This document shows, piece after piece, positions 1 to 64,000 of a DNA stretch of 64,000 nt; position 1 is the stretch's first letter; each line of letters starts with the position of its first letter. Source of the stretch: an uncultured Lachnospiraceae bacterium (GTDB lineage Bacteria > Bacillota > Clostridia > Lachnospirales > Lachnospiraceae); contig CANOFW010000005.1 in assembly GCA_947565425.1 (NCBI GenBank), forward strand, positions 62,001 to 126,000, read 5' to 3'. The notes beneath the pieces were generated by a model. That model was not told the DNA's origin and made no database searches. It worked only from the letters and a program-made list of their open reading frames with translations. A program made the position numbers and the translations under genes.

Positions 1-1100
1 ATATCTCTTTTGCTGGATTTACTGCGCCCAAGGTTTTGTGGTTGAAAAAGCATGAGCCAGAGAATTATGCAAGGATTCGTAAGATTATGCTACCCAAAGA
101 TTATCTGGCATATTGTTTGAGCGGCGTTCATTGCAGCGATGTTTCGGATGCTTCGGGGACTTTGTTTTTTGATGTGGAGCATCGCTGCTGGTCGGAGGAG
201 ATGTGTGAAATCTGTGGCGTGAAAAAGGAGTGGCTGCCGAAAGTTTTTGAGAGCTACGAGGCGGTGGGCACACTGAAGCCGGAGCTTGCGGCAGAGCTGG
301 GAATTTCTGAGAAGACCGTGATTGCGGCGGGAGCCGGAGATAATGCGGCGGCGGCAGTCGGCACGGGAACGGTCGGGGATGGAAGTTGCAATATTTCTCT
401 GGGGACAAGTGGGACGGTGTTTATTTCCACGGAGAAATTTGGTGTGGATAGTAACAATGCTCTCCATTCTTTTGCACATGCGGACGGCAGCTATCACCTG
501 ATGGGTTGTATGCTCAGTGCGGCTTCTTGCAATAAGTGGTGGATGGATGAGATTATTGGTACAAAAGATTATGCCAGCGAGCAGCAAGGAATTCAAACAT
601 TGGGGGAGAATCATGTGTATTTCCTGCCCTATTTGATGGGGGAGCGTTCCCCTCACAATGATCCGGATGCGCGAGGAGCTTTTATTGGATTAACGCTGGA
701 TACTGCGCGGGAGGATATGACGCAGGCTGTTTTAGAAGGCGTGGCATTTGCACTTAGAGATTCTCTGGAAGTTGCTAAGTCTTTGGGCATCGAGGTCACA
801 CGGACGAAGATTTGCGGTGGAGGAGCCAAGAGTCCGCTATGGAAGAGGATTTTGGCAAATGTTCTTGGTACCTGCGTGGATGTGCCGGAGAATGAGGAAG
901 GGCCGTCTATGGGCGGAGCTATGCTGGCAGCGGTGGCCTGTGGAGCCTATAAATCGGTAGAAGAAGCAGCACAGGCAATTGTAAAAAGGAAAGAGACGAT
1001 AGAACCGGAGCCGGAGCTTGTTACATTATATGAGAGGCGTTATCAGCAGTTTCGGGCAATATATCCCATTTGCCGTCCGCTATTCCAACAGTTAAAATGA
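1..1100 (+). CDS. xylB: Xylulokinase, 5' end outside the window
   Basis: This is the C-terminal three quarters of a FGGY-family sugar kinase, about 366 residues, read in frame from base 3. Xylulokinases are usually about 490 to 500 residues, so the start lies upstream of the window. Residues such as GAGDNAAAAVGTG, SLGTSGTVF, YLMGERSPHNDPDARG and the late CGGGAKSPLWKRI stretch match the ATP-binding core and the substrate-binding signature of xylulokinases. The enzyme phosphorylates D-xylulose with ATP to D-xylulose 5-phosphate for the pentose phosphate pathway. An isomerase gene follows 80 bases downstream, which supports a pentose or deoxysugar operon. Another FGGY specificity, such as L-fuculose or ribulose, is possible but fits the motifs less well. 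Confidence 0.88.
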   Translation, partial: ISFAGFTAPKVLWLKKHEPENYARIRKIMLPKDYLAYCLSGVHCSDVSDASGTLFFDVEHRCWSEEMCEICGVKKEWLPKVFESYEAVGTLKPELAAELGISEKTVIAAGAGDNAAAAVGTGTVGDGSCNISLGTSGTVFISTEKFGVDSNNALHSFAHADGSYHLMGCMLSAASCNKWWMDEIIGTKDYASEQQGIQTLGENHVYFLPYLMGERSPHNDPDARGAFIGLTLDTAREDMTQAVLEGVAFALRDSLEVAKSLGIEVTRTKICGGGAKSPLWKRILANVLGTCVDVPENEEGPSMGGAMLAAVACGAYKSVEEAAQAIVKRKETIEPEPELVTLYERRYQQFRAIYPICRPLFQQLK

Positions 1101-1180
1101 CAGAGTGGCAGATAAGTTTTTACAGGGGGATTCCTCTGTGCAAGCTGTAAATATAGAAAAAAATGGAAGGAGAAAACAGA

Positions 1181-2656
1181 ATGAATAACATGCCCAAGGA
1201 GAAAATCGGACTCGTTGCGGTGAGCAGAGACTGCTTTCCTATGACGCTTTCGGAGAACAGGAGGAAGGCCGTGGTAAAGGCATTCCAGGAGAAGTATGGA
1301 GACATCTACGAATGTCCCGTTTGCGTGGAAAATGAGATCCATATGCGAAAGGCTCTTGCGGACATCCGTCAGGCAGGATGTAATGCGTTGGTAGTATACC
1401 TGGGGAATTTTGGTCCGGAGACGCCGGAGACTTTGTTGGTGAAAGAATTTGATGGTCCGGCAATGGTTATCGCTGCGGCGGAGGAGACAGGAGACAATTT
1501 GATTCAAGGTAGGGGAGATGCATATTGCGGTGTACTCAATGCCAGCTATAACCTCAAACTGCGCAATCTGAAAGCGTATATCCCGGAATATCCGGTGGGG
1601 ACGGCAGAAGAATGTGCGGACATGATTTCTGAGTTTGCACCGATTGCGCGGGCAATTATTGGGCTGAATAGTCTGAAAATTATTTCTTTTGGTCCCCGGC
1701 CCCAGAATTTCCTGGCCTGCAATGCCCCCATTAAGCAGCTCTATAATCTGGGCGTGGAGATTGAGGAGAATTCAGAGCTTGATCTCTTTGAGGCTTTTAA
1801 CAATCATGCAGGAGACGGCAGGATTCCCGATGTTGTGGCTGAGATGGAGAAGGAACTTGGTGCAGGCAATAAGAAGCCGGAGATTCTTACAAAATTGGCA
1901 CAGTATGAGCTCACCCTCATGGATTGGGTGGAGGAACACAGAGAAAGCCGAGACTATGTGGCGATTGCCGGTAAGTGCTGGCCGGCGTTCCAGACGCAGT
2001 TTGGGTTTGTACCCTGTTATGTGAACAGCCGCCTGACACAGAAGGGGATTCCAGTATCATGTGAGGTAGACATTTACGGCGCACTCAGTGAATTTATCGG
2101 GACGGTGATCAGTCAGGATGCAGTGACGCTTTTAGATATCAATAATTCTGTACCTGCCGATATGTATGAAAATGAAATTAAAGGAAAACATAATTATAGC
2201 TTAAAAGATACGTTTATGGGCTTTCATTGCGGAAATACAGCATCCAGTAAATTATCTTTCTGTGAGATGAAGTACCAGCTCATCATGGCAAGGAGCCTGC
2301 CCATTGAAGTAACAAACGGAACCTTAGAAGGAGATATAGCGCCTGGTGATATTACGTTCTACCGTTTGCAGAGTACTTCCGACGCCAAGATTCGCGCTTA
2401 TATCGCCCAGGGTGAAGTGCTTCCGGTTGCCACTCGTTCTTTCGGCGCCATTGGTGTGTTTGCCATTCCTCAGATGGGCAGATTTTATCGTCATGTGTTG
2501 ATTGAGAAGAATTATCCCCATCATGGAGCCGTAGCTTTTGGACATTTTGGAAAAACATTGTATGAGGTATTTAAATATGTAGGTGTTCCCGTGGAGGAAA
2601 TTGATTTTAACCAGCCTAAGGGCATGAGGTATCCAACAGAAAATCCATTTGCATAA
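1181..2656 (+). CDS. L-fucose/L-arabinose isomerase family protein
   Basis: A 491-residue cytosolic protein of the FucI/AraA-like isomerase family (COG2407 type), which interconverts aldoses and ketoses with a divalent metal. The stretches SCEVDIYGALSEF and VTLLDINNS carry the acidic metal-binding residues expected, followed by GFHCGNTA, a likely third ligand region. The start at 1181 is chosen because GGAAGGAG lies about 8 bases before it; an ATG at 1163 would overlap that site. It lies 80 bases after the xylulokinase gene and 11 bases before a YbjQ-type gene, so these are probably co-transcribed. The sugar cannot be fixed from sequence: L-arabinose, D-arabinose, L-fucose or a relative are all open. 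The xylulokinase neighbour favours a ketopentose product. Confidence 0.8.
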   Translation: MNNMPKEKIGLVAVSRDCFPMTLSENRRKAVVKAFQEKYGDIYECPVCVENEIHMRKALADIRQAGCNALVVYLGNFGPETPETLLVKEFDGPAMVIAAAEETGDNLIQGRGDAYCGVLNASYNLKLRNLKAYIPEYPVGTAEECADMISEFAPIARAIIGLNSLKIISFGPRPQNFLACNAPIKQLYNLGVEIEENSELDLFEAFNNHAGDGRIPDVVAEMEKELGAGNKKPEILTKLAQYELTLMDWVEEHRESRDYVAIAGKCWPAFQTQFGFVPCYVNSRLTQKGIPVSCEVDIYGALSEFIGTVISQDAVTLLDINNSVPADMYENEIKGKHNYSLKDTFMGFHCGNTASSKLSFCEMKYQLIMARSLPIEVTNGTLEGDIAPGDITFYRLQSTSDAKIRAYIAQGEVLPVATRSFGAIGVFAIPQMGRFYRHVLIEKNYPHHGAVAFGHFGKTLYEVFKYVGVPVEEIDFNQPKGMRYPTENPFA

Positions 2657-2667
2657 AGGAGAACAAT

Positions 2668-2982
2668 ATGATTTTAGTAAATACAGATTATATTTCTGGA
2701 AAAGAACTTGAAATGCTTGGCTTAGTAAAAGGGAGTACAATTCAGTGTAAACATTTTGGAAAGGATATATCCCAAGGGTTTAAGACGCTTGTGGGCGGTG
2801 AATTGAAAGCTTATACGGAAATGATGAATGAGGCAAGAGATTTGGCAACCAAGCGTATGGTAGAGGAGGCGCAAAAGCTTGGTGCGGATGCCATCGTCAA
2901 TATTCGCTATGCTTCCTCTGCGATTATGCAGGGTGCGGCTGAGGTAATCACCTATGGGACAGCCGTTAAGTTTACAAATTAG
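2668..2982 (+). CDS. YbjQ/UPF0145 family protein
   Basis: A 104-residue protein of the YbjQ (UPF0145, PF01906) family. These small proteins form pentameric beta-barrel-like rings; a heavy-metal role has been suggested but their function is not established. The family pattern is visible: an N-terminal LVNTDYISGKE strand, the central alpha-helix with EARDLATKRMVEEAQKLGADAIVNIRY, and a final strand ending VITYGTAVKF. The start has AAAGGAG 8 bases upstream. The gene follows the isomerase by 11 bases and is probably the last of that operon, because an 18-bp perfect hairpin lies 46 bases after its stop. No metal-binding cysteine or histidine cluster is visible. Confidence 0.85.
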   Translation: MILVNTDYISGKELEMLGLVKGSTIQCKHFGKDISQGFKTLVGGELKAYTEMMNEARDLATKRMVEEAQKLGADAIVNIRYASSAIMQGAAEVITYGTAVKFTN

Positions 2983-3028
2983 AGACAAGAAAATATAGTT
3001 GTGATGAGTTATACGATTTCTCCAATTA

Positions 3029-3070
3029 AGGCGTGGAAAGAAAATGAAAGAGCATTTTCTTTCCACGCCT
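3029..3070. terminator. Bidirectional hairpin between convergent genes
   Basis: Two perfectly complementary 18-base arms (3029-3046 and 3053-3070) enclose a 6-base loop. The hairpin sits between the stop of the plus-strand YbjQ gene and the stop of the minus-strand CPBP gene. The T-tract is weak on either side, so termination efficiency is uncertain, but position and symmetry fit a shared terminator. Confidence 0.7.
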
Positions 3071-3085
3071 ATTTGTAATTCTTAT

Positions 3086-3997
3086 TTAGCATTGACCGTC
3101 AGCGACGATCTCTTCCATAGGCGGCCGCCGTTTTATCCCTTGCAAATAAAGGAATATTCCAGCGGTGGCTGCGCAGACTGCCGCTGCAAAGATTACAATG
3201 TGCAGAGCAATGGAATTGCCGCTGTAATTCAAGAATGATGGTGCAAATGTTCCCCACAAGTTAAACATCATATGGAACAGGATGGATAGATAGAGACTGC
3301 CACCTTTGTAGCATACATAGCCACAGAAAAGTCCTACCACAAACGCATACGTGCCTTGAATGACATTTGCATGGAAGAGTCCGAACAGAAATGCCTGCAA
3401 AATATTTGCTGCTACAAACGGCATAGCCTTGACTGCGTATTTCATGGTAACGCCGCGGAAAATCAATTCTTCGCTGACGGGAGCAATCAAGACGGAATAA
3501 ATAGCAAGCACCAGGGTAACATCTCCAAAGCCAACGCTTTTCATTAATTCTTCATATGTCTGGTACCAACCGGGGTTGATTACGGCAAGAAGCATTACCA
3601 CATAGGTGGATATGTATTGCATACCGAGCATCATTATGGCAAGCCCGCCGACCATCCATGGATTGATGATGGATGATATTTTACGGCGCGGTTGCTTTTT
3701 GGAGCAGAAACGTTTCCAATACCAGAAACCGAGCGCTATAGCGGCAATCACTGCATAGACGGCGGATATACCGGCAAGAAATTGGCTGTCCATCAGGGAA
3801 CTCATGACGGGGTTCAGAATCGAGTCGGTGATATTGGCCGGGTCTGCGCCGTCAACCAGGATTTCCCGGTTTTTAAATATTTCCAGGAAAATTTTCAAGA
3901 ATACGGCGGCAAAGGTAACAATCATTTGGATACCAAATGCGAGCAACACCGGGAGCAGACAAAATAAAATGCTGCCAATCTTTTTTATTGTTTTCAT
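3086..3997 (-). CDS. CPBP family intramembrane metalloprotease/glutamic protease
   Basis: A 303-residue polytopic membrane protein of the CPBP (Abi, PF02517) family, with about seven or eight hydrophobic segments. The family motifs are present: EELIFRG at residues 176-182, a histidine at 209 in GLFHAN, and a histidine at 242 in LFHMMFN, which together form the active site. Members act in the membrane, and some process prenylated or peptide substrates or give self-immunity to bacteriocins. There is no bacteriocin operon beside it, so its role here is unknown. It is transcribed divergently from the large gene that starts near 4.1 kb, and its own promoter (TTGCAA, 17 bases, TAGAAT) is recognisable at 4061-4033. 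AAAGGA precedes the start. Confidence 0.85.
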   Translation of the reverse strand: MKTIKKIGSILFCLLPVLLAFGIQMIVTFAAVFLKIFLEIFKNREILVDGADPANITDSILNPVMSSLMDSQFLAGISAVYAVIAAIALGFWYWKRFCSKKQPRRKISSIINPWMVGGLAIMMLGMQYISTYVVMLLAVINPGWYQTYEELMKSVGFGDVTLVLAIYSVLIAPVSEELIFRGVTMKYAVKAMPFVAANILQAFLFGLFHANVIQGTYAFVVGLFCGYVCYKGGSLYLSILFHMMFNLWGTFAPSFLNYSGNSIALHIVIFAAAVCAATAGIFLYLQGIKRRPPMEEIVADGQC

Positions 3998-4025
3998 AAT
4001 ACAAGTGTCCTTTCTTTGCTAGTTA

Positions 4026-7000
4026 TTGTACTATTCTAACAGTACAAAAGAAAAATTGCAACTGCCTTTTATCCGAGGTATAATTAAGAAAGCAGATGAC
4101 AGCGAACTTTTATATGGCATTCAGCTTGCGACAACCGGAGGCGGTTTTGCCACTGTTGACAAAAATAGTGTCAACCGGGGCGGTGAATTTATGATTACGG
4201 CAGTTCCGAAGAATGATAATCAATTGACGAAAGTTCTGGTAAATGGGCAGGATATCACGGAAAGAGCCGTAAAAAACCAGGACAACAGCTCGACCATTAA
4301 GGTTACCAATGTACAGGAAGATGTGAAAGTGCAGATTCATTTTGATGGGGCAAGCAAGGAGTATCAGGACAAATATGTGAAAAATGCAGGTTTCGGCACC
4401 GGGACTACTGACAAATGGCAGGCCCAAAATGTTGCGGTAAGGAAATCAGCAGCCGACAGCTATGAAGGGTATTATGCAGCGCTGGGTGCAGGAAGCAGTC
4501 TGTCCCAAACTATTAGCCTGCCCCAAGGCAAATATGCGTTATCTGTTTACAGCAAGGGACTTGGCAGCGTTGGCGGAGCAGTAGCGTTGAAAGTCGCGGG
4601 AGAATCCATAAATGCGGCGACTGCACAGGAATATCAGGAAAACAGACTGGCGTTTACCATGGCAGCAGATGGGGAAGTTACGATTGAAGCAGATGCGTCA
4701 ACGCTTACAGCAGGGACGGCGCTGCTTGACAATTTTGCGGTGGAAGAGATCGGCAGAGATGCTTCACTGGTGTCCAAGAAAAATATTTATCAGGTAGACT
4801 GCGGGGACTACAACCCGGATACTTTAAGCCAAGGAGAGAAATTTGGCAAGTACAACCATGTGACGGATCAGGTTTATCAGGAAGATATCCGTACCGGCAA
4901 GCGCTGGGGTGTGGTTACCACGGAGAAAGACCCGGAAATAGCAAATCAGAATTCCCACGGCGGCGCCGGAGCGTACACCAAATATCAGTGGGCGTTGGAG
5001 TCGTTGTCTGGCGATGCGGCAAAGACGGAATCTTTCCGTTATGCGCATGGGCAAGACACCGCAGGTATCAGCCCTCGGTATGTGAAATATCGTTTCCAGG
5101 TAGAGCCGGGCAGTTATGATGTGACCGTGGGCATGGGTTGTAATTTCTGGGATAACGCCCACAACCCGGACATCTATATGGGAGAAAGCGGGAATGCCCA
5201 GGCAGACACAAAGTTGAATGCCCAGGCGCTGAACATTCCGAAGGGCGGAAACAAAGAAGTACAGGGTATGGTTACGGTGCAGGGAGAGGATTTGTATGTG
5301 TATGCATTGTCCCAGGAGCCGACGATTCAGATGAATTATATTAATATCGCGAAAGCAAAGTCTGCGGAAGAGGAAGTGACGTCCTTGACGGTAACAGCGA
5401 TGCCTGACAAGAGCGAATATTTCCAGGGAGAAGAACTGGACACAAGAGGCATGACGATTACCGCAGCCTACAAGAATGGAACTTCTGCGGAGGTGGATTT
5501 AGAAGACTGCGTGCTGGAGGGATTTGACAGCACAAAACTTGGTGAGCAGACAATCACGGTGAGCTATACGGAAAACGGCAAGACTGTCCAGACGAACTTT
5601 AAGGTAAATGTGCAGAAGAAGCGTGCGGAACAGACCGATGACCCCAACTTAATTTATTTCGTGGATTGTGGAGATTTTGACCCAGAAACAGCATCCGAGG
5701 AAGACAAGATTGGCAGGTATCAGAGTACGACAGACCGTATTTATGGAAAAGACCCGCAGACGCAAAAATCCTGGGGCGTAGTAGTTTCAGACACAGACCT
5801 TGCCATCCGTGCGCCCAAAGAGGCGGCAGCGAACAGTGCGGCAGTATACACAACCTACCAATGGGCAAATGAACGCCTGACGGGGGATGTGGCAAAGACA
5901 GCGTCTTTCCGCTATGCACGCGGGCAGGACACGGCAAATATTGATCCCAGATATGTGAAATACCGTTTTGAAGTAGAACCGGGAGAATATAAAGTCACTG
6001 TCGGCATGGGCAATTCCTGGAATAATGCCGCCAACCCGGATGTGTATGCCGGCGTTGGAAATGCGCAGACGGACCATAAGCTGAACCAGGGTGCATTGGA
6101 TATCCCGGAAAACGGCGTCAGTGAAGTAAAAGGAAAGGTTACGGTAGCACAAGGGCAGCCATTGGACGTTTATGCATTGTCCAAGGATGCAACCTTGCAG
6201 ATGAATTATATCTATGTTGAAAAAGCAGGCGCGCAGGCATTGAAGCTAGAAAGGCTTATGTTCACGCCTCCCGCGAAAACAGTATACAGCCTGGGCGAGC
6301 AATTGGATTTGTCAGGCATGTCTGTAAAGGCGGTGTATGATGATGGATTGCAGGTGGAGTTGTCGGAAAAAGATTATACGGTAGAGGGATTTGACAGCAG
6401 TCGGGCAGGCGGTCAGATGGTGACTGTTACCTATACAAACGGTGTGACAGTTACCGCGGATTTCGCTGTCAGCGTGCGGGCAGCGAAACTTAGCGCATTG
6501 CAGCTTATCTCTGCGCCGACTAAGACCAAATATCTGCTGAACGAGACGCAGAAACTGAATACTGATGGGATAAAAATCAGCGCTGTCTATAGCGATGGCA
6601 GGAAAGAAAGTTTGAATCCTGCGGAATGTGACATTACAGGTTTTGTGGGCAATAAGCCTGGAAGACAGACGATTACAGTTTTCTATACGGAGGGCAGGAC
6701 GGTTGTCTCTGTCAAGTTTACAGTTGAGGTCTCAAGTTCTACGCAGCCGACAAAATATAAGGTGACTTACCATGTAAATAAGGGGGGCAAGGTCAGCGGC
6801 ATGCCTTCCGACAAGAAGTCCTATACAGAGGGGCAGAAGGCAACAATAAAAGGAACGCCTGTGAGCAAGAGCAAATTCTTCGCCGGCTGGAATACGAAGG
6901 CGAACGGTAAAGGAAAGAGCTATGCAGCAGGCAAACAAATCAGTATCAAAGGGAATGTCCAACTCTATGCACAGTGGAAGACAGTCTACACGGCCAAGAA

Positions 7001-7460
7001 TAAATTAAAATACAAAGTAACCGGGAAGAACGTTGTGTCCTGTTGTGGAACATCCAATAAGAAAGCTTCTGTCATCAAAGTGCCGGCAACGATAAAATAC
7101 AATGGTATTACTTACAAAGTAACCTCTGTTGGCGCAAAGGCATTTGCCAATAATAAGAAAATTAAGAAGGTACTGATTGGCAATAATGTAAAAACAATAA
7201 AAGCCCATGCGTTTTTCAATTGTAAGAATCTAAAGAATATTACCATCGGAACGGGGCTTACTGACATTGAGAAATATGCGTTCAGCGGCGAGCGTAGCGG
7301 ATGTGTGCTTGTGATTAAGAGTAAACGGTTAAATACCGTGAAGACGGCAATCAACCACAGGACGAAAAATATGACGGTGAAAGTGCCCAGAAGTAAATTA
7401 GGGAAATATAAAAAATTGTTTGCAAAAAAGGCAAAAAACGTGAAGGTTACAGCAAAATAA
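4026..7460 (+). CDS. Surface carbohydrate-binding protein, 5'-truncated, with LRR C-terminus
   Basis: An open frame of 1144 residues built only from binding modules. In order: a repeat domain from about residue 31 to 100, a jelly-roll-like module (about 115 to 240), two copies of a malectin-like module (about 250 to 440 and 530 to 730, each starting with a YxVDCGD-type strand), Ig-like modules of the Big_3 type after each copy and again to about 900, an InlB/Flg_new repeat with GWNTKANGKGKSY (about 910 to 985), and BspA-type leucine-rich repeats with a lysine-rich tail. There is no signal peptide. The TTG at 4026 has no ribosome site and lies upstream of the predicted transcript start. An ATG at 4191 has a weak GGGGCGG site but falls inside the first domain. 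The 5' end, with secretion signal and possibly a catalytic domain, therefore seems lost. Any product would stay in the cytosol, or the gene is a decaying remnant. Confidence 0.6.
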   Translation: MYYSNSTKEKLQLPFIRGIIKKADDSELLYGIQLATTGGGFATVDKNSVNRGGEFMITAVPKNDNQLTKVLVNGQDITERAVKNQDNSSTIKVTNVQEDVKVQIHFDGASKEYQDKYVKNAGFGTGTTDKWQAQNVAVRKSAADSYEGYYAALGAGSSLSQTISLPQGKYALSVYSKGLGSVGGAVALKVAGESINAATAQEYQENRLAFTMAADGEVTIEADASTLTAGTALLDNFAVEEIGRDASLVSKKNIYQVDCGDYNPDTLSQGEKFGKYNHVTDQVYQEDIRTGKRWGVVTTEKDPEIANQNSHGGAGAYTKYQWALESLSGDAAKTESFRYAHGQDTAGISPRYVKYRFQVEPGSYDVTVGMGCNFWDNAHNPDIYMGESGNAQADTKLNAQALNIPKGGNKEVQGMVTVQGEDLYVYALSQEPTIQMNYINIAKAKSAEEEVTSLTVTAMPDKSEYFQGEELDTRGMTITAAYKNGTSAEVDLEDCVLEGFDSTKLGEQTITVSYTENGKTVQTNFKVNVQKKRAEQTDDPNLIYFVDCGDFDPETASEEDKIGRYQSTTDRIYGKDPQTQKSWGVVVSDTDLAIRAPKEAAANSAAVYTTYQWANERLTGDVAKTASFRYARGQDTANIDPRYVKYRFEVEPGEYKVTVGMGNSWNNAANPDVYAGVGNAQTDHKLNQGALDIPENGVSEVKGKVTVAQGQPLDVYALSKDATLQMNYIYVEKAGAQALKLERLMFTPPAKTVYSLGEQLDLSGMSVKAVYDDGLQVELSEKDYTVEGFDSSRAGGQMVTVTYTNGVTVTADFAVSVRAAKLSALQLISAPTKTKYLLNETQKLNTDGIKISAVYSDGRKESLNPAECDITGFVGNKPGRQTITVFYTEGRTVVSVKFTVEVSSSTQPTKYKVTYHVNKGGKVSGMPSDKKSYTEGQKATIKGTPVSKSKFFAGWNTKANGKGKSYAAGKQISIKGNVQLYAQWKTVYTAKNKLKYKVTGKNVVSCCGTSNKKASVIKVPATIKYNGITYKVTSVGAKAFANNKKIKKVLIGNNVKTIKAHAFFNCKNLKNITIGTGLTDIEKYAFSGERSGCVLVIKSKRLNTVKTAINHRTKNMTVKVPRSKLGKYKKLFAKKAKNVKVTAK
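4033..4084. promoter_or_regulatory. Divergent promoters sharing one palindromic -35 hexamer
   Basis: The self-complementary hexamer TTGCAA at 4056-4061 has a 17-base spacer to TATAAT (4079-4084) on the plus strand. It also has a 17-base spacer to TAGAAT on the minus strand (plus coordinates 4033-4038). Both are good sigma-A promoters, one for the CPBP protease gene and one reading into the surface-protein gene. Because the -35 box is shared, the two directions should exclude each other. The plus-strand transcript would begin near 4091, after the first possible start codon of the surface-protein frame. Confidence 0.6.
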
Positions 7461-7507
7461 TAGCGCAAATTAAAACGTAACAGGAAGCTTTTAGGATCAT
7501 TTTAATG

Positions 7508-7556
7508 ACAGTTCAGCTTTTCATTTCTCAGCGAAAATGAAAGGCTGGACTGTTTT
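7508..7556 (+). terminator. Rho-independent terminator after the surface-protein gene
   Basis: Arms ACAGTTCAGC and GCTGGACTGT pair with one wobble, and the stem continues through TTTTCATTT/AAATGAAA. It ends in TTTT and lies 47 bases after the stop codon. Confidence 0.8.
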
Positions 7557-7710
7557 GATAATTTACGGTAATTTGCTGCGTATTTATCTTGACTTTTTTT
7601 TACTTCTATGTAAAAATTTACAAAAGAATTGACAATGTAATAATAATGGTATTTTTGTCACTTAAATCAACATAGTTATTACAATGTTAAAACAGAAAGG
7701 AAGGGTAAGA

Positions 7711-10700
7711 ATGAAAAAATGGATGGCAGTGCTGCTTACCGGCTGCTTAATTTTTCAGACCTGGGCTGGGGGATCAATGTTGGCTCATGCTGAAAATTAT
7801 GTGCAGGAAGGCGAAAGCAGCGAGGTAGACGTGAGAGCAACGCAGGCGCAAAGCGCTCTGGAGGTAGAAGTCCGTTCCTCTCTTTTAGTCCCTTATAAAG
7901 GGAAAGTAACCGTACATATCAGTGATGGTAAAGGGACAGAAGCATCGAAAGAGCTGGATTTTAGCAATTCAGATTCATTGACAGCAAGATTTGATGTTGC
8001 TCAGGGAGACTATACAGTTTCTGTGCAGGCGGAGCAATTTGCCACTTATACACAGCAATTGCATGCAGAGGCGGGGTGGCTGACGAAGATTTTAGTTTGC
8101 TCCGGTAAAGTTGAGACTGGAAGCGACGCGGTTCCCGGATGGATTTGTCCGGGTGATGTGAACCGGGATGGTGCTGTAAATGAGGAAGATACAAAAGCCA
8201 TACTCAAAGAAATCCGAGAGAATCCGCAGGGCACAGACATGGATATCAATCAGGACGGCAAGACGGATATTGCAGATTTACAGTGTGTGGTACAAAGCCT
8301 GAACGAAGATAGGAAATCCCAGGTACAAAAGCTGGGTCTGGTTCAGGGAATGCAAGCGGAGGAAGGCACCGCCATAGAGGGAAATGTAGAGGCATTTTTG
8401 AATAATGCCGGCGCTATCCGTTTGAAACCATTAAGTGCAGGAGAGGCAATTTCAACACAAAATCCCGTAAGCATGAAATTTGCATTGACACAGGATGATG
8501 TTATGGACGCCGCACTTATGCCGAAAATAGAGGGGATTACGCTTCATGCGCCTACTGAAATGGATGAAGACGGTACCATTTTTAGTGAGATTACGGATGG
8601 AGAGGCAGTTGTTGTAACGGTCGATGAAAAGGGAGAGGAACAAGAAATTTCCTTCCCGCTTGCGCAGCAGCAAAGAGCCCTGGCATCTCAAGTGGAGCGA
8701 ATGACGTTTGCCCAGCCTGCTTTGGCTTCTTCTAGCAGCGTAAGCGTTGAGGCGGACGGTTCTTTGGTTCTTAATTTTGGTACGCAGATAGCGGTAAAGA
8801 GAGTGACTATCCGCATTACCGGAACGAAAAAGACAGAACCGCTTGTTAATATTGCCAAAGTGGAATTTGTCAATAATATGGAAGAGAGGATTCCGGCGCC
8901 GCAGCTTGATATTCCTACGTTGAATGAGCCGCAGTCAGAGAATCAAGGATTAATGGTATCTTGGAATGCCCAGAGGAATATAACCGGATATGAGGTCTAT
9001 GTGTCTGGTCCGGTAGGGAAACAGGCGACCGTCCAGTCACAGATTGTCCGCGTATCGAGTACGCAGCACAGAATCAGTTCGATTAACGACCAGAATATGA
9101 GAAACTTTGAAAAATATACAATCAAGGTCCGTTCTGTAAACGGCGATTGGCATAGTCCCTGGTCTGAGGAGCGTATCGGAGAACCCAAACCGCAGAGTCT
9201 GCCGGCGGCACCGGATAATGTGTCCGCAGTTGGCGGCTATCGGACAATCACGGTTTCTTGGAAGGATATGTCTGATTCCAACGGCTATATGGTATACTAC
9301 AAGAAATCAGAGGAGGCAGACAGCGCTTACCGTCCGGTAGTGGAAGGGTTTGAACCGCTGGTAAGCGGAGAAGGGAAGATTAACGATACGAAATATGTGA
9401 TTGGCGGTTTGGAAGATGATACACAATATTCCTTGTATGTGAGAGGGTGGAATGAGCTTGGCTGGGGAAAAGCTTCTCTGGTTTCGGTAGCATCCACGAA
9501 GAGTATAGCGCCGCCGCAGCTTCCGAAATATAAATTGCTGAATACTTCCAATGGCGTAGGCGCAGTGAGCGCCCATATTGTGAATGCCACTTATGGAGGT
9601 TCTGGTGGCGCGCATATGGTCGGAAGTCCCTTAGATACGAAAGCCGGCAGCGCTTTGGGATTGGTAGATGATGATTACGGTTCTTATTGGATGAAAGAAG
9701 ACTGGGACGACGGCGTATCTTATCCCGCCAATGACAAGGGAATGACGATTACCTTGGATAACGATTATGAAATGAATTATTTTACCTTTGCAGCGGCGGA
9801 CCAGAAGTCAGGAGTCCAGACCGTCCGTATTCGTTATTGGAATAAAGAAAACGGCGCCGCGGCACAGGTGGCTGGCGTGCGTTTGTTTGAAAAGAGAGAT
9901 GAAAATAATCAGCCGTACTATATAGTAAAAATGGATCAGAAGATCACAGCAAATAAGATTCATCTCAATATAGGAAGGAGTTATAGTGGCAACAGGCAGG
10001 CAATGATGGTAGGGGAGATTCATTTCCACCAGTACGATTCGCTGGAAGAAGATATTATGAATTTGTATGAGGATGAGATGCATACAACGCTGAGAGCTGA
10101 TGTAACCGAAGATACGATTGCTGCTTTGGAAAACCGCTTGAATACCGTAGATGCAGCGAGCGGTGAAAAGCATCCATTGTATAGAGAGCTGCAATTGGAG
10201 TTGAATACGGCGCGAGAAATTTTAAATGCAAATTTAAAGCCTTCCTATGTGGTAGATAACCGCATTACTGCGGCAAAAGATGGACACCTGGGATTCGGCG
10301 GGTTAAATGCATGGCAGCCGCTGGGAAAGGTTGCTTACCAGGGAGAAAAACTGCTGGTATTCGTTGGGCATAATACGAGAAGAACGGGCGACAACACGAA
10401 CTTGCAGCTTGTATTTACGCAGCATCATGCGGAGGCAAGTTCTCTTGCCAGAGCTGTCAACCTGAAAATTGGTCGCAATGAAATCACGGTACCTCAAATT
10501 ACGTCAAATGATTTTGAGCGAGGCGGGCAGCTTTACGTTGCTTATACAGGTAATAACAGTGCGGATCAATATGCAGTTCGTATCGGCGGCGGAAGTGACA
10601 TTCCAGTTCTGAGTGTGTATGGTAAAACGGGAGACGAGCGAACTCAGGCAATTCGTACCTATGTCCAGGAACTGGAATCTTATGTGACCTCTATCCAGGC

Positions 10701-12912
10701 GGAACATGAGAATAAACATACGAATGTAAACAATGTGAATTATGAATATAACCAGACCAATTGTATTTTGAACGCAACAGATATCATGATGCCAAAGATG
10801 ATGTATTCTCTGCCGGCTACACAAGTTTGGGCGGGAATCAAAAAAGCGGATGATAAAGTGGCGAAATTAGATCAGGCTTTGCAGGCAATGGAACAAACCA
10901 TGACGCTGTTTTACCAGCACAAAGGACTGAGCGATGCGGCAGGTACAGTCAGGGGCAATAATGCGCTGCCCGCACAGCATTTGAATATCCGTTATATGAG
11001 AATGTTTGCCGGTGCATTCATGTACGCGTCCGGGAATCATATCGGAATTGAATGGAATTCTGCTACATTGGCAAGTGCGCCTTCTAATTGGTCTGGATTT
11101 GGCTGGGGAATCGCCCATGAAATTGGCCATAACATCAATCAGGGAAGTTATGCTGTTGCGGAAGTTACGAATAACTATTTTGCGCAGCTTTTGACAGGAA
11201 AGAGACGTTATACTTATGAGAATGTGTACCGCAAAGTAACGTCTGGCACAGTCGGGCGCGCGTCCAATGTATTTACGCAGCTTGCGCTTTATTGGCAGCT
11301 TCATCTGGCGTTTGACGATAATGCAGACGACAAATATATGTATGACGATTATGAGGAGCAGTTTGCAAATCTGTTCTTTGCACGGGTAGATACATATTCC
11401 AGAAATCCGAAACAGGCTCCGCAGTCAGGCTTAACGTTAAATGGTGGTTCCGAACAGAATCTCATGCGTCTTGCCTGTGCAGCCGCAAATAGAAATATCC
11501 TTCCATTCTTTGAACGGTGGGGTATGGTGCCTGACAGTGCGACCGTCGCATATGCAGAGAAATATGGGAAAGCCGATACAAAAGCGCTGTATTATGTAAA
11601 TGAAGATGCGAGAAGCTATCGTCTGGCGCATCCGGGCGAAGTGGGAACTATCAAAGACCAGGATGCTGTCACAGCGCGCGTATCTGCAAAAGCAAACCAA
11701 GTAGAAATTACAATGCAGACGAAGTCGGATGCAAATTTAATTTTGGGTTATGAGATCAGCCGCAGTATGATTTATAATGGTGAGAAGAAGACAGAAGTAG
11801 TTGGATTTGCGCCAATAAAGACGGCGGATGCAACCGTTTATGTAGACACAATTGCTTCTATTGATAACCGTGTGATGGAATATGAGGTGCGGGCAGTAGA
11901 TAAATTCCTCAACTACTCAAATAAAACGCAGGCAGGCTCAGCAAAGATTAAAACGGACGGCGTATTAGAGAAAAGCGCTTGGACCGTTACTTCCAATATG
12001 ACGTCAGAAGACGACATAGAAATTGAAACCGATGAGGAAGATCCGGACAATGGATATCATGGAGACGGCGCTGTTCCAGTAAAGAAGGTAAACAGTATTG
12101 AAAGAATTATAGATAACGACAGGACAGCGGATGGTACGTTTACCGGTAATAGTACGGGAACGGCAGTGATCGAAATAGATATGCATAAGACCGAGGAAGT
12201 TACCTCCTTGAAATATCAGGGCGATGCTATAGGAGACGTGACTGTTGAAGTCAGTGCAGATGGTGAGACCTGGACTACCGTGAAGGAGCATTATGCAGGA
12301 ATTACTGGAGCGGAAGAAGCGACAATCTGGTTTGACTCCGTAAAAGAAGATACCAGGGATGAATGGATCGGGACGTATGATGCCAGATATGTACGCATAA
12401 CGCTGGCGAAGTCCGGTAGTATTTCGATTCAGGAAGTTGAAATCTGCGGTCCTTCTGGAGATAATCTGGAATTTATGACGACAGGAGATGCGCAGCCGGC
12501 AATTGGCATTTTGTCCAAAGATTACCAGTATGGCGATCAGAAGGAAGATGTGATTCCGCAGGGCTCTTTAATCTTCAGCGGGAATTATAAAGGAAATCCT
12601 GCCTACAATGTGGTTATATTGTACGATACCGAAGGCAATGTGATTGGCGCCAAAGATGGCAATGTGGAGGCAAAGCAAGTAATTTTTGCCGACGTGCCGG
12701 AGCATGGGAATCTAGGTGAGACTTCAAATGGAACATGGGTTTATTATGTGGAACCAGGGAAATGGGATATGGATTCCCTCCAGAAACTTGGCGGTGTGCG
12801 CGGTGAATTATATCGAGTAGACGACGCTTTGACCTTAGAAGGAGAACGTATCGTCAGCGATACGCTGGTAATTCAAATTCCGAAGACCCTTCCTTCCATC
12901 ACCTTACAGTAG
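7711..12912 (+). CDS. Secreted M60-like (enhancin) metallopeptidase with dockerin-like segment
   Basis: A 1733-residue secreted protein. The start at 7711 follows GGAAGGG and gives a typical signal peptide of about 29 residues (MKKWMAVLLTGC to AHAEN). After it come a dockerin-like pair of calcium loops at about residues 145 to 200 (DVNRDGAVNEED and DINQDGKTDIAD), two FN3 domains (about 395 to 600) and an F5/8-type C module (about 610 to 775). The peptidase domain carries HEIGHNINQ with HExxH at 1136-1140 and a glutamate at 1151, as in M60 zinc peptidases. A second discoidin-like module (about 1460 to 1590) and an unassigned C-terminal domain follow. M60 enzymes of gut bacteria cleave mucin-type O-glycoproteins; that substrate is inferred here. 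The cohesin-like gene starts 21 bases downstream, so the two are probably one operon. Confidence 0.85.
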   Translation: MKKWMAVLLTGCLIFQTWAGGSMLAHAENYVQEGESSEVDVRATQAQSALEVEVRSSLLVPYKGKVTVHISDGKGTEASKELDFSNSDSLTARFDVAQGDYTVSVQAEQFATYTQQLHAEAGWLTKILVCSGKVETGSDAVPGWICPGDVNRDGAVNEEDTKAILKEIRENPQGTDMDINQDGKTDIADLQCVVQSLNEDRKSQVQKLGLVQGMQAEEGTAIEGNVEAFLNNAGAIRLKPLSAGEAISTQNPVSMKFALTQDDVMDAALMPKIEGITLHAPTEMDEDGTIFSEITDGEAVVVTVDEKGEEQEISFPLAQQQRALASQVERMTFAQPALASSSSVSVEADGSLVLNFGTQIAVKRVTIRITGTKKTEPLVNIAKVEFVNNMEERIPAPQLDIPTLNEPQSENQGLMVSWNAQRNITGYEVYVSGPVGKQATVQSQIVRVSSTQHRISSINDQNMRNFEKYTIKVRSVNGDWHSPWSEERIGEPKPQSLPAAPDNVSAVGGYRTITVSWKDMSDSNGYMVYYKKSEEADSAYRPVVEGFEPLVSGEGKINDTKYVIGGLEDDTQYSLYVRGWNELGWGKASLVSVASTKSIAPPQLPKYKLLNTSNGVGAVSAHIVNATYGGSGGAHMVGSPLDTKAGSALGLVDDDYGSYWMKEDWDDGVSYPANDKGMTITLDNDYEMNYFTFAAADQKSGVQTVRIRYWNKENGAAAQVAGVRLFEKRDENNQPYYIVKMDQKITANKIHLNIGRSYSGNRQAMMVGEIHFHQYDSLEEDIMNLYEDEMHTTLRADVTEDTIAALENRLNTVDAASGEKHPLYRELQLELNTAREILNANLKPSYVVDNRITAAKDGHLGFGGLNAWQPLGKVAYQGEKLLVFVGHNTRRTGDNTNLQLVFTQHHAEASSLARAVNLKIGRNEITVPQITSNDFERGGQLYVAYTGNNSADQYAVRIGGGSDIPVLSVYGKTGDERTQAIRTYVQELESYVTSIQAEHENKHTNVNNVNYEYNQTNCILNATDIMMPKMMYSLPATQVWAGIKKADDKVAKLDQALQAMEQTMTLFYQHKGLSDAAGTVRGNNALPAQHLNIRYMRMFAGAFMYASGNHIGIEWNSATLASAPSNWSGFGWGIAHEIGHNINQGSYAVAEVTNNYFAQLLTGKRRYTYENVYRKVTSGTVGRASNVFTQLALYWQLHLAFDDNADDKYMYDDYEEQFANLFFARVDTYSRNPKQAPQSGLTLNGGSEQNLMRLACAAANRNILPFFERWGMVPDSATVAYAEKYGKADTKALYYVNEDARSYRLAHPGEVGTIKDQDAVTARVSAKANQVEITMQTKSDANLILGYEISRSMIYNGEKKTEVVGFAPIKTADATVYVDTIASIDNRVMEYEVRAVDKFLNYSNKTQAGSAKIKTDGVLEKSAWTVTSNMTSEDDIEIETDEEDPDNGYHGDGAVPVKKVNSIERIIDNDRTADGTFTGNSTGTAVIEIDMHKTEEVTSLKYQGDAIGDVTVEVSADGETWTTVKEHYAGITGAEEATIWFDSVKEDTRDEWIGTYDARYVRITLAKSGSISIQEVEICGPSGDNLEFMTTGDAQPAIGILSKDYQYGDQKEDVIPQGSLIFSGNYKGNPAYNVVILYDTEGNVIGAKDGNVEAKQVIFADVPEHGNLGETSNGTWVYYVEPGKWDMDSLQKLGGVRGELYRVDDALTLEGERIVSDTLVIQIPKTLPSITLQ

Positions 12913-12933
12913 TTCAGAATTATGGAGGTAAAG

Positions 12934-14331
12934 ATGAAAAATATCATAAAATATTTATGTCTGTTATTCTTTTGTATTTTTGCGATACCGGCTGCTGTTG
13001 AGGCAGCGGGGACGAATAGCCTGACTGTTGAAAATAATAAAGTGGCTGTATCGGTGAGCATTCCAGAGGGAAAGACAGAGACGATCACTTCACTGAGAAT
13101 GCAGCTTCTTGTCACCATCACCAGCGGGAGCATGGGAGAGCCGAAGTTCCAGTTTGAAAATGGTCTTCCAAGTATAATTCAGGACGCTGCGATAAGCAGT
13201 AAGGGAGAGAATATCTATGCGGTAGACTTAGTGCTCTCGGGAAAAAAAGATCAGGATATCTTTGGCGGCAGCGAATATGTAAGATTGGGAACTTTGTCGT
13301 TCCAACCGACCAGCAAGACGTATGAAATAAAAGTTGAAGTAGTCGGAGATGGAGACGATGGGCAGGAACCCTCCGTAACATATGTAGATGCCAACGGACT
13401 GTCAGCAATGACAGCTCCGCTGGCAGACGCAGAACCTGTGACAGTGACGGAAGCCAATCAGGAACAGCCCGTACAAAAGCCTTTTAATCCCAAAGTGAAA
13501 TTGACAGCATCTGTGAAGAAAGGCTCAAACCGTGTGAATTTTAAATGGGAGAAAGTGGATGAAGCAGACGGCTATGTGCTTTACAGATTCGATACGAAGG
13601 CGAAAAAATGTACGTTGCTCAAGACCATTAAAGGCGCAGATATCACGACGTATGCGAAGACATTTCCATATGGTTCTACCTATGCATTTAAAATTCGGGC
13701 ATTTAAAGAAAATGCAGATGGAAGTGTAAAATATGGCTATTACAGTTCGGCGGCAAAAGTAAAAGTATCATTAGCGCAGGTGACAGAGTTCTCTCCGCAG
13801 TACCAGAGTACATCTAAGGTTCGTATGTCCTGGAAGAAAGTTGACGGAGCGAAGGGCTATCAAATTTATCGCAGCACAAAAAAGAATGGTAAGTATAAGC
13901 TTGTTAAGACCATTAAAAAGGGAAAGGTAACCTCTTGCTCCAATATTAAGCACCCAGATGGAGAAGTTTATTATTATAAGATCCGGGCATACGCAGTTGG
14001 CTCGACAGGCGCTCAGGTATATGGCTCATACAGCGCCAAGCAATCGGCAGCGCCTCAGCAACCGAAATTGCGTTTGAAGAAAAAATCTACCAAGCAAGTA
14101 ACGTTATCCTGGAAAAAGGTGGTGCGGGCAGATGGATATGCTATTTATAGAAGCTCGTCCAAATCCGGCAAATATGTATGTGTAAAAACGATAAAAGATG
14201 CGAATGTAACAAGCTTTACGGCAAAGCTGCCCAAAGGCAAAAAGAGCTGCTATTACAAAGTATGCGCATTTGAAAAGCAGAATGGTAAGAACCGGATGGG
14301 AGCGTACAGTGCGGTTAAAAAAGCAAGATAA
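12934..14331 (+). CDS. Secreted cohesin-like protein with three FN3 repeats
   Basis: A 465-residue exported protein with a signal peptide (MKNIIKYLCLLFFCIFAIPAAVEA). The start at 12934 is set by TGGAGGT 5 to 11 bases upstream. Residues about 27 to 165 form a beta-rich module resembling a cohesin: an opening NKVAVSVSIPEG strand, a central AVDLVLSG, and an RLGTLSFQP strand as in the LATLTF strand of cohesins. Three tandem fibronectin type III-like repeats follow (about 185 to 280, 285 to 375, 380 to 465), each with a YxxYR/IYRS strand and KTIK. No sortase motif or membrane anchor is present. Lying 21 bases behind a protease that carries a dockerin-like segment, it may be that enzyme's binding partner. 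The cohesin assignment rests on pattern only and should be held loosely. Confidence 0.6.
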   Translation: MKNIIKYLCLLFFCIFAIPAAVEAAGTNSLTVENNKVAVSVSIPEGKTETITSLRMQLLVTITSGSMGEPKFQFENGLPSIIQDAAISSKGENIYAVDLVLSGKKDQDIFGGSEYVRLGTLSFQPTSKTYEIKVEVVGDGDDGQEPSVTYVDANGLSAMTAPLADAEPVTVTEANQEQPVQKPFNPKVKLTASVKKGSNRVNFKWEKVDEADGYVLYRFDTKAKKCTLLKTIKGADITTYAKTFPYGSTYAFKIRAFKENADGSVKYGYYSSAAKVKVSLAQVTEFSPQYQSTSKVRMSWKKVDGAKGYQIYRSTKKNGKYKLVKTIKKGKVTSCSNIKHPDGEVYYYKIRAYAVGSTGAQVYGSYSAKQSAAPQQPKLRLKKKSTKQVTLSWKKVVRADGYAIYRSSSKSGKYVCVKTIKDANVTSFTAKLPKGKKSCYYKVCAFEKQNGKNRMGAYSAVKKAR

Positions 14332-14347
14332 ATATAAATCCTGCCTG

Positions 14348-14376
14348 TTGATTTTTTTCCTGATTTGATTTAGAAT
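14348..14376 (+). promoter_or_regulatory. Sigma-A promoter of the amino-acid ABC operon
   Basis: TTGATT (14348-14353), a 17-base spacer and TAGAAT (14371-14376) lie 75 bases before the start of the binding-protein gene. Confidence 0.5.
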
Positions 14377-14451
14377 ACAAAATAACGCATATTTATACAG
14401 CGATACAACTACCATATTCCAAACAGGAATGGAAAACAGGAGGAAGAAATA

Positions 14452-15252
14452 ATGAAAAATGCAAAGAAGTTAGCAGCAGTATTGTTGGCAGGCGCTATGC
14501 TGACAAGCATTATGGGATGCGGGGTTCCGGCGAACACCGTACATGCCCCGGAAGATATGGCGGGCAAGAAGATTGGCGTACAGCTTGGGACGACAGGCGA
14601 TACGCTGGTAACTGATGAATTTGAAAAGGATGGCAATACGACGGTAGAGCGTTATAAAAAGGGCGCGGACGCTGTGCAGTCCTTAAAGCAGGGCAAGATT
14701 GACTGCGTAGTCATTGACTCTGAGCCGGCAAAGGCGTTTGTAGAACAGAATAGTGATTTGAAGACTCTTGACACAGAGTATACAGATGAAGAGTATGCGA
14801 TCGCTATTGCCAAAGATAATTCAGAGTTAAAAGAGAAGATTAATGGCGCCCTTGCTGAATTAAAGTCTGAAGGCGTGCTGGATCAGATTATGGCAAATTA
14901 TACAGGCGATGATACGATGGGAACCTGCCCTTATGAATCTCCGGCAGATGTGGACACATCAAACGGTAAGCTGGTAATGGCAACGAACGCAGCGTTTAAG
15001 CCTTATGAATACTATGAGAATAATGAGATAGTAGGTATCGACCCGGAAATTGCTCAGGCAGTAGCAGATAAGCTGGGCATGGAGCTTGAGATTATTGATA
15101 TGGATTTTGATGCGATTATCAATGCGGTGCAGTCTGGTAAGGCGGATATCGGCGTGGCTGGAATGACGGTCAATGAAGAACGTTTACAGAGCATTGACTT
15201 TAGCGATACATATGCCAAAGCGAAACAGGTAATCATTGTTCGTGCAAAATAG
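14452..15252 (+). CDS. Amino-acid ABC transporter binding lipoprotein, circularly permuted
   Basis: A 266-residue lipoprotein with a signal peptide ending in the lipobox IMGC. It belongs to the SBP_bac_3 family, which captures polar amino acids outside the membrane for an ABC importer. The order of its halves is inverted. Residues about 37 to 157 (from GKKIGVQLGTTGD to LKSEGVLDQIMANY) correspond to what is normally the second half of these proteins. Residues about 172 to 266 (KLVMATNAAFKPYEYY through FDAIINAVQSGKADIGVAGMT to DTYAKAKQVIIV) correspond to the usual first half. The usual hinge from QVIIV to GKKIGVQLG is thus replaced by the new termini, and a short Asp/Thr-rich linker joins the old ends. 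Both halves are complete, so a normal fold is plausible. The permease and ATPase genes follow at once. Confidence 0.85.
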   Translation: MKNAKKLAAVLLAGAMLTSIMGCGVPANTVHAPEDMAGKKIGVQLGTTGDTLVTDEFEKDGNTTVERYKKGADAVQSLKQGKIDCVVIDSEPAKAFVEQNSDLKTLDTEYTDEEYAIAIAKDNSELKEKINGALAELKSEGVLDQIMANYTGDDTMGTCPYESPADVDTSNGKLVMATNAAFKPYEYYENNEIVGIDPEIAQAVADKLGMELEIIDMDFDAIINAVQSGKADIGVAGMTVNEERLQSIDFSDTYAKAKQVIIVRAK

Positions 15253-15266
15253 GAGGAAGAGCTGCT

Positions 15267-15956
15267 GTGCAAAGTTTTGTAGAACAGTTTACATTAAATT
15301 TTATTAACGGTAACAGATACCAGTACATACTGCAAGGTTTTGTGAATACTCTGATTATCACGTTGCTGGCTGCGCTTTTAGGTATTGTCCTCGGATTTCT
15401 GGTGGCAATAATACGTTCCAGCCATGATAAGACGGGACATATGAAGATTCCCAACTTTATCTGCCAGGTGTATCTTACCGTCGTGCGCGGGACGCCCACT
15501 ATGATTCAGCTTCTGATAATTTACTATGTAATTTTTGCAACGGTAAATGTGTCAAAGATTCTCGCGGCTGTCGTGGCGTTTGGGCTCAATTCCGGCGCAT
15601 ATGTGGCTGAGATCGTTCGTTCCGGCATTATGTCTGTAGACGAGGGGCAGTCGGAAGCGGGAAGAAGTTTGGGATTGAATTATCGTCAGACCATGCAGTT
15701 TATCATTATGCCCCAGGCATTTAAAAACGTGCTTCCCGCACTGGGAAACGAATTTATCGTATTGTTAAAAGAAACTTCAATCAGCGGTTACATCGGATTG
15801 ACGGATTTAACGCATGGCGGCGATATCATCCGGGGTATTACCTTCTCCCCCTTTATGCCCTTGATTGCCGTTGCGCTGATTTATCTGCTGTTGGTAACCG
15901 GGTTATCCTGGTGTGTCAATAAGCTGGAGAGGAGGCTGAGGGTCAGTGAACGGTAA
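15267..15956 (+). CDS. Amino-acid ABC transporter permease (HisM/GlnP type)
   Basis: A 229-residue inner-membrane permease of the polar amino-acid family. It has about five membrane segments and the EAA-type cytoplasmic loop with [21 protein letters not shown], which contacts the ATPase. The start is a GTG at 15267 with AGGAGGA about 9 bases upstream. The early part shows [15 protein letters not shown], a hallmark of this permease class. It follows the binding protein by 14 bases and overlaps the ATPase gene by 11 bases, so the three form one operon and one transporter. A second permease is absent, so the channel is probably a homodimer. Confidence 0.93.
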
Positions 15957-16683
15957 GGTATTGCTGGAAACAAAAGAGCTGCGTAAGGATTTTGGCGGTA
16001 ATCAGGTGCTTCGCGGCATCAGCACGCAAATCTGCCAGGGAGAAGTGGTGGCGATTATCGGTCCTTCCGGCTGCGGCAAATCGACCTTTTTACGCTCCTT
16101 AAATCTGTTGGAGAAGCCTACTGGCGGCAGTGTGATTTTTGAAGGCAAAGAGATTACGGCGCCCGGTGTGGACGTCAATAAAATCCGCCAGAAGATTGGC
16201 ATGGTATTTCAGCAGTTTAATCTGTTTGCAAATTTGAGCATTCAGGATAATATAACCCTTGCCCCGGTGAAACTGGGGCTGATGGGCAAAGAGGAGGCGG
16301 ATAAGCGTGCTTTAGATTTGTTGGCGCGTGTGGGACTACCCGCTAAGGCAAATGCCTATCCGTCTATGCTGTCCGGCGGACAAAAGCAGAGGATTGCCAT
16401 TGCCCGTTCCCTTGCTATGAACCCGGACGTCATGTTATTTGACGAGCCGACTTCAGCCTTAGACCCGGAAATGGTAGGCGAAGTACTGGAATTGATGAAG
16501 GAATTGGCAAAGGATGGCATGACAATGGTTGTTGTGACACACGAGATGGGCTTTGCAAAGGAGGTTGCCAGCCGCGTTATGTTCATCAATGAGGGCATGA
16601 TATGTGAGGAAAATGAACCGCAAGAATTTTTCAGTCATCCCAAGAACCAGAGGCTTCGGGATTTTCTGGCGAAAGTATTATAA
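15946..16683 (+). CDS. Amino-acid ABC transporter ATP-binding protein (GlnQ type)
   Basis: A 245-residue ATPase of the GlnQ/HisP family that powers uptake by the adjacent permease. Visible motifs are Walker [10 protein letters not shown], the Q-loop VFQQFNLF, the signature [16 protein letters not shown], Walker [15 protein letters not shown] and the switch histidine in [10 protein letters not shown]. The start is a GTG at 15946 inside the end of the permease gene, with GGAGAGG before it, which suggests translational coupling. A strong terminator follows 8 bases after the stop, closing the operon. Confidence 0.95.
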
Positions 16684-16691
16684 AATTTACC

Positions 16692-16724
16692 AAAACGTTG
16701 GGAAAGGAAACTTCCCAACGTTTT
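16692..16724 (+). terminator. Rho-independent terminator of the amino-acid ABC operon
   Basis: Perfect 13-base arms, AAAACGTTGGGAA and its complement, with a 7-base loop end in a run of six T. Confidence 0.9.
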
Positions 16725-16824
16725 TTCTCATATGATGGGCTTGTCCGCTTTGTTCTTGCACATTATTAAGATAAAGGGTAAAATAGAAAGAGTAATTGTT
16801 TTAGGATACGAAACGGAGGAAGCT

Positions 16825-19800
16825 ATGTCGTTTACACATCTTCACGTCCACACGGAATACAGCCTTTTGGACGGCTCCAATAAGATAAAAGAATATGTTT
16901 CCAGAGTGAAAGAACTGGGCATGGATGCAGCGGCGATTACAGACCACGGTGTGATGTATGGCGTGATTGATTTTTACCGGGCGGCAAAGGAGGCAGGCGT
17001 TAAGCCGATTCTAGGCTGCGAGGTCTATGTTGCGCCCGGTTCCAGATTTGATCAAGAGAAAGTAGAAGGGGAGGACCGCTATTTCCACTTGATTCTGTTA
17101 GCTGAGAACAACACGGGTTATCAGAATTTGATGAAGATCGTGTCGCGCGGTTTCACAGAAGGATATTACTATCGTCCAAGGGTGGACAGAGAGATTCTGG
17201 AAACATACCATGAGGGGTTGATCGTGCTTAGCGCCTGTCTTGCCGGAGAAGTGGCAAAGCTCTTGCAGCGCGGTGGCTATGAGGAGGCAAAGGAGGCGGC
17301 GCTTTGGCATGATAGAACTTTTGGGCACGGCAATTATTTTCTTGAGCTGCAAGACCATGGGCTGCCAGAGCAGCAATATGTCAATCAGCAGCTTCTTCGT
17401 CTGAGCCAGGAGACAGGAATTGCGCTTGTCGCTACCAATGATGTGCATTACACATATGAGACGGACGTGGATTCACATGATATTCTGCTTTGCATCCAGA
17501 CTGGAAAAAAGCTGGCGGATGAGAACCGTATGCGCTATGAAGGCGGGCAGTATTATGTGAAGTCGGAAGACGAGATGCGTGCGCTGTTTCCCTATGCGCA
17601 GGAGGCTTTGGACAATACGGCAAAGATCGCTGCTCGTTGTAATGTGGAGATTGAATTTGGCGTGACGAAGCTGCCCAAGTTTGATGTGCCAGAGGGGTAT
17701 ACGTCGTGGGAGTATTTAAAGGAACTTTGTCATAACGGTTTAAAAAACCGCTATTTGGCACATGATGGCTTTGTGGAAATTCCGGGAAGAGAAGAACCGT
17801 TGGAATTTGCCCAATTGAAAGATCAGCTCCAGTATGAGCTGGATATTATTCAGCAGATGGGTTATGTCGATTATTTTCTAATTGTATGGGACTTTATTCG
17901 TTTTGCCCGTGAGAGCGGAATTGCCGTGGGTCCAGGGCGGGGAAGCGCGGCGGGAAGCCTGGTGTCTTATGCATTGGAAATTACCAATATTGACCCTATT
18001 CGCTACAGCTTGATTTTTGAGCGCTTCCTCAATCCGGAGCGTGTGACGATGCCGGATATTGATATTGATTTCTGCGTAGAGCGGCGGCAAGAAGTAATTG
18101 ATTATGTCAGTGACAAATATGGCAAGGACCGCGTGGTGCAGATTGTCACGTTTGGTACGATGGCGGCAAGGGGCGTGATTCGGGATGTGGGCAGAGTGAT
18201 GGATCTGCCGTACGCTTTCGTGGACAGCATTGCCAAGCAGATTCCCACGGAGCTGGGCATTACGATTGATAAGGCATTGCGAATGAATCCTGAGCTGAGA
18301 AGTCTCTATGATAGCGATGAGAGCATTAAGAAATTAATTGACATGTCCAGGCGTCTGGAAGGGTTGCCGCGGCACACGTCTATGCATGCGGCGGGTGTGG
18401 TCATCAGCTCCAAGCCGGTCGATGAATTTGTGCCGCTTTCTAGGGGAAGCGACGGCGCGATTACTACGCAGTTTACGATGACGACATTAGAAGAGCTGGG
18501 ATTGCTGAAGATGGACTTTTTGGGGCTTCGGAACCTGACGGTTATCCAGCATACGGTAAATCTTATCCATGAAGGGCAGAAAGCGGCGAATCCAGGGATT
18601 GCCCAAGAGGAACTTTTTGATATTGACAAGGTGGATTATGACGACAAAGCAGTGTTAGATTCTCTCGGAACTGGCAAGACGGACGGTGTGTTCCAGTTGG
18701 AGAGCGCAGGCATGAAGAATTTCATGAAGGAGCTAAAGCCTCAGAGTTTGGAAGATATTATCGCAGGAATTTCTCTGTATCGTCCGGGTCCGATGGATTT
18801 TATTCCGGCTTATATCAGGGGGAAGAACAATCCGGATTCCATCACTTATGACTGTCCGCAGTTAGAGCCCATCTTAGAGCCGACATATGGCTGCATTGTT
18901 TATCAGGAACAGGTGATGCAAATTGTCCGTGACCTTGCCGGTTATACGCTCGGCAGAAGCGACCTTGTACGCCGTGCCATGTCTAAGAAGAAAACTTCCG
19001 TCATGGAACAAGAGCGCAAGAATTTCGTCTATGGGAATCCGCAAGAAGGAGTGCCCGGCTGCGTCAGCAATGGTATCAGCGAACAGACGGCAAATAAGAT
19101 TTTTGATGAGATGACGGACTTTGCTAAATATGCATTTAACAAATCACATGCTGCTGCTTACGCGGTGATTGCATATCAGACAGCGTATTTGAAATACTAT
19201 TACCCAGTGGAGTATATGGCTGCATTAATGAATTCTGTCATGAATCACAATGCCAAGCTTTCGGAGTACATTTTCACCTGTCGTCAGATGGGCATTCAAG
19301 TGCTGCCGCCCAGTATCAACGAGGGCAGCGGTGAATTTTCTGCCTCGGGAAATGAGATTCGCTATGGGATGTCCGCCATCAAAAGTGTCAGTTCTCTTTT
19401 TATTGAAAAGCTCTGCGAGGAGCGCAAGGAGCGCGGGAAGTTTCAAAGCTTGCCGGATTTCCTGACCCGTATGGCAGACAGTGAAATTAACCGGCGGATG
19501 GTAGAGAACCTCATTAAAGCGGGAGCGTTGGACAACCTGGGTGCGACCAGGAAACAGTGCATGATGGCGTATGCAGGAATCATGGATGGTATCGCTCAGG
19601 ACAAGAAAAATACCATGGCGGGACAGATGACCTTGTTTGACCTTGCCGGCGAGGAGGCGAAGGCAGACTTTGAAGTCAAGATGCCGGATGTCGGCGAGTA
19701 TGCCAAAGAAATGTATCTGGGATTTGAGAAAGAAGTCCTCGGCGTCTATATCAGCGGACATCCTCTGGAAGAATATGAGGAAAAATGGCGTAAGAATATC

Positions 19801-20376
19801 ACCAGAGTTACCACTGATTTTATACTGGAAGAAGAGAGCGGGCAGACACGTGTTTCTGATGGCGAGATTGCAATGGTTGGCGGGATGATTGTGGATAAGA
19901 CTGTCAAATATACGAAGAATAATCAGACAATGGCATTTATCACGCTGGAAGATTTGGTGGGGACATTGGAAATTATCATTTTTCCCAAAAGCTATGAGGC
20001 AAATAGCCGCATGTTGAATATAGATGAGAAAGTATTTGTCCGTGGGCGTGCAGCGACAGAGGAGGAGAAGAATGCGAAGTTAATCTGCGAGCGCATGTAC
20101 TCTTTTGCAGACACCAAGAAAGAGGCGTGGCTACAATTTACTACCAGACAAGAATATGAAAAGCAGGAAAAAGAATTATTTGACATTCTGCGTGATAGCG
20201 ACGGGAACGACAGTGTAGTTATTTATATTTCTGGTGAGAAACAGATGAAAAGGCTCCCGCCTAGTAGGAGTATTGCGGCTGTGCCGGAGACAATAAACAG
20301 ATTAACAAAGTTTCTGGGTGAAAATAATGTAAAAGTTGTAGAAAAGAATATTGAAAATCTTGCCAAAAGAGATTAA
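16825..20376 (+). CDS. dnaE: DNA polymerase III alpha subunit, DnaE
   Basis: A 1183-residue replicative DNA polymerase of the DnaE type, slightly longer than E. coli DnaE (1160). The start at 16825 is chosen because GGAGGA lies just upstream and the protein then begins with the PHP domain motif THLHVHTEYSLLDG; a longer in-frame ORF from 16732 adds residues without a ribosome site. The catalytic palm has PDIDIDF near residue 410, with the KADGVF-type stretch GKTDGVFQLES after it. A helix-hairpin-helix region (YRPGPMDFIP) and a C-terminal OB fold (AMVGGMIVDKTVKYTKN) follow. In low-GC Firmicutes PolC is the main leading-strand enzyme and DnaE extends primers; PolC is not in the window. Confidence 0.96.
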   Translation: MSFTHLHVHTEYSLLDGSNKIKEYVSRVKELGMDAAAITDHGVMYGVIDFYRAAKEAGVKPILGCEVYVAPGSRFDQEKVEGEDRYFHLILLAENNTGYQNLMKIVSRGFTEGYYYRPRVDREILETYHEGLIVLSACLAGEVAKLLQRGGYEEAKEAALWHDRTFGHGNYFLELQDHGLPEQQYVNQQLLRLSQETGIALVATNDVHYTYETDVDSHDILLCIQTGKKLADENRMRYEGGQYYVKSEDEMRALFPYAQEALDNTAKIAARCNVEIEFGVTKLPKFDVPEGYTSWEYLKELCHNGLKNRYLAHDGFVEIPGREEPLEFAQLKDQLQYELDIIQQMGYVDYFLIVWDFIRFARESGIAVGPGRGSAAGSLVSYALEITNIDPIRYSLIFERFLNPERVTMPDIDIDFCVERRQEVIDYVSDKYGKDRVVQIVTFGTMAARGVIRDVGRVMDLPYAFVDSIAKQIPTELGITIDKALRMNPELRSLYDSDESIKKLIDMSRRLEGLPRHTSMHAAGVVISSKPVDEFVPLSRGSDGAITTQFTMTTLEELGLLKMDFLGLRNLTVIQHTVNLIHEGQKAANPGIAQEELFDIDKVDYDDKAVLDSLGTGKTDGVFQLESAGMKNFMKELKPQSLEDIIAGISLYRPGPMDFIPAYIRGKNNPDSITYDCPQLEPILEPTYGCIVYQEQVMQIVRDLAGYTLGRSDLVRRAMSKKKTSVMEQERKNFVYGNPQEGVPGCVSNGISEQTANKIFDEMTDFAKYAFNKSHAAAYAVIAYQTAYLKYYYPVEYMAALMNSVMNHNAKLSEYIFTCRQMGIQVLPPSINEGSGEFSASGNEIRYGMSAIKSVSSLFIEKLCEERKERGKFQSLPDFLTRMADSEINRRMVENLIKAGALDNLGATRKQCMMAYAGIMDGIAQDKKNTMAGQMTLFDLAGEEAKADFEVKMPDVGEYAKEMYLGFEKEVLGVYISGHPLEEYEEKWRKNITRVTTDFILEEESGQTRVSDGEIAMVGGMIVDKTVKYTKNNQTMAFITLEDLVGTLEIIIFPKSYEANSRMLNIDEKVFVRGRAATEEEKNAKLICERMYSFADTKKEAWLQFTTRQEYEKQEKELFDILRDSDGNDSVVIYISGEKQMKRLPPSRSIAAVPETINRLTKFLGENNVKVVEKNIENLAKRD

Positions 20377-20431
20377 AATAGAATAAATTGGATGCAATGG
20401 AATTTAACATAGATACAGGAGGAAATTTGTT

Positions 20432-21406
20432 ATGGCAAAAAATATAGAGACAATCGCGGTATTAACCAGCGGCGGCGACGCGCCGGGAATGAATGCGGCA
20501 ATTCGTGCAGTTGTGCGTCAGGCGCTTTCACGTGGCAAGAAGGTAAAGGGGATTAAGAGAGGTTATGCAGGTCTGTTACAGGAAGAGATTATAGATTTGG
20601 AAGCAAGAAGCGTATCGGATATTATTCAGCGGGGCGGCACAATTTTAGCGACGGCGAGGTGCAAAGAATTTACGACACCGGAAGGACAGCAGCAGGGCGC
20701 AGAGATTTGTCGCAAACATGGCATTGACGGCGTTGTGGTAATCGGCGGTGATGGTTCCTTTAAAGGAGCGCAGAAGTTGGCTTCTCTGGGAATCAATACA
20801 ATTGGCATTCCAGGGACGATTGATTTGGATATTGCATGTACGGAGTACACGATTGGATTTGATACGGCAGTGAATACTGCCATGGACGCGATTGATAAGG
20901 TGCGTGATACTTCTACGTCTCATGAGAGATGCTCGATTATTGAGGTTATGGGCAGAGGCGCAGGATTTATCGCATTGTGGTGTGGTATTGCCAATGGAGC
21001 GGAAGATATCCTGCTGCCGGAGAAGTATGATTACGATGAGCAGAAGCTTGTGAATAACATTATCAATAACCGTAAGCGTGGCAAAAAACACCATATTATC
21101 ATCAATGCAGAAGGTATCGGTCATTCCACCAGTATGGCGAAGCGTATAGAAGCGGCTACTGGTGTAGAGACGCGTGCGACGATCTTAGGACACATGCAGC
21201 GTGGAGGAAGCCCCACCTGTAAGGATCGTGTTTATGCATCCACCATGGGAGCATTTGCAGCGGATTTACTGTGCGACGGCAAGTCGAATCGCGTGGTTGG
21301 TTACCGTCATGGTGAGTTTGTTGATTTTGATATTGACGAGGCGCTTTCCATGGAAAAGGCAATTTCCGAGTATCAGTTTAATATTTGTGAAAGCCTCAGT
21401 AAGTAA
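20432..21406 (+). CDS. pfkA: ATP-dependent 6-phosphofructokinase, divergent paralogue
   Basis: A 324-residue phosphofructokinase of the prokaryotic group, the size of E. coli PfkA. It phosphorylates fructose 6-phosphate in glycolysis. Visible motifs are LTSGGDAPGMNAAIRAVVR near the N-terminus, VVIGGDGSFKGA, and GIPGTIDLD at residues 126-133 with the catalytic aspartate at 131. The glycines in GGDGS and PGT point to ATP, not pyrophosphate, as donor. Two signature positions are unusual: the asparagine in TIDND is a leucine, and the usual MGRxCG motif reads MGRGAGFIA. These mark a divergent subfamily, so regulation or specificity may differ. It starts 55 bases after dnaE, with GGAGGA before it, and may be co-transcribed with it and with the methyltransferase gene that follows by 14 bases. 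Confidence 0.88.
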   Translation: MAKNIETIAVLTSGGDAPGMNAAIRAVVRQALSRGKKVKGIKRGYAGLLQEEIIDLEARSVSDIIQRGGTILATARCKEFTTPEGQQQGAEICRKHGIDGVVVIGGDGSFKGAQKLASLGINTIGIPGTIDLDIACTEYTIGFDTAVNTAMDAIDKVRDTSTSHERCSIIEVMGRGAGFIALWCGIANGAEDILLPEKYDYDEQKLVNNIINNRKRGKKHHIIINAEGIGHSTSMAKRIEAATGVETRATILGHMQRGGSPTCKDRVYASTMGAFAADLLCDGKSNRVVGYRHGEFVDFDIDEALSMEKAISEYQFNICESLSK

Positions 21407-21420
21407 GGAGATGGAAACGA

Positions 21421-22260
21421 ATGATTACAAGTTCTTCCAATCCGAGGATGAAAGTTATTATGCAGTTAAATAAAAAAGCAAAAGCCCGCTATGAACAGCG
21501 GGTTTTTGTAGTGGAAGGAATAAAAATGTGCCTGGAAGTTCCCCGGGAACGAATACAGGAAATATATGTTTCCGAGAGTTTTCTTGCCAGCAGCCGGAAC
21601 CAGAAATGCTTGGAGAGTTTGAGTTATGAGGTTGTATCGGACAGTGTGTTTCGCAAGATCAGCGATACCAAGACGCCCCAGGGAATCCTCTGTCTTGTGC
21701 AGATGATACAATATAAGCTGGAGGATTTGCTGGGGGCGGGCATGGGATATGGCAGCGCAGATGCGCTTTCCGTGAAAACAGCTTCTGCTGGACAGCAGGA
21801 GGCTCCGCACCTGTTGATTTTAGAGAATATCCAGGATCCCGGGAATCTGGGGACAATGATGCGCGCCGGCGAGGGTGCGGGCGTTACTGGAGTTATCATG
21901 GACCGGACCACCGTAGATATGTTTAATCCCAAGACCATCCGTTCTACCATGGGCTCCCTGTTTCGCGTGCCGTTCTATATTACGGATGATCTTCCTGGAA
22001 CAATCGCCGTGCTGAAAAAGAGGGGTATTGCCGTGTATGCAGCGTGTCTGGATGGGGAGAAATTGTATGATGAACCCGACTATACGTCGCCCTGCGGTTT
22101 TATGATTGGCAATGAGGCGAATGGATTGACAGAAGAGACGGCGGCGCTTGCTGACGTTTTGATCAGGATTCCCATGCAGGGACAAGTGGAATCCTTGAAT
22201 GCAGCAGTTGCCTCCGCGTTGCTGATGTATGAGGCAAACCGCCAGAGACGAAACAAATAA
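21421..22260 (+). CDS. TrmH/SpoU family RNA 2'-O-methyltransferase
   Basis: A 279-residue SAM-dependent methyltransferase with a trefoil knot (SPOUT class). An N-terminal L30-like substrate-binding part (residues 1 to about 95, ITSSSNPRMK and YEQRVFVVEGIKM) is followed by the knot domain with motif 1 LILENIQDPGNLGTMMRAGE, motif 2 PKTIRSTMGSLFRVP and motif 3 IPMQGQVESLNAAVASALL. Such enzymes methylate a ribose in 23S rRNA or a tRNA; the exact site cannot be named, although the layout resembles RlmB-like and YsgA-like proteins. The AAGGAG site overlaps the end of the preceding pfkA-type gene. It probably belongs to a dnaE-pfkA-methyltransferase transcription unit. Confidence 0.9.
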   Translation: MITSSSNPRMKVIMQLNKKAKARYEQRVFVVEGIKMCLEVPRERIQEIYVSESFLASSRNQKCLESLSYEVVSDSVFRKISDTKTPQGILCLVQMIQYKLEDLLGAGMGYGSADALSVKTASAGQQEAPHLLILENIQDPGNLGTMMRAGEGAGVTGVIMDRTTVDMFNPKTIRSTMGSLFRVPFYITDDLPGTIAVLKKRGIAVYAACLDGEKLYDEPDYTSPCGFMIGNEANGLTEETAALADVLIRIPMQGQVESLNAAVASALLMYEANRQRRNK

Positions 22261-22279
22261 AAGATAAGGAATAAGAATC

Positions 22280-22540
22280 ATGCGTATTTGGTTTAAAATA
22301 TTGAAAGACAATCATCTTATAAGGGATACCGTTATCACGGACGAGAGCGAGGATACGCGTACCCACAAGATATTTCGGGCGTTAGATAAGGTCTGCTATG
22401 AGTTTGATTTGAGCAAACCAATCTGGCTGGACGCCACTGTGACAGAATTTAAACGCCACGATAAGGCGCGGTTTTACCAGGATAATTTCGTAGAACAGAT
22501 AGACTTTGATTTCCTGGAAATCCATGTGATCGAAGAGTAA
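22280..22540 (+). CDS. Conserved-type hypothetical protein
   Basis: An 86-residue acidic soluble protein, 20 bases after the methyltransferase gene and with a modest AAGGAAT site before its ATG. It has a predicted beta/alpha mix, no signal peptide and no cysteine pair. The sequence contains regularly spaced charged motifs (VITDESEDTRTHK and LDATVTEFKRHDK). The composition and codon use match the neighbours, so it is likely a real gene. I do not recognise a domain with an assigned function. Its position suggests expression with the housekeeping genes upstream. Confidence 0.7.
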   Translation: MRIWFKILKDNHLIRDTVITDESEDTRTHKIFRALDKVCYEFDLSKPIWLDATVTEFKRHDKARFYQDNFVEQIDFDFLEIHVIEE

Positions 22541-22630
22541 GGAAAGTCAGAGCAATGAAGGCTTTACACCAACAGCTTATTGGTATAATGGAGTTATCAT
22601 ATAAATAAGTGATAGAAAGTGGGTGATTAT

Positions 22631-22756
22631 ATGCCGGGTGCAGCAGATATTATCAGAGATTCGATTACAGAATTTTCAAGATTAAATGTTTTTTGTTGGG
22701 GCTGTTACGAAAATATTGTTACTCATGCAAAAGGTTTACATTGCGATGCAATGTAA
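22631..22756 (+). CDS. Possible 41-residue peptide or gene fragment
   Basis: A short frame beginning MPGAADIIRDSITEF with GGGTGA 7 bases before the ATG and a TATAAT box at 22575-22580. It contains three cysteines. Its last 9 codons and stop codon lie inside the large hairpin at 22728-22764, so it reads into the terminator. This could be a small gene, but it may equally be the remnant of a longer one. In the 316 bases between 22541 and 22856 I see nothing else apart from the hairpin. Confidence 0.25.
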   Translation: MPGAADIIRDSITEFSRLNVFCWGCYENIVTHAKGLHCDAM

Positions 22757-22764
22757 ACCTTTTG
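22728..22764. terminator. Perfect 17-bp inverted repeat, bidirectional terminator
   Basis: Arms 22728-22744 and 22748-22764 are perfectly complementary with only GAT between them, and both outer ends carry AAAA/TTTT. It lies 93 bases after the stop of the minus-strand repeat peptide and at the end of the plus-strand small frame, so it can end transcripts from both sides. Confidence 0.75.
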
Positions 22765-22856
22765 TACAAATCTATGTTTTGCAGTGAATTTAATGCGGCG
22801 CCCATCAAAAAGTCGTTTATTTTCAAAACACAGATCTGTTTACACTACCAGATGCA

Positions 22857-23051
22857 TTACTCTCCGGTACAGTTCATATCTGTGAAGCTGCAAGTAGTGT
22901 CTTCGTCAGAACTGGCGCTGTTCATATCCGTGATGCTGCTGGATACCTCTTTTGTCTCTACACAGTTCATGTCATTGATGCCGCAGGTCGTATCGTCGTC
23001 TGCGGACATTCCGTTTAGGTTTGTAATGCCTAAGTTCTTCTCCTTCTCCAT
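22857..23051 (-). CDS. Short acidic repeat peptide with paired TTCxxxDMNC motifs
   Basis: A 64-residue, strongly acidic peptide without signal sequence. It is preceded by TAGGAGGT 7 bases before its ATG and by a very good promoter (TTGCAA, 17 bases, TATAAT), so it is very likely expressed. After MEKEKN it consists of four imperfect units: GITNLN then SADDDTTC; GINDMNC; SITDMN then SSDEDTTC; SFTDMNC and a short tail. Two units read TTC-x-x-x-D-MNC, giving two CxxxD motifs and four cysteines in all. The layout resembles the core repeats of thioether-forming RiPP precursors such as freyrasin-type peptides, but no radical SAM enzyme, transporter or peptidase lies nearby. It could also be a metal-binding or redox-responsive peptide, since it is divergent from ahpC. 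I cannot assign a function. Confidence 0.7.
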   Translation of the reverse strand: MEKEKNLGITNLNGMSADDDTTCGINDMNCVETKEVSSSITDMNSASSDEDTTCSFTDMNCTGE

Positions 23052-23102
23052 AGAATACCTCCTAAATCATTATATAATTTTGTCTACGAGTTGCGTGAAT
23101 GT

Positions 23103-23131
23103 ATTATAACGATATTTATTGACGATTGCAA
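23103..23131 (-). promoter_or_regulatory. Sigma-A promoter of the repeat peptide
   Basis: On the minus strand TTGCAA (plus 23131-23126), a 17-base spacer and TATAAT (plus 23108-23103) lie about 50 bases before the start codon. Confidence 0.65.
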
Positions 23132-23142
23132 GTAGAAAAAAT

Positions 23143-23171
23143 TTGCCTTTTTGTAATTTAAACTTTATAAT
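23143..23171 (+). promoter_or_regulatory. Sigma-A promoter of ahpC
   Basis: TTGCCT (23143-23148), a 17-base spacer and TATAAT (23166-23171) lie 61 bases before the ahpC start. Only 11 bases separate its -35 box from that of the divergent repeat-peptide promoter. A regulator binding between them could act on both. Confidence 0.65.
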
Positions 23172-23232
23172 GTTAGGAAAACGCAGATGAAAGCGTTTCT
23201 AGCGTCTACGATAGACAGGAAGGAGTATTGCT

Positions 23233-23799
23233 ATGGGAAATATGATTAACAAAGAAGTGGAGCCGTTTCGGGTATCGGCGTTTGCGAATGGGGAATTTCG
23301 AGAAGTGAGCCAGGAAGATCTGAAAGGGCATTGGTCTGTATTGTTTTTCTATCCGGCAGATTTTACATTTGTGTGTCCGACGGAGCTTGGCGATCTTGCC
23401 GACCATTATGAAGAGTTTCAAAATGAGGGCTGTGAGATTTATTCCGTCTCAGAAGATACTCATTTCGTGCATAAGGCATGGGCAGATGCTTCCGAGACGA
23501 TTCGAGGGATTCAGTATGTAATGCTTGCCGATCCTGCCGGCGTGTTGGCACGGCAATTTGGGGTGCTTGTGGAAGAAGAAGGACAGGCGCTGAGGGGAAC
23601 GTTCATTCTTAATCCCGCGGGAAAGGTAAAGGCGTACGAAATTCATGACATGGGCATTGGCAGAAATGCCGAGGAACTTTTGCGCAAGGTACAGGCGGCA
23701 AAGTTCGTGGAGAAGCATGGAGACCAAGTATGTCCGGCGAAGTGGCAGCCCGGGGAAGAGACGTTAAGCCCTAGCCTGGATTTGGTAGGCATGTTGTAG
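23233..23799 (+). CDS. ahpC: Alkyl hydroperoxide reductase peroxidase subunit, AhpC
   Basis: A 188-residue typical 2-Cys peroxiredoxin that reduces hydrogen peroxide and organic peroxides in the cytosol. The peroxidatic cysteine is C48 in DFTFVCPTEL and the resolving cysteine C167 in GDQVCPAKW. The conserved RGTFILNPAG strand is present. The length equals E. coli AhpC. AAGGAG lies 9 bases upstream of the ATG. The next gene, 11 bases on, encodes only the N-terminal redox part of AhpF, so electrons must come from a separate flavin or thioredoxin reductase. Expression probably responds to oxidative stress, but no PerR box was recognised. Confidence 0.95.
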   Translation: MGNMINKEVEPFRVSAFANGEFREVSQEDLKGHWSVLFFYPADFTFVCPTELGDLADHYEEFQNEGCEIYSVSEDTHFVHKAWADASETIRGIQYVMLADPAGVLARQFGVLVEEEGQALRGTFILNPAGKVKAYEIHDMGIGRNAEELLRKVQAAKFVEKHGDQVCPAKWQPGEETLSPSLDLVGML

Positions 23800-23810
23800 G
23801 AGGAAGGCAT

Positions 23811-24476
23811 ATGGACAGTGAAAAGATTTCTGCGAAAAGCAGCCTGATTACAGCGGATTTGGAGGAACAGCTTTGCGGTGTATTGGGGAAACTTACCGGG
23901 GAAGCGCATATGGTTTGCGTTGTCAATTTAGCGGATAAAGCATCAGTGGAGATGGCGGAACTGGTGCGTCACATTGCCAGGCTGTCAGACAAGCTGACCT
24001 GTCAGTTTTATGAGCCCAAGGAGGCGAAAGAGGAGCTGCCAGAGATTGATAGCTCTTTGCTGCCGGCGACTGCGTTATACCGTCAAGGGCAATATACAGG
24101 TATTTCATTCCACGGTGTCACTGGGGGTAAGGAGATGAATTCCCTTGTGCTTGCGCTTTATAATGTGGCTGGTCCTGGGCAGGAGATGGATAAGCGCATA
24201 CGAAAAAAGCTTGACAAGCTGGAGCGTAAGAGTGAGATGAAAATTTTTGTTTCCCTGTCTTGCCATCATTGTGCCAACCAGGTGATTGCCTGTCAGCAGA
24301 TGGCGGCTGTATCGAAGATGGTAGAGGCACGGATGATTGATGCGCGGCTGTACCCGCACTTGGCGCAGCAATATAAGATCGAGCGTATTCCCATGACCAT
24401 TATCAATGACGATGAAGTGTTGCTGGGAGTTAAGACAATAGAGCAGATGTATGACATCCTTAAAGTTTATAAGTAA
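23811..24476 (+). CDS. Stand-alone AhpF N-terminal domain (thioredoxin-fold electron donor)
   Basis: A 221-residue protein matching the N-terminal double thioredoxin-fold domain of AhpF. The redox centre C151-H-H-C154 lies in FVSLSCHHCANQV, as in AhpF. The first half is the inactive thioredoxin fold. AhpF is about 520 residues and carries an FAD/NADH reductase after this part, but here the stop codon comes at the domain boundary and no reductase sequence follows. The 5' site AGGAGGA and the 11-base spacing place it in one operon with ahpC. It probably shuttles electrons from an unlinked thioredoxin reductase-like flavoprotein to AhpC. The end looks clean, so this is a natural short form, not a frameshift. 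Confidence 0.85.
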   Translation: MDSEKISAKSSLITADLEEQLCGVLGKLTGEAHMVCVVNLADKASVEMAELVRHIARLSDKLTCQFYEPKEAKEELPEIDSSLLPATALYRQGQYTGISFHGVTGGKEMNSLVLALYNVAGPGQEMDKRIRKKLDKLERKSEMKIFVSLSCHHCANQVIACQQMAAVSKMVEARMIDARLYPHLAQQYKIERIPMTIINDDEVLLGVKTIEQMYDILKVYK

Positions 24477-24555
24477 ATATTTTGGCAATTTATACAAATA
24501 ACGGATAGAAATTTTGACAGTTTTAGACATAAATTTATTTTTTGCGATAAATGGC

Positions 24556-24584
24556 TTGCATCTTTTTGTGTAAGATGCTAGTAT
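24556..24584 (+). promoter_or_regulatory. Sigma-A promoter of the glycerol operon
   Basis: TTGCAT (24556-24561), a 17-base spacer and TAGTAT (24579-24584). The predicted start near 24591 gives a leader of about 150 bases that contains the terminator described next. Confidence 0.6.
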
Positions 24585-24620
24585 AGGGTCATACCAAATA
24601 AATAGTGACCTGGAGAAAAT

Positions 24621-24670
24621 GGAGTAGGGTTGACACAGCAGAAATGCTGTCTATTAACTCTACTCTTTTT
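24621..24670 (+). promoter_or_regulatory. Leader terminator of the glp operon, likely GlpP antitermination target
   Basis: A long hairpin, outer arms GGAGTAGGGTTGA and TTAACTCTACTC with wobbles and inner arms ACAGCA and TGCTGT, runs straight into TTTTT. It lies between the promoter and glpP, so untreated transcripts should stop before any glp gene. In Bacillus, GlpP with glycerol 3-phosphate prevents termination in glp leaders; here the same protein is the first gene behind the hairpin. An antiterminator fold was not worked out. Confidence 0.7.
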
Positions 24671-24738
24671 ATATTTTGAAGATGGAGGTGGGATTCGACA
24701 GATTAATTGAATAATAACGTATGGTTTGTGGAGGAAGT

Positions 24739-26849
<2,111 letters not shown>

Positions 26850-26893
26850 TTGAACGAAGTTTAAGTTTCACTTCCTGCAACAGTGATATTACC

Positions 26894-26942
26894 CTGTCCG
26901 GGATGTTCACGGTTCCCCTTGGGGGCTGTGTGTCCCGGGCAG
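26894..26942 (+). other. Stem-loop between glpK and glpF
   Basis: CTGTCCGGGA and TCCCGGGCAG pair over 10 bases with one wobble, and the loop contains an inner CCCC/GGGG hairpin. No T-run follows, so it is probably an mRNA processing or stability element, or a partial attenuator, and not a full terminator. glpF starts 76 bases later with its own AAAGGGGA site. Confidence 0.5.
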
Positions 26943-27018
26943 AGGATCAAAAAACGGATCAACGAGAAGGTTAGAAAATGACAGTGATAGCAAAGTTTAG
27001 AATGAAAGGGGACTTCTT

Positions 27019-27723
27019 ATGTTACCATATATTGCAGAATTTGTAGGAACCATGATACTGATTCTCTTAGGAGATGGCGTAGTAGCGAATGTAACATTGA
27101 ATAAGTCAGGAATGAAAGGGGCAGGTTCCATTCAGATTACCTTTGCCTGGGGTCTTGCCGTTATGGTGCCGGCGTTTATCTTTGGCGCGGCATCCGGCGC
27201 TCATTTCAATCCGGCATTGACGCTTGCTTTGGCAGTGGACGGAAGCCTTGCCTGGAACCTGGTACCCGGATATATTATAGCACAGTTTGCAGGTGCGTTC
27301 CTGGGCGCTTGTATCGTATACGTTCTGTTCAAGGAACAGTATGACGCGACAGAAGATGCGGCTACCAAGCTCGGCACGTTCTGCTGTGCGCCGTCTATTC
27401 CGAACACCGTATTGAACCTGCTCAGTGAAATTGTTGGTACGTTTGTGCTTGTATTTGCCATCAAAGGACTTCCGGCAGATGCACCGGCTGGCGTAGGCAA
27501 TCTCTTAGTATTTGGAATTATCGTTTCCATCGGTATGTCTTTAGGTGGTCTTACCGGATATGCCATCAACCCGGCGCGTGATATTGGACCTCGTCTGGCA
27601 CATGCAGCTCTTCCAATCAAAGGAAAGGGTAGCTCTAACTTCGGATATGCAGCGATTACGCTTTGTGGACCGATTATCGGCGCGCTCTTGGCAGTTGGCT
27701 TGTACGGAGTAATTCCTTGGTAA
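27019..27723 (+). CDS. glpF: Glycerol uptake facilitator, aquaglyceroporin GlpF
   Basis: A 234-residue membrane channel of the MIP family that lets glycerol cross the membrane by diffusion. Both half-helix signatures are intact: NPA at residues 64-66 in HFNPALT, and NPA at 184-186 in AINPARDIGPR, the aspartate after the arginine being the glycerol-channel mark. Six membrane helices are visible. It stands between glpK and the glycerol 3-phosphate dehydrogenase genes, so uptake, trapping and oxidation are encoded together. Confidence 0.95.
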   Translation: MLPYIAEFVGTMILILLGDGVVANVTLNKSGMKGAGSIQITFAWGLAVMVPAFIFGAASGAHFNPALTLALAVDGSLAWNLVPGYIIAQFAGAFLGACIVYVLFKEQYDATEDAATKLGTFCCAPSIPNTVLNLLSEIVGTFVLVFAIKGLPADAPAGVGNLLVFGIIVSIGMSLGGLTGYAINPARDIGPRLAHAALPIKGKGSSNFGYAAITLCGPIIGALLAVGLYGVIPW

Positions 27724-27729
27724 TTGACC

Positions 27730-27779
27730 TGAGGAGGGACCCAGCGATATGGCATGAGGAGGGACCCAGCGTAGCTGGG
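27730..27779 (+). repeat. 17-base direct repeat plus hairpin in glpF-glpA gap
   Basis: The sequence TGAGGAGGGACCCAGCG occurs at 27730-27746 and again at 27755-27771, a 25-base period. The second copy runs into a CCCAGC/GCTGGG hairpin (27764-27779). A related short repeat, CAAAGAAGTAGA/CAAAGAAGTAAA, is at 27807 and 27850. The 296-base gap to glpA holds no convincing gene. Confidence 0.6.
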
Positions 27780-27885
27780 AGGAGCCCTGATGCCTCGTGC
27801 TGGCGGCAAAGAAGTAGATAGGGAGAGTCCTTAGGTCTCTTGGAACAGACAAAGAAGTAAATAAAGGCATTGTGGAGAGGATGGA

Positions 27886-27936
27886 GAGGCAATGATTACA
27901 CTTCTGGAAAGAGGTGTAACTGTTGCCTCTTTTATA
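27886..27936 (+). terminator. Rho-independent terminator before glpA
   Basis: GAGGCAA pairs with TTGCCTC and TTACAC with GTGTAA inside it, and the stem ends in TTTTAT. It splits the glp cluster: transcripts from the leader may end here, and the oxidoreductase genes may have another promoter or be read only when termination is partial. Confidence 0.7.
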
Positions 27937-28019
27937 CAAAAAGAAACCCTGCGTATTTCTTATTCTATATTTATAAAAGAAATACCCTATTAGTTTTCCA
28001 GGAAGGATAGGTGAATAAT

Positions 28020-29456
28020 ATGTATGATGTAATAATTATAGGGGCTGGTGTATCGGGAGCAGCTTCGGCAAGAGAACTTTCCAAATATAAGCTCAATATA
28101 TGTGTAGTGGAGAAGGAAGAGGACGTTTGCTGCGGGACTTCCAAGGCGAATAGCGCCATCGCACATGCGGGATTTGACGCTGAGAGCGGTTCTCTGATGG
28201 CAAAGCTCAACGTAGAGGGGAATCAGATGATGGAACAACTTTCCCGGGAATTGGATTTTCCGTTTAAACAAAATGGTTCTCTGGTTGTATGTCTCCATGA
28301 GGAAGAACGGCCTAATTTGCAAAAACTCTATGAGAGAGGCGTAGAAAATGGCGTCAAGGATTTGCGCATTATAGATAGGAAAGAACTGGTAGAATTAGAG
28401 CCCAATATTTCGGATGAAGCGGTGGCAGCGTTGTATGCGCCGACCGGCGGCATTATCTGTCCCTTCGGCATGAACATTGCTTTTGCGGAAAATGCGGCGC
28501 AAAATGGTGTGGAATTCAAGTTTAACACAGAAGTGACTGGATTTGAGAAAAAAGAGAATACCTGGCTTGTTAAGACGAACCAGGGAGATTTTGAGACAAA
28601 ATATGTGGTAAATGCAGCAGGCGTTTATGCAGACAAATTCCACAATATGGTGAGCGAAAAGAAGCTGCACATTACGCCGCGTCGCGGAGACTACTGCCTG
28701 CTTGACCGTTCTACGGAAGGGTTTGTCACACATACGATTTTCCAGCTTCCCAGCAAATACGGCAAAGGCGTGCTGGTAACGCCGACTGTTCATGGGAATA
28801 CGCTGGTAGGTCCTACGGCCATTGACATAGAAGATAAAGAGGGAACAAATACAACACAGGCGGGAATTGATGAATTAATTAGTAAGGCAGGGAGCACGGT
28901 AAAAGGGCTTCCAATTCGTCAGGTTATCACTTCCTTTGCTGGTTTGCGTGCACATGAAGATGGGCATGAATTCTATATCGGTGAGGTGGAGGGAGCCAAA
29001 GGCTTTATCGACTGTGCGGGTATTGAATCTCCGGGTCTTACCAGCGCTCCGGCTATCGGCAAAATGGTGGCGGAGATTGTCAGTGGACTTGCAGATGCAC
29101 AAATAAATTCCGACTTTGTAGGTACTAGAAAAGGAATTTTAGACCCTAAGACATTAAGCAATGAGGAACGTGCAGCGCTGATTAAAGAGCATCCGGCATA
29201 CGGAAATATCATTTGTCGCTGCGAAATGATTACAGAAGGAGAGATTATTGACGCAATCAACCGTCCGCTGGGCGCCAAATCTTTGGACGGCGTAAAGCGG
29301 AGGACAAGAGCGGGAATGGGACGCTGCCAGGCTGGATTCTGTTCTCCTCGAACAATTGAAATCCTTGCAAGAGAACGCGGGGTTGACCCGGCTGAAATTA
29401 CAAAATCCGGTGGAAATTCCAAAATTATCGTAGGAATCAACAAAGACAGAATATAG
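28020..29456 (+). CDS. glpA: FAD-dependent glycerol-3-phosphate dehydrogenase (GlpA type)
   Basis: A 478-residue flavoprotein that oxidises sn-glycerol 3-phosphate to dihydroxyacetone phosphate. The N-terminal FAD-binding motif is IIGAGVSGAASARELSKY, the DAO fold runs to about residue 360, and a C-terminal bacterioferredoxin-like [2Fe-2S] domain has CRC and CQAGFC (IICRCEMITEGEI and GMGRCQAGFCSPR). The start at 28020 has TAGGTG 9 bases upstream; a GTG at 28011 is part of that site. It is followed by a second flavoprotein (20 bases) and a DUF1667 protein (3 bases), the clostridial three-part arrangement replacing GlpA-GlpB-GlpC of E. coli. Confidence 0.9.
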   Translation: MYDVIIIGAGVSGAASARELSKYKLNICVVEKEEDVCCGTSKANSAIAHAGFDAESGSLMAKLNVEGNQMMEQLSRELDFPFKQNGSLVVCLHEEERPNLQKLYERGVENGVKDLRIIDRKELVELEPNISDEAVAALYAPTGGIICPFGMNIAFAENAAQNGVEFKFNTEVTGFEKKENTWLVKTNQGDFETKYVVNAAGVYADKFHNMVSEKKLHITPRRGDYCLLDRSTEGFVTHTIFQLPSKYGKGVLVTPTVHGNTLVGPTAIDIEDKEGTNTTQAGIDELISKAGSTVKGLPIRQVITSFAGLRAHEDGHEFYIGEVEGAKGFIDCAGIESPGLTSAPAIGKMVAEIVSGLADAQINSDFVGTRKGILDPKTLSNEERAALIKEHPAYGNIICRCEMITEGEIIDAINRPLGAKSLDGVKRRTRAGMGRCQAGFCSPRTIEILARERGVDPAEITKSGGNSKIIVGINKDRI

Positions 29457-29476
29457 TCGGAAAGCGAGGAAAGAAT

Positions 29477-30754
29477 ATGTTAAGACAAGTTTATGATATT
29501 GTAATTGTGGGCGGTGGTCCGGCAGGATTGGCAGCAGCAGTGTCAGCAAAAAGAAACGGCGTAGAATCGATCCTGGTGTTAGAGAGAGATAAGGAACTTG
29601 GGGGCATTTTAAATCAGTGCATACACAACGGTTTTGGGCTGCATACATTTAAGGAAGAGCTGACTGGCCCCGAATATGCGGGAAGGTTTATTGAGCAATT
29701 AGAAGAAGAAAAAATTGCATATAAATTGAATACAATGGTTATGGATATTTCTGACGATAAAGTTGTCACGGCTATGAATCGGGAGGACGGTATGTTTGAG
29801 ATCCAGGCGAAGGCGGTCATCCTTGCCATGGGATGCCGGGAGCGTTCGCGCGGAGCATTGAATATTCCCGGTTACCGGCCGGCCGGAATATATTCTGCCG
29901 GCACTGCACAGCGGCTTGTCAATATGGAAGGCTACATGCCCGGGCGTGAAGTCGTAATCTTAGGCTCCGGGGATATCGGGTTAATTATGGCGCGAAGGAT
30001 GACTTTAGAGGGCGCGAAAGTAAAAGTGGTGGCGGAATTGTTGCCCTATTCCGGCGGACTCAAGCGTAATATCGTGCAATGTTTAGATGACTTTGGCATT
30101 CCTCTTAAATTGAGCCATACGGTTGTGGACATTGACGGCAAAGAGCGCGTGGAGGGAATTACGATTGCCCAGGTGGATGAGAACCGCAGACCGATTCCGG
30201 GAACGGAAGAGCACTACACTTGCGATACGCTGTTGTTATCCTGTGGTCTGATTCCAGAAAATGAAATCTCCAGCAGTCTTGGCGTTGAGATGAGTCCGGT
30301 AACTTCCGGCCCATTGGTAAATGAGTGTTTGGAAACAAATATTGAGGGTGTATTTGCCTGCGGAAATGTGCTTCATGTCCATGATTTGGTGGATTTCGTC
30401 TCTGAGGAAGCGGGAGCTGCCGGGAAACACGCGGCGGAGTATGTAAAAAACGGCGCCAAGCATCCGTCTTCCGATGCCAAAGACATCCCTATCACTGCTA
30501 CGCAGGGCGCGCGCTATACTGTGCCAAAGACCATCAATCCAGACCGCATGGACGAGAAACATATCGTGCGTTTTCGTGTGGGGGATGTATATAAGAACTG
30601 TTATGTATCCGTATATTTGAATGATCAACGTGTGATTCACAGGAAACGCCCGGTGATGGCTCCGGGGGAGATGGAAGAAGTGGTACTGAAAAAAGAAGAA
30701 TTGGCAGCATTTCCTGATTTGACCCAGATAACTGTTAAAATAGAGGAGGCGTAA
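29477..30754 (+). CDS. FAD/NAD(P)-dependent oxidoreductase, glycerol 3-phosphate complex
   Basis: A 425-residue flavoprotein with two Rossmann motifs: VGGGPAGLAAAVSAK at about residue 10 for FAD, and ILGSGDIGLIMARRM at about 158 for NAD(P)H. The early LGGILNQCIHNGFGLH stretch and the GCRERSRGALNIPG motif match the pyridine nucleotide-disulphide reductase-like partner regularly found beside GlpA in Clostridia. It probably passes electrons from the GlpA flavin to NAD or another carrier. It starts 20 bases after glpA and ends 3 bases before the DUF1667 gene, so the three are almost certainly translated together. It is not homologous in full to E. coli GlpB. Confidence 0.85.
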   Translation: MLRQVYDIVIVGGGPAGLAAAVSAKRNGVESILVLERDKELGGILNQCIHNGFGLHTFKEELTGPEYAGRFIEQLEEEKIAYKLNTMVMDISDDKVVTAMNREDGMFEIQAKAVILAMGCRERSRGALNIPGYRPAGIYSAGTAQRLVNMEGYMPGREVVILGSGDIGLIMARRMTLEGAKVKVVAELLPYSGGLKRNIVQCLDDFGIPLKLSHTVVDIDGKERVEGITIAQVDENRRPIPGTEEHYTCDTLLLSCGLIPENEISSSLGVEMSPVTSGPLVNECLETNIEGVFACGNVLHVHDLVDFVSEEAGAAGKHAAEYVKNGAKHPSSDAKDIPITATQGARYTVPKTINPDRMDEKHIVRFRVGDVYKNCYVSVYLNDQRVIHRKRPVMAPGEMEEVVLKKEELAAFPDLTQITVKIEEA

Positions 30755-30757
30755 AGT

Positions 30758-31117
30758 ATGGAAACAAGAGAATTGATTTGTATCGGCTGTCCAATGGGAT
30801 GCCCTCTCAAAGTAGAAATAAATAATGGCGAGGTATCTTCGGTAACTGGAAATACCTGTAAACGGGGGGATGACTACGCGCGAAAAGAAGTCACAAATCC
30901 CACGAGGATTGTCACAAGCTCCGTGATTGTGGAAGGCGGCAGTTTGGCAGCGGTGTCCGTGAAAACCAAACAGGATATACCGAAAGGGAAAATTTTCGAC
31001 ATTATGAAAGCATTAAAAGGCGTTAAGGTACAGGCGCCCGTCCACATCGGCGATGTGATCGTAAGCAATGTGGCAGATACCGGCGTAGACATCATTGCCA
31101 CCAAAAATGTACTGTAA
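30758..31117 (+). CDS. DUF1667 iron-sulfur type protein
   Basis: A 119-residue protein of the DUF1667 family, with a cysteine cluster C-x-x-C-x-x-x-C in LICIGCPMGCPLKVEI and a further cysteine in GNTCKRGDDYA. These residues probably hold an iron-sulfur cluster. In clostridial glycerol operons this small protein always follows the GlpA-like and FAD oxidoreductase genes, so it is likely an electron-transfer subunit of that complex. The gene starts 3 bases after the previous stop. A terminator follows 10 bases after its own stop. Confidence 0.85.
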   Translation: METRELICIGCPMGCPLKVEINNGEVSSVTGNTCKRGDDYARKEVTNPTRIVTSSVIVEGGSLAAVSVKTKQDIPKGKIFDIMKALKGVKVQAPVHIGDVIVSNVADTGVDIIATKNVL

Positions 31118-31127
31118 TACAGGCACC

Positions 31128-31167
31128 AAATCCCTCCTGCATCATACGGTAATGCAGGGGGGATTTT
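31128..31167 (+). terminator. Terminator of the glp operon whose 3' arm holds the ymxH ribosome site
   Basis: Arms AAATCCCTCCTGCAT and ATGCAGGGGGGATTT pair and end in TTTTT. The 3' arm contains AGGGGGG, the only ribosome-binding site for the ymxH gene that starts at 31169. Read-through RNA would keep that site paired. A CATACGGT element in the loop resembles a sigma-E -10 box; a transcript starting just after it would lack the 5' arm. Confidence 0.75.
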
Positions 31168-31168
31168 T

Positions 31169-31414
31169 ATGCGTCTTTGTGAATTGCGGGAAAAAGAAGT
31201 CATTAATATCTGTAATTGCCAGTGTCTGGGATTTGTGGTTGATGTAGATATTGACGTCTGCACGGGAATGGTGTTGGCGTTGATTATTCCGGGCTGTGGC
31301 AAATGCTGGGGCTTGTTTGGCAGAGGAAATGAGACGGTGATTCCCTGGAAACAAGTGGTCAAAATAGGTCCGGATATCATTTTAGTGGAGATTCCAGAGC
31401 CGCCGCCTAAGTAA
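31169..31414 (+). CDS. ymxH: YlmC/YmxH family sporulation protein (PRC-barrel)
   Basis: An 81-residue protein of the YlmC/YmxH group, small PRC-barrel proteins limited to spore formers. The opening MRLCELREKEVINI and the middle WGLFGRGNETVIPWKQV and KIGPDIILVE are characteristic. Four cysteines (C4, and CNCQC near residues 15 to 19) plus C in GCGKCW suggest possible metal binding. Family members are expressed in the mother cell during sporulation, though their precise role is not known. Its ribosome site lies in the terminator hairpin just upstream, so expression probably depends on a promoter within that hairpin. Confidence 0.85.
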   Translation: MRLCELREKEVINICNCQCLGFVVDVDIDVCTGMVLALIIPGCGKCWGLFGRGNETVIPWKQVVKIGPDIILVEIPEPPPK

Positions 31415-31494
31415 GATAAAATTTTTTATGAATACTTAAAATAAAATGTTCCATACTAAAAATATAGTAAACGATACTTTTAGGAGGAACACTT

Positions 31495-32916
31495 ATGAAA
31501 AAGAAGTTTATATCTATGCTGCTGGCCGCGGCATTGGCGGCGTCACTGGCAGCAGGCTGTGGAAATGGCACTGACAATGGAAATGGGGCGAATGAAAACG
31601 CCGCAGATACGGGAAACAATGACAATGGAAATACTGACACAGGCAATGGTACCGCAGAAAACGACGGCGCTCTGGTGGACAAAGTCGAGGGTTCTGTGTA
31701 TTATTTGAATTTTAAGCCGGAGCAGGCGCAACAGTGGAAGGATTTGGCGCAGGAATACAGCACTGAGACTGGTATTCCGGTCACGATAGAGACTGCGGCG
31801 TCCGGGACATATGAATCTACGTTGAAATCGGAGATGGCAAAAAGTGAGGCGCCGACACTTTTTCAGGTAAATGGACCTGCGGGGCTTGCTTCCTGGAAGG
31901 ATTATTGTTATGACTTAAAAGACAGCGCAGTTTATAAGAACTTAAAGAGTGACGATTTTGCATTAATCAGTGATGATGGACAAGTGCAGGGTGTCGCTTA
32001 TGTGATTGAGACGTATGGTTTGATTTACAATAAGGATATTATTGATGATTACTGTGAAATGGATGGAGCAAAGATTAAGGATGTTTCTGAGATTAATAGC
32101 TTTGCCAAGTTGAAGGAAGTGGCGGACGATATGCAGGCAAAGAGGGACGAACTGGGCATTAAAGGCGTCTTTGCTTCCGCGGGCATGGATTCATCTTCCG
32201 ATTGGCGCTTTAAGACCCATCTGGCAAATATGCCCATATATTTTGAATATGAGGACGAAAAGGTTGGCACAACGGATGCTATCAAGGGAACGTATCTGGA
32301 CGCCTATAAGAATATCTGGGACTTGTATATTACAGATTCTACGGTGGAACCGACAATGATTTCCGGTATGACTGGAGAGGATGCGGCGGCAGAGTTTGCC
32401 ATGGGAGAAGCCGTATTCTATCAAAACGGAACATGGGCGTATAAGGATATCACCGGCAATGATGTGGATGATGATGATATGGGCATGCTGCCAATCTATA
32501 TAGGGGTTGGCGACGAGGCAAACCAGGGGCTTTGTACAGGTTCCGAGAATTATTGGTGTGTCAACAAAAATGCATCTGAGGATGATATTGCGGCTACGCT
32601 TAATTTCTTAGAATGGGTAGTTACCAGTGATCGGGGACGCCAAGTATTCCGGGACGAGATGGGATTTGTGACGCCTTTTACCACATTTACAGAAGAATAT
32701 ATGCCGGAAAATCCGCTGGTGGCTGCGGCGAATGAATATATAGACAGCGGCAAAACATCAGTTCCCTGGGTATTTTCTACGATTCCCTCGGAGGGGTGGA
32801 AAAATGGCGTCGGCAGCGCTTTACTCGAATATGCGCAGGGTACTGGCGACTGGGAAGCTGTAAAGAAAGCGTTTGTTGACGGCTGGGCGTCCGAATACAG
32901 TGCCGTAAACCAGTAA
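31495..32916 (+). CDS. Sugar ABC transporter substrate-binding lipoprotein
   Basis: A 473-residue extracellular solute-binding protein of family 1 (MalE/UgpB type). A signal peptide ends with the lipobox AAGC near residue 20, followed by a low-complexity Asn/Asp/Gly/Thr linker of about 40 residues that tethers the domain to the membrane. The folded part begins near VYYLNFKPEQAQQWKDLAQE and shows the typical MGEAVFYQNGTWAY and the C-terminal SEGWKNGVGSALLEYAQG. It delivers sugars to the two permeases that follow. The malQ gene at the end of the operon suggests maltodextrin or another alpha-glucan oligosaccharide as substrate, which is inference from context. Confidence 0.92.
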   Translation: MKKKFISMLLAAALAASLAAGCGNGTDNGNGANENAADTGNNDNGNTDTGNGTAENDGALVDKVEGSVYYLNFKPEQAQQWKDLAQEYSTETGIPVTIETAASGTYESTLKSEMAKSEAPTLFQVNGPAGLASWKDYCYDLKDSAVYKNLKSDDFALISDDGQVQGVAYVIETYGLIYNKDIIDDYCEMDGAKIKDVSEINSFAKLKEVADDMQAKRDELGIKGVFASAGMDSSSDWRFKTHLANMPIYFEYEDEKVGTTDAIKGTYLDAYKNIWDLYITDSTVEPTMISGMTGEDAAAEFAMGEAVFYQNGTWAYKDITGNDVDDDDMGMLPIYIGVGDEANQGLCTGSENYWCVNKNASEDDIAATLNFLEWVVTSDRGRQVFRDEMGFVTPFTTFTEEYMPENPLVAAANEYIDSGKTSVPWVFSTIPSEGWKNGVGSALLEYAQGTGDWEAVKKAFVDGWASEYSAVNQ

Positions 32917-32967
32917 AAAACTGCCGGAGGGCGGTTGTCTTGGCAGTTAATTTTAAGGGAGGCATTT

Positions 32968-33810
32968 ATGCAGAAATCATTGAAAAGATATTTTCCGATT
33001 TTTGCATTCCCGACATTGGCGGCGTTTACAATTGGATTCTTTATACCCTTTGTGATGGGCATTTATCTATCCCTTTGTAAATTTACCACCGTGGCGGATG
33101 CAAGATTTATCGGCATTGGAAATTATCTGAAAATATTATCCGACAGGACGTTTCTCCATTCGCTCTGGTATACGGCGGCTTTTACAGTAGTGTCAATGGT
33201 GTTGATTAATGTGTTGGCGTTTACGGTGGCAATGCTGCTGACAAAGGGAATCCGGGGAACCAATGCATTCCGCACGGTATTTTTTATGCCAAATTTGATT
33301 GGTGGTATTGTGCTCGGTTATATCTGGCAGCTTTTGCTTAACGGCATCCTGGCAAATTTCCAGAAAACGCTGACGTATAATTCTGCTTACGGATTTTGGG
33401 GATTGGTTGTGCTCATGTGCTGGCAGCAGATTGGCTATATGATGATTATTTATATTTCCGGAATTCAGAATGTTCCGGGAGAGTTGATTGAGGCGGCGAA
33501 GATTGACGGCGCCAAACCAGCGCAGATTTTGTTTCATGTGACCATCCCTATGGTGATGCCGTCGATTACGATCTGCACCTTTCTCACGCTGACGAACGGC
33601 TTCAAGCTTTTTGACCAGAACCTTGCGCTGACGAACGGCGAGCCCTCAAGTATGTCGGAACTTTTGGCGTTAAACATTTTTAATACGTTCTATGGAAGGA
33701 CGGGCTATGAGGGCGTCGGGCAGGCGAAGGCAGTCGTTTTCTTTCTTCTGGTAGCGATGATTGCTATTGTTCAGACGAGGCTTACTAGGACGAAGGAGGT
33801 GCAGCATTAA
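32968..33810 (+). CDS. Sugar ABC transporter permease, MalF/UgpA type
   Basis: A 280-residue inner-membrane permease with six predicted membrane helices and the EAA loop ELIEAAKIDGAKPAQILFHVTIPM near residues 180 to 205. The start at 32968 follows GGGAGGC; upstream in-frame codons from 32935 have no ribosome site. It is the first of two permease genes; the second overlaps its stop by one base (TAATG). Together with the binding protein it forms an importer for a di- or oligosaccharide. No ATPase gene is in this operon. Confidence 0.93.
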   Translation: MQKSLKRYFPIFAFPTLAAFTIGFFIPFVMGIYLSLCKFTTVADARFIGIGNYLKILSDRTFLHSLWYTAAFTVVSMVLINVLAFTVAMLLTKGIRGTNAFRTVFFMPNLIGGIVLGYIWQLLLNGILANFQKTLTYNSAYGFWGLVVLMCWQQIGYMMIIYISGIQNVPGELIEAAKIDGAKPAQILFHVTIPMVMPSITICTFLTLTNGFKLFDQNLALTNGEPSSMSELLALNIFNTFYGRTGYEGVGQAKAVVFFLLVAMIAIVQTRLTRTKEVQH

Positions 33811-34649
33811 TGAATGTCAGGAAAGCAAAATACGGATGGGCATGGAGTATTTTTTTTAGTTTGTTGTCAGTGGCATGGGTATTTCCTATCTTGCTGGTGA
33901 TTGTCAATTCATTTAAGAAGAAAGTGTATATCAGCCGCAAGCCGTTTGAGATTCCGATAGGCAAAATGTTTGTGGAATTTGAGAATTATTTGAGAGGCAT
34001 AGAGAAAATTCAGTTTTTTGACGCCCTGAAAAATTCTTTGTTTATCACGGTATGTTCGGTGGCGGTGATTATCTTGTGCACGTCCATGTGTGCTTGGTAT
34101 ATTTCCCGGGTGAAGTCGGTATTTTCCACGGGAATGTACTATATGTGCCTTTTTTCGATGATTGTGCCGTTTCAGATGGTAATGTTTACGCTGTCAAAAT
34201 TGGCAAATATGTTGCATTTATACAACCCAATTGGTATTATATTAGTGTATCTGGGATTTGGCGCCGGGCTATCGGTATTTATGTTTTGCGGATTTGTGCG
34301 GGGGATTCCTCTGGAGATTGAGGAAGCAGCCATGATTGACGGATGCACGCCAATTCAAACGTTTTTCCGTGTGGTATTTCCAATTTTAAAGCCCACCTGC
34401 ATCACTGTGGCGATTTTGCAGGCGATGTGGATTTGGAATGATTATCTTTTGCCTTATCTGGTGTTGGATATCAAGCGTTATAAGACAATACCCATTGCCA
34501 TCCAATATCTGAGGGGAGGTTATGGCTCTGTGGATATGGGGGCGATGATGGCAATGCTTGTTTTAGCGATTATTCCGATTGTTATATTTTATATTTTCTG
34601 CCAGAAATATATCATTGAGGGCGTGGTGGCTGGCGCGGTAAAGGGTTAG
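33810..34649 (+). CDS. Sugar ABC transporter permease, MalG/UgpE type
   Basis: A 279-residue permease with six membrane helices and the EAA loop LEIEEAAMIDGCTPIQTFFRVVFP, the site that docks to the ATPase. The N-terminal IVNSFKKK segment after the first helix is typical of the MalG class. Its ATG overlaps the stop of the preceding permease gene, implying translational coupling and equal amounts of both subunits. As no ATPase gene is present, the complex probably uses a shared MsmX-like ATPase encoded elsewhere. Confidence 0.93.
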   Translation: MNVRKAKYGWAWSIFFSLLSVAWVFPILLVIVNSFKKKVYISRKPFEIPIGKMFVEFENYLRGIEKIQFFDALKNSLFITVCSVAVIILCTSMCAWYISRVKSVFSTGMYYMCLFSMIVPFQMVMFTLSKLANMLHLYNPIGIILVYLGFGAGLSVFMFCGFVRGIPLEIEEAAMIDGCTPIQTFFRVVFPILKPTCITVAILQAMWIWNDYLLPYLVLDIKRYKTIPIAIQYLRGGYGSVDMGAMMAMLVLAIIPIVIFYIFCQKYIIEGVVAGAVKG

Positions 34650-34698
34650 ATAATATAATAATTGACAAATAGAAACAGTAACAGGAGGTACGCGCATT

Positions 34699-36276
34699 AT
34701 GCGGAGCAGTGGAGTTTTGATGCACATTTCTTCTTTGCCTTCCCCCTATGGAATTGGAACCATGGGGGCGCAGGCCAGGGAGTTTGTTGATTTTCTTGTA
34801 AAGGCAGGGCAGCAGTTCTGGCAGGTTCTGCCGATTTGCCCGACCAGTTATGGGGATTCCCCCTACCAGTCATTTTCTAGTTTTGCCGGAAATCCCTATT
34901 TTATTGATTTGGAAATTCTTTGTGAGCAGGGTCTTTTGAATGTCAAGGAATGTAAATCCTATAAATGGGGCAAGCGCGTGACGCGAGTAGATTATGAGAT
35001 GCTTCATAAGAGCCGCTATCCGCTGTTACATAAAGCATTCGCACGGTTTCAGAAGAAAATTCCTGAGGATTATGTACCGTTTTGTGAGGAGCAGGCGGAC
35101 TGGCTTGAGGACTATGCGTTGTTTATGGCTTTGAAAGATTCACATGACGGGGAATCATGGAGCAAGTGGGATGTGGGACTTAAACGGCGTGAAAAGGATG
35201 CGCTGGTATCGACAAAGAAGAAGCTGGCGGAGGAAATCGAGTTCTGGAAAATGGTACAATATTTGTTTTATAGCCAGTGGAGTGCATTGAAAACGTATGC
35301 CAATGAAAAGGGAATCCGCTTGATTGGCGATGTGCCGATTTATGTTGCGCTGGATAGCGCCGATGTATGGGCGGAACCCGAGCAGTTTTATCTTGGTAAG
35401 AATTTACAGCCTATTGACGTGGCGGGATGTCCGCCGGACGCATTTTCGGAGGATGGTCAGCTCTGGGGCAATCCGTTGTTTCGCTGGGATGTGATGAAAA
35501 AAGATGGTTATCGTTGGTGGATTCGCCGCATGGAGAAGACGTCAAAGTTGTTTGACGTTATACGTATCGACCATTTCCGTGGCTTTGAATCCTACTATGC
35601 GATTCCTTTTGGAGAGAAGACGGCGAGAAAAGGCGAGTGGCGCAAAGGTCCGGGGCTTGATCTGTTTCATGCGATTGAGAAAGAGCTTGGAAATCTTGCG
35701 ATTATTGCGGAGGATTTGGGCTTTCTCACGAAGTCTGTGCGTAAGATGCTTGCCGATTCCGGTTATCCGGGCATGAAACTCTTACAATTTGCCTTTGACG
35801 TCAGGGAGGATGGAGATTATCTTCCCCATAATTTCACCCAAAATTCCGTTGCCTATGCGGGAACCCATGACAATGACACCATCCTGGGCTGGTTGCAGGA
35901 AGCGTCTACAGATTGCGTTGCTTTTGCCAAAGAGTATTTGAAGCTCGACCAGGCGGAAGGATATCATTGGGGCATTATGCGCGGTGTGTGGTCCTCGGTC
36001 AGCGATACGGCAATCGTCACTATGCAGGATCTTCTGGGGATTGGCAGCGAAGGCAGGATGAATACACCGTCTACTTTGGGCGGTAATTGGATGTGGCGGA
36101 TGCGCCCGGATGCTATTGATGACACCTTAGCGGAGAAAATTCGTAGCCAGGTGGAGTTGTATGGCAGACTGCCGAAGGAACCGGAGGACGAAAAAGAGGA
36201 ATCTGTAAAGGCGTCTGGGGAAGATACAAGCGAGAAGCTGTTGAAAGAGCAGGAAAAAGAAGAGCCAAAGGATTAA
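34699..36276 (+). CDS. malQ: 4-alpha-glucanotransferase
   Basis: A 525-residue GH77 amylomaltase that transfers alpha-1,4-glucan chains between maltodextrins and releases glucose. Family motifs are visible: SSLPSPYGIGTMG at the start, FWQVLPICPTSYGDSPYQSFS, RLIGDVPIYVALDSADVW, VIRIDHFRGFESYYAIP with the catalytic aspartate, IAEDLGFLT and YAGTHDNDTILGW. Beyond the normal end (near residue 490) it has an extra acidic, lysine-glutamate tail of about 35 residues of unknown role. The start follows AGGAGGT. Its place behind the importer genes supports maltodextrin uptake and breakdown. Confidence 0.96.
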   Translation: MRSSGVLMHISSLPSPYGIGTMGAQAREFVDFLVKAGQQFWQVLPICPTSYGDSPYQSFSSFAGNPYFIDLEILCEQGLLNVKECKSYKWGKRVTRVDYEMLHKSRYPLLHKAFARFQKKIPEDYVPFCEEQADWLEDYALFMALKDSHDGESWSKWDVGLKRREKDALVSTKKKLAEEIEFWKMVQYLFYSQWSALKTYANEKGIRLIGDVPIYVALDSADVWAEPEQFYLGKNLQPIDVAGCPPDAFSEDGQLWGNPLFRWDVMKKDGYRWWIRRMEKTSKLFDVIRIDHFRGFESYYAIPFGEKTARKGEWRKGPGLDLFHAIEKELGNLAIIAEDLGFLTKSVRKMLADSGYPGMKLLQFAFDVREDGDYLPHNFTQNSVAYAGTHDNDTILGWLQEASTDCVAFAKEYLKLDQAEGYHWGIMRGVWSSVSDTAIVTMQDLLGIGSEGRMNTPSTLGGNWMWRMRPDAIDDTLAEKIRSQVELYGRLPKEPEDEKEESVKASGEDTSEKLLKEQEKEEPKD

Positions 36277-36310
36277 TTTACTTCTGTAAGTGAGAGCTTT
36301 GAAAATATTT

Positions 36311-36342
36311 GCCGCAAGGTTCAAAATGGGGAACCTTGCGGC
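36311..36342 (+). terminator. Hairpin terminator after malQ
   Basis: Perfect 12-base arms GCCGCAAGGTTC and GAACCTTGCGGC with an 8-base loop, followed by a TTTCTG tail. Confidence 0.75.
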
Positions 36343-36387
36343 TTTCTGCTGCATCTGATATTATTTTTACATTTTATCGAAATTTAC

Positions 36388-36413
36388 TGTAACCTTTCGC
36401 GATATAATACGGC
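36388..36413 (+). promoter_or_regulatory. ECF-type promoter of the first sigma gene
   Basis: TGTAAC (36388-36393), a 16-base spacer and CGGC (36410-36413) resemble the TGAAAC-N16-CGTA layout of Bacillus ECF promoters. It is about 48 bases ahead of the sigma gene, consistent with self-activation. A similar element precedes the second sigma gene. Confidence 0.4.
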
Positions 36414-36460
36414 TTATAAGATGAACAGCCAAAGAGTTAATTGACTTAAGGAGGGATAGC

Positions 36461-37015
36461 GTGGAAGATACGGAAATCATTGACTTATTTTGGAATCGGG
36501 ATGAAACTGCAATACAGGAATTGAGCAGTAAATATTCCAGTTACTGTTATAAAATTGCCTGGAATCTGTTGGAAAATCACGAAGATGCACAGGAATGCCT
36601 GAACGATACATGGTATGCCGCCTGGAATCGTATGCCGCCCCACAGACCTGTGGTATTGTCAGCGTTTGTGGGAAAAATTGCGAGAGGATTTGCGATAGAC
36701 TTTTTCCGAAAAAAATATGCAAATAAGCGGGCAGAGAGCAGAAGAAAAGACGTCTGCGGCGAGATGGACGAGCTGAGTTTTTCTTATACCGTGGAGGAAC
36801 AGATGGCGGAGAAGGAGTTACTAGAGGCAATTGAGAAATTTTTGTGGAAACTGAGAGAGACGGATCGCGATATTTTTATCCGACGCTATTGGTATCTGGA
36901 TTCTATAAAAGAAATTGCCAAAAGGCATGGCGTAACGGAGGGCTGCATTAAAACCAATCTGTGTAGAAACCGCAAAAAGCTATATCGTATATTGAAACAG
37001 GAGGTGTTGGCGTGA
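36461..37015 (+). CDS. ECF-type RNA polymerase sigma-70 factor (first copy)
   Basis: A 184-residue sigma-70 family protein. Region 2 spans about residues 20 to 95 (NLLENHEDAQECLNDTWYAAWN and KIARGFAIDFFRKKYANKRAE), and region 4 about residues 120 to 180 (RETDRDIFIRRYWYLDSIKEIAKRHGVTEGCIKTNLCRNRKKL) with a helix-turn-helix. Such factors direct RNA polymerase to stress or envelope promoters when released from an anti-sigma partner. The start is a GTG with AAGGAGGG upstream. The DUF4179 gene begins in the last four bases (GTGA), so the two are coupled and the next protein is the likely anti-sigma factor. Confidence 0.9.
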   Translation: MEDTEIIDLFWNRDETAIQELSSKYSSYCYKIAWNLLENHEDAQECLNDTWYAAWNRMPPHRPVVLSAFVGKIARGFAIDFFRKKYANKRAESRRKDVCGEMDELSFSYTVEEQMAEKELLEAIEKFLWKLRETDRDIFIRRYWYLDSIKEIAKRHGVTEGCIKTNLCRNRKKLYRILKQEVLA

Positions 37016-38949
37016 AGAAAGAATTTGATTTTGCAAAAGAATTTGCGGAAATTGATGAAAAACTTGTGGAAGAGGCAGGTAAGGAGTGGAAGAGGCCAAG
37101 GTATTACATTTTTCAGTTCTATAGTCGGAAGATTGCCAGTGTAGCAATCATTGTCATTCTTTGCCTTGTGGCATTGAGCAATTCCAGCGTGCAGGCTTCC
37201 GTAAGGGAATTTACGACCAAAATAGGCGAGGCGTTTGGATTTACAAAGGATTTGTCATCCTATGCGGAGATCGTGAATCAGACACAGACAGTAAATGGGA
37301 TTTCTCTGACTTTGAAAGAAGTCATTATAGATGATCGGGTCTTAATGGTATCGTTACATACGCAGGCGGAGCAAGAACAGCTGGCTTTATGGATTAATGA
37401 GGAAAAAACATGGATTAATGGGCAGAAACATATGACATATGAGAGCCTGGAGACAGCGGGAAATGACGTCGATATCTTTGAGCCAAGCCGGGATGCGGTC
37501 TTGGTACAGATTTATGAAGACCAGATTCTGCCGGAAGGCGAAGTCAAGGTCCACCTTGTGCTGGAAGCGGGAGAGATAAACATGGGACTAGAAGAAGGAC
37601 TGGCAGAGTTTGTTTATGATTTTGTCATTTCAGCGGAGGAATTGAAGGAAAAAACAGTCAGGCAGGATTTGCATGTGACGATTGGCGAACCAGGCGTGAA
37701 CAAACGGAATCTGACGATAAAGGAACTGAGGATGAATGATCTGTATTGCAGAATGACTGTGACAGGCATTACCAGGGATGATGATTGGGCGAATCAGTAT
37801 GACTTGAAGTTACAGGGAAAAGACAGCCTGGGGAATCCGGTTACGCTGACCGGAGGAAGGTTTATTTCCGATAATGAAATGCTTTTTGTAACGGATTTCT
37901 TTGGCGATTATGAAAGTGGTGGAGATAACGGCGAAGATACGCTTCAGATGTCTGTCCCGGATAAAGAGTGTGATTATCTGGATTTACAGCTTTATGAGCG
38001 CAAGATGATCCTGGATGGCGGGGCGGAAATTGTGGACGAAGAGGGAGTATGCGAGGTGCAGGAATCGGGAGAGGTACAAGAAGTTTATGCGCAAAAAGAC
38101 AACTATGGCTGGGAACCGGTGGGAGAACCGTTCCGTATCTCTGTAACGCAAAAGCCCCTTGCGCAGAATAAAGAGGAGATTAACTTAGAAGAAACAGAGG
38201 CGGCGAAGGTTCCAGTTTCCACAGAATATATGGTTTATGAAGATGAGATTCTATACCGCGATTTACAACCGGATCAGGTGTGTATCAGGGTGGAGCCTTC
38301 CGGGATCAGGGAAAATTTGTATTATTATTACATTCCCACAGGCGAAGCGCAGGAGAAATTGAAATCATTCATGGATGGTTTGGCAGATGATTGGCAGAAA
38401 CATGAAATGCGTTGGCAGGGCATGAAAGAAGCGGGATATGTGATATGCTATCAGGGCAGGGAATATACGGTTTTTGAGGGCGGCTATCTCTATGCGACGG
38501 AAATTGATGATGAACGCGGTTCGCTGGAATTGTTGATGCAAGAGAAAGAAATCTGCGATTTTACGCAGCAGCTTTTATCGGAGCATCTTGCCTATGAGCC
38601 AGTGGATATCACACAGATAAAAGACATTGTATCGGCAAAGTTAAGTGTTTGTAATATTGCTACAAATGGGAAGTTTTATAGTCAGACGATAACGGATCAG
38701 ACGACCTTGGCGCTATTTGAAGACTGGTTCCAAAATGCAACGTATAGTTATGGCGGGGCTGATTGCGGCAATAATCTTTCCTGCCTGGAATTTACGCTTG
38801 CCAATGGGGAAATTGTAAAATTATCAGTTGCAACAGACAGTTGCCCTATTTTTGGTATCAATGGTGTTTACTATGATTACAGGCCCGAGCCGGATGCGGA
38901 TAATTCTAAGTTCTGGGAGTGTTTTGATGAAATACTCTGGGATTTGTAA
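37012..38949 (+). CDS. DUF4179 membrane protein, putative anti-sigma factor (first copy)
   Basis: A 645-residue protein with a short cytosolic N-terminus, one membrane helix at about residues 41 to 60 (IASVAIIVILCLVALSNSSV) and a large extracellular part. The DUF4179 domain lies at about residues 65 to 150. It is encoded right after an ECF sigma factor, overlapping by four bases, which is the usual arrangement of sigma and anti-sigma genes; function as anti-sigma is inferred. The outer part of more than 550 residues is much longer than the second copy of this window and ends in a Cys-containing region (GGADCGNNLSCLEF). The start is a GTG. The signal it senses is unknown. Confidence 0.75.
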   Translation: MKKEFDFAKEFAEIDEKLVEEAGKEWKRPRYYIFQFYSRKIASVAIIVILCLVALSNSSVQASVREFTTKIGEAFGFTKDLSSYAEIVNQTQTVNGISLTLKEVIIDDRVLMVSLHTQAEQEQLALWINEEKTWINGQKHMTYESLETAGNDVDIFEPSRDAVLVQIYEDQILPEGEVKVHLVLEAGEINMGLEEGLAEFVYDFVISAEELKEKTVRQDLHVTIGEPGVNKRNLTIKELRMNDLYCRMTVTGITRDDDWANQYDLKLQGKDSLGNPVTLTGGRFISDNEMLFVTDFFGDYESGGDNGEDTLQMSVPDKECDYLDLQLYERKMILDGGAEIVDEEGVCEVQESGEVQEVYAQKDNYGWEPVGEPFRISVTQKPLAQNKEEINLEETEAAKVPVSTEYMVYEDEILYRDLQPDQVCIRVEPSGIRENLYYYYIPTGEAQEKLKSFMDGLADDWQKHEMRWQGMKEAGYVICYQGREYTVFEGGYLYATEIDDERGSLELLMQEKEICDFTQQLLSEHLAYEPVDITQIKDIVSAKLSVCNIATNGKFYSQTITDQTTLALFEDWFQNATYSYGGADCGNNLSCLEFTLANGEIVKLSVATDSCPIFGINGVYYDYRPEPDADNSKFWECFDEILWDL

Positions 38950-39123
38950 TAGATACGCAAACCTTGTATGTTAAGGGATAACAATAAGGAGGGCAAAATT
39001 AGAAGAGCGCTAATCAAAATCGAAAACCTACAGTTTGAAAGTCAGGTAAGAGCCGATTACTGATACGACCATTCTATGGCTTTAAGGAAATGCGAGGTGA
39101 AACAAAATAATAAAGATTTAGGA

Positions 39124-39189
39124 AGGACTAAATTGGCTCTCAAAACGGATATTCTGTTTGTGCATTGCTAATTTGGTCCTGCTTTTTTT
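39124..39189 (+). terminator. Terminator of the first sigma/DUF4179 unit
   Basis: AGGACTAAATT (39124-39134) pairs with AATTTGGTCCT (39170-39180) with one wobble, followed by TTTTTTT. The 263 bases from 38950 to 39212 contain this hairpin and no credible gene. Confidence 0.7.
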
Positions 39190-39212
39190 GTTTTGAAAAG
39201 GAGGATTTACAG

Positions 39213-39305
39213 ATGTGTTTTACAATGAGGGAGCTAGTAGAGTTCTTAGACGGGCCGGTGAAGTTAGTCAGTCAAGGCACAGGGTGCTTGACAGGCATAC
39301 AGTGA
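39213..39305 (+). CDS. Short frame, 30 residues, possibly the broken start of a lost gene
   Basis: A frame beginning MCFTMRELVEFLDGPVKL with an excellent AAAAGGAGG site 8 bases upstream. It stops after 30 codons and is followed 48 bases on by the hsdR-like remnant. The strong ribosome site but short reading frame suggests a gene cut by deletion or frameshift. I do not recognise the sequence. Confidence 0.3.
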   Translation: MCFTMRELVEFLDGPVKLVSQGTGCLTGIQ

Positions 39306-39353
39306 AGTATTTTGTAAGCTGTGTGGGATTTTGGACAGGCGGGGGTGGAATTG

Positions 39354-39701
39354 ATGGATGGCAATCTATACCTAGAAGACAACATAAGCAAGAAACCAGC
39401 TTTAGAATTATTACCAAAAATGGGTTATACATATCTAACGCCGGAAGAATGTAATTTACAGCGTGGGAGTAAATATAAAGTATTGCTCAAGGGCATTTTA
39501 CGCAACCAGCTTCGCAGAATGAATCGCTTTAAATTTGGCGGAATAGAGCAGGAGTTTTCTTCAGCTAACATAGAGAGGGCTATCGAGGATTTAGATGAAC
39601 CGTTAACAGACGGGCTCATAAAAACCAGTGAGAAAATATACGATGCACTCATGTTAGACAAGAGCTATCAGGAAAACAATATTGTACATCTTATCTCATA
39701 G
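39354..39701 (+). pseudogene. Remnant of type I restriction enzyme subunit R (hsdR)
   Basis: A frame of 115 residues that matches the extreme N-terminus of type I restriction HsdR proteins. The diagnostic part is YTYLTPEECNLQRGSKY, then FSSANIERAIEDLDEP, TDGLIKTSEKIYDALML and KSYQE. HsdR is normally about 900 to 1050 residues, and here the homology ends at residue about 108 with NNIVHLIS and a stop. No helicase domain, HsdM or HsdS follows. It has its own GGGGGTGG site, so the ATG at 39354 may be the original start. It is most likely the scar of a lost restriction-modification locus. Confidence 0.75.
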
Positions 39702-39753
39702 GTGTCATCAAAAGAGAGAAATCCGGATTCTGATAGCGAAGTTATGTGGAAAC

Positions 39754-39809
39754 TTGACAGATGATCGAAAAATGTCTATAATAAAACAAACGTTGCAAAA
39801 CAAATGTTT
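39754..39809 (+). promoter_or_regulatory. Consensus promoter and candidate operator of the TetR-ABC operon
   Basis: TTGACA (39754-39759), exactly 17 bases, and TATAAT (39777-39782) form a perfect sigma-A promoter. Right behind it is a direct repeat, AAAACAAACGTT and AAAACAAATGTT (39783-39794 and 39797-39808), which also contains an imperfect inverted repeat AAACGTTGC/CAAATGTTT. It covers the transcript start and is the likely TetR-type operator for self-repression. Confidence 0.65.
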
Positions 39810-39826
39810 TAAAAAGGAGATTTCGT

Positions 39827-40414
39827 ATGCCGCCAAAAGCAAAGTTTACAAGGGAAGAAATTATTAAGGCTGCTTTGGAAATTGTCAGGGAAGATGGATT
39901 TGACGCCTTGACAGCGCGGACGTTAGGAGCGAAGCTTGGCAGTTCTGCCAGACCGATTTTTACGGTTTTTCCCAGCATGGAGGAGGTCTGCCGGGAGGTT
40001 GTGGAAGCAGCAAGGGCATTGTATGCCGAGTATGTGGACAGAGGGCTGGGGCAGACAAAAATCCCCGCTTTTAAGGGTGTGGGTGTGGAGTATGTAAAGT
40101 TTGCGCTCGCAGAACCGAAGCTGTTTCAAGTATTATTTATGTCGCAGCAGCCTCAGAAGCCGGCAGTTGGGGACATTTTGCAAGTCATTGAGGAACATTA
40201 TCAGCAGATTGTGGCCTCCATTCAGGATGAGTATGATTTGAGTCGGGAAGAGGCAGTGTGGATGTATCGTCATCTGTGGATTTATACGCATGGAATTGCC
40301 GTTCTTTGTGTGACAAATATGTGTACATTTACGCGGGAAGATATGGCAAAGATGATGTCGGAGATTTTCGATGCAGTGCTAAAAAAACTCAAGGAAGGTG
40401 AAAAGAATGATTGA
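39827..40414 (+). CDS. TetR/AcrR family transcriptional regulator
   Basis: A 195-residue repressor. The N-terminal helix-turn-helix lies at residues 8 to 55 (FTREEIIKAALEIVREDGFDALTARTLGAKLGSSARPIFTVFP), where the usual YYYF before the recognition helix end is SARPIFTVFPS. The C-terminal part (about 70 to 190) is the ligand and dimer domain. It overlaps the ATPase gene by 8 bases, so it most likely controls the export or stress operon that it begins. The promoter upstream has a repeat that may be its own operator. The inducer is unknown. Confidence 0.9.
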   Translation: MPPKAKFTREEIIKAALEIVREDGFDALTARTLGAKLGSSARPIFTVFPSMEEVCREVVEAARALYAEYVDRGLGQTKIPAFKGVGVEYVKFALAEPKLFQVLFMSQQPQKPAVGDILQVIEEHYQQIVASIQDEYDLSREEAVWMYRHLWIYTHGIAVLCVTNMCTFTREDMAKMMSEIFDAVLKKLKEGEKND

Positions 40415-41099
40415 GGTGAAAGATGTCACAAAGTCTTACGGAAACAAGGATAATAAACTTCCAGTATTAAAAGGTATCACGGCAAAGATTGCAGATGGTG
40501 ATTTTGTTGTAATATTGGGAGCTTCCGGTTCGGGCAAGTCTACATTTTTAAATGTGATTTCAGGGTTGGAGCAGCCGGACAGTGGGAGCGTTACTTATGA
40601 TGGCAGAGATATCACGAAATTGTCAGACAGTGCCTTGACCTCTTTCCGCAAAGACACGGTCGGTTTCATTTTTCAGCAATATTACCTTCTGCCGAATATG
40701 ACGGTGGAAAAGAATGTGCGCATGGGGGCAGATCTTGCCGGTAAGTCGGATTACCATGAAATTATAAAAGCTGTGGGGTTGGAAGGAAAGTTGAAAAAGT
40801 ATCCGAGTGAGCTCTCAGGCGGTGAACAGCAGCGGGTATCTATTGCCAGGGCGCTGGCCAAAAAGCCGAACGTACTTTTTTTGGACGAACCGACAGGCGC
40901 CTTGGATGAGGAGACGGGACGTCAGGTGCTTGCGTATATCAGCGCTTTGCAGAAGGAACACCGATTTACGATGGTGATGGTAACGCACAACCAGAACATT
41001 GCACGCATGGCGAATACAGTTATTCAGATGAATAGCGGAAGGATTGTGCAAATTGACACGAATGAAACGCCGGAAACGGCTTATGAGATTGGATGGTGA
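40407..41099 (+). CDS. ABC transporter ATP-binding protein (MacB/LolD type)
   Basis: A 230-residue ATPase of the class that works with FtsX-like permeases. Walker A is GASGSGKST, the Q-loop [13 protein letters not shown], the signature [16 protein letters not shown], Walker [17 protein letters not shown] and the switch VMVTHNQN. The start at 40407 follows AAGGAAGGTG; a GTG at 40398 is part of that site. It overlaps the TetR gene by 8 bases, and the permease gene begins 5 bases after its stop, so the three form one operon. Such systems export lipids, peptides or antibiotics or transmit envelope signals; substrate unknown. Confidence 0.93.
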
Positions 41100-41103
41100 G
41101 CGT

Positions 41104-42246
41104 ATGGTTGTGGGAATAAAAGATGTGGCAAAGCTTATCGGAATTTCTATTATTTCCTGTTGTGCAGTTCTTGTCTGTTCCTTGTTTTTAAATTATTATC
41201 TGGATATTTTACAGATTGAAAATTTATTGACCTCCGAACAGGCAGTCATATTTTACCATGCGCAGGTATCTACAGCCAAAGTCGTTTGTTCTGTCAGCGG
41301 TGGTTGTCTGTTGCTCACCTCCGTAGTGATGTTGTTTTTTTACATTAAGCATTACATAGATACACACAAAAAAGAATTGGGAATCTTGAAGGCGCTTGGT
41401 TATTCCAATTTAAAAATAGCCAGGAATTTCTGGGTATTTGGCACAGGCGTTTTTCTTGGCGCGACAGTTGGATTTCTGGGGGCCTTCTTATTGATGCCGG
41501 AATTTTATGAGCGGCAAAATGAAGAAGGCATTTTGCCGGAGATTGTGATTTCTTTTCACCCCTCTTTGCCTCTGTATCTGGTAGTCTTGCCGACAATTGC
41601 CTTTGCTATGCTTGCGGTACTGTATGCTTTTTTGAAGCTGAGAAGACCGGTGCTTGCGCTGTTAAAAAATGATTTTCAATCATCAGCGAAGATAAAGAAG
41701 TTCCGGGAAGGCAGGGATTGTCCATTTTTGGAAGATTTGAGAAAGCATACGCTGCGGACGAAAAAAACGCTTGTATTCTTTATCATGTTTGCTTCCTTCT
41801 GTTTCTCCTCCATGACGCAGATGTCTGCAAGCATGAATGAATTGGCAAGTGAGATGATGGGTGTGATGATGCTGTTGATTGGTGTGATTCTCGCGTGTAC
41901 AACGCTTCTGTTGGCAATTACGACTGTCATAAAAGGCAACACAAAGACGATTGCCATGATGCGTGTGTTTGGCTATTCGCAGAAGGAGTGCTGTCGTGCG
42001 TTGCTTGGCGGTTATCGTCCAATGTCGTATATTGGTTTTGCCTTGGGGACAGTATATCAGTATGTACTTTTGAGAATTACGGTTGATATTATTTTCAAGG
42101 ATGTGGAGGGTATGCCTGCATACGAATTTGATTTTCCGGTCATGTTTCTGTCTCTGACATTTTTCCTGATAGTGTATGAAATTGTTATGTATTGTTATGC
42201 GGAACAGATTAAGAAGATTTCTGTGAAGGAGATTATGCTTGAGTGA
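41104..42246 (+). CDS. FtsX-like ABC transporter permease
   Basis: A 380-residue membrane protein with about eight hydrophobic segments. It contains two copies of a four-helix FtsX-type unit, seen in KKELGILKALGYSNLKIARNFWVFGTG and in TKTIAMMRVFGYSQKECCRALLGGY. It lacks the large extracellular domain found in MacB or LolC-type permeases. The frame extends upstream to 41044, but the start at 41104 is preferred because it has GGTGAG before it and directly follows the ATPase stop. It is the membrane partner of that ATPase. A terminator follows about 70 bases after the stop. Confidence 0.85.
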   Translation: MVVGIKDVAKLIGISIISCCAVLVCSLFLNYYLDILQIENLLTSEQAVIFYHAQVSTAKVVCSVSGGCLLLTSVVMLFFYIKHYIDTHKKELGILKALGYSNLKIARNFWVFGTGVFLGATVGFLGAFLLMPEFYERQNEEGILPEIVISFHPSLPLYLVVLPTIAFAMLAVLYAFLKLRRPVLALLKNDFQSSAKIKKFREGRDCPFLEDLRKHTLRTKKTLVFFIMFASFCFSSMTQMSASMNELASEMMGVMMLLIGVILACTTLLLAITTVIKGNTKTIAMMRVFGYSQKECCRALLGGYRPMSYIGFALGTVYQYVLLRITVDIIFKDVEGMPAYEFDFPVMFLSLTFFLIVYEIVMYCYAEQIKKISVKEIMLE

Positions 42247-42317
42247 CGTTCGGTAAGGATCGTTTCTTCTTTTCTTTCACAGTGGCAGAGCATCTACTAG
42301 GATATTTGTTTCAATAA

Positions 42318-42354
42318 AAATTGGACTGTCAAATTGCGACAGTCTAATTTTTTT
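42318..42354 (+). terminator. Terminator of the TetR-ABC operon
   Basis: AAATTGGACTGTC and GACAGTCTAATTT pair with a 7-base loop, followed by seven T. Confidence 0.8.
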
Positions 42355-42379
42355 GAAACCTTTTGCCAGGTAAGTGTAT
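42354..42379 (+). promoter_or_regulatory. ECF-type promoter of the second sigma gene
   Basis: TGAAAC (42354-42359), 16 bases and GTAT (42376-42379) match the Bacillus-type ECF promoter layout TGAAAC-N16-CGTA. It overlaps the end of the preceding terminator and is about 75 bases ahead of the sigma gene, suggesting self-activation. Confidence 0.4.
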
Positions 42380-42452
42380 CTAATAAGTAGAAACAAGTAA
42401 AGATTCAAATGATAAGAAAGAGCTGACAAGCTGTGGAAAGGGGGCAGAACAT

Positions 42453-42950
42453 ATGCAGACACTCATTGAGAGAGCCGTCCAGGGGGATGTAGAGGCATTT
42501 GTGGAGTTGATGGACAGAAATTCTCTGGCAATGTATAAGGTTGCCCGTGCCATATTAAATAATGATGATGATGCGGCGGACGCGATTCAGAGCACGATTC
42601 TTAGTTGTTTTGAGAAAATAGATACGTTGCAAAAGCAGGAGTATTTCAAGACCTGGCTGATTCGCATTTTAATTAATAACTGCAATCGTGTTTTGCGGCA
42701 TTACAAGCGAGAAAATCTACCCGGAGAAATGCCGGAAACTGTGAAAGTAGACGCATCATTGGCGGAATTTGAATTCAAAGAAATGCTGGCTCTCGTAGAT
42801 GAGAAATATCGCCTGGTTTTGATTTTGTATTATCAGCAAGGGTACAAGATTCCAGAAATCGCAGCGCTTTTGGAGCTGAATGTAAATACGGTAAAGACAA
42901 GGCTTGTGCGGGCCAGAGAACAGATACGTGCGGCGTATCTGCAAAAGTAG
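42453..42950 (+). CDS. ECF-type RNA polymerase sigma-70 factor (second copy)
   Basis: A 165-residue sigma factor. Region 2 is about residues 8 to 80 (DVEAFVELMDRNSLAMYKVARAILNNDDDAADAIQSTILSCFEKI with YFKTWLIRILINNCN), and region 4 about residues 105 to 160 (LVLILYYQQGYKIPEIAALLELNVNTVKTRLVRAREQI), the helix-turn-helix. The start ATG follows GGGGGCAG. It is 122 bases ahead of a second DUF4179 gene, a separate module from the pair 6 kb upstream and only distantly similar to it. Confidence 0.92.
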   Translation: MQTLIERAVQGDVEAFVELMDRNSLAMYKVARAILNNDDDAADAIQSTILSCFEKIDTLQKQEYFKTWLIRILINNCNRVLRHYKRENLPGEMPETVKVDASLAEFEFKEMLALVDEKYRLVLILYYQQGYKIPEIAALLELNVNTVKTRLVRAREQIRAAYLQK

Positions 42951-43022
42951 GGGCTGCACATTTTGAGCAGGGCAGCCAGTACGACAAATATGAAATGATA
43001 GGTAGGCGAGTTTGATAAAGTA

Positions 43023-43057
43023 CTAGTATAACAAAAATTAAATCTTTGATATACTAG
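43023..43057 (+). repeat. Palindromic intergenic repeat, copy 1
   Basis: Arms CTAGTATA (43023-43030) and TATACTAG (43050-43057) enclose 19 bases that begin ACAAAAATTAA. A longer relative is present upstream of alaS at 53425-53467; the shared part CTAGTATAACxAAAATTAA has one mismatch over 19 bases. It sits just before the ribosome site of the DUF4179 gene. Confidence 0.6.
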
Positions 43058-43072
43058 ATAAGGAGGAGGCAA

Positions 43073-44479
43073 ATGGAAAGACAAAAAAACAGTTCACAAG
43101 TGGAAAATTTACAAATGGATCATACTATTCAAACCATTTTAAACGGCACGTTTCCGCTTCCGCCGCAGGTTGCAGATGCGCGGGAGGAAGCATTTGCCAA
43201 AGTGCGTGCCTTGGCGAAAGATAAGGCAAAAGATGGGAAACAGAATAATACCGCTATTGGCGGACAAGACACGGCTCATAAAAACTATAAGAAGATGAAA
43301 AAGATTCTTTTTCGCGGATTGGTCGGGACCGGGGTGGCAGCCGCAGCTTTCTCCTGTATTTATATAGTGAATCCGTCTGTTGTTGCACAGATGCCGCTGG
43401 TAAATCATGTATTTGAACAGATTGGTGAATCGCTAGATTTTGCAGGAGATTACGCAGCTTTGGCAGAGCAGGTGAAAGAAGCAGAGAAAGGTATAGAAAG
43501 CATCACGGTAGATGGGACAACGATGACGCTTTCGGAAACTTACTGTAATGAGACGGCTCTTTATCTGAGTCTTGTCATTCATTCCGAAGAGAAGTTCCCA
43601 GATACTTTTTATGATGAGAACGGAAAGCCGATGATTAATATGTACGGTCAGATAGATGTCGATTTTGATGAAGAAGGAGCGATTGACCTCGTATATGTCG
43701 GAGATTCTGAGATAGACGGCAAGATGATAGATGACAATACGTTTGCCGGGGTCATCCGTTTTGATCTCGGACAGCATTTTTCCAATAAGGGCGTAGAAAT
43801 ACCAGACAATTATCAGGTCAAATTATCGGTGCCTCAAATTGTGGGAACAAAGTTGCATGATACCCGTCCAGAAATGCCTGAGGAGCTGAGACAAAAATAT
43901 GAAATTGCTATGGAAGAAAACGGCCTCGGGCTGACGGATGAAGATTACGAGCGGTTTACACAGGAGCAAAAAGACATCGAGTATCAGCTTTTTAATGATA
44001 TGTGGAATGCCTATTATGAATTATATCCAGACAGACAGACATATCCGAATCAATATGATAACTGGTTTATGTACGGTCCCTGGGAGTTTACATTTGACGT
44101 AGCGAGGAACGATGAAGACGTCATCCATCAAGAGCTTAACGATATCAACGAGAACGGCTTGGGAATTATTTCTGTTACCAAAACGCCGATGGAAATTAGC
44201 GTGGAGATGGTAGAAAACCTTGATTGTTACGCGGCCATTCTTGATGCAGACGGAAACCTGATGGGGAGTGGTGTTCCTGGTTACGGTAATTCAGCGCCAA
44301 TCAGAGGTTACGATACGTCAAAGATTTATGTCTATGTTTGTGACTACGAAGAATATATGGATGAACTTGATGATGTCTGGTGGTCGGGCGGCTATGACGA
44401 GAGTGTGAGAGGGGAAGTCTTTAAGGAATTGCTGGACGAGCGCTCCCTGTATTGCAAAGAGATTATATTTGACGAGTAG
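43073..44479 (+). CDS. DUF4179 membrane protein, putative anti-sigma factor (second copy)
   Basis: A 468-residue protein with an N-terminal cytosolic part of about 78 residues, one membrane helix (about 79 to 99, LFRGLVGTGVAAAAFSCIYIV) and an acidic extracellular region. DUF4179 lies at about residues 100 to 200. The cytosolic part is longer than that of the first copy and probably holds the sigma-binding segment; the anti-sigma role is inferred from gene order. It follows the second sigma gene by 122 bases, with an AGGAGGAGG site 5 bases before its ATG. The outer part is tyrosine- and aspartate-rich and shows no domain I recognise. Confidence 0.75.
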   Translation: MERQKNSSQVENLQMDHTIQTILNGTFPLPPQVADAREEAFAKVRALAKDKAKDGKQNNTAIGGQDTAHKNYKKMKKILFRGLVGTGVAAAAFSCIYIVNPSVVAQMPLVNHVFEQIGESLDFAGDYAALAEQVKEAEKGIESITVDGTTMTLSETYCNETALYLSLVIHSEEKFPDTFYDENGKPMINMYGQIDVDFDEEGAIDLVYVGDSEIDGKMIDDNTFAGVIRFDLGQHFSNKGVEIPDNYQVKLSVPQIVGTKLHDTRPEMPEELRQKYEIAMEENGLGLTDEDYERFTQEQKDIEYQLFNDMWNAYYELYPDRQTYPNQYDNWFMYGPWEFTFDVARNDEDVIHQELNDINENGLGIISVTKTPMEISVEMVENLDCYAAILDADGNLMGSGVPGYGNSAPIRGYDTSKIYVYVCDYEEYMDELDDVWWSGGYDESVRGEVFKELLDERSLYCKEIIFDE

Positions 44480-44614
44480 AAGGACCGACGGCAAATCTAA
44501 ATCTGATAGTATTTGACAAATAATCGAAAAAGAACTAAAATTCTTATAAAGATGCAAAAGAGAGATTTGCTTGTAGAAGAATATATTGTATTAACTAAAA
44601 TGATTAATTTATTA

Positions 44615-44772
44615 CCGCGAGTAACGAGCTGAGTGGGGGCGTATTAATATATTTCCTCGTTTAAGAGGTCTTGCCCTCATTTAGCGATTGCCGCGAGGGT
44701 CAGATACTCTGTAATTATGCTATATATCAAAAGCTTCATGTTAGCTTGCTGTAGGGTATTTGACTGAACCCC
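44615..44772 (+). other. Structured noncoding element upstream of the chemoreceptor gene
   Basis: The 462 bases from 44480 to 44941 hold no gene but show strong folding. A long imperfect stem pairs 44616-44640 with 44673-44695, about 20 pairs including wobbles, and has an inner CCTC/GAGG hairpin. A second helix pairs GTCAGATAC (44699-44707) with GTATTTGAC (44756-44764). It is GC-rich against an AT-rich background. It could be a riboswitch, an sRNA or a remnant of a mobile element; I could not match it to a known class. Confidence 0.45.
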
Positions 44773-44941
44773 TTGTTTGCATGTTTATTCCATAAATTGT
44801 TTCAAGCAAGAAGTTATATGAATTAGAAATTGTGAGTGGTACGTTATTTGACCGACGGATGCTGAACCATCTTTCTTTTATAGCATTTTTCCCAAATGGA
44901 AGGTTGGGAGTTAAAATTTAGGAAAGAAAGAGGGAAACAGT

Positions 44942-46651
44942 ATGTTAAAAAAGTTGAACAACATGCAAATTAGGGAACGTTTAGTAAAGGCTTTTATTTT
45001 GATTGCCGGTTCTTTGGCGGTGATAGCGGCAGTGGGTTTGGTTACCATGATTGTCGTCTCAAATCTCTATGCAGATGCATTGACGAATTATGGTTTTGCC
45101 CAGGGGGATGCGGGGAAGGCAATGGCATCCTTTGCAGACTCCAGGTCGGCTTTGCGCGGGGTCATTGGATACGAAGAACAATCAGCGATTGACTCCATGA
45201 TGGAGGAACATGAGAAATGTAAAGAAAATTTTTCCAATGAATTTGCAGCTATGGAAAAGACCATGGTAACGGCGGCAAACAAAGAGATATATGCCCAGTT
45301 GCAGCAGGAGCTGGAGGAGTATTGGGCATTGGAACAGCAGATTTTAGAGTTGGGCGCTACCACAGACCAGGAACAGTGTATCGAGGCACAGAATCTTGCA
45401 ATGGGTGAATTGAGGCCGATGTACAGCAGTATTTATGAAAAGCTGTCAGAAATCATGGATATCAAAGTTTCCAAAGGAAATACGCTGTCGGCGCAGTTGT
45501 CGGTTACATGCGGGGTGCTCGCTGTTGTTATTGGTATTGTGATTGTCTGTGCTTTGTTTATAGCATTCCGCCTGGGAGTAGGAATAGCAAACAGTATTTC
45601 TGTTCCCCTAAATGAATTAAAGGAACGTTTGGCAACTTTTGCAAAGGGCGATTTGTCTTCTCCTTTCCCGGAAGTTAGTACGAAAGACGAAGTTGCGGAT
45701 ATGATAGAAGTGGCAAAGGAAATGGCAGAAACGCTTCAGTTCATCATAGATGATGAGAATAAGATTCTGGAGGCGATGGCAGAAGCCAATTATGCAGTTA
45801 CCTCTCAGGACAGCAGCAGATATGCGGGAGACTTTGAAGAATTACTGTTATCTATGAGGGATTTGAAGCGGCAAATGGTTACTACGATTAAATCTATTGA
45901 AGAAGCCTCCTCTCAGGTTTCTGCCGGTTCCATAAACTTATCGGAGGCAGCGCAGAGCCTTGCAGAAGGGGCAACAGATCAGGCTGGCGCCGTAGAGGAA
46001 ATGCAGGCCACAATTATGTCAATTACAGAAAATATTGAGACAGCGGCAGAGAATGCCAAAGATTCTTATCAGCAGGCGCAAAGATATTCTGATGAAGCCA
46101 GCCGGAGCCGTGTGGAAATGAATACTATGGCATTGGCGATGGAGCGCATTAGTGAAGCGTCTCAGAAAATTGAAAATATTATATCGGAAATTGAGGATAT
46201 TGCATCTCAGACCAACCTTTTATCTTTGAATGCTTCCATAGAGGCAGCAAGGGCAGGAGAGGCAGGACGTGGTTTTGCTGTTGTTGCAGACCAGATCAGG
46301 CAGCTTGCGGAACAGAGTTCTAAGGCGGCTGTTGAGACGAGAGAATTGATTGAAGGTACTATACAGGAGATTTCGGAAGGAAGTAAAGCGGCAGAGAGAG
46401 TGGCGGCTGTAATTGAAACGGTTGTAAGCGGAATTGGCGAAATTGCAGATTCTTCTAAGAGTGTCAGCAGCACTGCTGCTGATCAGGCAGTTGCCATGAA
46501 GCAAGCAGAGGAAGGTGTAGGTCAGATATCGGAAGTGGTACAATCTAATTCGGCAACGGCAGAGGAATCATCTGCAACCAGCCAGCAGTTATCGGCGCAG
46601 GCGCTCTGCCTAGATGAATTAATCGGGAAATTTATTTTGCCGACAGAGTAA
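44942..46651 (+). CDS. Methyl-accepting chemotaxis protein
   Basis: A 569-residue transmembrane chemoreceptor. A first membrane helix is at about residues 17 to 38, a four-helix-bundle ligand domain spans about 40 to 185, and the second helix is at about 186 to 210. A HAMP domain (about 211 to 265) and a long cytoplasmic coiled coil follow. The signalling tip, including [20 protein letters not shown] and [18 protein letters not shown] near residues 418 to 460, is well conserved and contacts CheA and CheW. The ligand domain has few hydrophobic patches and its ligand is unknown. A ribosome site, AGGAAAG, precedes the start. No che genes are nearby, so it is a stand-alone receptor gene. Confidence 0.93.
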
Positions 46652-46669
46652 ATAACAATTTAATTTTTA

Positions 46670-46722
46670 TTCTAATACAAAATCTCCTGCATATACTGGT
46701 AACAGTAGAACAGGAGGTTTTT
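46670..46722 (+). promoter_or_regulatory. Terminator hairpin containing a sigma-E promoter and the spoIVA ribosome site
   Basis: Arms AAATCTCCTG (46680-46689) and CAGGAGGTTT (46711-46720) form a hairpin with an inner TACTG/CAGTA stem, ending in a T-run after the chemoreceptor gene. The 3' arm contains AGGAGG, the spoIVA ribosome site. A sigma-E-like promoter is embedded: TTCTAAT (46670-46676), 13 bases, and CATATACT (46690-46697), so its transcript would start near 46705, after the 5' arm. The promoter assignment is inference. Confidence 0.5.
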
Positions 46723-46724
46723 GT

Positions 46725-48212
46725 ATGGAAAATGTGAGTACCGGTACATATAATATTTATAAAGATATCAGTGCGAGGACGAACGGAGATATCTATATCG
46801 GAGTTGTCGGGCCGGTGAGAACCGGAAAATCGACGTTTATCAAACGTTTCATGGACGTGATGGTGCTGCCAGAGATGGAGGACGCCCACAGCAGGGAGCG
46901 CGCCACAGATGAATTGCCTCAGTCGGCGCAGGGGAAGACAATCATGACAACCGAGCCCAAATTTGTCCCCAAAGAAGCGGCAAAAATCCGTTTGGGCGAT
47001 GATTTAGAGGTCAGCGTGCGTCTTATTGACTGTGTGGGCTTCATGGTAGAGGGCGCAAGCGGACATATGGAAGAGGGCACAGAGCGGATGGTGAAGACGC
47101 CCTGGTTTGATTATGAGATTCCCTTTACGCAGGCAGCGGAAATTGGCACGCAGAAGGTAATCCGCGAGCATTCCAATATCGGAATTGTCATTACTACGGA
47201 CGGCTCTATCACGGAACTGCCTCGGGAGGGCTATGTAGCAGCGGAAGAAAAAACCGTCAACTCTTTACAGAAAATCGGCAAACCTTTTATCATTCTTTTG
47301 AATACCCAGAAGCCTTATGGCGCGGAGAGCCAGAAGCTTGCCGAGGAGTTGTCTGCGAAGTATGGTGTGACTGTGCTGCCGGTAAACTGTGAACAGCTCA
47401 GAAAAGACGATATTTACCATATCCTGGAGAGTATTCTCTATGAATTCCCCATTGAGCGGGTAGACTTCTTCTTGCCCAAATGGGTGGAAATGTTGGAGAA
47501 TTCCCATAAAATTAAAGAGAATGTCATTCAAAATGCCATGCAGATTCTCAAAAGATTTACATTTGCCAAGGATATCCGTGGGACGGAGCTTGTGCCGGAG
47601 GGCGAATATATTCGCCGTATGAAGTTGGATAAAGTGGAACTTTCCCGTGGCTGTGTGCAGATTATCTTCGATATTGATGAGAAATATTATTATGAAAATA
47701 TGAGTGAGCTGACCGGCGTGCCGATTCAGGGAGAGTACCAGTTGATTTCTATGATTAAAGAATTGTCCGCGATGAAGAAAGAATACGACAAGGTGGGCAG
47801 CGCCATGGAAGCAGTGAAGCAAAAAGGCTACGGTGTGGTAACGCCACAGCTTACGGACATTGAGATTGAAGAACCCGTACTTATCCGCCATGGCAATAAG
47901 TTTGGTGTAAAGATTAAAGCGCAGTCGCCTTCTATACATATGATCCGGGCAAACGTGGAGACAGAGATTGCACCCATTATCGGCAGCGAGGAGCAGGCGC
48001 AGGATTTGATTGGCTACATTAAGACTTCCAGAGATCAGGAGGAGGGGATCTGGCAGACGAACATTTTTGGCAAATCTATTGGAGAATTGGTGGAAGACGG
48101 CATCCGCAGCAAGATTACCATGATGGATGATGAGAGCCAGGTGAAGCTGCAAGATACGATGCAGAAAATTGTCAACGACAGCAATGGCGGGCTGGTGTGT
48201 ATTATTATTTAG
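46725..48212 (+). CDS. spoIVA: Stage IV sporulation protein A, SpoIVA
   Basis: A 495-residue ATPase that polymerises on the outer forespore membrane and forms the base layer of the spore coat in the mother cell. The Walker A motif GPVRTGKST is at residues 29-37, the region of Walker B shows RLIDCVGFMVEG, and the C-terminus ends in the hydrophobic GGLVCIII that helps attach the protein to the forespore through SpoVM in Bacillus. The length equals B. subtilis SpoIVA (492). The start follows AGGAGG and a likely sigma-E promoter. It is a single-gene unit between two terminators. Confidence 0.97.
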   Translation: MENVSTGTYNIYKDISARTNGDIYIGVVGPVRTGKSTFIKRFMDVMVLPEMEDAHSRERATDELPQSAQGKTIMTTEPKFVPKEAAKIRLGDDLEVSVRLIDCVGFMVEGASGHMEEGTERMVKTPWFDYEIPFTQAAEIGTQKVIREHSNIGIVITTDGSITELPREGYVAAEEKTVNSLQKIGKPFIILLNTQKPYGAESQKLAEELSAKYGVTVLPVNCEQLRKDDIYHILESILYEFPIERVDFFLPKWVEMLENSHKIKENVIQNAMQILKRFTFAKDIRGTELVPEGEYIRRMKLDKVELSRGCVQIIFDIDEKYYYENMSELTGVPIQGEYQLISMIKELSAMKKEYDKVGSAMEAVKQKGYGVVTPQLTDIEIEEPVLIRHGNKFGVKIKAQSPSIHMIRANVETEIAPIIGSEEQAQDLIGYIKTSRDQEEGIWQTNIFGKSIGELVEDGIRSKITMMDDESQVKLQDTMQKIVNDSNGGLVCIII

Positions 48213-48235
48213 CATTAGAAAAAAGAATGAGCATA

Positions 48236-48282
48236 AGACAGAGAAACGACTGGTTTTCCAGAGTGTTGCTCTGTCTTTTTTG
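48236..48282 (+). terminator. Rho-independent terminator after spoIVA
   Basis: AAGACAGAG and CTCTGTCTT pair around an inner CTGG/CCAG hairpin and end in TTTTTT. Confidence 0.8.
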
Positions 48283-48458
48283 TGGGAATTGAAAAAAACA
48301 ATGGGGCTGTCGCACTAACATAAATTACAAGCTATGATTCGTTCAAAATTTTGGACATATTGACGCTCTTTTCCATTTGAATTATAATTTAAAGAACAGG
48401 AAGGCTTTATGAAATGCTCGGAAGCGTTTTTTCGTTCCACAAGGAGGAGGAAATAGAA

Positions 48459-51245
48459 ATGGAAAAGATCAGAGAAGCAAGCGTATGGAAAAAGGGAACG
48501 GTTCTATTTGTATTTTTTATGTTTTTGGCTTTGGTTCCCCTATGCGCGCAAGCGAAAGAAACAGATCGTCCTGTGACAATCTATGGATTAGGAAGTTCCG
48601 CTCAGGAGAAAATAAGCATACCGGCGGATCTTCCCCAGAGTTATCAGATTCCGGCAGGTGGGGGAAAGGCAACCTACCGTATCATCAGCGGGGAATCGGC
48701 GAAGGTTTCGGCGTCTGGGCTTGTTACGCCCCGATACACCTATTGGAAGAGATATCCGGGTTATAGTATGTCCGTACCCGAAGGGGAAGCGTATGATTAC
48801 TACACGATGGAAAGCGGTGATACGAGCATTGAGGTTCGGACGGCGGGCAGTACATCCACCGTTACCGTAAAGGTGGAAGATTATACAGTTACTTATGGCG
48901 ATGCGGTCATGGATGCATATATCAGGGAAAACATTACACAAACCATGACAGATAGAGAAATACTGGAGGCAGTCGCCAGGTTCCCGGCAAGCTATGAGTA
49001 TTCGGCTTCTTATTCCGGCGTTTATTCCATGATTATTTATGGCGGTGGGGATTGCTGGGCAAGTACCAGTGCAATCACGACATTGTGTGAAAAGATGGGA
49101 ATTAAGGCTTGGGCGAGAAATGGCAATAAAGATTTAGGAGCAGGCAGTGGGCACATGAATGCCATGGTGGAGCTGAATGGCGTGTATTATGAGCTGGAAG
49201 CCGGTTATTCCATGAATAAAGTGGATGGTTATCGTCCCTATGACGTCAAAGAGCGGGATTCCCTGTTCAGTTATTATATTTCATCCGGCAGCCTTGTAGT
49301 CTACCAGTATGATGGGCAGGAAACTTCCGGTGTGCTACAGGTGCCACAGGAAATAGGCGGGAGAAAAGTAGAAAAGATTGCTAAAAGTGCGTTCGGGGGA
49401 AAGACGTTTTCGGAGATTGAGCTTCCTGACACATTGACAGAAATTGGCGACTTTGCGTTTATCAACTGCGGCGAACTGACGCGTATCTCCATACCGGCTT
49501 CCGTCACCCAAATTGGCAAGTCTGTTTTTGCAAATTGTGACAAACTGACGGACATATCGGTGACAGAGGGAAACGCGGCTTATAAAGAAGAAGGTCAGGT
49601 GATTTACAGCAAGGACGGGAGGATGCTGATTACCTGCCCGGTAGCCGGCAGCGTAACAATTCCTTCTACGGTGATAGAAATTGCAGATTATGCGTTTTAT
49701 TATAATGATAATCTAAAACAGATTATGATTCCGCAGTCGGTTGCTGAAATAGGAGAAGGCGCTTTTGGAAACTGTGGACAATTATCAAAGGTGTCCGTGG
49801 AAGGCGAGGGGCTTCAAAGAATTGGCACACATTGTTTTCGCTCTAACGATAAACTTTCTGTATTCACAATTCCGGCTTCCGTAAAATCCGTAGGAGCATT
49901 TGCATTTGCTTATTGTAATCATTTGAAACATATTTATTTCTTGGGGGATGCGCCGGAAATTGGCAGTACCATTGAGGGAACTTTTTATGACAATGTATTT
50001 GAGGATTGCAATTTATATGCTTATTACACGGAACATAACGCTACCTGGACGCAGCAGGCGTTGGAGGATTACGGCGGAACTATAACCTGGCAGCCGTGGG
50101 CAGGAGCAAAAGGAATCTCCATAGAGAGTGCGGTCGTTACTTTGGAGCGAAACAGTTTTGCTTACACCGGAGATTATATTACGCCAAAAGTGAGCGTTCG
50201 GATAAATGGCGCTAATCTGAAAGAAAATAAAGATTACGTGGTTGTTTATACAGATAATGAAGAAGCGGGCGCCGCCAGGGTAACCGTGTTGGGGATTGGT
50301 TCTTATTTTGGAGAAATTTCTAAAACGTTTACGATTGGCAGAGCGAAGCAGGAAGTCAGGGCATATGTACTGGAACCTGAAATTTGCGTAAAGAATACAA
50401 CAGAAATCTATCGCGTTACTGTCAATGGGGAATATACCCGTCTGTCCAACTGTACATTGACATCAAGCAATCCTGCTGTGGCGACGGTTGACAGCAAAGG
50501 CGTAATCAGAGGTATAGCTGCGGGGACGGCGAAGATTACCGTCCATGTAAAGGGGACGGAGAACTATCTCGATGGAAGCGCAGTCATCACGATTACCGTC
50601 AAACGCGCTTCTGCGCAAGAGGGGAATGGAGACGATAGCCCGGAAAACAACAAACCAACGAATGGCAAAAAGAAAAAGTATTTTGACAAGAAAACCGGAT
50701 TGACAATTGTGCTGGGCGCAAACGGCAAAAAGGAGGCTGCACTAACAGCAGTTGATAAAAAACATGCCAAGGGAACGTTAAAGATTCCCAATGTTATAAA
50801 AGTAAATGGAAAGTCATATAAAATAACATCCATCAGTAAGAATGCGTTTAAAAATCACAAACAGTTAAAGAAAGTTACACTTGGGAAGTATATCAAGACG
50901 ATCGGTGAAGGCGCGTTCAGCGGTTGCAGCAAATTGCAGGCAGTGACGGTCGGTGGAAATGTCACTGTGATTGGAGATAAAGCATTTTATAAATGCAGCG
51001 GGCTTCTCAAAATAACGATTCCGGCGAAGGTCAAAAAAATAGGGAAGAGCGCTTTTTATGGATGTAAAAAGTTGAAAAGTATTACCATCAAGTCGAAGAT
51101 GCTTACGGATAAAAATGTGGGCGGTAAAGCGTTTAAAGGTATTCCGGCGAAGGCGGCAGTCAAAGTGCCAAAGAGCAAATTATCTGCATATAAGAAGATG
51201 CTGAGAGTAAAAGGAATAGGCGTGAAAGTCAAGGTGAAGGGGTAA
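48459..51245 (+). CDS. Secreted transglutaminase-like protein with BspA leucine-rich repeats
   Basis: A 928-residue exported protein. The start at 48459 is set by AAGGAGGAGG and gives a signal peptide ending near CAQAKE; a longer frame to 48414 lacks a site. A transglutaminase-like fold is at about residues 160 to 270, with a catalytic cysteine C199 in GGDCWAST and histidine H232 in SGHMNAMVEL; glutamates at 245 and 247 are in the place of the third residue. From about 285 to 540 come BspA-type leucine-rich repeats of the TLTEIGDFAFINC form, then Ig-like modules (about 550 to 725) and a C-terminal LRR module with a lysine-rich end. No sortase motif is present. A crosslinking or peptidase role is possible; the substrate is not known. 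Confidence 0.75.
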   Translation: MEKIREASVWKKGTVLFVFFMFLALVPLCAQAKETDRPVTIYGLGSSAQEKISIPADLPQSYQIPAGGGKATYRIISGESAKVSASGLVTPRYTYWKRYPGYSMSVPEGEAYDYYTMESGDTSIEVRTAGSTSTVTVKVEDYTVTYGDAVMDAYIRENITQTMTDREILEAVARFPASYEYSASYSGVYSMIIYGGGDCWASTSAITTLCEKMGIKAWARNGNKDLGAGSGHMNAMVELNGVYYELEAGYSMNKVDGYRPYDVKERDSLFSYYISSGSLVVYQYDGQETSGVLQVPQEIGGRKVEKIAKSAFGGKTFSEIELPDTLTEIGDFAFINCGELTRISIPASVTQIGKSVFANCDKLTDISVTEGNAAYKEEGQVIYSKDGRMLITCPVAGSVTIPSTVIEIADYAFYYNDNLKQIMIPQSVAEIGEGAFGNCGQLSKVSVEGEGLQRIGTHCFRSNDKLSVFTIPASVKSVGAFAFAYCNHLKHIYFLGDAPEIGSTIEGTFYDNVFEDCNLYAYYTEHNATWTQQALEDYGGTITWQPWAGAKGISIESAVVTLERNSFAYTGDYITPKVSVRINGANLKENKDYVVVYTDNEEAGAARVTVLGIGSYFGEISKTFTIGRAKQEVRAYVLEPEICVKNTTEIYRVTVNGEYTRLSNCTLTSSNPAVATVDSKGVIRGIAAGTAKITVHVKGTENYLDGSAVITITVKRASAQEGNGDDSPENNKPTNGKKKKYFDKKTGLTIVLGANGKKEAALTAVDKKHAKGTLKIPNVIKVNGKSYKITSISKNAFKNHKQLKKVTLGKYIKTIGEGAFSGCSKLQAVTVGGNVTVIGDKAFYKCSGLLKITIPAKVKKIGKSAFYGCKKLKSITIKSKMLTDKNVGGKAFKGIPAKAAVKVPKSKLSAYKKMLRVKGIGVKVKVKG

Positions 51246-51312
51246 ACTTTTGTTGACTTTTCGGGAGTCGGAAATTACAATAAAAACAGGAACTATTGGT
51301 GAAAGGACAATC

Positions 51313-52068
51313 ATGAAAATTACTTATATTCATCACAGTACATTCTGTGTGGAAGTAGCAGGGAAGGTGCTGGTGTTTGATTATTATAATGGCAAAGGTC
51401 TGCCGTCTTGTGAGTACCATGGCAAATTGCCAGATTATCCCAAAGAGACGCAGATTTATGTATTTGCCAGTCACAGTCACAGAGATCATTTTGATACGGA
51501 AGTCCTTGCATGGAGCAAGCGCTATCCATTGATTCAATATATTTTCGCGAAGGAGGTGAAAAAAAAGCTTGGCAATTCCATGTTGAAACGTTTAGGGTTT
51601 GGCGAAGAAATTAAGGAAAAGATTACTTACGTTAAGCCAAGAGAGAAACATGAGATTGGAGGATTGACGGTTGAGACTTTGCTATCTACCGATAGCGGCG
51701 TTGCCTTTTTCGTGACAGTCGGCGGCAAGATGATTTATCATGCCGGGGATTTGAACTGGTGGCGATGGGAAGGAGAGACCGAGGCGTTTAATCTCTACCA
51801 AGAGGCAACTTATAAGCATCAGATTGACCTGCTTGCGGGTAGGAATTTGGATATTTCCTTTGTGGTGGTAGATCCCAGGCAGGAGCAGGACAAATTTCTG
51901 GGAATGGATTATTTTATGCAGCAGGTTAGCAGTGGATATGTCATTCCCATGCATCTGTGGAAGCGCTATGATTTGGTGAGGGGATACCAAAGCAGGGCGA
52001 ATAATGAGCAGATGAGCAGGCGCATTATTTTATTTGACAGAGAAAACCAATCGTATGAATTGGAGTGA
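51313..52068 (+). CDS. MBL-fold metal-dependent hydrolase
   Basis: A 251-residue cytosolic protein of the metallo-beta-lactamase fold (UlaG/YtnP-like branch). The metal site HSHRDHFD is at residues 54-61, with later ligands in YHAGDLNWWR and MHLW. Related proteins hydrolyse lactones, phosphodiesters or other esters, but the substrate cannot be deduced. The start at 51313 is preferred to 51250 because GAAAGGA lies just upstream and residue 1 then begins the KITYIHHSTF strand typical of the family. It overlaps the upstream frame of the next gene but not its real start. Confidence 0.85.
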   Translation: MKITYIHHSTFCVEVAGKVLVFDYYNGKGLPSCEYHGKLPDYPKETQIYVFASHSHRDHFDTEVLAWSKRYPLIQYIFAKEVKKKLGNSMLKRLGFGEEIKEKITYVKPREKHEIGGLTVETLLSTDSGVAFFVTVGGKMIYHAGDLNWWRWEGETEAFNLYQEATYKHQIDLLAGRNLDISFVVVDPRQEQDKFLGMDYFMQQVSSGYVIPMHLWKRYDLVRGYQSRANNEQMSRRIILFDRENQSYELE

Positions 52069-52108
52069 ACAAAATGAAAAGGGTCTTGAAGGAGAGAGGT
52101 ATGAGTTT

Positions 52109-52894
52109 ATGAAAAAATATTTAAAGTATATCGTTGTTATGGCTATCGTCATCCTATGTATGGGAGGTATGAAAGCGCAAGCGAAGTCACTAGAGCTATC
52201 GGCGCCTGCGAAGACAATGTATGTGAAGCAGAAAATGCAGATAAAGGTGACGCCTTCATCTATGAAAAAGAAAGTGAGGTGGAAATCTTCTAACAGCAAA
52301 ATAGCGTCCGTCAATGCAAATGGAAAAGTAACTGCCAGGAAAGCAGGCAAGGTCAAAATATATGCGATATCTTCTAAGAATAATAAGAAAAAAGCGGTTT
52401 ATCAGCTTACAGTCAAAAATTTTAAGGCAAAAACATTGTCTGCAAATTGTTGGGTGATACGGGACGGCTCAAGTCCGCTTCCTTCCATCGGTAAGAAGTA
52501 TAAGGTATTTCATTCCCAACAGGAAGTAAGCGAGTTCTTGAAAGAAGATAAGGAAAACGGCGGATATGTTTCTTATCATCTGGAAAAAAAGCTCAAGAGT
52601 TACAAAAAAAGTTTTTTCAAAAAGAAATGTTTGTGCGTCATCTATATATCGACGGAAGGCAGCGGCAGTACGCCGGTAATTGTGGATAGTATTCAGCTCG
52701 TACAGAAACATAATGGCAGAGTGAACGCAAAACTGCGTGCCGGAATCGGTGTTCAGGGGGATGACGAGGTATGGACATGCGATATGGCTACCTTTTATGC
52801 AGTGGCAGAGTTTCATAAAAAGGATGCCCAGATGATACAGGGGTATACGGTGGAAAAGTTTGAAATGGTGAAGCTGCCGACGATCTATGACTAG
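52109..52894 (+). CDS. Secreted Ig-like (Big_2) protein of unknown function
   Basis: A 261-residue exported protein. A signal peptide (MKKYLKYIVVMAIVILCMGGM to AQAKS) is followed by a Big_2 Ig-like domain at about residues 30 to 105, with VRWKSSNSKIASVNANGKVTA. The remaining part (about 115 to 261) is beta-rich, has two cysteines and resembles no domain I know. The start at 52109 follows GGAGAGAGG; the frame continues upstream to 52034 inside the previous gene but without a signal peptide start. The surface role is inferred from the domain. Confidence 0.75.
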   Translation: MKKYLKYIVVMAIVILCMGGMKAQAKSLELSAPAKTMYVKQKMQIKVTPSSMKKKVRWKSSNSKIASVNANGKVTARKAGKVKIYAISSKNNKKKAVYQLTVKNFKAKTLSANCWVIRDGSSPLPSIGKKYKVFHSQQEVSEFLKEDKENGGYVSYHLEKKLKSYKKSFFKKKCLCVIYISTEGSGSTPVIVDSIQLVQKHNGRVNAKLRAGIGVQGDDEVWTCDMATFYAVAEFHKKDAQMIQGYTVEKFEMVKLPTIYD

Positions 52895-53267
52895 AAATTA
52901 ATTTAAGGTATCGGCACGCGCCGCTACGCGTCACCTGCCAGTTCGTCGGAAGGCATTCCAGAAATGCTGCGCATTTGCCTTCCTCCTACAGAAACCTAGC
53001 ACGAAGGAGTTCCTGAGTGCCTTGGTTGTAGTTAGCAGTTAGTTCACCAGAGCGTTACCCCGTTCGTGTGTGGTATAGAAAGTTCTGGCTGTGATAGAGA
53101 TATGCGGATAATTGTGAGGAAATTTTGAAATTTGAAAATTGATTTCCCTGGTGTGAATTAGGCGGAACTTGCCTTGTGATTCATGATATGTTATGATATG
53201 TTGCAAAGATGAAACTATGATATAAAATATTGATACATTAGAGACGAAAAATAGGAGGTGCGTGAGC
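52895..53267 (+). other. 373-base gap with a GC-rich hairpin region
   Basis: No gene is supported here. Near 52910-52985 the sequence is unusually GC-rich and contains GGAAGGCA/TTGCCTTCC arms with an inner AAATG/CATTT hairpin, a likely terminator or repeat fragment without a T-run. Further on the DNA is AT-rich, with a TATAAA box near 53221 that may serve the small membrane protein. Confidence 0.4.
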
Positions 53268-53405
53268 ATGTTTTTAGCCGGTCTTTTACAGTATGCAGTG
53301 AAATTTGTCTTGTTTGCGGCGGTAGCTTTGGCGGGGATATTTCTTGGTAAGGCATTGCGCGGCAGGAAAGACGCCAAAGCAGGACAGATAAAAGAAGAAA
53401 ATTAA
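53268..53405 (+). CDS. Small membrane protein, 45 residues
   Basis: A short gene with AGGAGGTG 8 bases before its ATG. The product has one hydrophobic helix (about residues 8 to 27, YAVKFVLFAAVALAGIFLG) followed by a basic, then acidic tail (RGRKDAKAG and KEEN). The good ribosome site and the position between two genes make it a likely real small protein. Single-helix proteins of this kind are often found ahead of alaS in related genomes, by memory. Its function is unknown. Confidence 0.6.
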   Translation: MFLAGLLQYAVKFVLFAAVALAGIFLGKALRGRKDAKAGQIKEEN

Positions 53406-53424
53406 GCTGTAACAGTGTAGGTAT

Positions 53425-53467
53425 CTAGTATAACGAAAATTAAGTTATTTAATATTCGTTATACTAG
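53425..53467 (+). repeat. Palindromic intergenic repeat, copy 2
   Basis: Perfect 13-base arms, CTAGTATAACGAA (53425-53437) and TTCGTTATACTAG (53455-53467), enclose 17 bases. It shares its first 19 bases with copy 1 at 43023-43057, apart from one mismatch. It lies 36 bases ahead of alaS, where a T-box leader would be expected in many Firmicutes. Confidence 0.65.
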
Positions 53468-53503
53468 TCTGTTGCAGAAATAGACAGTTGGAGGAAATTT
53501 GTT

Positions 53504-56158
53504 GTGAAGAAGTATGGAGTGAATGAACTGCGCAGGATGTATTTGGAGTTTTTTGAGAGCAAGGAGCATCTTGCAATGAAGAGCTTTTCGTTGGTGCCCC
53601 ACAATGACAACAGTTTGTTGTTAATCAATGCGGGGATGGCGCCGTTAAAGCCTTATTTTACCGGACAGGAGATTCCGCCGAGAAAGCGCGTGACGACCTG
53701 CCAGAAATGTATTCGTACCGGAGATATTGAAAATGTGGGCAAGACAGCACGTCATCTGACATTTTTTGAAATGTTGGGGAATTTTTCATTTGGCGATTAT
53801 TTTAAACAGGAAGCGATTGCCTGGAGCTGGGAATTTCTCACAGAGGTAATCGGTATGGAACCGGAACGGCTCTATCCGTCCATTTACGGCGAAGATGACG
53901 AGGCGTTTGAAATCTGGACGAAGGAAGTAGGTGTTCCGGCGGAGAAGATTACGCGTTTCTACCGTGATGAAAATGGCGAGTGCGACAATTTCTGGGAGCA
54001 TGGCGCAGGTCCTTGCGGTCCCTGTTCGGAGATTTATTATGACCGCGGAGAAGCATATGGTTGTAGGAAGCCGGACTGTAAAGTGGGCTGTGACTGCGAT
54101 CGTTTTATGGAGGTTTGGAATAACGTATTTACCCAGTTTGACGGGGATGGGCATGGCAATTATGAAGAGCTTGCCAATAAGAATATTGATACGGGAATGG
54201 GACTTGAGCGTCTGGCGGTAGTTGTGCAGGACGTCGATTCCGTTTTCGATATCGACACGATGAAAGCAATTCGAGACAAGGTATGCGAGATATCGGGTAA
54301 GACGTATCAGACAGAGGAATTGGACGATGTGTCTATCCGCCTGATTACGGATCACATGCGTTCAGCAACGTTCATGATTTCTGATGGCATTATGCCCTCC
54401 AATGAGGGGCGCGGATATGTGCTGCGTCGTTTAATCCGTCGTGCGGCACGCCATGGAAGGCTGCTTGGCATCAGCGGTAAATTCCTTGCTACGTTGAGTG
54501 CAACCGTAATAGCGGAGAGCAAAGACGGTTATCCAGAACTGGAAGAGAAGAAAGAATTTATTTTCAAGGTGTTGACGCAGGAGGAAGAGAAGTTTGACAA
54601 GACGATTGACCAGGGGTTGAGTATTCTAGCCCAAATGCAGGAGGAGATGGCAAATGCAGGGCAGAAAGCGCTTTCCGGGGAGAATGCTTTTAAATTGTAC
54701 GATACGTATGGATTCCCTATGGATTTGACACAGGAAATCTTAGAGGAGAAAGGGTTCACCATTGACGAGGCGGGCTTTGCAGCTTGTATGGAAGAGCAGC
54801 GGAATAAGGCGCGCAACGCCAGGAAAGAGACCAATTACATGGGAGCCGACGCTACCGTCTACGATGAAATTGACACGGCAATCACTTCAGAGTTTGTGGG
54901 TTATGACAGGTTGACACACAGTTCTGAGATTACGGTATTGACTACGGAGACAGATCTGACAGAGGCTTTGTCTGATGGCGAAAAGGGAACGATTATTGTA
55001 AAAGAAACACCGTTTTATGCAACTATGGGCGGACAGAATGCAGATACCGGAATAATTCGCGCAGGCGAAAATGAGTTCCAGGTAGAAGATACCATTCACC
55101 TCAGAGGCGGACGTATTGGGCATGTGGGGAAAGTGATTTCCGGGATGTTCAAAGTTGGCGACAGCGTGGAACTTGTTGTTGCCAAGGAGAAGCGTGCGTT
55201 GATTGGCAGGAATCACAGCGCAACACATTTATTACAGAAGGCTTTGCGCGAGGTCTTAGGAAGCCATGTGGAGCAGCACGGTTCCGATGTCAATGCGGAC
55301 AGGCTGCGTTTTGATTTCTCCCATTTTGCGGCGATGACGCCGGAGGAAATTGCCGAGACAGAAGCGATTGTCAATGAGAAAATTGCGGCAGCCCTCCCGG
55401 TAGTGACGGAGGTTATGAGCCTTGATGATGCAAAAAAGACGGGAGCTATGGCGCTGTTTGGTGAGAAGTATGGAGACTCAGTGCGTGTTGTCAAGATGGG
55501 AGATTTCTCTGTGGAGCTTTGCGGCGGAACTCATGTAGACAATACCAGCAGTATCAGCGCGTTTAAGATTGTCTCAGAATCAGGTGTTGCCGCAGGCGTG
55601 CGCAGGATTGAAGCGCTCACCTCTAAAGCAGTCTTTACTTATTATGATAAGTTGGAAGAGACGCTTGCCCAGGCAGCAAAGACTGTTAAGACGGCTCCGG
55701 CGGGATTGGTGGAGAAATTAGAACATCTTATGGCGGACATGAAAGCGTTACAGGCAGAGAATGAGTCATTGAAGAGTAAGGCGGCGAAGGATGCTCTGGG
55801 CGATGTCATGGATCAGGTATGTGAAGTTTCCGGCGTGAAACTTTTGGCGGCAAGCGTGCCGAACGTGGACATGAACGGGCTGCGCGATTTGGGCGACCAG
55901 CTCAAGGACAAGCTGGGAGAGGGCGTAGTTGTACTCGCCTCCGAGAATGACGGTAAAGTGAGTCTGGTTGCTATGGCAACGCAGGGCACCATGGATAAGG
56001 GTGCGCACGCAGGGAATTTGATTAAGGCGATTGCCGGCAAAGTCGGCGGCGGCGGTGGCGGACGTCCGAATATGGCGCAGGCAGGTGGTAAGAATCCGGC
56101 AGGAATTGCCGATGCTATAGCGGAGGCAAGAACAGCGTTGCAGGGGCAGGTAAAATAA
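53504..56158 (+). CDS. alaS: Alanyl-tRNA synthetase
   Basis: An 884-residue class II synthetase that charges tRNA-Ala. It begins with a GTG at 53504 preceded by TTGGAGGA. The catalytic domain shows LLINAGMAPLKPYFTG and TCQKCIRTGDIENVG and the class II motif region RHLTFFEMLGNFSFGDYF. The editing domain has RNHSATHLL and the CGGTHV zinc motif; the C-terminal C-Ala domain ends in GGGGGGRPNMAQAGG. The length is normal. No T-box leader was recognised upstream, only a palindromic repeat. Confidence 0.98.
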   Translation: MKKYGVNELRRMYLEFFESKEHLAMKSFSLVPHNDNSLLLINAGMAPLKPYFTGQEIPPRKRVTTCQKCIRTGDIENVGKTARHLTFFEMLGNFSFGDYFKQEAIAWSWEFLTEVIGMEPERLYPSIYGEDDEAFEIWTKEVGVPAEKITRFYRDENGECDNFWEHGAGPCGPCSEIYYDRGEAYGCRKPDCKVGCDCDRFMEVWNNVFTQFDGDGHGNYEELANKNIDTGMGLERLAVVVQDVDSVFDIDTMKAIRDKVCEISGKTYQTEELDDVSIRLITDHMRSATFMISDGIMPSNEGRGYVLRRLIRRAARHGRLLGISGKFLATLSATVIAESKDGYPELEEKKEFIFKVLTQEEEKFDKTIDQGLSILAQMQEEMANAGQKALSGENAFKLYDTYGFPMDLTQEILEEKGFTIDEAGFAACMEEQRNKARNARKETNYMGADATVYDEIDTAITSEFVGYDRLTHSSEITVLTTETDLTEALSDGEKGTIIVKETPFYATMGGQNADTGIIRAGENEFQVEDTIHLRGGRIGHVGKVISGMFKVGDSVELVVAKEKRALIGRNHSATHLLQKALREVLGSHVEQHGSDVNADRLRFDFSHFAAMTPEEIAETEAIVNEKIAAALPVVTEVMSLDDAKKTGAMALFGEKYGDSVRVVKMGDFSVELCGGTHVDNTSSISAFKIVSESGVAAGVRRIEALTSKAVFTYYDKLEETLAQAAKTVKTAPAGLVEKLEHLMADMKALQAENESLKSKAAKDALGDVMDQVCEVSGVKLLAASVPNVDMNGLRDLGDQLKDKLGEGVVVLASENDGKVSLVAMATQGTMDKGAHAGNLIKAIAGKVGGGGGGRPNMAQAGGKNPAGIADAIAEARTALQGQVK

Positions 56159-56228
56159 CTGTTTTACTTATGGGATTTGTACAGCCGGTGCGTAGCTGAA
56201 CTGTTGTAAAATTTTCCAACAAAAGTAG

Positions 56229-56256
56229 TTGACTTACAGAGAAAATCTGCTATAAT
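56229..56256 (+). promoter_or_regulatory. Sigma-A promoter of rpsU
   Basis: TTGACT (56229-56234), a 16-base spacer and TATAAT (56251-56256), 80 bases ahead of the rpsU start. Confidence 0.65.
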
Positions 56257-56335
56257 AAATGATAGTGCAATAAAATATGACCCAAACAGTTGAATATGCA
56301 CAATACGCAACTGGAGGGAGGTTAGGTGTGAGAGT

Positions 56336-56512
56336 ATGTCAAATGTGATCGTTAAAGAAAACGAAACTTTGGATAGTGCTTTACGCAGATTCAAACGAAA
56401 CTGTGCGAAGGCAGGGATTCAGCAGGAGATTCGTAAGAGAGAGCATTACGAAAAGCCGAGCGTGAGACGTAAGAAGAAATCCGAAGCAGCCAGAAAACGT
56501 AAATATAATTAA
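56336..56512 (+). CDS. rpsU: 30S ribosomal protein S21
   Basis: A 58-residue basic ribosomal protein, missed by length-filtered gene calls. It starts [16 protein letters not shown], continues with [19 protein letters not shown] and ends in a lysine/arginine tail [11 protein letters not shown], as in S21 of Firmicutes. It binds near the anti-Shine-Dalgarno end of 16S rRNA in the small subunit. It has a separate sigma-A promoter and a terminator directly behind it, so it forms a single-gene unit. The ATG at 56336 is used; a strong purine site lies about 16 bases upstream with a closer TTAGGTG. Confidence 0.96.
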
Positions 56513-56518
56513 TTGTGT

Positions 56519-56570
56519 GAAAAAATCCCGCATGTTTTGAGTAATAATCAGAACATGTGGGATTTTTTTA
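56519..56570 (+). terminator. Rho-independent terminator after rpsU
   Basis: AAAAATCCCGCATGTT and AACATGTGGGATTTTT pair with one wobble and end in a run of seven T. Confidence 0.9.
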
Positions 56571-56624
56571 TCTTAACTAGGAAACAGCTTGTTACGCTAA
56601 AGCGTGAGTGGTTTTCCTATAAGA
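56571..56624. other. Second hairpin behind rpsU
   Basis: TCTTA then TAGGAAA pair with TTTCCTA then TAAGA, and the loop holds an ACGC/GCGT hairpin. It follows the rpsU terminator at once and has no T-run. The rest of the 287-base gap to the GH127 gene is AT-rich and shows no gene. Confidence 0.45.
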
Positions 56625-56799
56625 TAAAAATAATATGTGCATTCCCAGGAGCTTTAAGAAAAAGTAATATGCGTACTCGTAAATTATAATTATTTTTGTT
56701 TAAAATATTGCTATAACTAGAAAAAAATATACTTTTTTTGTGCAATATTCTGTTTCATAATAAAACTATGTATTAATATATTATGAAGGAGGAACGGGA

Positions 56800-59700
56800 A
56801 TGAAACGAAAATTATTAGCTTTAGCGCTCAGTGTGGCAATGGTTTTCTCTCTTGTGCCGGCAACGTCGTTACAGGCGGAAGAAATCGCTGCAAAGCCACA
56901 GGCAGAGCAACTTGCGGACGCACAGGACGCGGCAGATGATTTGGCTTTGACAGCAGCGGTATCGTCCGATTATACGTCAAGCTGGGAAAAGCTCGAGGGA
57001 ATCAATACGGAATGGGAGCCTACAGTCTCTAACGGAGGAACACAAAAGGGCTGGGGCAATTGGCAGCAGGAAGCAGGAAGCGAGCATTGGGTGCAGTATG
57101 ACTGGGAAGACGCCGTTACAACGCAGCAGATGCAGGTGTACTGGTATGACGATGGAGGGGATACGAGGGTTCCAGCAACTTTAAAGATTCAGTATCGAAA
57201 CGCTGATAGCGAAGCGTGGACGGATGCCACGATGGTTACGGACTACGCGGACGCGCAGGAACTGAATGCATATAACATTATCAATATCAATACAATTACG
57301 GCGAAATCTATCCGCCTTCTGATGACCGTTCGCGAGGGCGCGGCGGCAATGGGTATCTATCGCTGGAAGGTAATGCAAGGACAGGGACAGGCAATTGTGC
57401 TCAGAGGCGTGGAGATTGAAGGCGGCAGCAGTATGGGTGTTGACGTAGTGAAGGAATACACTGGGAAGACAGTGCCGGCTTCCGTAGCAGAGGGAGCAAC
57501 TTTTGAGTGGTCTGTTTCTCCGGCGGATGTGGCAGTGATTCAGGGTGCGTCAAACAGTGCGAAAGTCACCGTAAAGGGCTTGAAAGCGGGCGATGCCACA
57601 TTGAAGCTTAAAGTGACCAAGGACGGTGTGAGTAAGGAAAAAGAACAGCCAATTCATGTAGAAGGTATAGAAGAAATCGTGCCTTATGAGACGGCAACCG
57701 CAGCGGGAGTTGCACCAATCCTTCCAGATTCGGTAGTCGCTAAGGGTCTTGTATTTGATGATCCGACGCCATCTCTGAAGACAGCGAACAATAACGTGGA
57801 TCTTGGAGAAACCTTTAACTCTAAATTGATTCCGGTGACGTGGGATGCAGTGAATGCAGCCGATTACGGTACGGATAAGGTGGGTAGTACATTTACCGTG
57901 ACCGGTAAAGCTACACACGAAGGGAGGGAATATCCGGCAACAGCGAAGATTACCGTGAAGAAGCCGGCGGCTGCGGCTGAATCTAACCGTTCCGTAACCT
58001 TTGAAAATGTTCAGCTTAACGATGCATTCTGGGCGCCCAAGCAGGAGACGAATGCGTTTGCCTCTTTGGATAAGGCAATTTATGAGATTAGCCAGCCGAA
58101 GGGCGGGGAACCCAACTTTGACAATGCCATCAAGAAGTTGAATGGAGAAGAGTATGGGGAGTTCAAAGGGTATGTGTTCCAGGATTCTGATATCTATAAG
58201 AGTATTGAGGCGATTTCCTATACGCTCTCAGCAACCCAGAATGAAACGGGAGAAGAGATTGAGGCGCAGAGGAAGAAACTTCAGGATAAATTAGACAGTT
58301 GGATTCGTAAAATTGAGCAGGTGCAGTATGCAGACGGCTATATTGACACATTCTTCACCCTGCGCAGCACGACTTATGCGGGTGGAGAGTCAGCGGGTAC
58401 GCATCGTTGGAAGAATTTTTCTAATCATGAGATGTACAATGCCGGCCATTTCCTGGAGGGCGTAGTTGCTTACACGCGTTACCGGGAAGGAATTGGACAG
58501 CCGGATTACAGGCTCTATGTGGCAGGCAAGCGTTTTGCAGATGAGATTGTTACATTGTTTAATAAGAACGGAACCCGTCATGAGGTGCCTGGGCATGAAG
58601 AGATTGAGCTTGCGCTCGTAAAATTCGGCAAGCTTGCGGAGGAATACGAAGGCGAAGGTGCAGGACAGAGTTATTATGATATGGCAAAAACCTTTGTCGA
58701 CAGACGAGGCGAAGGCAGCAGCCAGCGTGACAGCGGTTACTACGGAGATACGTATTCTCAGGATAGGACAAAATTTGTAGAAGAGACCAATGCAAAAGGC
58801 CATTCGGTGCGTGCAGGTTATTTCTATGCAGGCGTTACCGATGTAGCGACAACTTTAGCGGAAAATGATACGGATAGGCAGGCATACTTAAAGAGCCTGG
58901 ATGCAATCTGGGATTCTGTTACTTATAAGAAGACCTATATTACAGGCGGTATCGGTACTACGGCTCCCAGCAGTGATTCGGAAGGATTTGGCGATGATTA
59001 TGTATTGCCAAACGACCAGTCCTACTGCGAGATCTGTGCAGCGATTTCCATGGCGAACTGGAACCAGAGAATGAATCTCTTGTATGAGGACGGCAAGTAT
59101 GCAGACAGTGTGGAGAAGGCATTGTATAACGCAATCCTGGTAGGAACAAACTTGGATGGAAATCGTTTCTATTACAGCACCTTGTTGGAAGCAAAGAGTG
59201 GAAACTGGCGTAATCAGTGGTTTGAGTGTGCATGCTGCCCGCCGAACCTGATGCGTACAATCGCTGCTTTGGGCGGTTATATGTATACCGTACATAACGA
59301 TAATGTATTTGTAAATATGTATGTGGGAAGCAACGGAAATACAAGTGTAGACGGCGTGCCGGTAACATTTGTACAGGAAACGGATTATCCTTGGGACGGG
59401 GCAGTCAAGCTTACGGTGAATCCACAGCAGGAGAAAGCATTTAATTTGAAACTGCGTATTCCAGGCTGGGTACAGGAGCAGACGAACAAGAATGTTACGA
59501 TTAAGGTCAATGGAACTGCCGTTAATGCAGCAGTGGACAAAGGTTATGCAACGGTTGGCAGGACATGGAAGAAGGGCGACGTAGTTACCATTGATATTCC
59601 GATGGAAATCAGAAAGACAGAGGCAGACCCGAATGTTGTTACGAACAAAGACAGGGTTGCATTGCAGCGGGGACCGATTGTTTATTCTCTGGAGAAAGCA

Positions 59701-61569
59701 GGAAATGCACAGTTAAATCCTGAAATTGAGAATTTTGATCCCTTAAAGATTGTCATCCCAAGAAATGCAAGATTGAAAGCAACTTATAATAAGGATTTGC
59801 TCAAAGGTGTAGTAGAGATTACGGGAGATGCAAAATATAGCATGTATGGCGAGCTTTTGCCGATTAAGATTCAGGCGGTTCCCTATTATGCATGGAATAA
59901 CCGCGGAGATGACGCAGATTATGTGCCGGGAGAAGTGGATAAGAACTCTTCTAAGATGTTAATTTGGACGATGGCAGATAAGGCACAGGAAGTGGTTATA
60001 TCAGGCACGGCAGATGATGCCGGCCCGGACGCTAAGATAAGTGCGGAGAGTAGTTACCACGGAGCCAATATTGAAGGCGTCCACGACACATCTTTTGAGC
60101 CGACCAGTTCTTCCAGCGCGGGTGACGGCGGCGGCTGGACCAATTATGGAACCATAGAGAAAGATGATACGCCTCACTGGCTGATGTATGAATGGGATAA
60201 AGAGATTACTACCAAACAGATGCAAATTTACTGGTATAACAATTACTGGAGCCAGGAGCCGGGAACTTTAAAGATTGAGTATAAGGATGCCAATGGCGAG
60301 TGGAAAGAGGCAGCCATGAAGCAGGATTATGCAGACGTCAATAAATTGAATCAGTATAATGTGATTGACATTGATGAGATTACGACAAAAGCTATCCGTT
60401 TGCAGATGACGTTGAAGCGGGAAAATAATGACACGCATGGTATTGGCGTTTACCGCTGGAAGGTCATGCTGGATAAGAATGGCGTTGCCAATAATGTTGT
60501 CAGCATGATTAATAAGATTGGCACAGTTGAGGGAACGCTTGCCAGCCGAAAACTGATTTATGACGCACGTGTGGCGTATGAATCCTTGTCAGATGAATTG
60601 AAAGCGATGGTAACAAATTATAGTGTGCTGACAACGGCGGAGGAGAATTATAAAAAGGTTACCACAGACGCAGCTAAACCGGTAGTGGACCTGATTAATA
60701 AGATTGGCACCGTACAGGCGACGGCTGCCAGCAAGAAGCTGATTGACGATGCGCGTAAGGCATATGATGCATTGTCGATGGTTCAGAAAGCAGCAGTAAC
60801 CAATTATAATGTACTGTTGGATGCGGAGATTGCGTATGAGGACTTATCAACGGTAGATCCGGGGCCAGGTCCGGGGCCTGGGCCACAGCCGACAGTTATT
60901 GATATTTCCAAAGCTTCCATCAGCAAGATTGCCGCACAGAAGTATACCGGAAAGGCGATAAAGCCTGCCGTAAGAGTAACCTACAATGGCAATGCTTTGA
61001 GGCTGAATAAGGACTATACGGTGGCATACAGTAACAACACGAAGATTGGTACGGCAAAGGTAACGATTACCGGTAAGGGAAGTTATAAAGGAACTAAGAG
61101 CACAAGTTTCTCCATCACCGTGAAAAAGAATTCTTCTTATACGGTTGGAAATTATAAGTATAAGATTACCAATGCCAATACCAAAGGCAAAGGTACGGTT
61201 ACGTTGACGGGTGTGAAGAGTAAGTCTACAAAGAGCAAGCTCAAGAAAATCACCGTTGCGGCAAGCGTGAAGATTGGCGGTAAGAACTTTGCCGTTACAG
61301 CTATTGGCAGCAGTGCGTTTAAGGACTGTAAAAAGGCTGCGAGCGCGACCATCGGCTCTAAGGTGAAGACGATTGGCTCCAAGGCATTCTATAACTGCAA
61401 GAATTTGAAGAAAATCACCATCAAATCTTCTGTTCTGAAGAAGGTAGGTAAGAATGCATTTAAGGGTATTTCTAAGAAAGCTGTTATCAAAGTACCCAAG
61501 AAGAAGCTGAAAGCATATAAAAAGACTCTTAGGTCCAAAGGGCAGGCGAAGACAGTTAAGATTAAATAA
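56800..61569 (+). CDS. Secreted GH127 beta-L-arabinofuranosidase-type protein
   Basis: A 1589-residue exported multi-domain enzyme. A signal peptide (MKRKLLALALSVAMVFSLVP) is followed by a carbohydrate-binding module (about 55 to 200), Ig-like modules to about 390 and the GH127 catalytic domain from about 396 to 1060. The zinc and catalytic residues expected from B. longum HypBA1 are visible: E744 and C746 in CEICAAIS, C812 and C813 in ECACCPPN. A second copy of the binding module (about 1070 to 1225), two helical repeats with NKIGTVxxTxAS (about 1228 to 1355), a PG-rich linker, an Ig-like module and the C-terminal LRR module follow. GH127 enzymes remove beta-L-arabinofuranose from plant glycoproteins or glycans. 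It starts after GGAGGAA and is monocistronic. Confidence 0.88.
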   Translation: MKRKLLALALSVAMVFSLVPATSLQAEEIAAKPQAEQLADAQDAADDLALTAAVSSDYTSSWEKLEGINTEWEPTVSNGGTQKGWGNWQQEAGSEHWVQYDWEDAVTTQQMQVYWYDDGGDTRVPATLKIQYRNADSEAWTDATMVTDYADAQELNAYNIININTITAKSIRLLMTVREGAAAMGIYRWKVMQGQGQAIVLRGVEIEGGSSMGVDVVKEYTGKTVPASVAEGATFEWSVSPADVAVIQGASNSAKVTVKGLKAGDATLKLKVTKDGVSKEKEQPIHVEGIEEIVPYETATAAGVAPILPDSVVAKGLVFDDPTPSLKTANNNVDLGETFNSKLIPVTWDAVNAADYGTDKVGSTFTVTGKATHEGREYPATAKITVKKPAAAAESNRSVTFENVQLNDAFWAPKQETNAFASLDKAIYEISQPKGGEPNFDNAIKKLNGEEYGEFKGYVFQDSDIYKSIEAISYTLSATQNETGEEIEAQRKKLQDKLDSWIRKIEQVQYADGYIDTFFTLRSTTYAGGESAGTHRWKNFSNHEMYNAGHFLEGVVAYTRYREGIGQPDYRLYVAGKRFADEIVTLFNKNGTRHEVPGHEEIELALVKFGKLAEEYEGEGAGQSYYDMAKTFVDRRGEGSSQRDSGYYGDTYSQDRTKFVEETNAKGHSVRAGYFYAGVTDVATTLAENDTDRQAYLKSLDAIWDSVTYKKTYITGGIGTTAPSSDSEGFGDDYVLPNDQSYCEICAAISMANWNQRMNLLYEDGKYADSVEKALYNAILVGTNLDGNRFYYSTLLEAKSGNWRNQWFECACCPPNLMRTIAALGGYMYTVHNDNVFVNMYVGSNGNTSVDGVPVTFVQETDYPWDGAVKLTVNPQQEKAFNLKLRIPGWVQEQTNKNVTIKVNGTAVNAAVDKGYATVGRTWKKGDVVTIDIPMEIRKTEADPNVVTNKDRVALQRGPIVYSLEKAGNAQLNPEIENFDPLKIVIPRNARLKATYNKDLLKGVVEITGDAKYSMYGELLPIKIQAVPYYAWNNRGDDADYVPGEVDKNSSKMLIWTMADKAQEVVISGTADDAGPDAKISAESSYHGANIEGVHDTSFEPTSSSSAGDGGGWTNYGTIEKDDTPHWLMYEWDKEITTKQMQIYWYNNYWSQEPGTLKIEYKDANGEWKEAAMKQDYADVNKLNQYNVIDIDEITTKAIRLQMTLKRENNDTHGIGVYRWKVMLDKNGVANNVVSMINKIGTVEGTLASRKLIYDARVAYESLSDELKAMVTNYSVLTTAEENYKKVTTDAAKPVVDLINKIGTVQATAASKKLIDDARKAYDALSMVQKAAVTNYNVLLDAEIAYEDLSTVDPGPGPGPGPQPTVIDISKASISKIAAQKYTGKAIKPAVRVTYNGNALRLNKDYTVAYSNNTKIGTAKVTITGKGSYKGTKSTSFSITVKKNSSYTVGNYKYKITNANTKGKGTVTLTGVKSKSTKSKLKKITVAASVKIGGKNFAVTAIGSSAFKDCKKAASATIGSKVKTIGSKAFYNCKNLKKITIKSSVLKKVGKNAFKGISKKAVIKVPKKKLKAYKKTLRSKGQAKTVKIK

Positions 61570-61602
61570 TTGAAATAGTTACAAGTAAAAATTATCATTT
61601 AA

Positions 61603-61703
61603 GGCGGGGCTTTCGCATTAAAATGAGACATACAATTCTCAGATATTTACAGTGGTAAGGCTGTTGTATGTTTCCAGATTATTGCGAAAGCCCTGTCTTT
61701 TTG
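61603..61703 (+). terminator. Long-loop terminator after the GH127 gene
   Basis: GGCGGGGCTTTCGCA (61603-61617) pairs with TGCGAAAGCCCTGTC, 15 pairs including wobbles, followed by TTTTT. The 65-base loop has an inner ACATACAA/TTGTATGT stem, so the whole forms an extended hairpin. Confidence 0.75.
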
Positions 61704-61752
61704 TGTGCCGGAATGTATGCGTGAAAAGTATTTTTGCGTGTGTTGGTTATAG

Positions 61753-61781
61753 TCATAATTCTATTCTTGTCCTCATATATT
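61753..61781 (+). promoter_or_regulatory. Sigma-E promoter of the spoIIIA operon
   Basis: TCATAAT (61753-61759), exactly 14 bases and CATATATT (61774-61781) match the sigma-E consensus (kmATAtT-N14-CATAcanT) closely. It is 35 bases ahead of spoIIIAA, and the spoIIIA operon is known to be sigma-E controlled in Bacillus. Confidence 0.7.
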
Positions 61782-61816
61782 TGAAAACAGATACAAGCTG
61801 TGAGGAGGGACAGCCT

Positions 61817-62755
61817 ATGGAAGAAATTGTGAGCGTATTTCCCAGCGCTTTGCGTCCGTTATGCCGGGCGGGGTTTGCACGGGGGCTGGAGCCGGAAGAA
61901 ATTCGGCTGCGCATTGGTCGCCCGGTGATGGCATTGGCAAAAGGCAGAGAATATTTCTGGAATCAGAAAGAGATTGCCTGGCAGAACGACGAAGAGGCGA
62001 GTTATATCTGGCAGGAAGAAGACATGAAGGAAACGCTGTCAAGGATGAGCCGTTATTCCATGTATGCGCTGGAGGAAGAAATGAGAAATGGCTTTTTTAC
62101 GATTCAGGGCGGTCATCGCATAGGTGTTGCCGGACGCACTGTCTGCGAGCAGGGAAAGATTCTTTCCTTTCGCAATATTAGCTGTATCAATATCCGTGTG
62201 GCAAGGCAGAAGAAAGGGTGCGCTACAAAGCTGCTTCCATGGCTGACAGATGGAGACAATATTTATAATACGTTATTATTGTCGCCTCCGGGATTGGGTA
62301 AGACAACGATGCTGCGCGATTGTATTCGTCTGCTCTCAGAGGGAAACAGCATACTCCCGGGGAAGAAGGTGGGCGTTGTGGATGAGCGCAGTGAGCTTGC
62401 CGCCAGTTACTTTGGCGTTCCCCAGAATGATTTGGGGAATCGCACAGATGTGCTCGATAACTGTCCGAAAGCAGAGGGGATGCGTCTTCTATTGCGCAGC
62501 ATGTCGCCGCAGATTTTGGCGGTAGATGAGCTTGGGAGCAAGGAGGATTATCTGGCAGTGGAGGAGGCGTTGCACTGTGGCTGTCGGATTATTGGCACCA
62601 TGCATGCCAGAGACGTCTTTGAATTGCGGGAGAAAGTGTATCTGTCTGACTGGCTGGAAAAAGGGTTTTTTGGAAGGTTTGTATTTCTGATGCTGACGGA
62701 ATGTGGGGAACGTAAATTTTCCGTGTACGATGGAGGGATGCAAAAGTTATGTTGA
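61817..62755 (+). CDS. spoIIIAA: Stage III sporulation protein AA, ATPase
   Basis: A 312-residue ATPase of the secretion-ATPase family, part of the SpoIIIA-SpoIIQ channel linking mother cell and forespore. The Walker A motif PPGLGKTT is near residue 158, and the later GCRIIGTMHARDVFELREK is the VirB11-like signature. The start at 61817 has GAGGAGGGA just upstream; the open frame continues to 61652 without a ribosome site. Its stop overlaps spoIIIAB by seven bases. It provides energy for the channel in the engulfed forespore. Confidence 0.96.
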   Translation: MEEIVSVFPSALRPLCRAGFARGLEPEEIRLRIGRPVMALAKGREYFWNQKEIAWQNDEEASYIWQEEDMKETLSRMSRYSMYALEEEMRNGFFTIQGGHRIGVAGRTVCEQGKILSFRNISCINIRVARQKKGCATKLLPWLTDGDNIYNTLLLSPPGLGKTTMLRDCIRLLSEGNSILPGKKVGVVDERSELAASYFGVPQNDLGNRTDVLDNCPKAEGMRLLLRSMSPQILAVDELGSKEDYLAVEEALHCGCRIIGTMHARDVFELREKVYLSDWLEKGFFGRFVFLMLTECGERKFSVYDGGMQKLC

Positions 62756-63264
62756 AAGTAGCGGGAAGTATTTTAATCATCCTATCATCCGTATTGTATG
62801 GATGGAGGGTACAGCAGGAACTGGGAGAGCATGTGAGACAATTGGTAGGCATGAAGGAAATGTTTCTTATGTTGTATGGGGAGATTTCCTATACCAGAAC
62901 GCCGCTGAAGGAGGCATTTTTGCAGATTGCGTCCCAGGGCAAGGAGCCATTTTGTTCCTTTTTGCAAAAAGCGGCGGTAGAGCTGGATGAAAATGAGGAG
63001 GGGATAGGAAGTTTTTGGTGCGGTTTGGTGGAGCAGGAGGCGGACCATTTTCTGTTTGATGAAGAGGAACGCGGGATTTTGAAGCGTGTCGGGGAGAATT
63101 TCGGTTATCTGGACAGGCAGATGCAGTTAAAAAACCTGGAACTGTATATCGGACAGACGGAGGCTCTGATTGAGAAGGCGCAGAGAGAATTGCAGGATAG
63201 AAAGAAGCTGTCCGGAGTTTTGAGCGTGATGTGCGGCTTGTTTTTGATTATTCTTCTTGTATAA
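62749..63264 (+). CDS. spoIIIAB: Stage III sporulation protein AB
   Basis: A 171-residue membrane protein with hydrophobic helices at each end (GSILIILSSVLYGW and MCGLFLIILLV) and a helical, charged centre (QLVGMKEMFLMLYGEISYTRTPLKEAF). These features and the position after spoIIIAA identify SpoIIIAB, a GspF-like component of the channel in the mother-cell membrane. It overlaps spoIIIAA by seven bases and lies 38 bases before spoIIIAC. Confidence 0.95.
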   Translation: MLKVAGSILIILSSVLYGWRVQQELGEHVRQLVGMKEMFLMLYGEISYTRTPLKEAFLQIASQGKEPFCSFLQKAAVELDENEEGIGSFWCGLVEQEADHFLFDEEERGILKRVGENFGYLDRQMQLKNLELYIGQTEALIEKAQRELQDRKKLSGVLSVMCGLFLIILLV

Positions 63265-63302
63265 CAAGCACAGCAAAGCAATGGATGAATGCGGAGGAAG
63301 TT

Positions 63303-63497
63303 ATGAGTATAAGTTTAATTTTTAAGATTGCAGCCGTGGGGATTCTTGTTACGGTATTAAGCCAGGTATTAAAACACAGCGGGCGGGAAGAACATGCTTT
63401 TTTGACGAGCCTTGCCGGCCTTTTGATTGTACTGTTTTGGATTGTGCCGTACGTCTATGAGCTGTTTGAGACAATGAGGAACCTGTTTGCATTGTGA
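63303..63497 (+). CDS. spoIIIAC: Stage III sporulation protein AC
   Basis: A 64-residue, two-helix membrane protein. The start at 63303 follows GGAGGAAG; a longer frame from 63231 lies in spoIIIAB. The sequence ISLIFKIAAVGILVTVLSQ and TSLAGLLIVLFWIV is standard for SpoIIIAC. It forms part of the channel platform with SpoIIIAD. Confidence 0.95.
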   Translation: MSISLIFKIAAVGILVTVLSQVLKHSGREEHAFLTSLAGLLIVLFWIVPYVYELFETMRNLFAL

Positions 63498-63508
63498 CGG
63501 AGGGATTC

Positions 63509-63895
63509 ATGGATATTATTAAAATTGCCATTTTGGGGATCGTGGGCGCATTGCTGGCGATTATGCTCAAGAGCAATAAAAAAGAGTACGAGCTTTTTGT
63601 GACGCTGGGGGTGTCTCTGTGCATTTTTTATTTTATTATGTCCAAGCTGCAACTGGTTATTTCCGTCATCAACCGTATGCAGGAATATGTAAATCTAGAC
63701 ACCAGTTACATAGAAATTCTTATTAAAATGATTGGTATTACTTATGTATCGGAATTTTCAGCAAATCTATGTAAGGACGCGGGTTATCAGGCGGTGGCAG
63801 GGCAGATTGAAATGTTTGGTAAGCTCTCGATATTGGCAATCAGTATGCCAGTAATTCTGGTGCTGTTAGAGACTATCGGGGAATTTCTGGTATAA
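63509..63895 (+). CDS. spoIIIAD: Stage III sporulation protein AD
   Basis: A 128-residue membrane protein with three or four helices, beginning MDIIKIAILGIVGALLAIML. The start at 63509 follows GGAGGGA; the upstream ATG-like codon at 63494 overlaps spoIIIAC. The sequence YVSEFSANLCKDAGYQAVA is the family mark. It pairs with SpoIIIAC in the channel. Confidence 0.95.
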   Translation: MDIIKIAILGIVGALLAIMLKSNKKEYELFVTLGVSLCIFYFIMSKLQLVISVINRMQEYVNLDTSYIEILIKMIGITYVSEFSANLCKDAGYQAVAGQIEMFGKLSILAISMPVILVLLETIGEFLV

Positions 63896-63982
63896 TTTCG
63901 CCGGAGATTACATGTGCCGGAGTGCTTGAAGATGAATGAAACTGCGAAACGATGTCATAAGATTCCTGGAAAGGGAAGAATC

Positions 63983-64000
63983 ATGAAGGTAAAAAAAATC
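63983..64000 (+). CDS. spoIIIAE: Start of spoIIIAE, cut by the window end
   Basis: An ATG at 63983 with GGGAAG 7 bases before it opens a frame (MKVKKI) that reaches the window end. By gene order this should be spoIIIAE, a polytopic membrane subunit of the same channel. The six codons alone do not prove it, and the 87-base gap from spoIIIAD is otherwise empty. Confidence 0.6.

Follow-up and report, generated by a model that had tools for sequence, protein, structure and literature searches.

The importer operon and its surroundings

The window, by which we mean the whole 64,000-nucleotide stretch of DNA analysed here, contains an operon for an ABC importer on its forward strand. The first gene (14452..15252, +) follows a ribosome-binding site, AGGAGG (14438..14443, +), and coincides exactly with one open frame. 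It encodes P0001, a family-3 solute-binding lipoprotein of 266 residues that profile matches and an AlphaFold2 model (mb569ba20650d) indicate to be circularly permuted. The permease P0002 (15267..15956, +) matches BPD_transp_1 and HEQRo_perm_3TM in Pfam and NCBIfam, and its gene overlaps by 11 bases that of the ATPase P0003 (15946..16683, +), which is GlnQ-like by its profile matches. An earlier note on this DNA called the permease and ATPase normal, and both do match ordinary polar-amino-acid families; from these families the transporter is assigned to the polar amino acid type.

Directly 5' of the operon lies an open reading frame of 469 residues (12922..14331, +) with a signal-like N-terminus, fn3-like repeats recognised by eye and a GH85_C match. 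Further upstream is a 1742-residue M60-like peptidase (7684..12912, +) with fn3, dockerin and F5/8 type C domains; host glycoproteins are a guess at its target.

The signal peptide of P0001 (14452..14520, +) ends with Cys23 of the motif SIMGC, a cysteine that 90% or more of the rows share in a 25-row alignment of P0001 and its relatives (A1). Methionine at lipobox position -2 is unusual. SIMGC is probably the lipobox, lying ahead of the first half of the domain as the earlier note had it, and P0001 would accordingly be lipidated at Cys23. The first profile match, in the small lobe, begins at residue 30, seven residues past this cysteine.

Two half-domains follow. Residues 28-153 (14533..14910, +; profile columns 98-215, TmArgBP domain 2) correspond to the canonical C-terminal half and contribute hinge strand 2, the bulk of the small lobe and, to the large lobe, the C-terminal helices. 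Residues 169-266 (14956..15249, +; profile columns 2-93, TmArgBP domain 1) correspond to the canonical N-terminal half, which builds the greater part of the large lobe, adds hinge strand 1 and starts the small lobe with its first strand (QVIIV). Between the two halves runs a new linker of residues 154-168 (DTMGTCPYESPADVD; 14911..14955, +), which connects the old C-terminus to the old N-terminus and has a related motif in most proteins of the main group sharing this order.

Swapped halves in P0001

The Pfam model PF00497 (SBP_bac_3) matches P0001 in two stretches, the better one aligning residues 174-265 with profile positions 1-92, and TIGR01096 places residues 28-150 on the end of its profile (121-249 of 250). 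The PF00497 score of 121.5 bits against a curated cut-off of 26.4 places P0001 in SBP_bac_3; the N-half to C-half order that is usual in the family, and which lies outside Pfam's score test, is reversed. Against a canonical profile of 216 columns built from 18 relatives, P0001 in its native order scores 296 bits, residues 30-150 covering columns 98-215 and residues 173-264 covering columns 2-93. Re-ordering the two halves in silico yields a single uninterrupted domain over columns 2-215 with 314 bits, and 20 shuffles of the halves scored at most 2.4 bits. The first half is thus homologous to the C-terminal half of SBP_bac_3. Both halves are complete, because the match misses no more than columns 94-97, where the cut lies, and the outermost columns, 1 and 216. 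The complementary columns and the single re-ordered domain therefore identify complete, complementary halves in reverse order, which upholds the earlier reading of the gene as a circular permutation and not a fusion of unrelated fragments.

The predicted structure agrees. The model, calculated for a monomer, is confident (pLDDT 89.1), and each lobe matches the corresponding solved lobe of TmArgBP: domain 2 (6gpm) at model residues 25-112 (rmsd 2.1 Å, 38% identity) and domain 1 (6y16) at residues 125-260 (rmsd 2.4 Å, 39% identity). The model and these lobe-wise matches point to a two-lobed class II fold. The best PDB sequence match, AncQR (4zv1), aligns residues 171-264 with chain positions 9-103 and residues 29-152 with positions 108-232.

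Fourteen NCBIfam amino-acid-binding models, among them TIGR01096 and GlnH, match P0001 at 1e-3, but all of them fall short of their cut-offs, the best scoring 134.1 bits where 256.35 are required. Family models that depend on the order of the halves see the protein as two parts and score it below their cut-offs, so such proteins can be mis-annotated. Judged from its profile matches, P0001 is a permuted variant of SBP_bac_3, distinct from the canonical members.

The cut, the anchor and the ligand site

The large domain of GlnBP comprises residues 5-84 and 186-224, the small domain residues 90-180 and the hinge residues 85-89 and 181-185, as set out in text of PMC7400645. Residues 172-265 of P0001 align with GlnBP 3-96 over equal lengths; hinge 1 therefore falls at P0001 254-258 and the C-terminus, residue 266, corresponds to GlnBP 97, which belongs to the small lobe. 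In the model, long strands (111-120 and 255-264) are kept at the expected places of the hinge strands. The earlier note, which suggested that opening and closing kinetics may differ, had located the permutation at the hinge. The GlnBP alignment, the published hinge positions and the model strands rule this out and put the cut eight residues past the hinge, within the small lobe. The clearer change seems to be the shift of the lipid anchor from the large lobe to the small lobe.

The GlnBP contacts Gly68, Thr70 and Arg75 fall on Gly237, Thr239 and Arg244 of P0001. Gly237, Arg244 and Asp89 are invariant in the 25 rows of A1 and Thr239 is present in at least 90% of them; the conserved ligand contacts of the family (Gly, Thr and Arg on the large lobe, Asp on the small lobe) are thus found as G237, T239, R244 and D89. 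From the AncQR alignment, we take D89 to be the equivalent of GlnBP Asp157. Judging by substitution rates, the permuted gene is under strong constraint, with dN/dS of about 0.03-0.07 in four of five comparisons at dS near or above saturation.

Permuted relatives

For comparison the canonical domain was divided into segments A (columns 1-94), B (columns 98-162) and D (columns 164-216). Three orders were found: A-B-D (canonical, NC), B-D-A (the order in the window, CP1) and D-A-B (CP2). The 178 unique complete single-domain open reading frames, from which identical copies and frames open at a locus end had been dropped, comprise 60 NC, 86 CP1 and 32 CP2, counts that do not stand for population frequencies, the sample having been gathered with a CP1 query. 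By alignment CP2 is cut ahead of the final small-lobe strand, and its anchor is therefore likewise on the small lobe. Three CP1 loci, L063-L065, have a linker unlike that of other CP1 proteins and a cut about 10 residues later.

A full-length permuted orthologue with at least 78% identity is present in 13 of 29 same-genus genomes, that of the window included (loci were fetched for 12 of these). At a threshold of 1e-20, CP1 occurs in at least 42 of 200 sampled family genomes, all of them verified on fetched loci (that of G195 is cut by a contig end), and CP2 in at least 16, both being lower bounds. Full-length permuted matches were found in at least 4 genomes, again with that of the window, of a phylum-wide sample of 398 (1e-35, at most six candidates scored per genome). 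A search of Lachnospiraceae for the same order, which the earlier note had recommended, thus found it, and the impression of a single oddity gives way to an order common in Lachnospiraceae and relatives, with a second permutation beside it.

How often the order changed was judged from trees made with the segments restored to canonical order. A binding-protein tree of 131 representatives (65 CP1, 48 NC and 18 CP2, three short rows having been dropped beforehand) gave seven changes for CP1 and two for CP2, and its starred branches require at least two each, by a quick method and with several long branches. Divergent rows (L002, L171, L121, L072 and others) were excluded from the smaller trees. 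With the binding protein alone, approximately unbiased (AU) tests did not reject a single CP1 clade (59 rows, all 23 CP1; p 0.36) or one clade of the window's group with L063/L065 (28 rows; p 0.075); the corresponding 28-row tree places L063/L065 next to the canonical L104. With permease and ATPase added, a single clade of all 19 CP1 was rejected (46 rows; p 0.0005). A single clade of the window's group with L063/L065 was rejected by all three genes (28 rows; p 8e-56) and by permease and ATPase alone (p 3e-52), two values that overstate the case because this set was picked after the trees had been seen. The operon tests assume a shared history of an operon's genes, and gains and reversals look alike in them. 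If that assumption holds, CP1 probably has two or more origins, or a single one and a reversal. CP2 as a single clade was not rejected (p 0.059), and the branch that separates CP2 from the other rows in the 59-row tree has support 0.

Two loci give conflicting trees, with weak support. The canonical L108 (L108:2932-3684) groups with CP1 binding proteins but, by its transporter, with canonical ones, and the transporter of the CP1 locus L059 (L059:2968-3804) lies near canonical ones. Gene exchange or reversal is a possible cause.

Probable origin from tandem domains

Canonical tandems exist among the homologues, with two domains in L106 and three, followed by a permease, in L125. In GlnPQ of Lactococcus lactis (6h30), a tandem of SBD1 and SBD2, chain positions 97-330 of 460 match CP1 in one stretch. 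By position this stretch is the C-half of SBD1 followed by the N-half of SBD2, a model for the ancestral tandem, although each GlnPQ domain, unlike CP1, is canonical. Among the best 60 of the 431 PDB sequences matching the CP1 profile, the best stretch spans both halves only in this tandem. Together the canonical tandems and the match to the inner part of 6h30 suggest that the permutation most likely originated by tandem duplication of a binding domain and subsequent loss of the outer halves.

The L125 protein (L125:910-3813, -; 967 residues) combines a permease with a fused tandem array of three canonical binding domains that closely resemble one another. A protein of 750 residues at another locus (L124:1161-3410, -; protein P0004) has the order C-N-C-N-permease and about 28% identity to the window protein; its pairing is ambiguous, since the halves can be read as two permuted domains or as an outer pair enclosing an inner domain in canonical order. 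Its homologue in the same genome (L002/L123) runs off the contig end.

Comparison with known binding proteins

GlnH/GlnBP, AncQR (4zv1) and TmArgBP share with P0001 the SBP_bac_3 family, the lobes, the key contacts and the transporter type. They differ in having the canonical order of halves and their N-terminus, with any anchor, on the large lobe.

The closest parallel in chain order is OpuAC of Bacillus subtilis (2b4l), a two-lobed class II glycine-betaine-binding protein (PF04069) whose halves are swapped with respect to a homologue. Its residues 156-256 equal residues 3-102 of Lactococcus lactis OpuAC (3l6g) and its residues 1-148 equal residues 107-255 (numbered on the typed 258 residues). 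The cut follows NSIEDL and lies in the loop that is also opened in CP1, and L063-L065 end soon after SIEDL-like motifs. Among the matches listed by Foldseek, to whose own matches the PDB comparison was confined, the longest collinear matches of the P0001 model are with this protein. The permuted order with a cut after the first strand of the small lobe, which applies to the B. subtilis form of OpuAC only, recurs in P0001, which is alike without being a member. The swap between 2b4l and 3l6g at the same loop means that the phenomenon and the breakpoint already exist in a solved protein of another family. P0001 differs from it in family and ligand: PF04069 has no match to P0001 at 1e-3 and matches one of the 25 A1 rows, and the alignment of the P0001-family and OpuAC profiles is weak (E 0.018 over 58 columns). 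With 26 genomes of relatives covered for OpuAC-family genes, the binding proteins at the seven loci read (L193-L199) look canonical by eye. In the L. lactis OpuAC paper (PMC2861598), 'permut', 'swap' and 'topology' were not found.

Tp0684 (TpMglB-2) of Treponema pallidum is described in text of PMC4990184 as a natural circular permutation, for which 'Type Ic / Cluster Bc' was proposed, and its authors suggest there a link between permutation and membrane tethering. Like P0001 it is a naturally permuted binding lipoprotein of an ABC importer. Unlike P0001 it binds sugar, has a type I fold, is permuted in the N-lobe and has a fourth cross-over; P0001, SBP_bac_3 by sequence and with lobes matching class II proteins, falls outside Type Ic / Cluster Bc.

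Among the papers listed, mostly from journals outside subscription and judged by title and start of abstract, none reports a naturally permuted SBP_bac_3 protein, and an earlier report is possible. Natural permutation is known in other binding-protein families (OpuAC, TpMglB-2). Engineered circular permutants, as opposed to the natural one seen here, reportedly served Clifton et al. in 2017 (title cited as reference 53 of PMC7683729) for FRET sensors made from ancestral proteins. That study reportedly concerns the SBP_bac_3 family.

Discussion

P0001 is very probably the lipoprotein that binds substrate for an ABC importer of polar amino acids, and its gene a natural circular permutation of SBP_bac_3. 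On the evidence of its sequence, the old C- and N-termini are connected through the new linker and the new termini open in the loop past the first strand of the small lobe, eight residues beyond hinge strand 1. By prediction the chain takes up the usual Venus-flytrap fold of two lobes and retains both hinge strands. Its lobes would grip an amino acid between them through the customary contacts to the alpha-carboxylate and alpha-amino groups, close, and hand the ligand to the adjacently encoded permease. The main mechanical consequence would be that the lipid anchor holds the small lobe, and not the large one, on a short leash.

A natural permutation that has close relatives in canonical order serves well as an experiment of nature. 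In five canonical relatives, identity to P0001 is 52-73% per half (27-48% of residues differ), and permuted and canonical forms mostly adjoin related permeases. The effects of chain order and of the tethered lobe on ligand capture and delivery are therefore directly testable.

The same coexistence of both forms fits a neutral relic of duplication and truncation, which would fold and work as before with no selection on anchoring or kinetics; we rate this account at about even chances. The AU result for the binding protein alone (p 0.36) means that one chance event followed by inheritance could explain much of the distribution. Against neutrality stand the two distinct cut sites, both leaving the anchor on the small lobe, and the operon trees that reject one CP1 clade. 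Permease fusion of single-domain proteins, found in 23 of 86 CP1 and in none of the 60 NC or 32 CP2, also tells against it, though few events may account for this.

These fusions also bear on a second account, in which selection acts on anchor position: a small-lobe anchor, or the permease itself when fused, would allow a short leash near the permease in a geometry like that of glutamate receptors. We consider this a serious possibility, if on balance a doubtful one. In all 23 fusions the permease, taken from its own first residue, begins 1-7 residues past the last matched strand. Among proteins whose lipobox was recognised (78 of 86 CP1, 32 of 32 CP2 and 59 of 60 NC), the distance from the lipobox cysteine to the domain start, extrapolated to segment ends, has a median of 8 residues in CP1 and 6 in CP2, against 27 in NC. 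Rank tests that ignore kinship gave p 2e-17 and 4e-13, but with independent pairs (three on starred branches, seven on all) the association of leash length with order fell short of significance, as neutrality would have it. Canonical proteins can moreover be fused too: the triple-domain L125 is one, and text of PMC8025302 describes SBD2 of GlnPQ as joined to its permease by a 19-residue linker.

The likeness to glutamate receptors comes from Pfam Lig_chan-Glu_bd (PF10613), on which the C-terminus of P0001 reaches position 112 of 115 with a score of 28.9 bits, slightly short of the cut-off of 30; 23 of the 25 A1 rows match this profile at 1e-3. Ionotropic glutamate receptors have the order S1-channel-S2, with the pore between S1 and S2 (PMC2924276). 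By this sub-cut-off match the end of S1 coincides with the CP1 opening, but in the receptors a pore is inserted between the halves, whereas in P0001 the halves are re-ordered without one: the Pfam matches of its 266 residues include no channel domain, which places it outside the receptors. The small-lobe tether may, as a hypothesis by analogy, resemble theirs. The same loop opened in OpuAC and the pore-insertion point of the receptors point to one privileged breakpoint in the fold.

We propose, tentatively and as something rather unlikely to hold in full, that permutation recurred in one family of amino-acid importers of gut Clostridia, at two sites (and, in L063-L065, some 10 residues from the first), and moved the anchor each time from the large to the small lobe because tethering the small lobe permits a short leash or direct permease fusion in the pore-pulling geometry of glutamate receptors.

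A domain-swapped dimer, in which the N-half of one chain completes the C-half of another, is improbable: the linker of 16-24 residues across the 86 CP1 proteins makes swapping conceivable, but the model is confident as a monomer, the only form predicted, and the order is common to fused and single forms. Assembly error, chance fusion of fragments of two genes or a pseudogene can be set aside, for although the genome of the window is a draft of 65 contigs, the order recurs in 86 distinct complete proteins, one of them (L055) on a finished Blautia parvula chromosome, with low dN/dS and one open frame.

Two further arrangements of CP1 genes were seen. In one region (that of L026) two CP1 genes lie adjacent (L181:1436-2224 and L181:2396-3187) with one permease downstream; the upstream copy is divergent and carries LTLALHIGF where MATNAxF is usual. 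Two Succinivibrionaceae (Gammaproteobacteria) have CP1 proteins fused to the permease (L067:2977-4491 and L068:2962-4488), possibly acquired from Clostridia.
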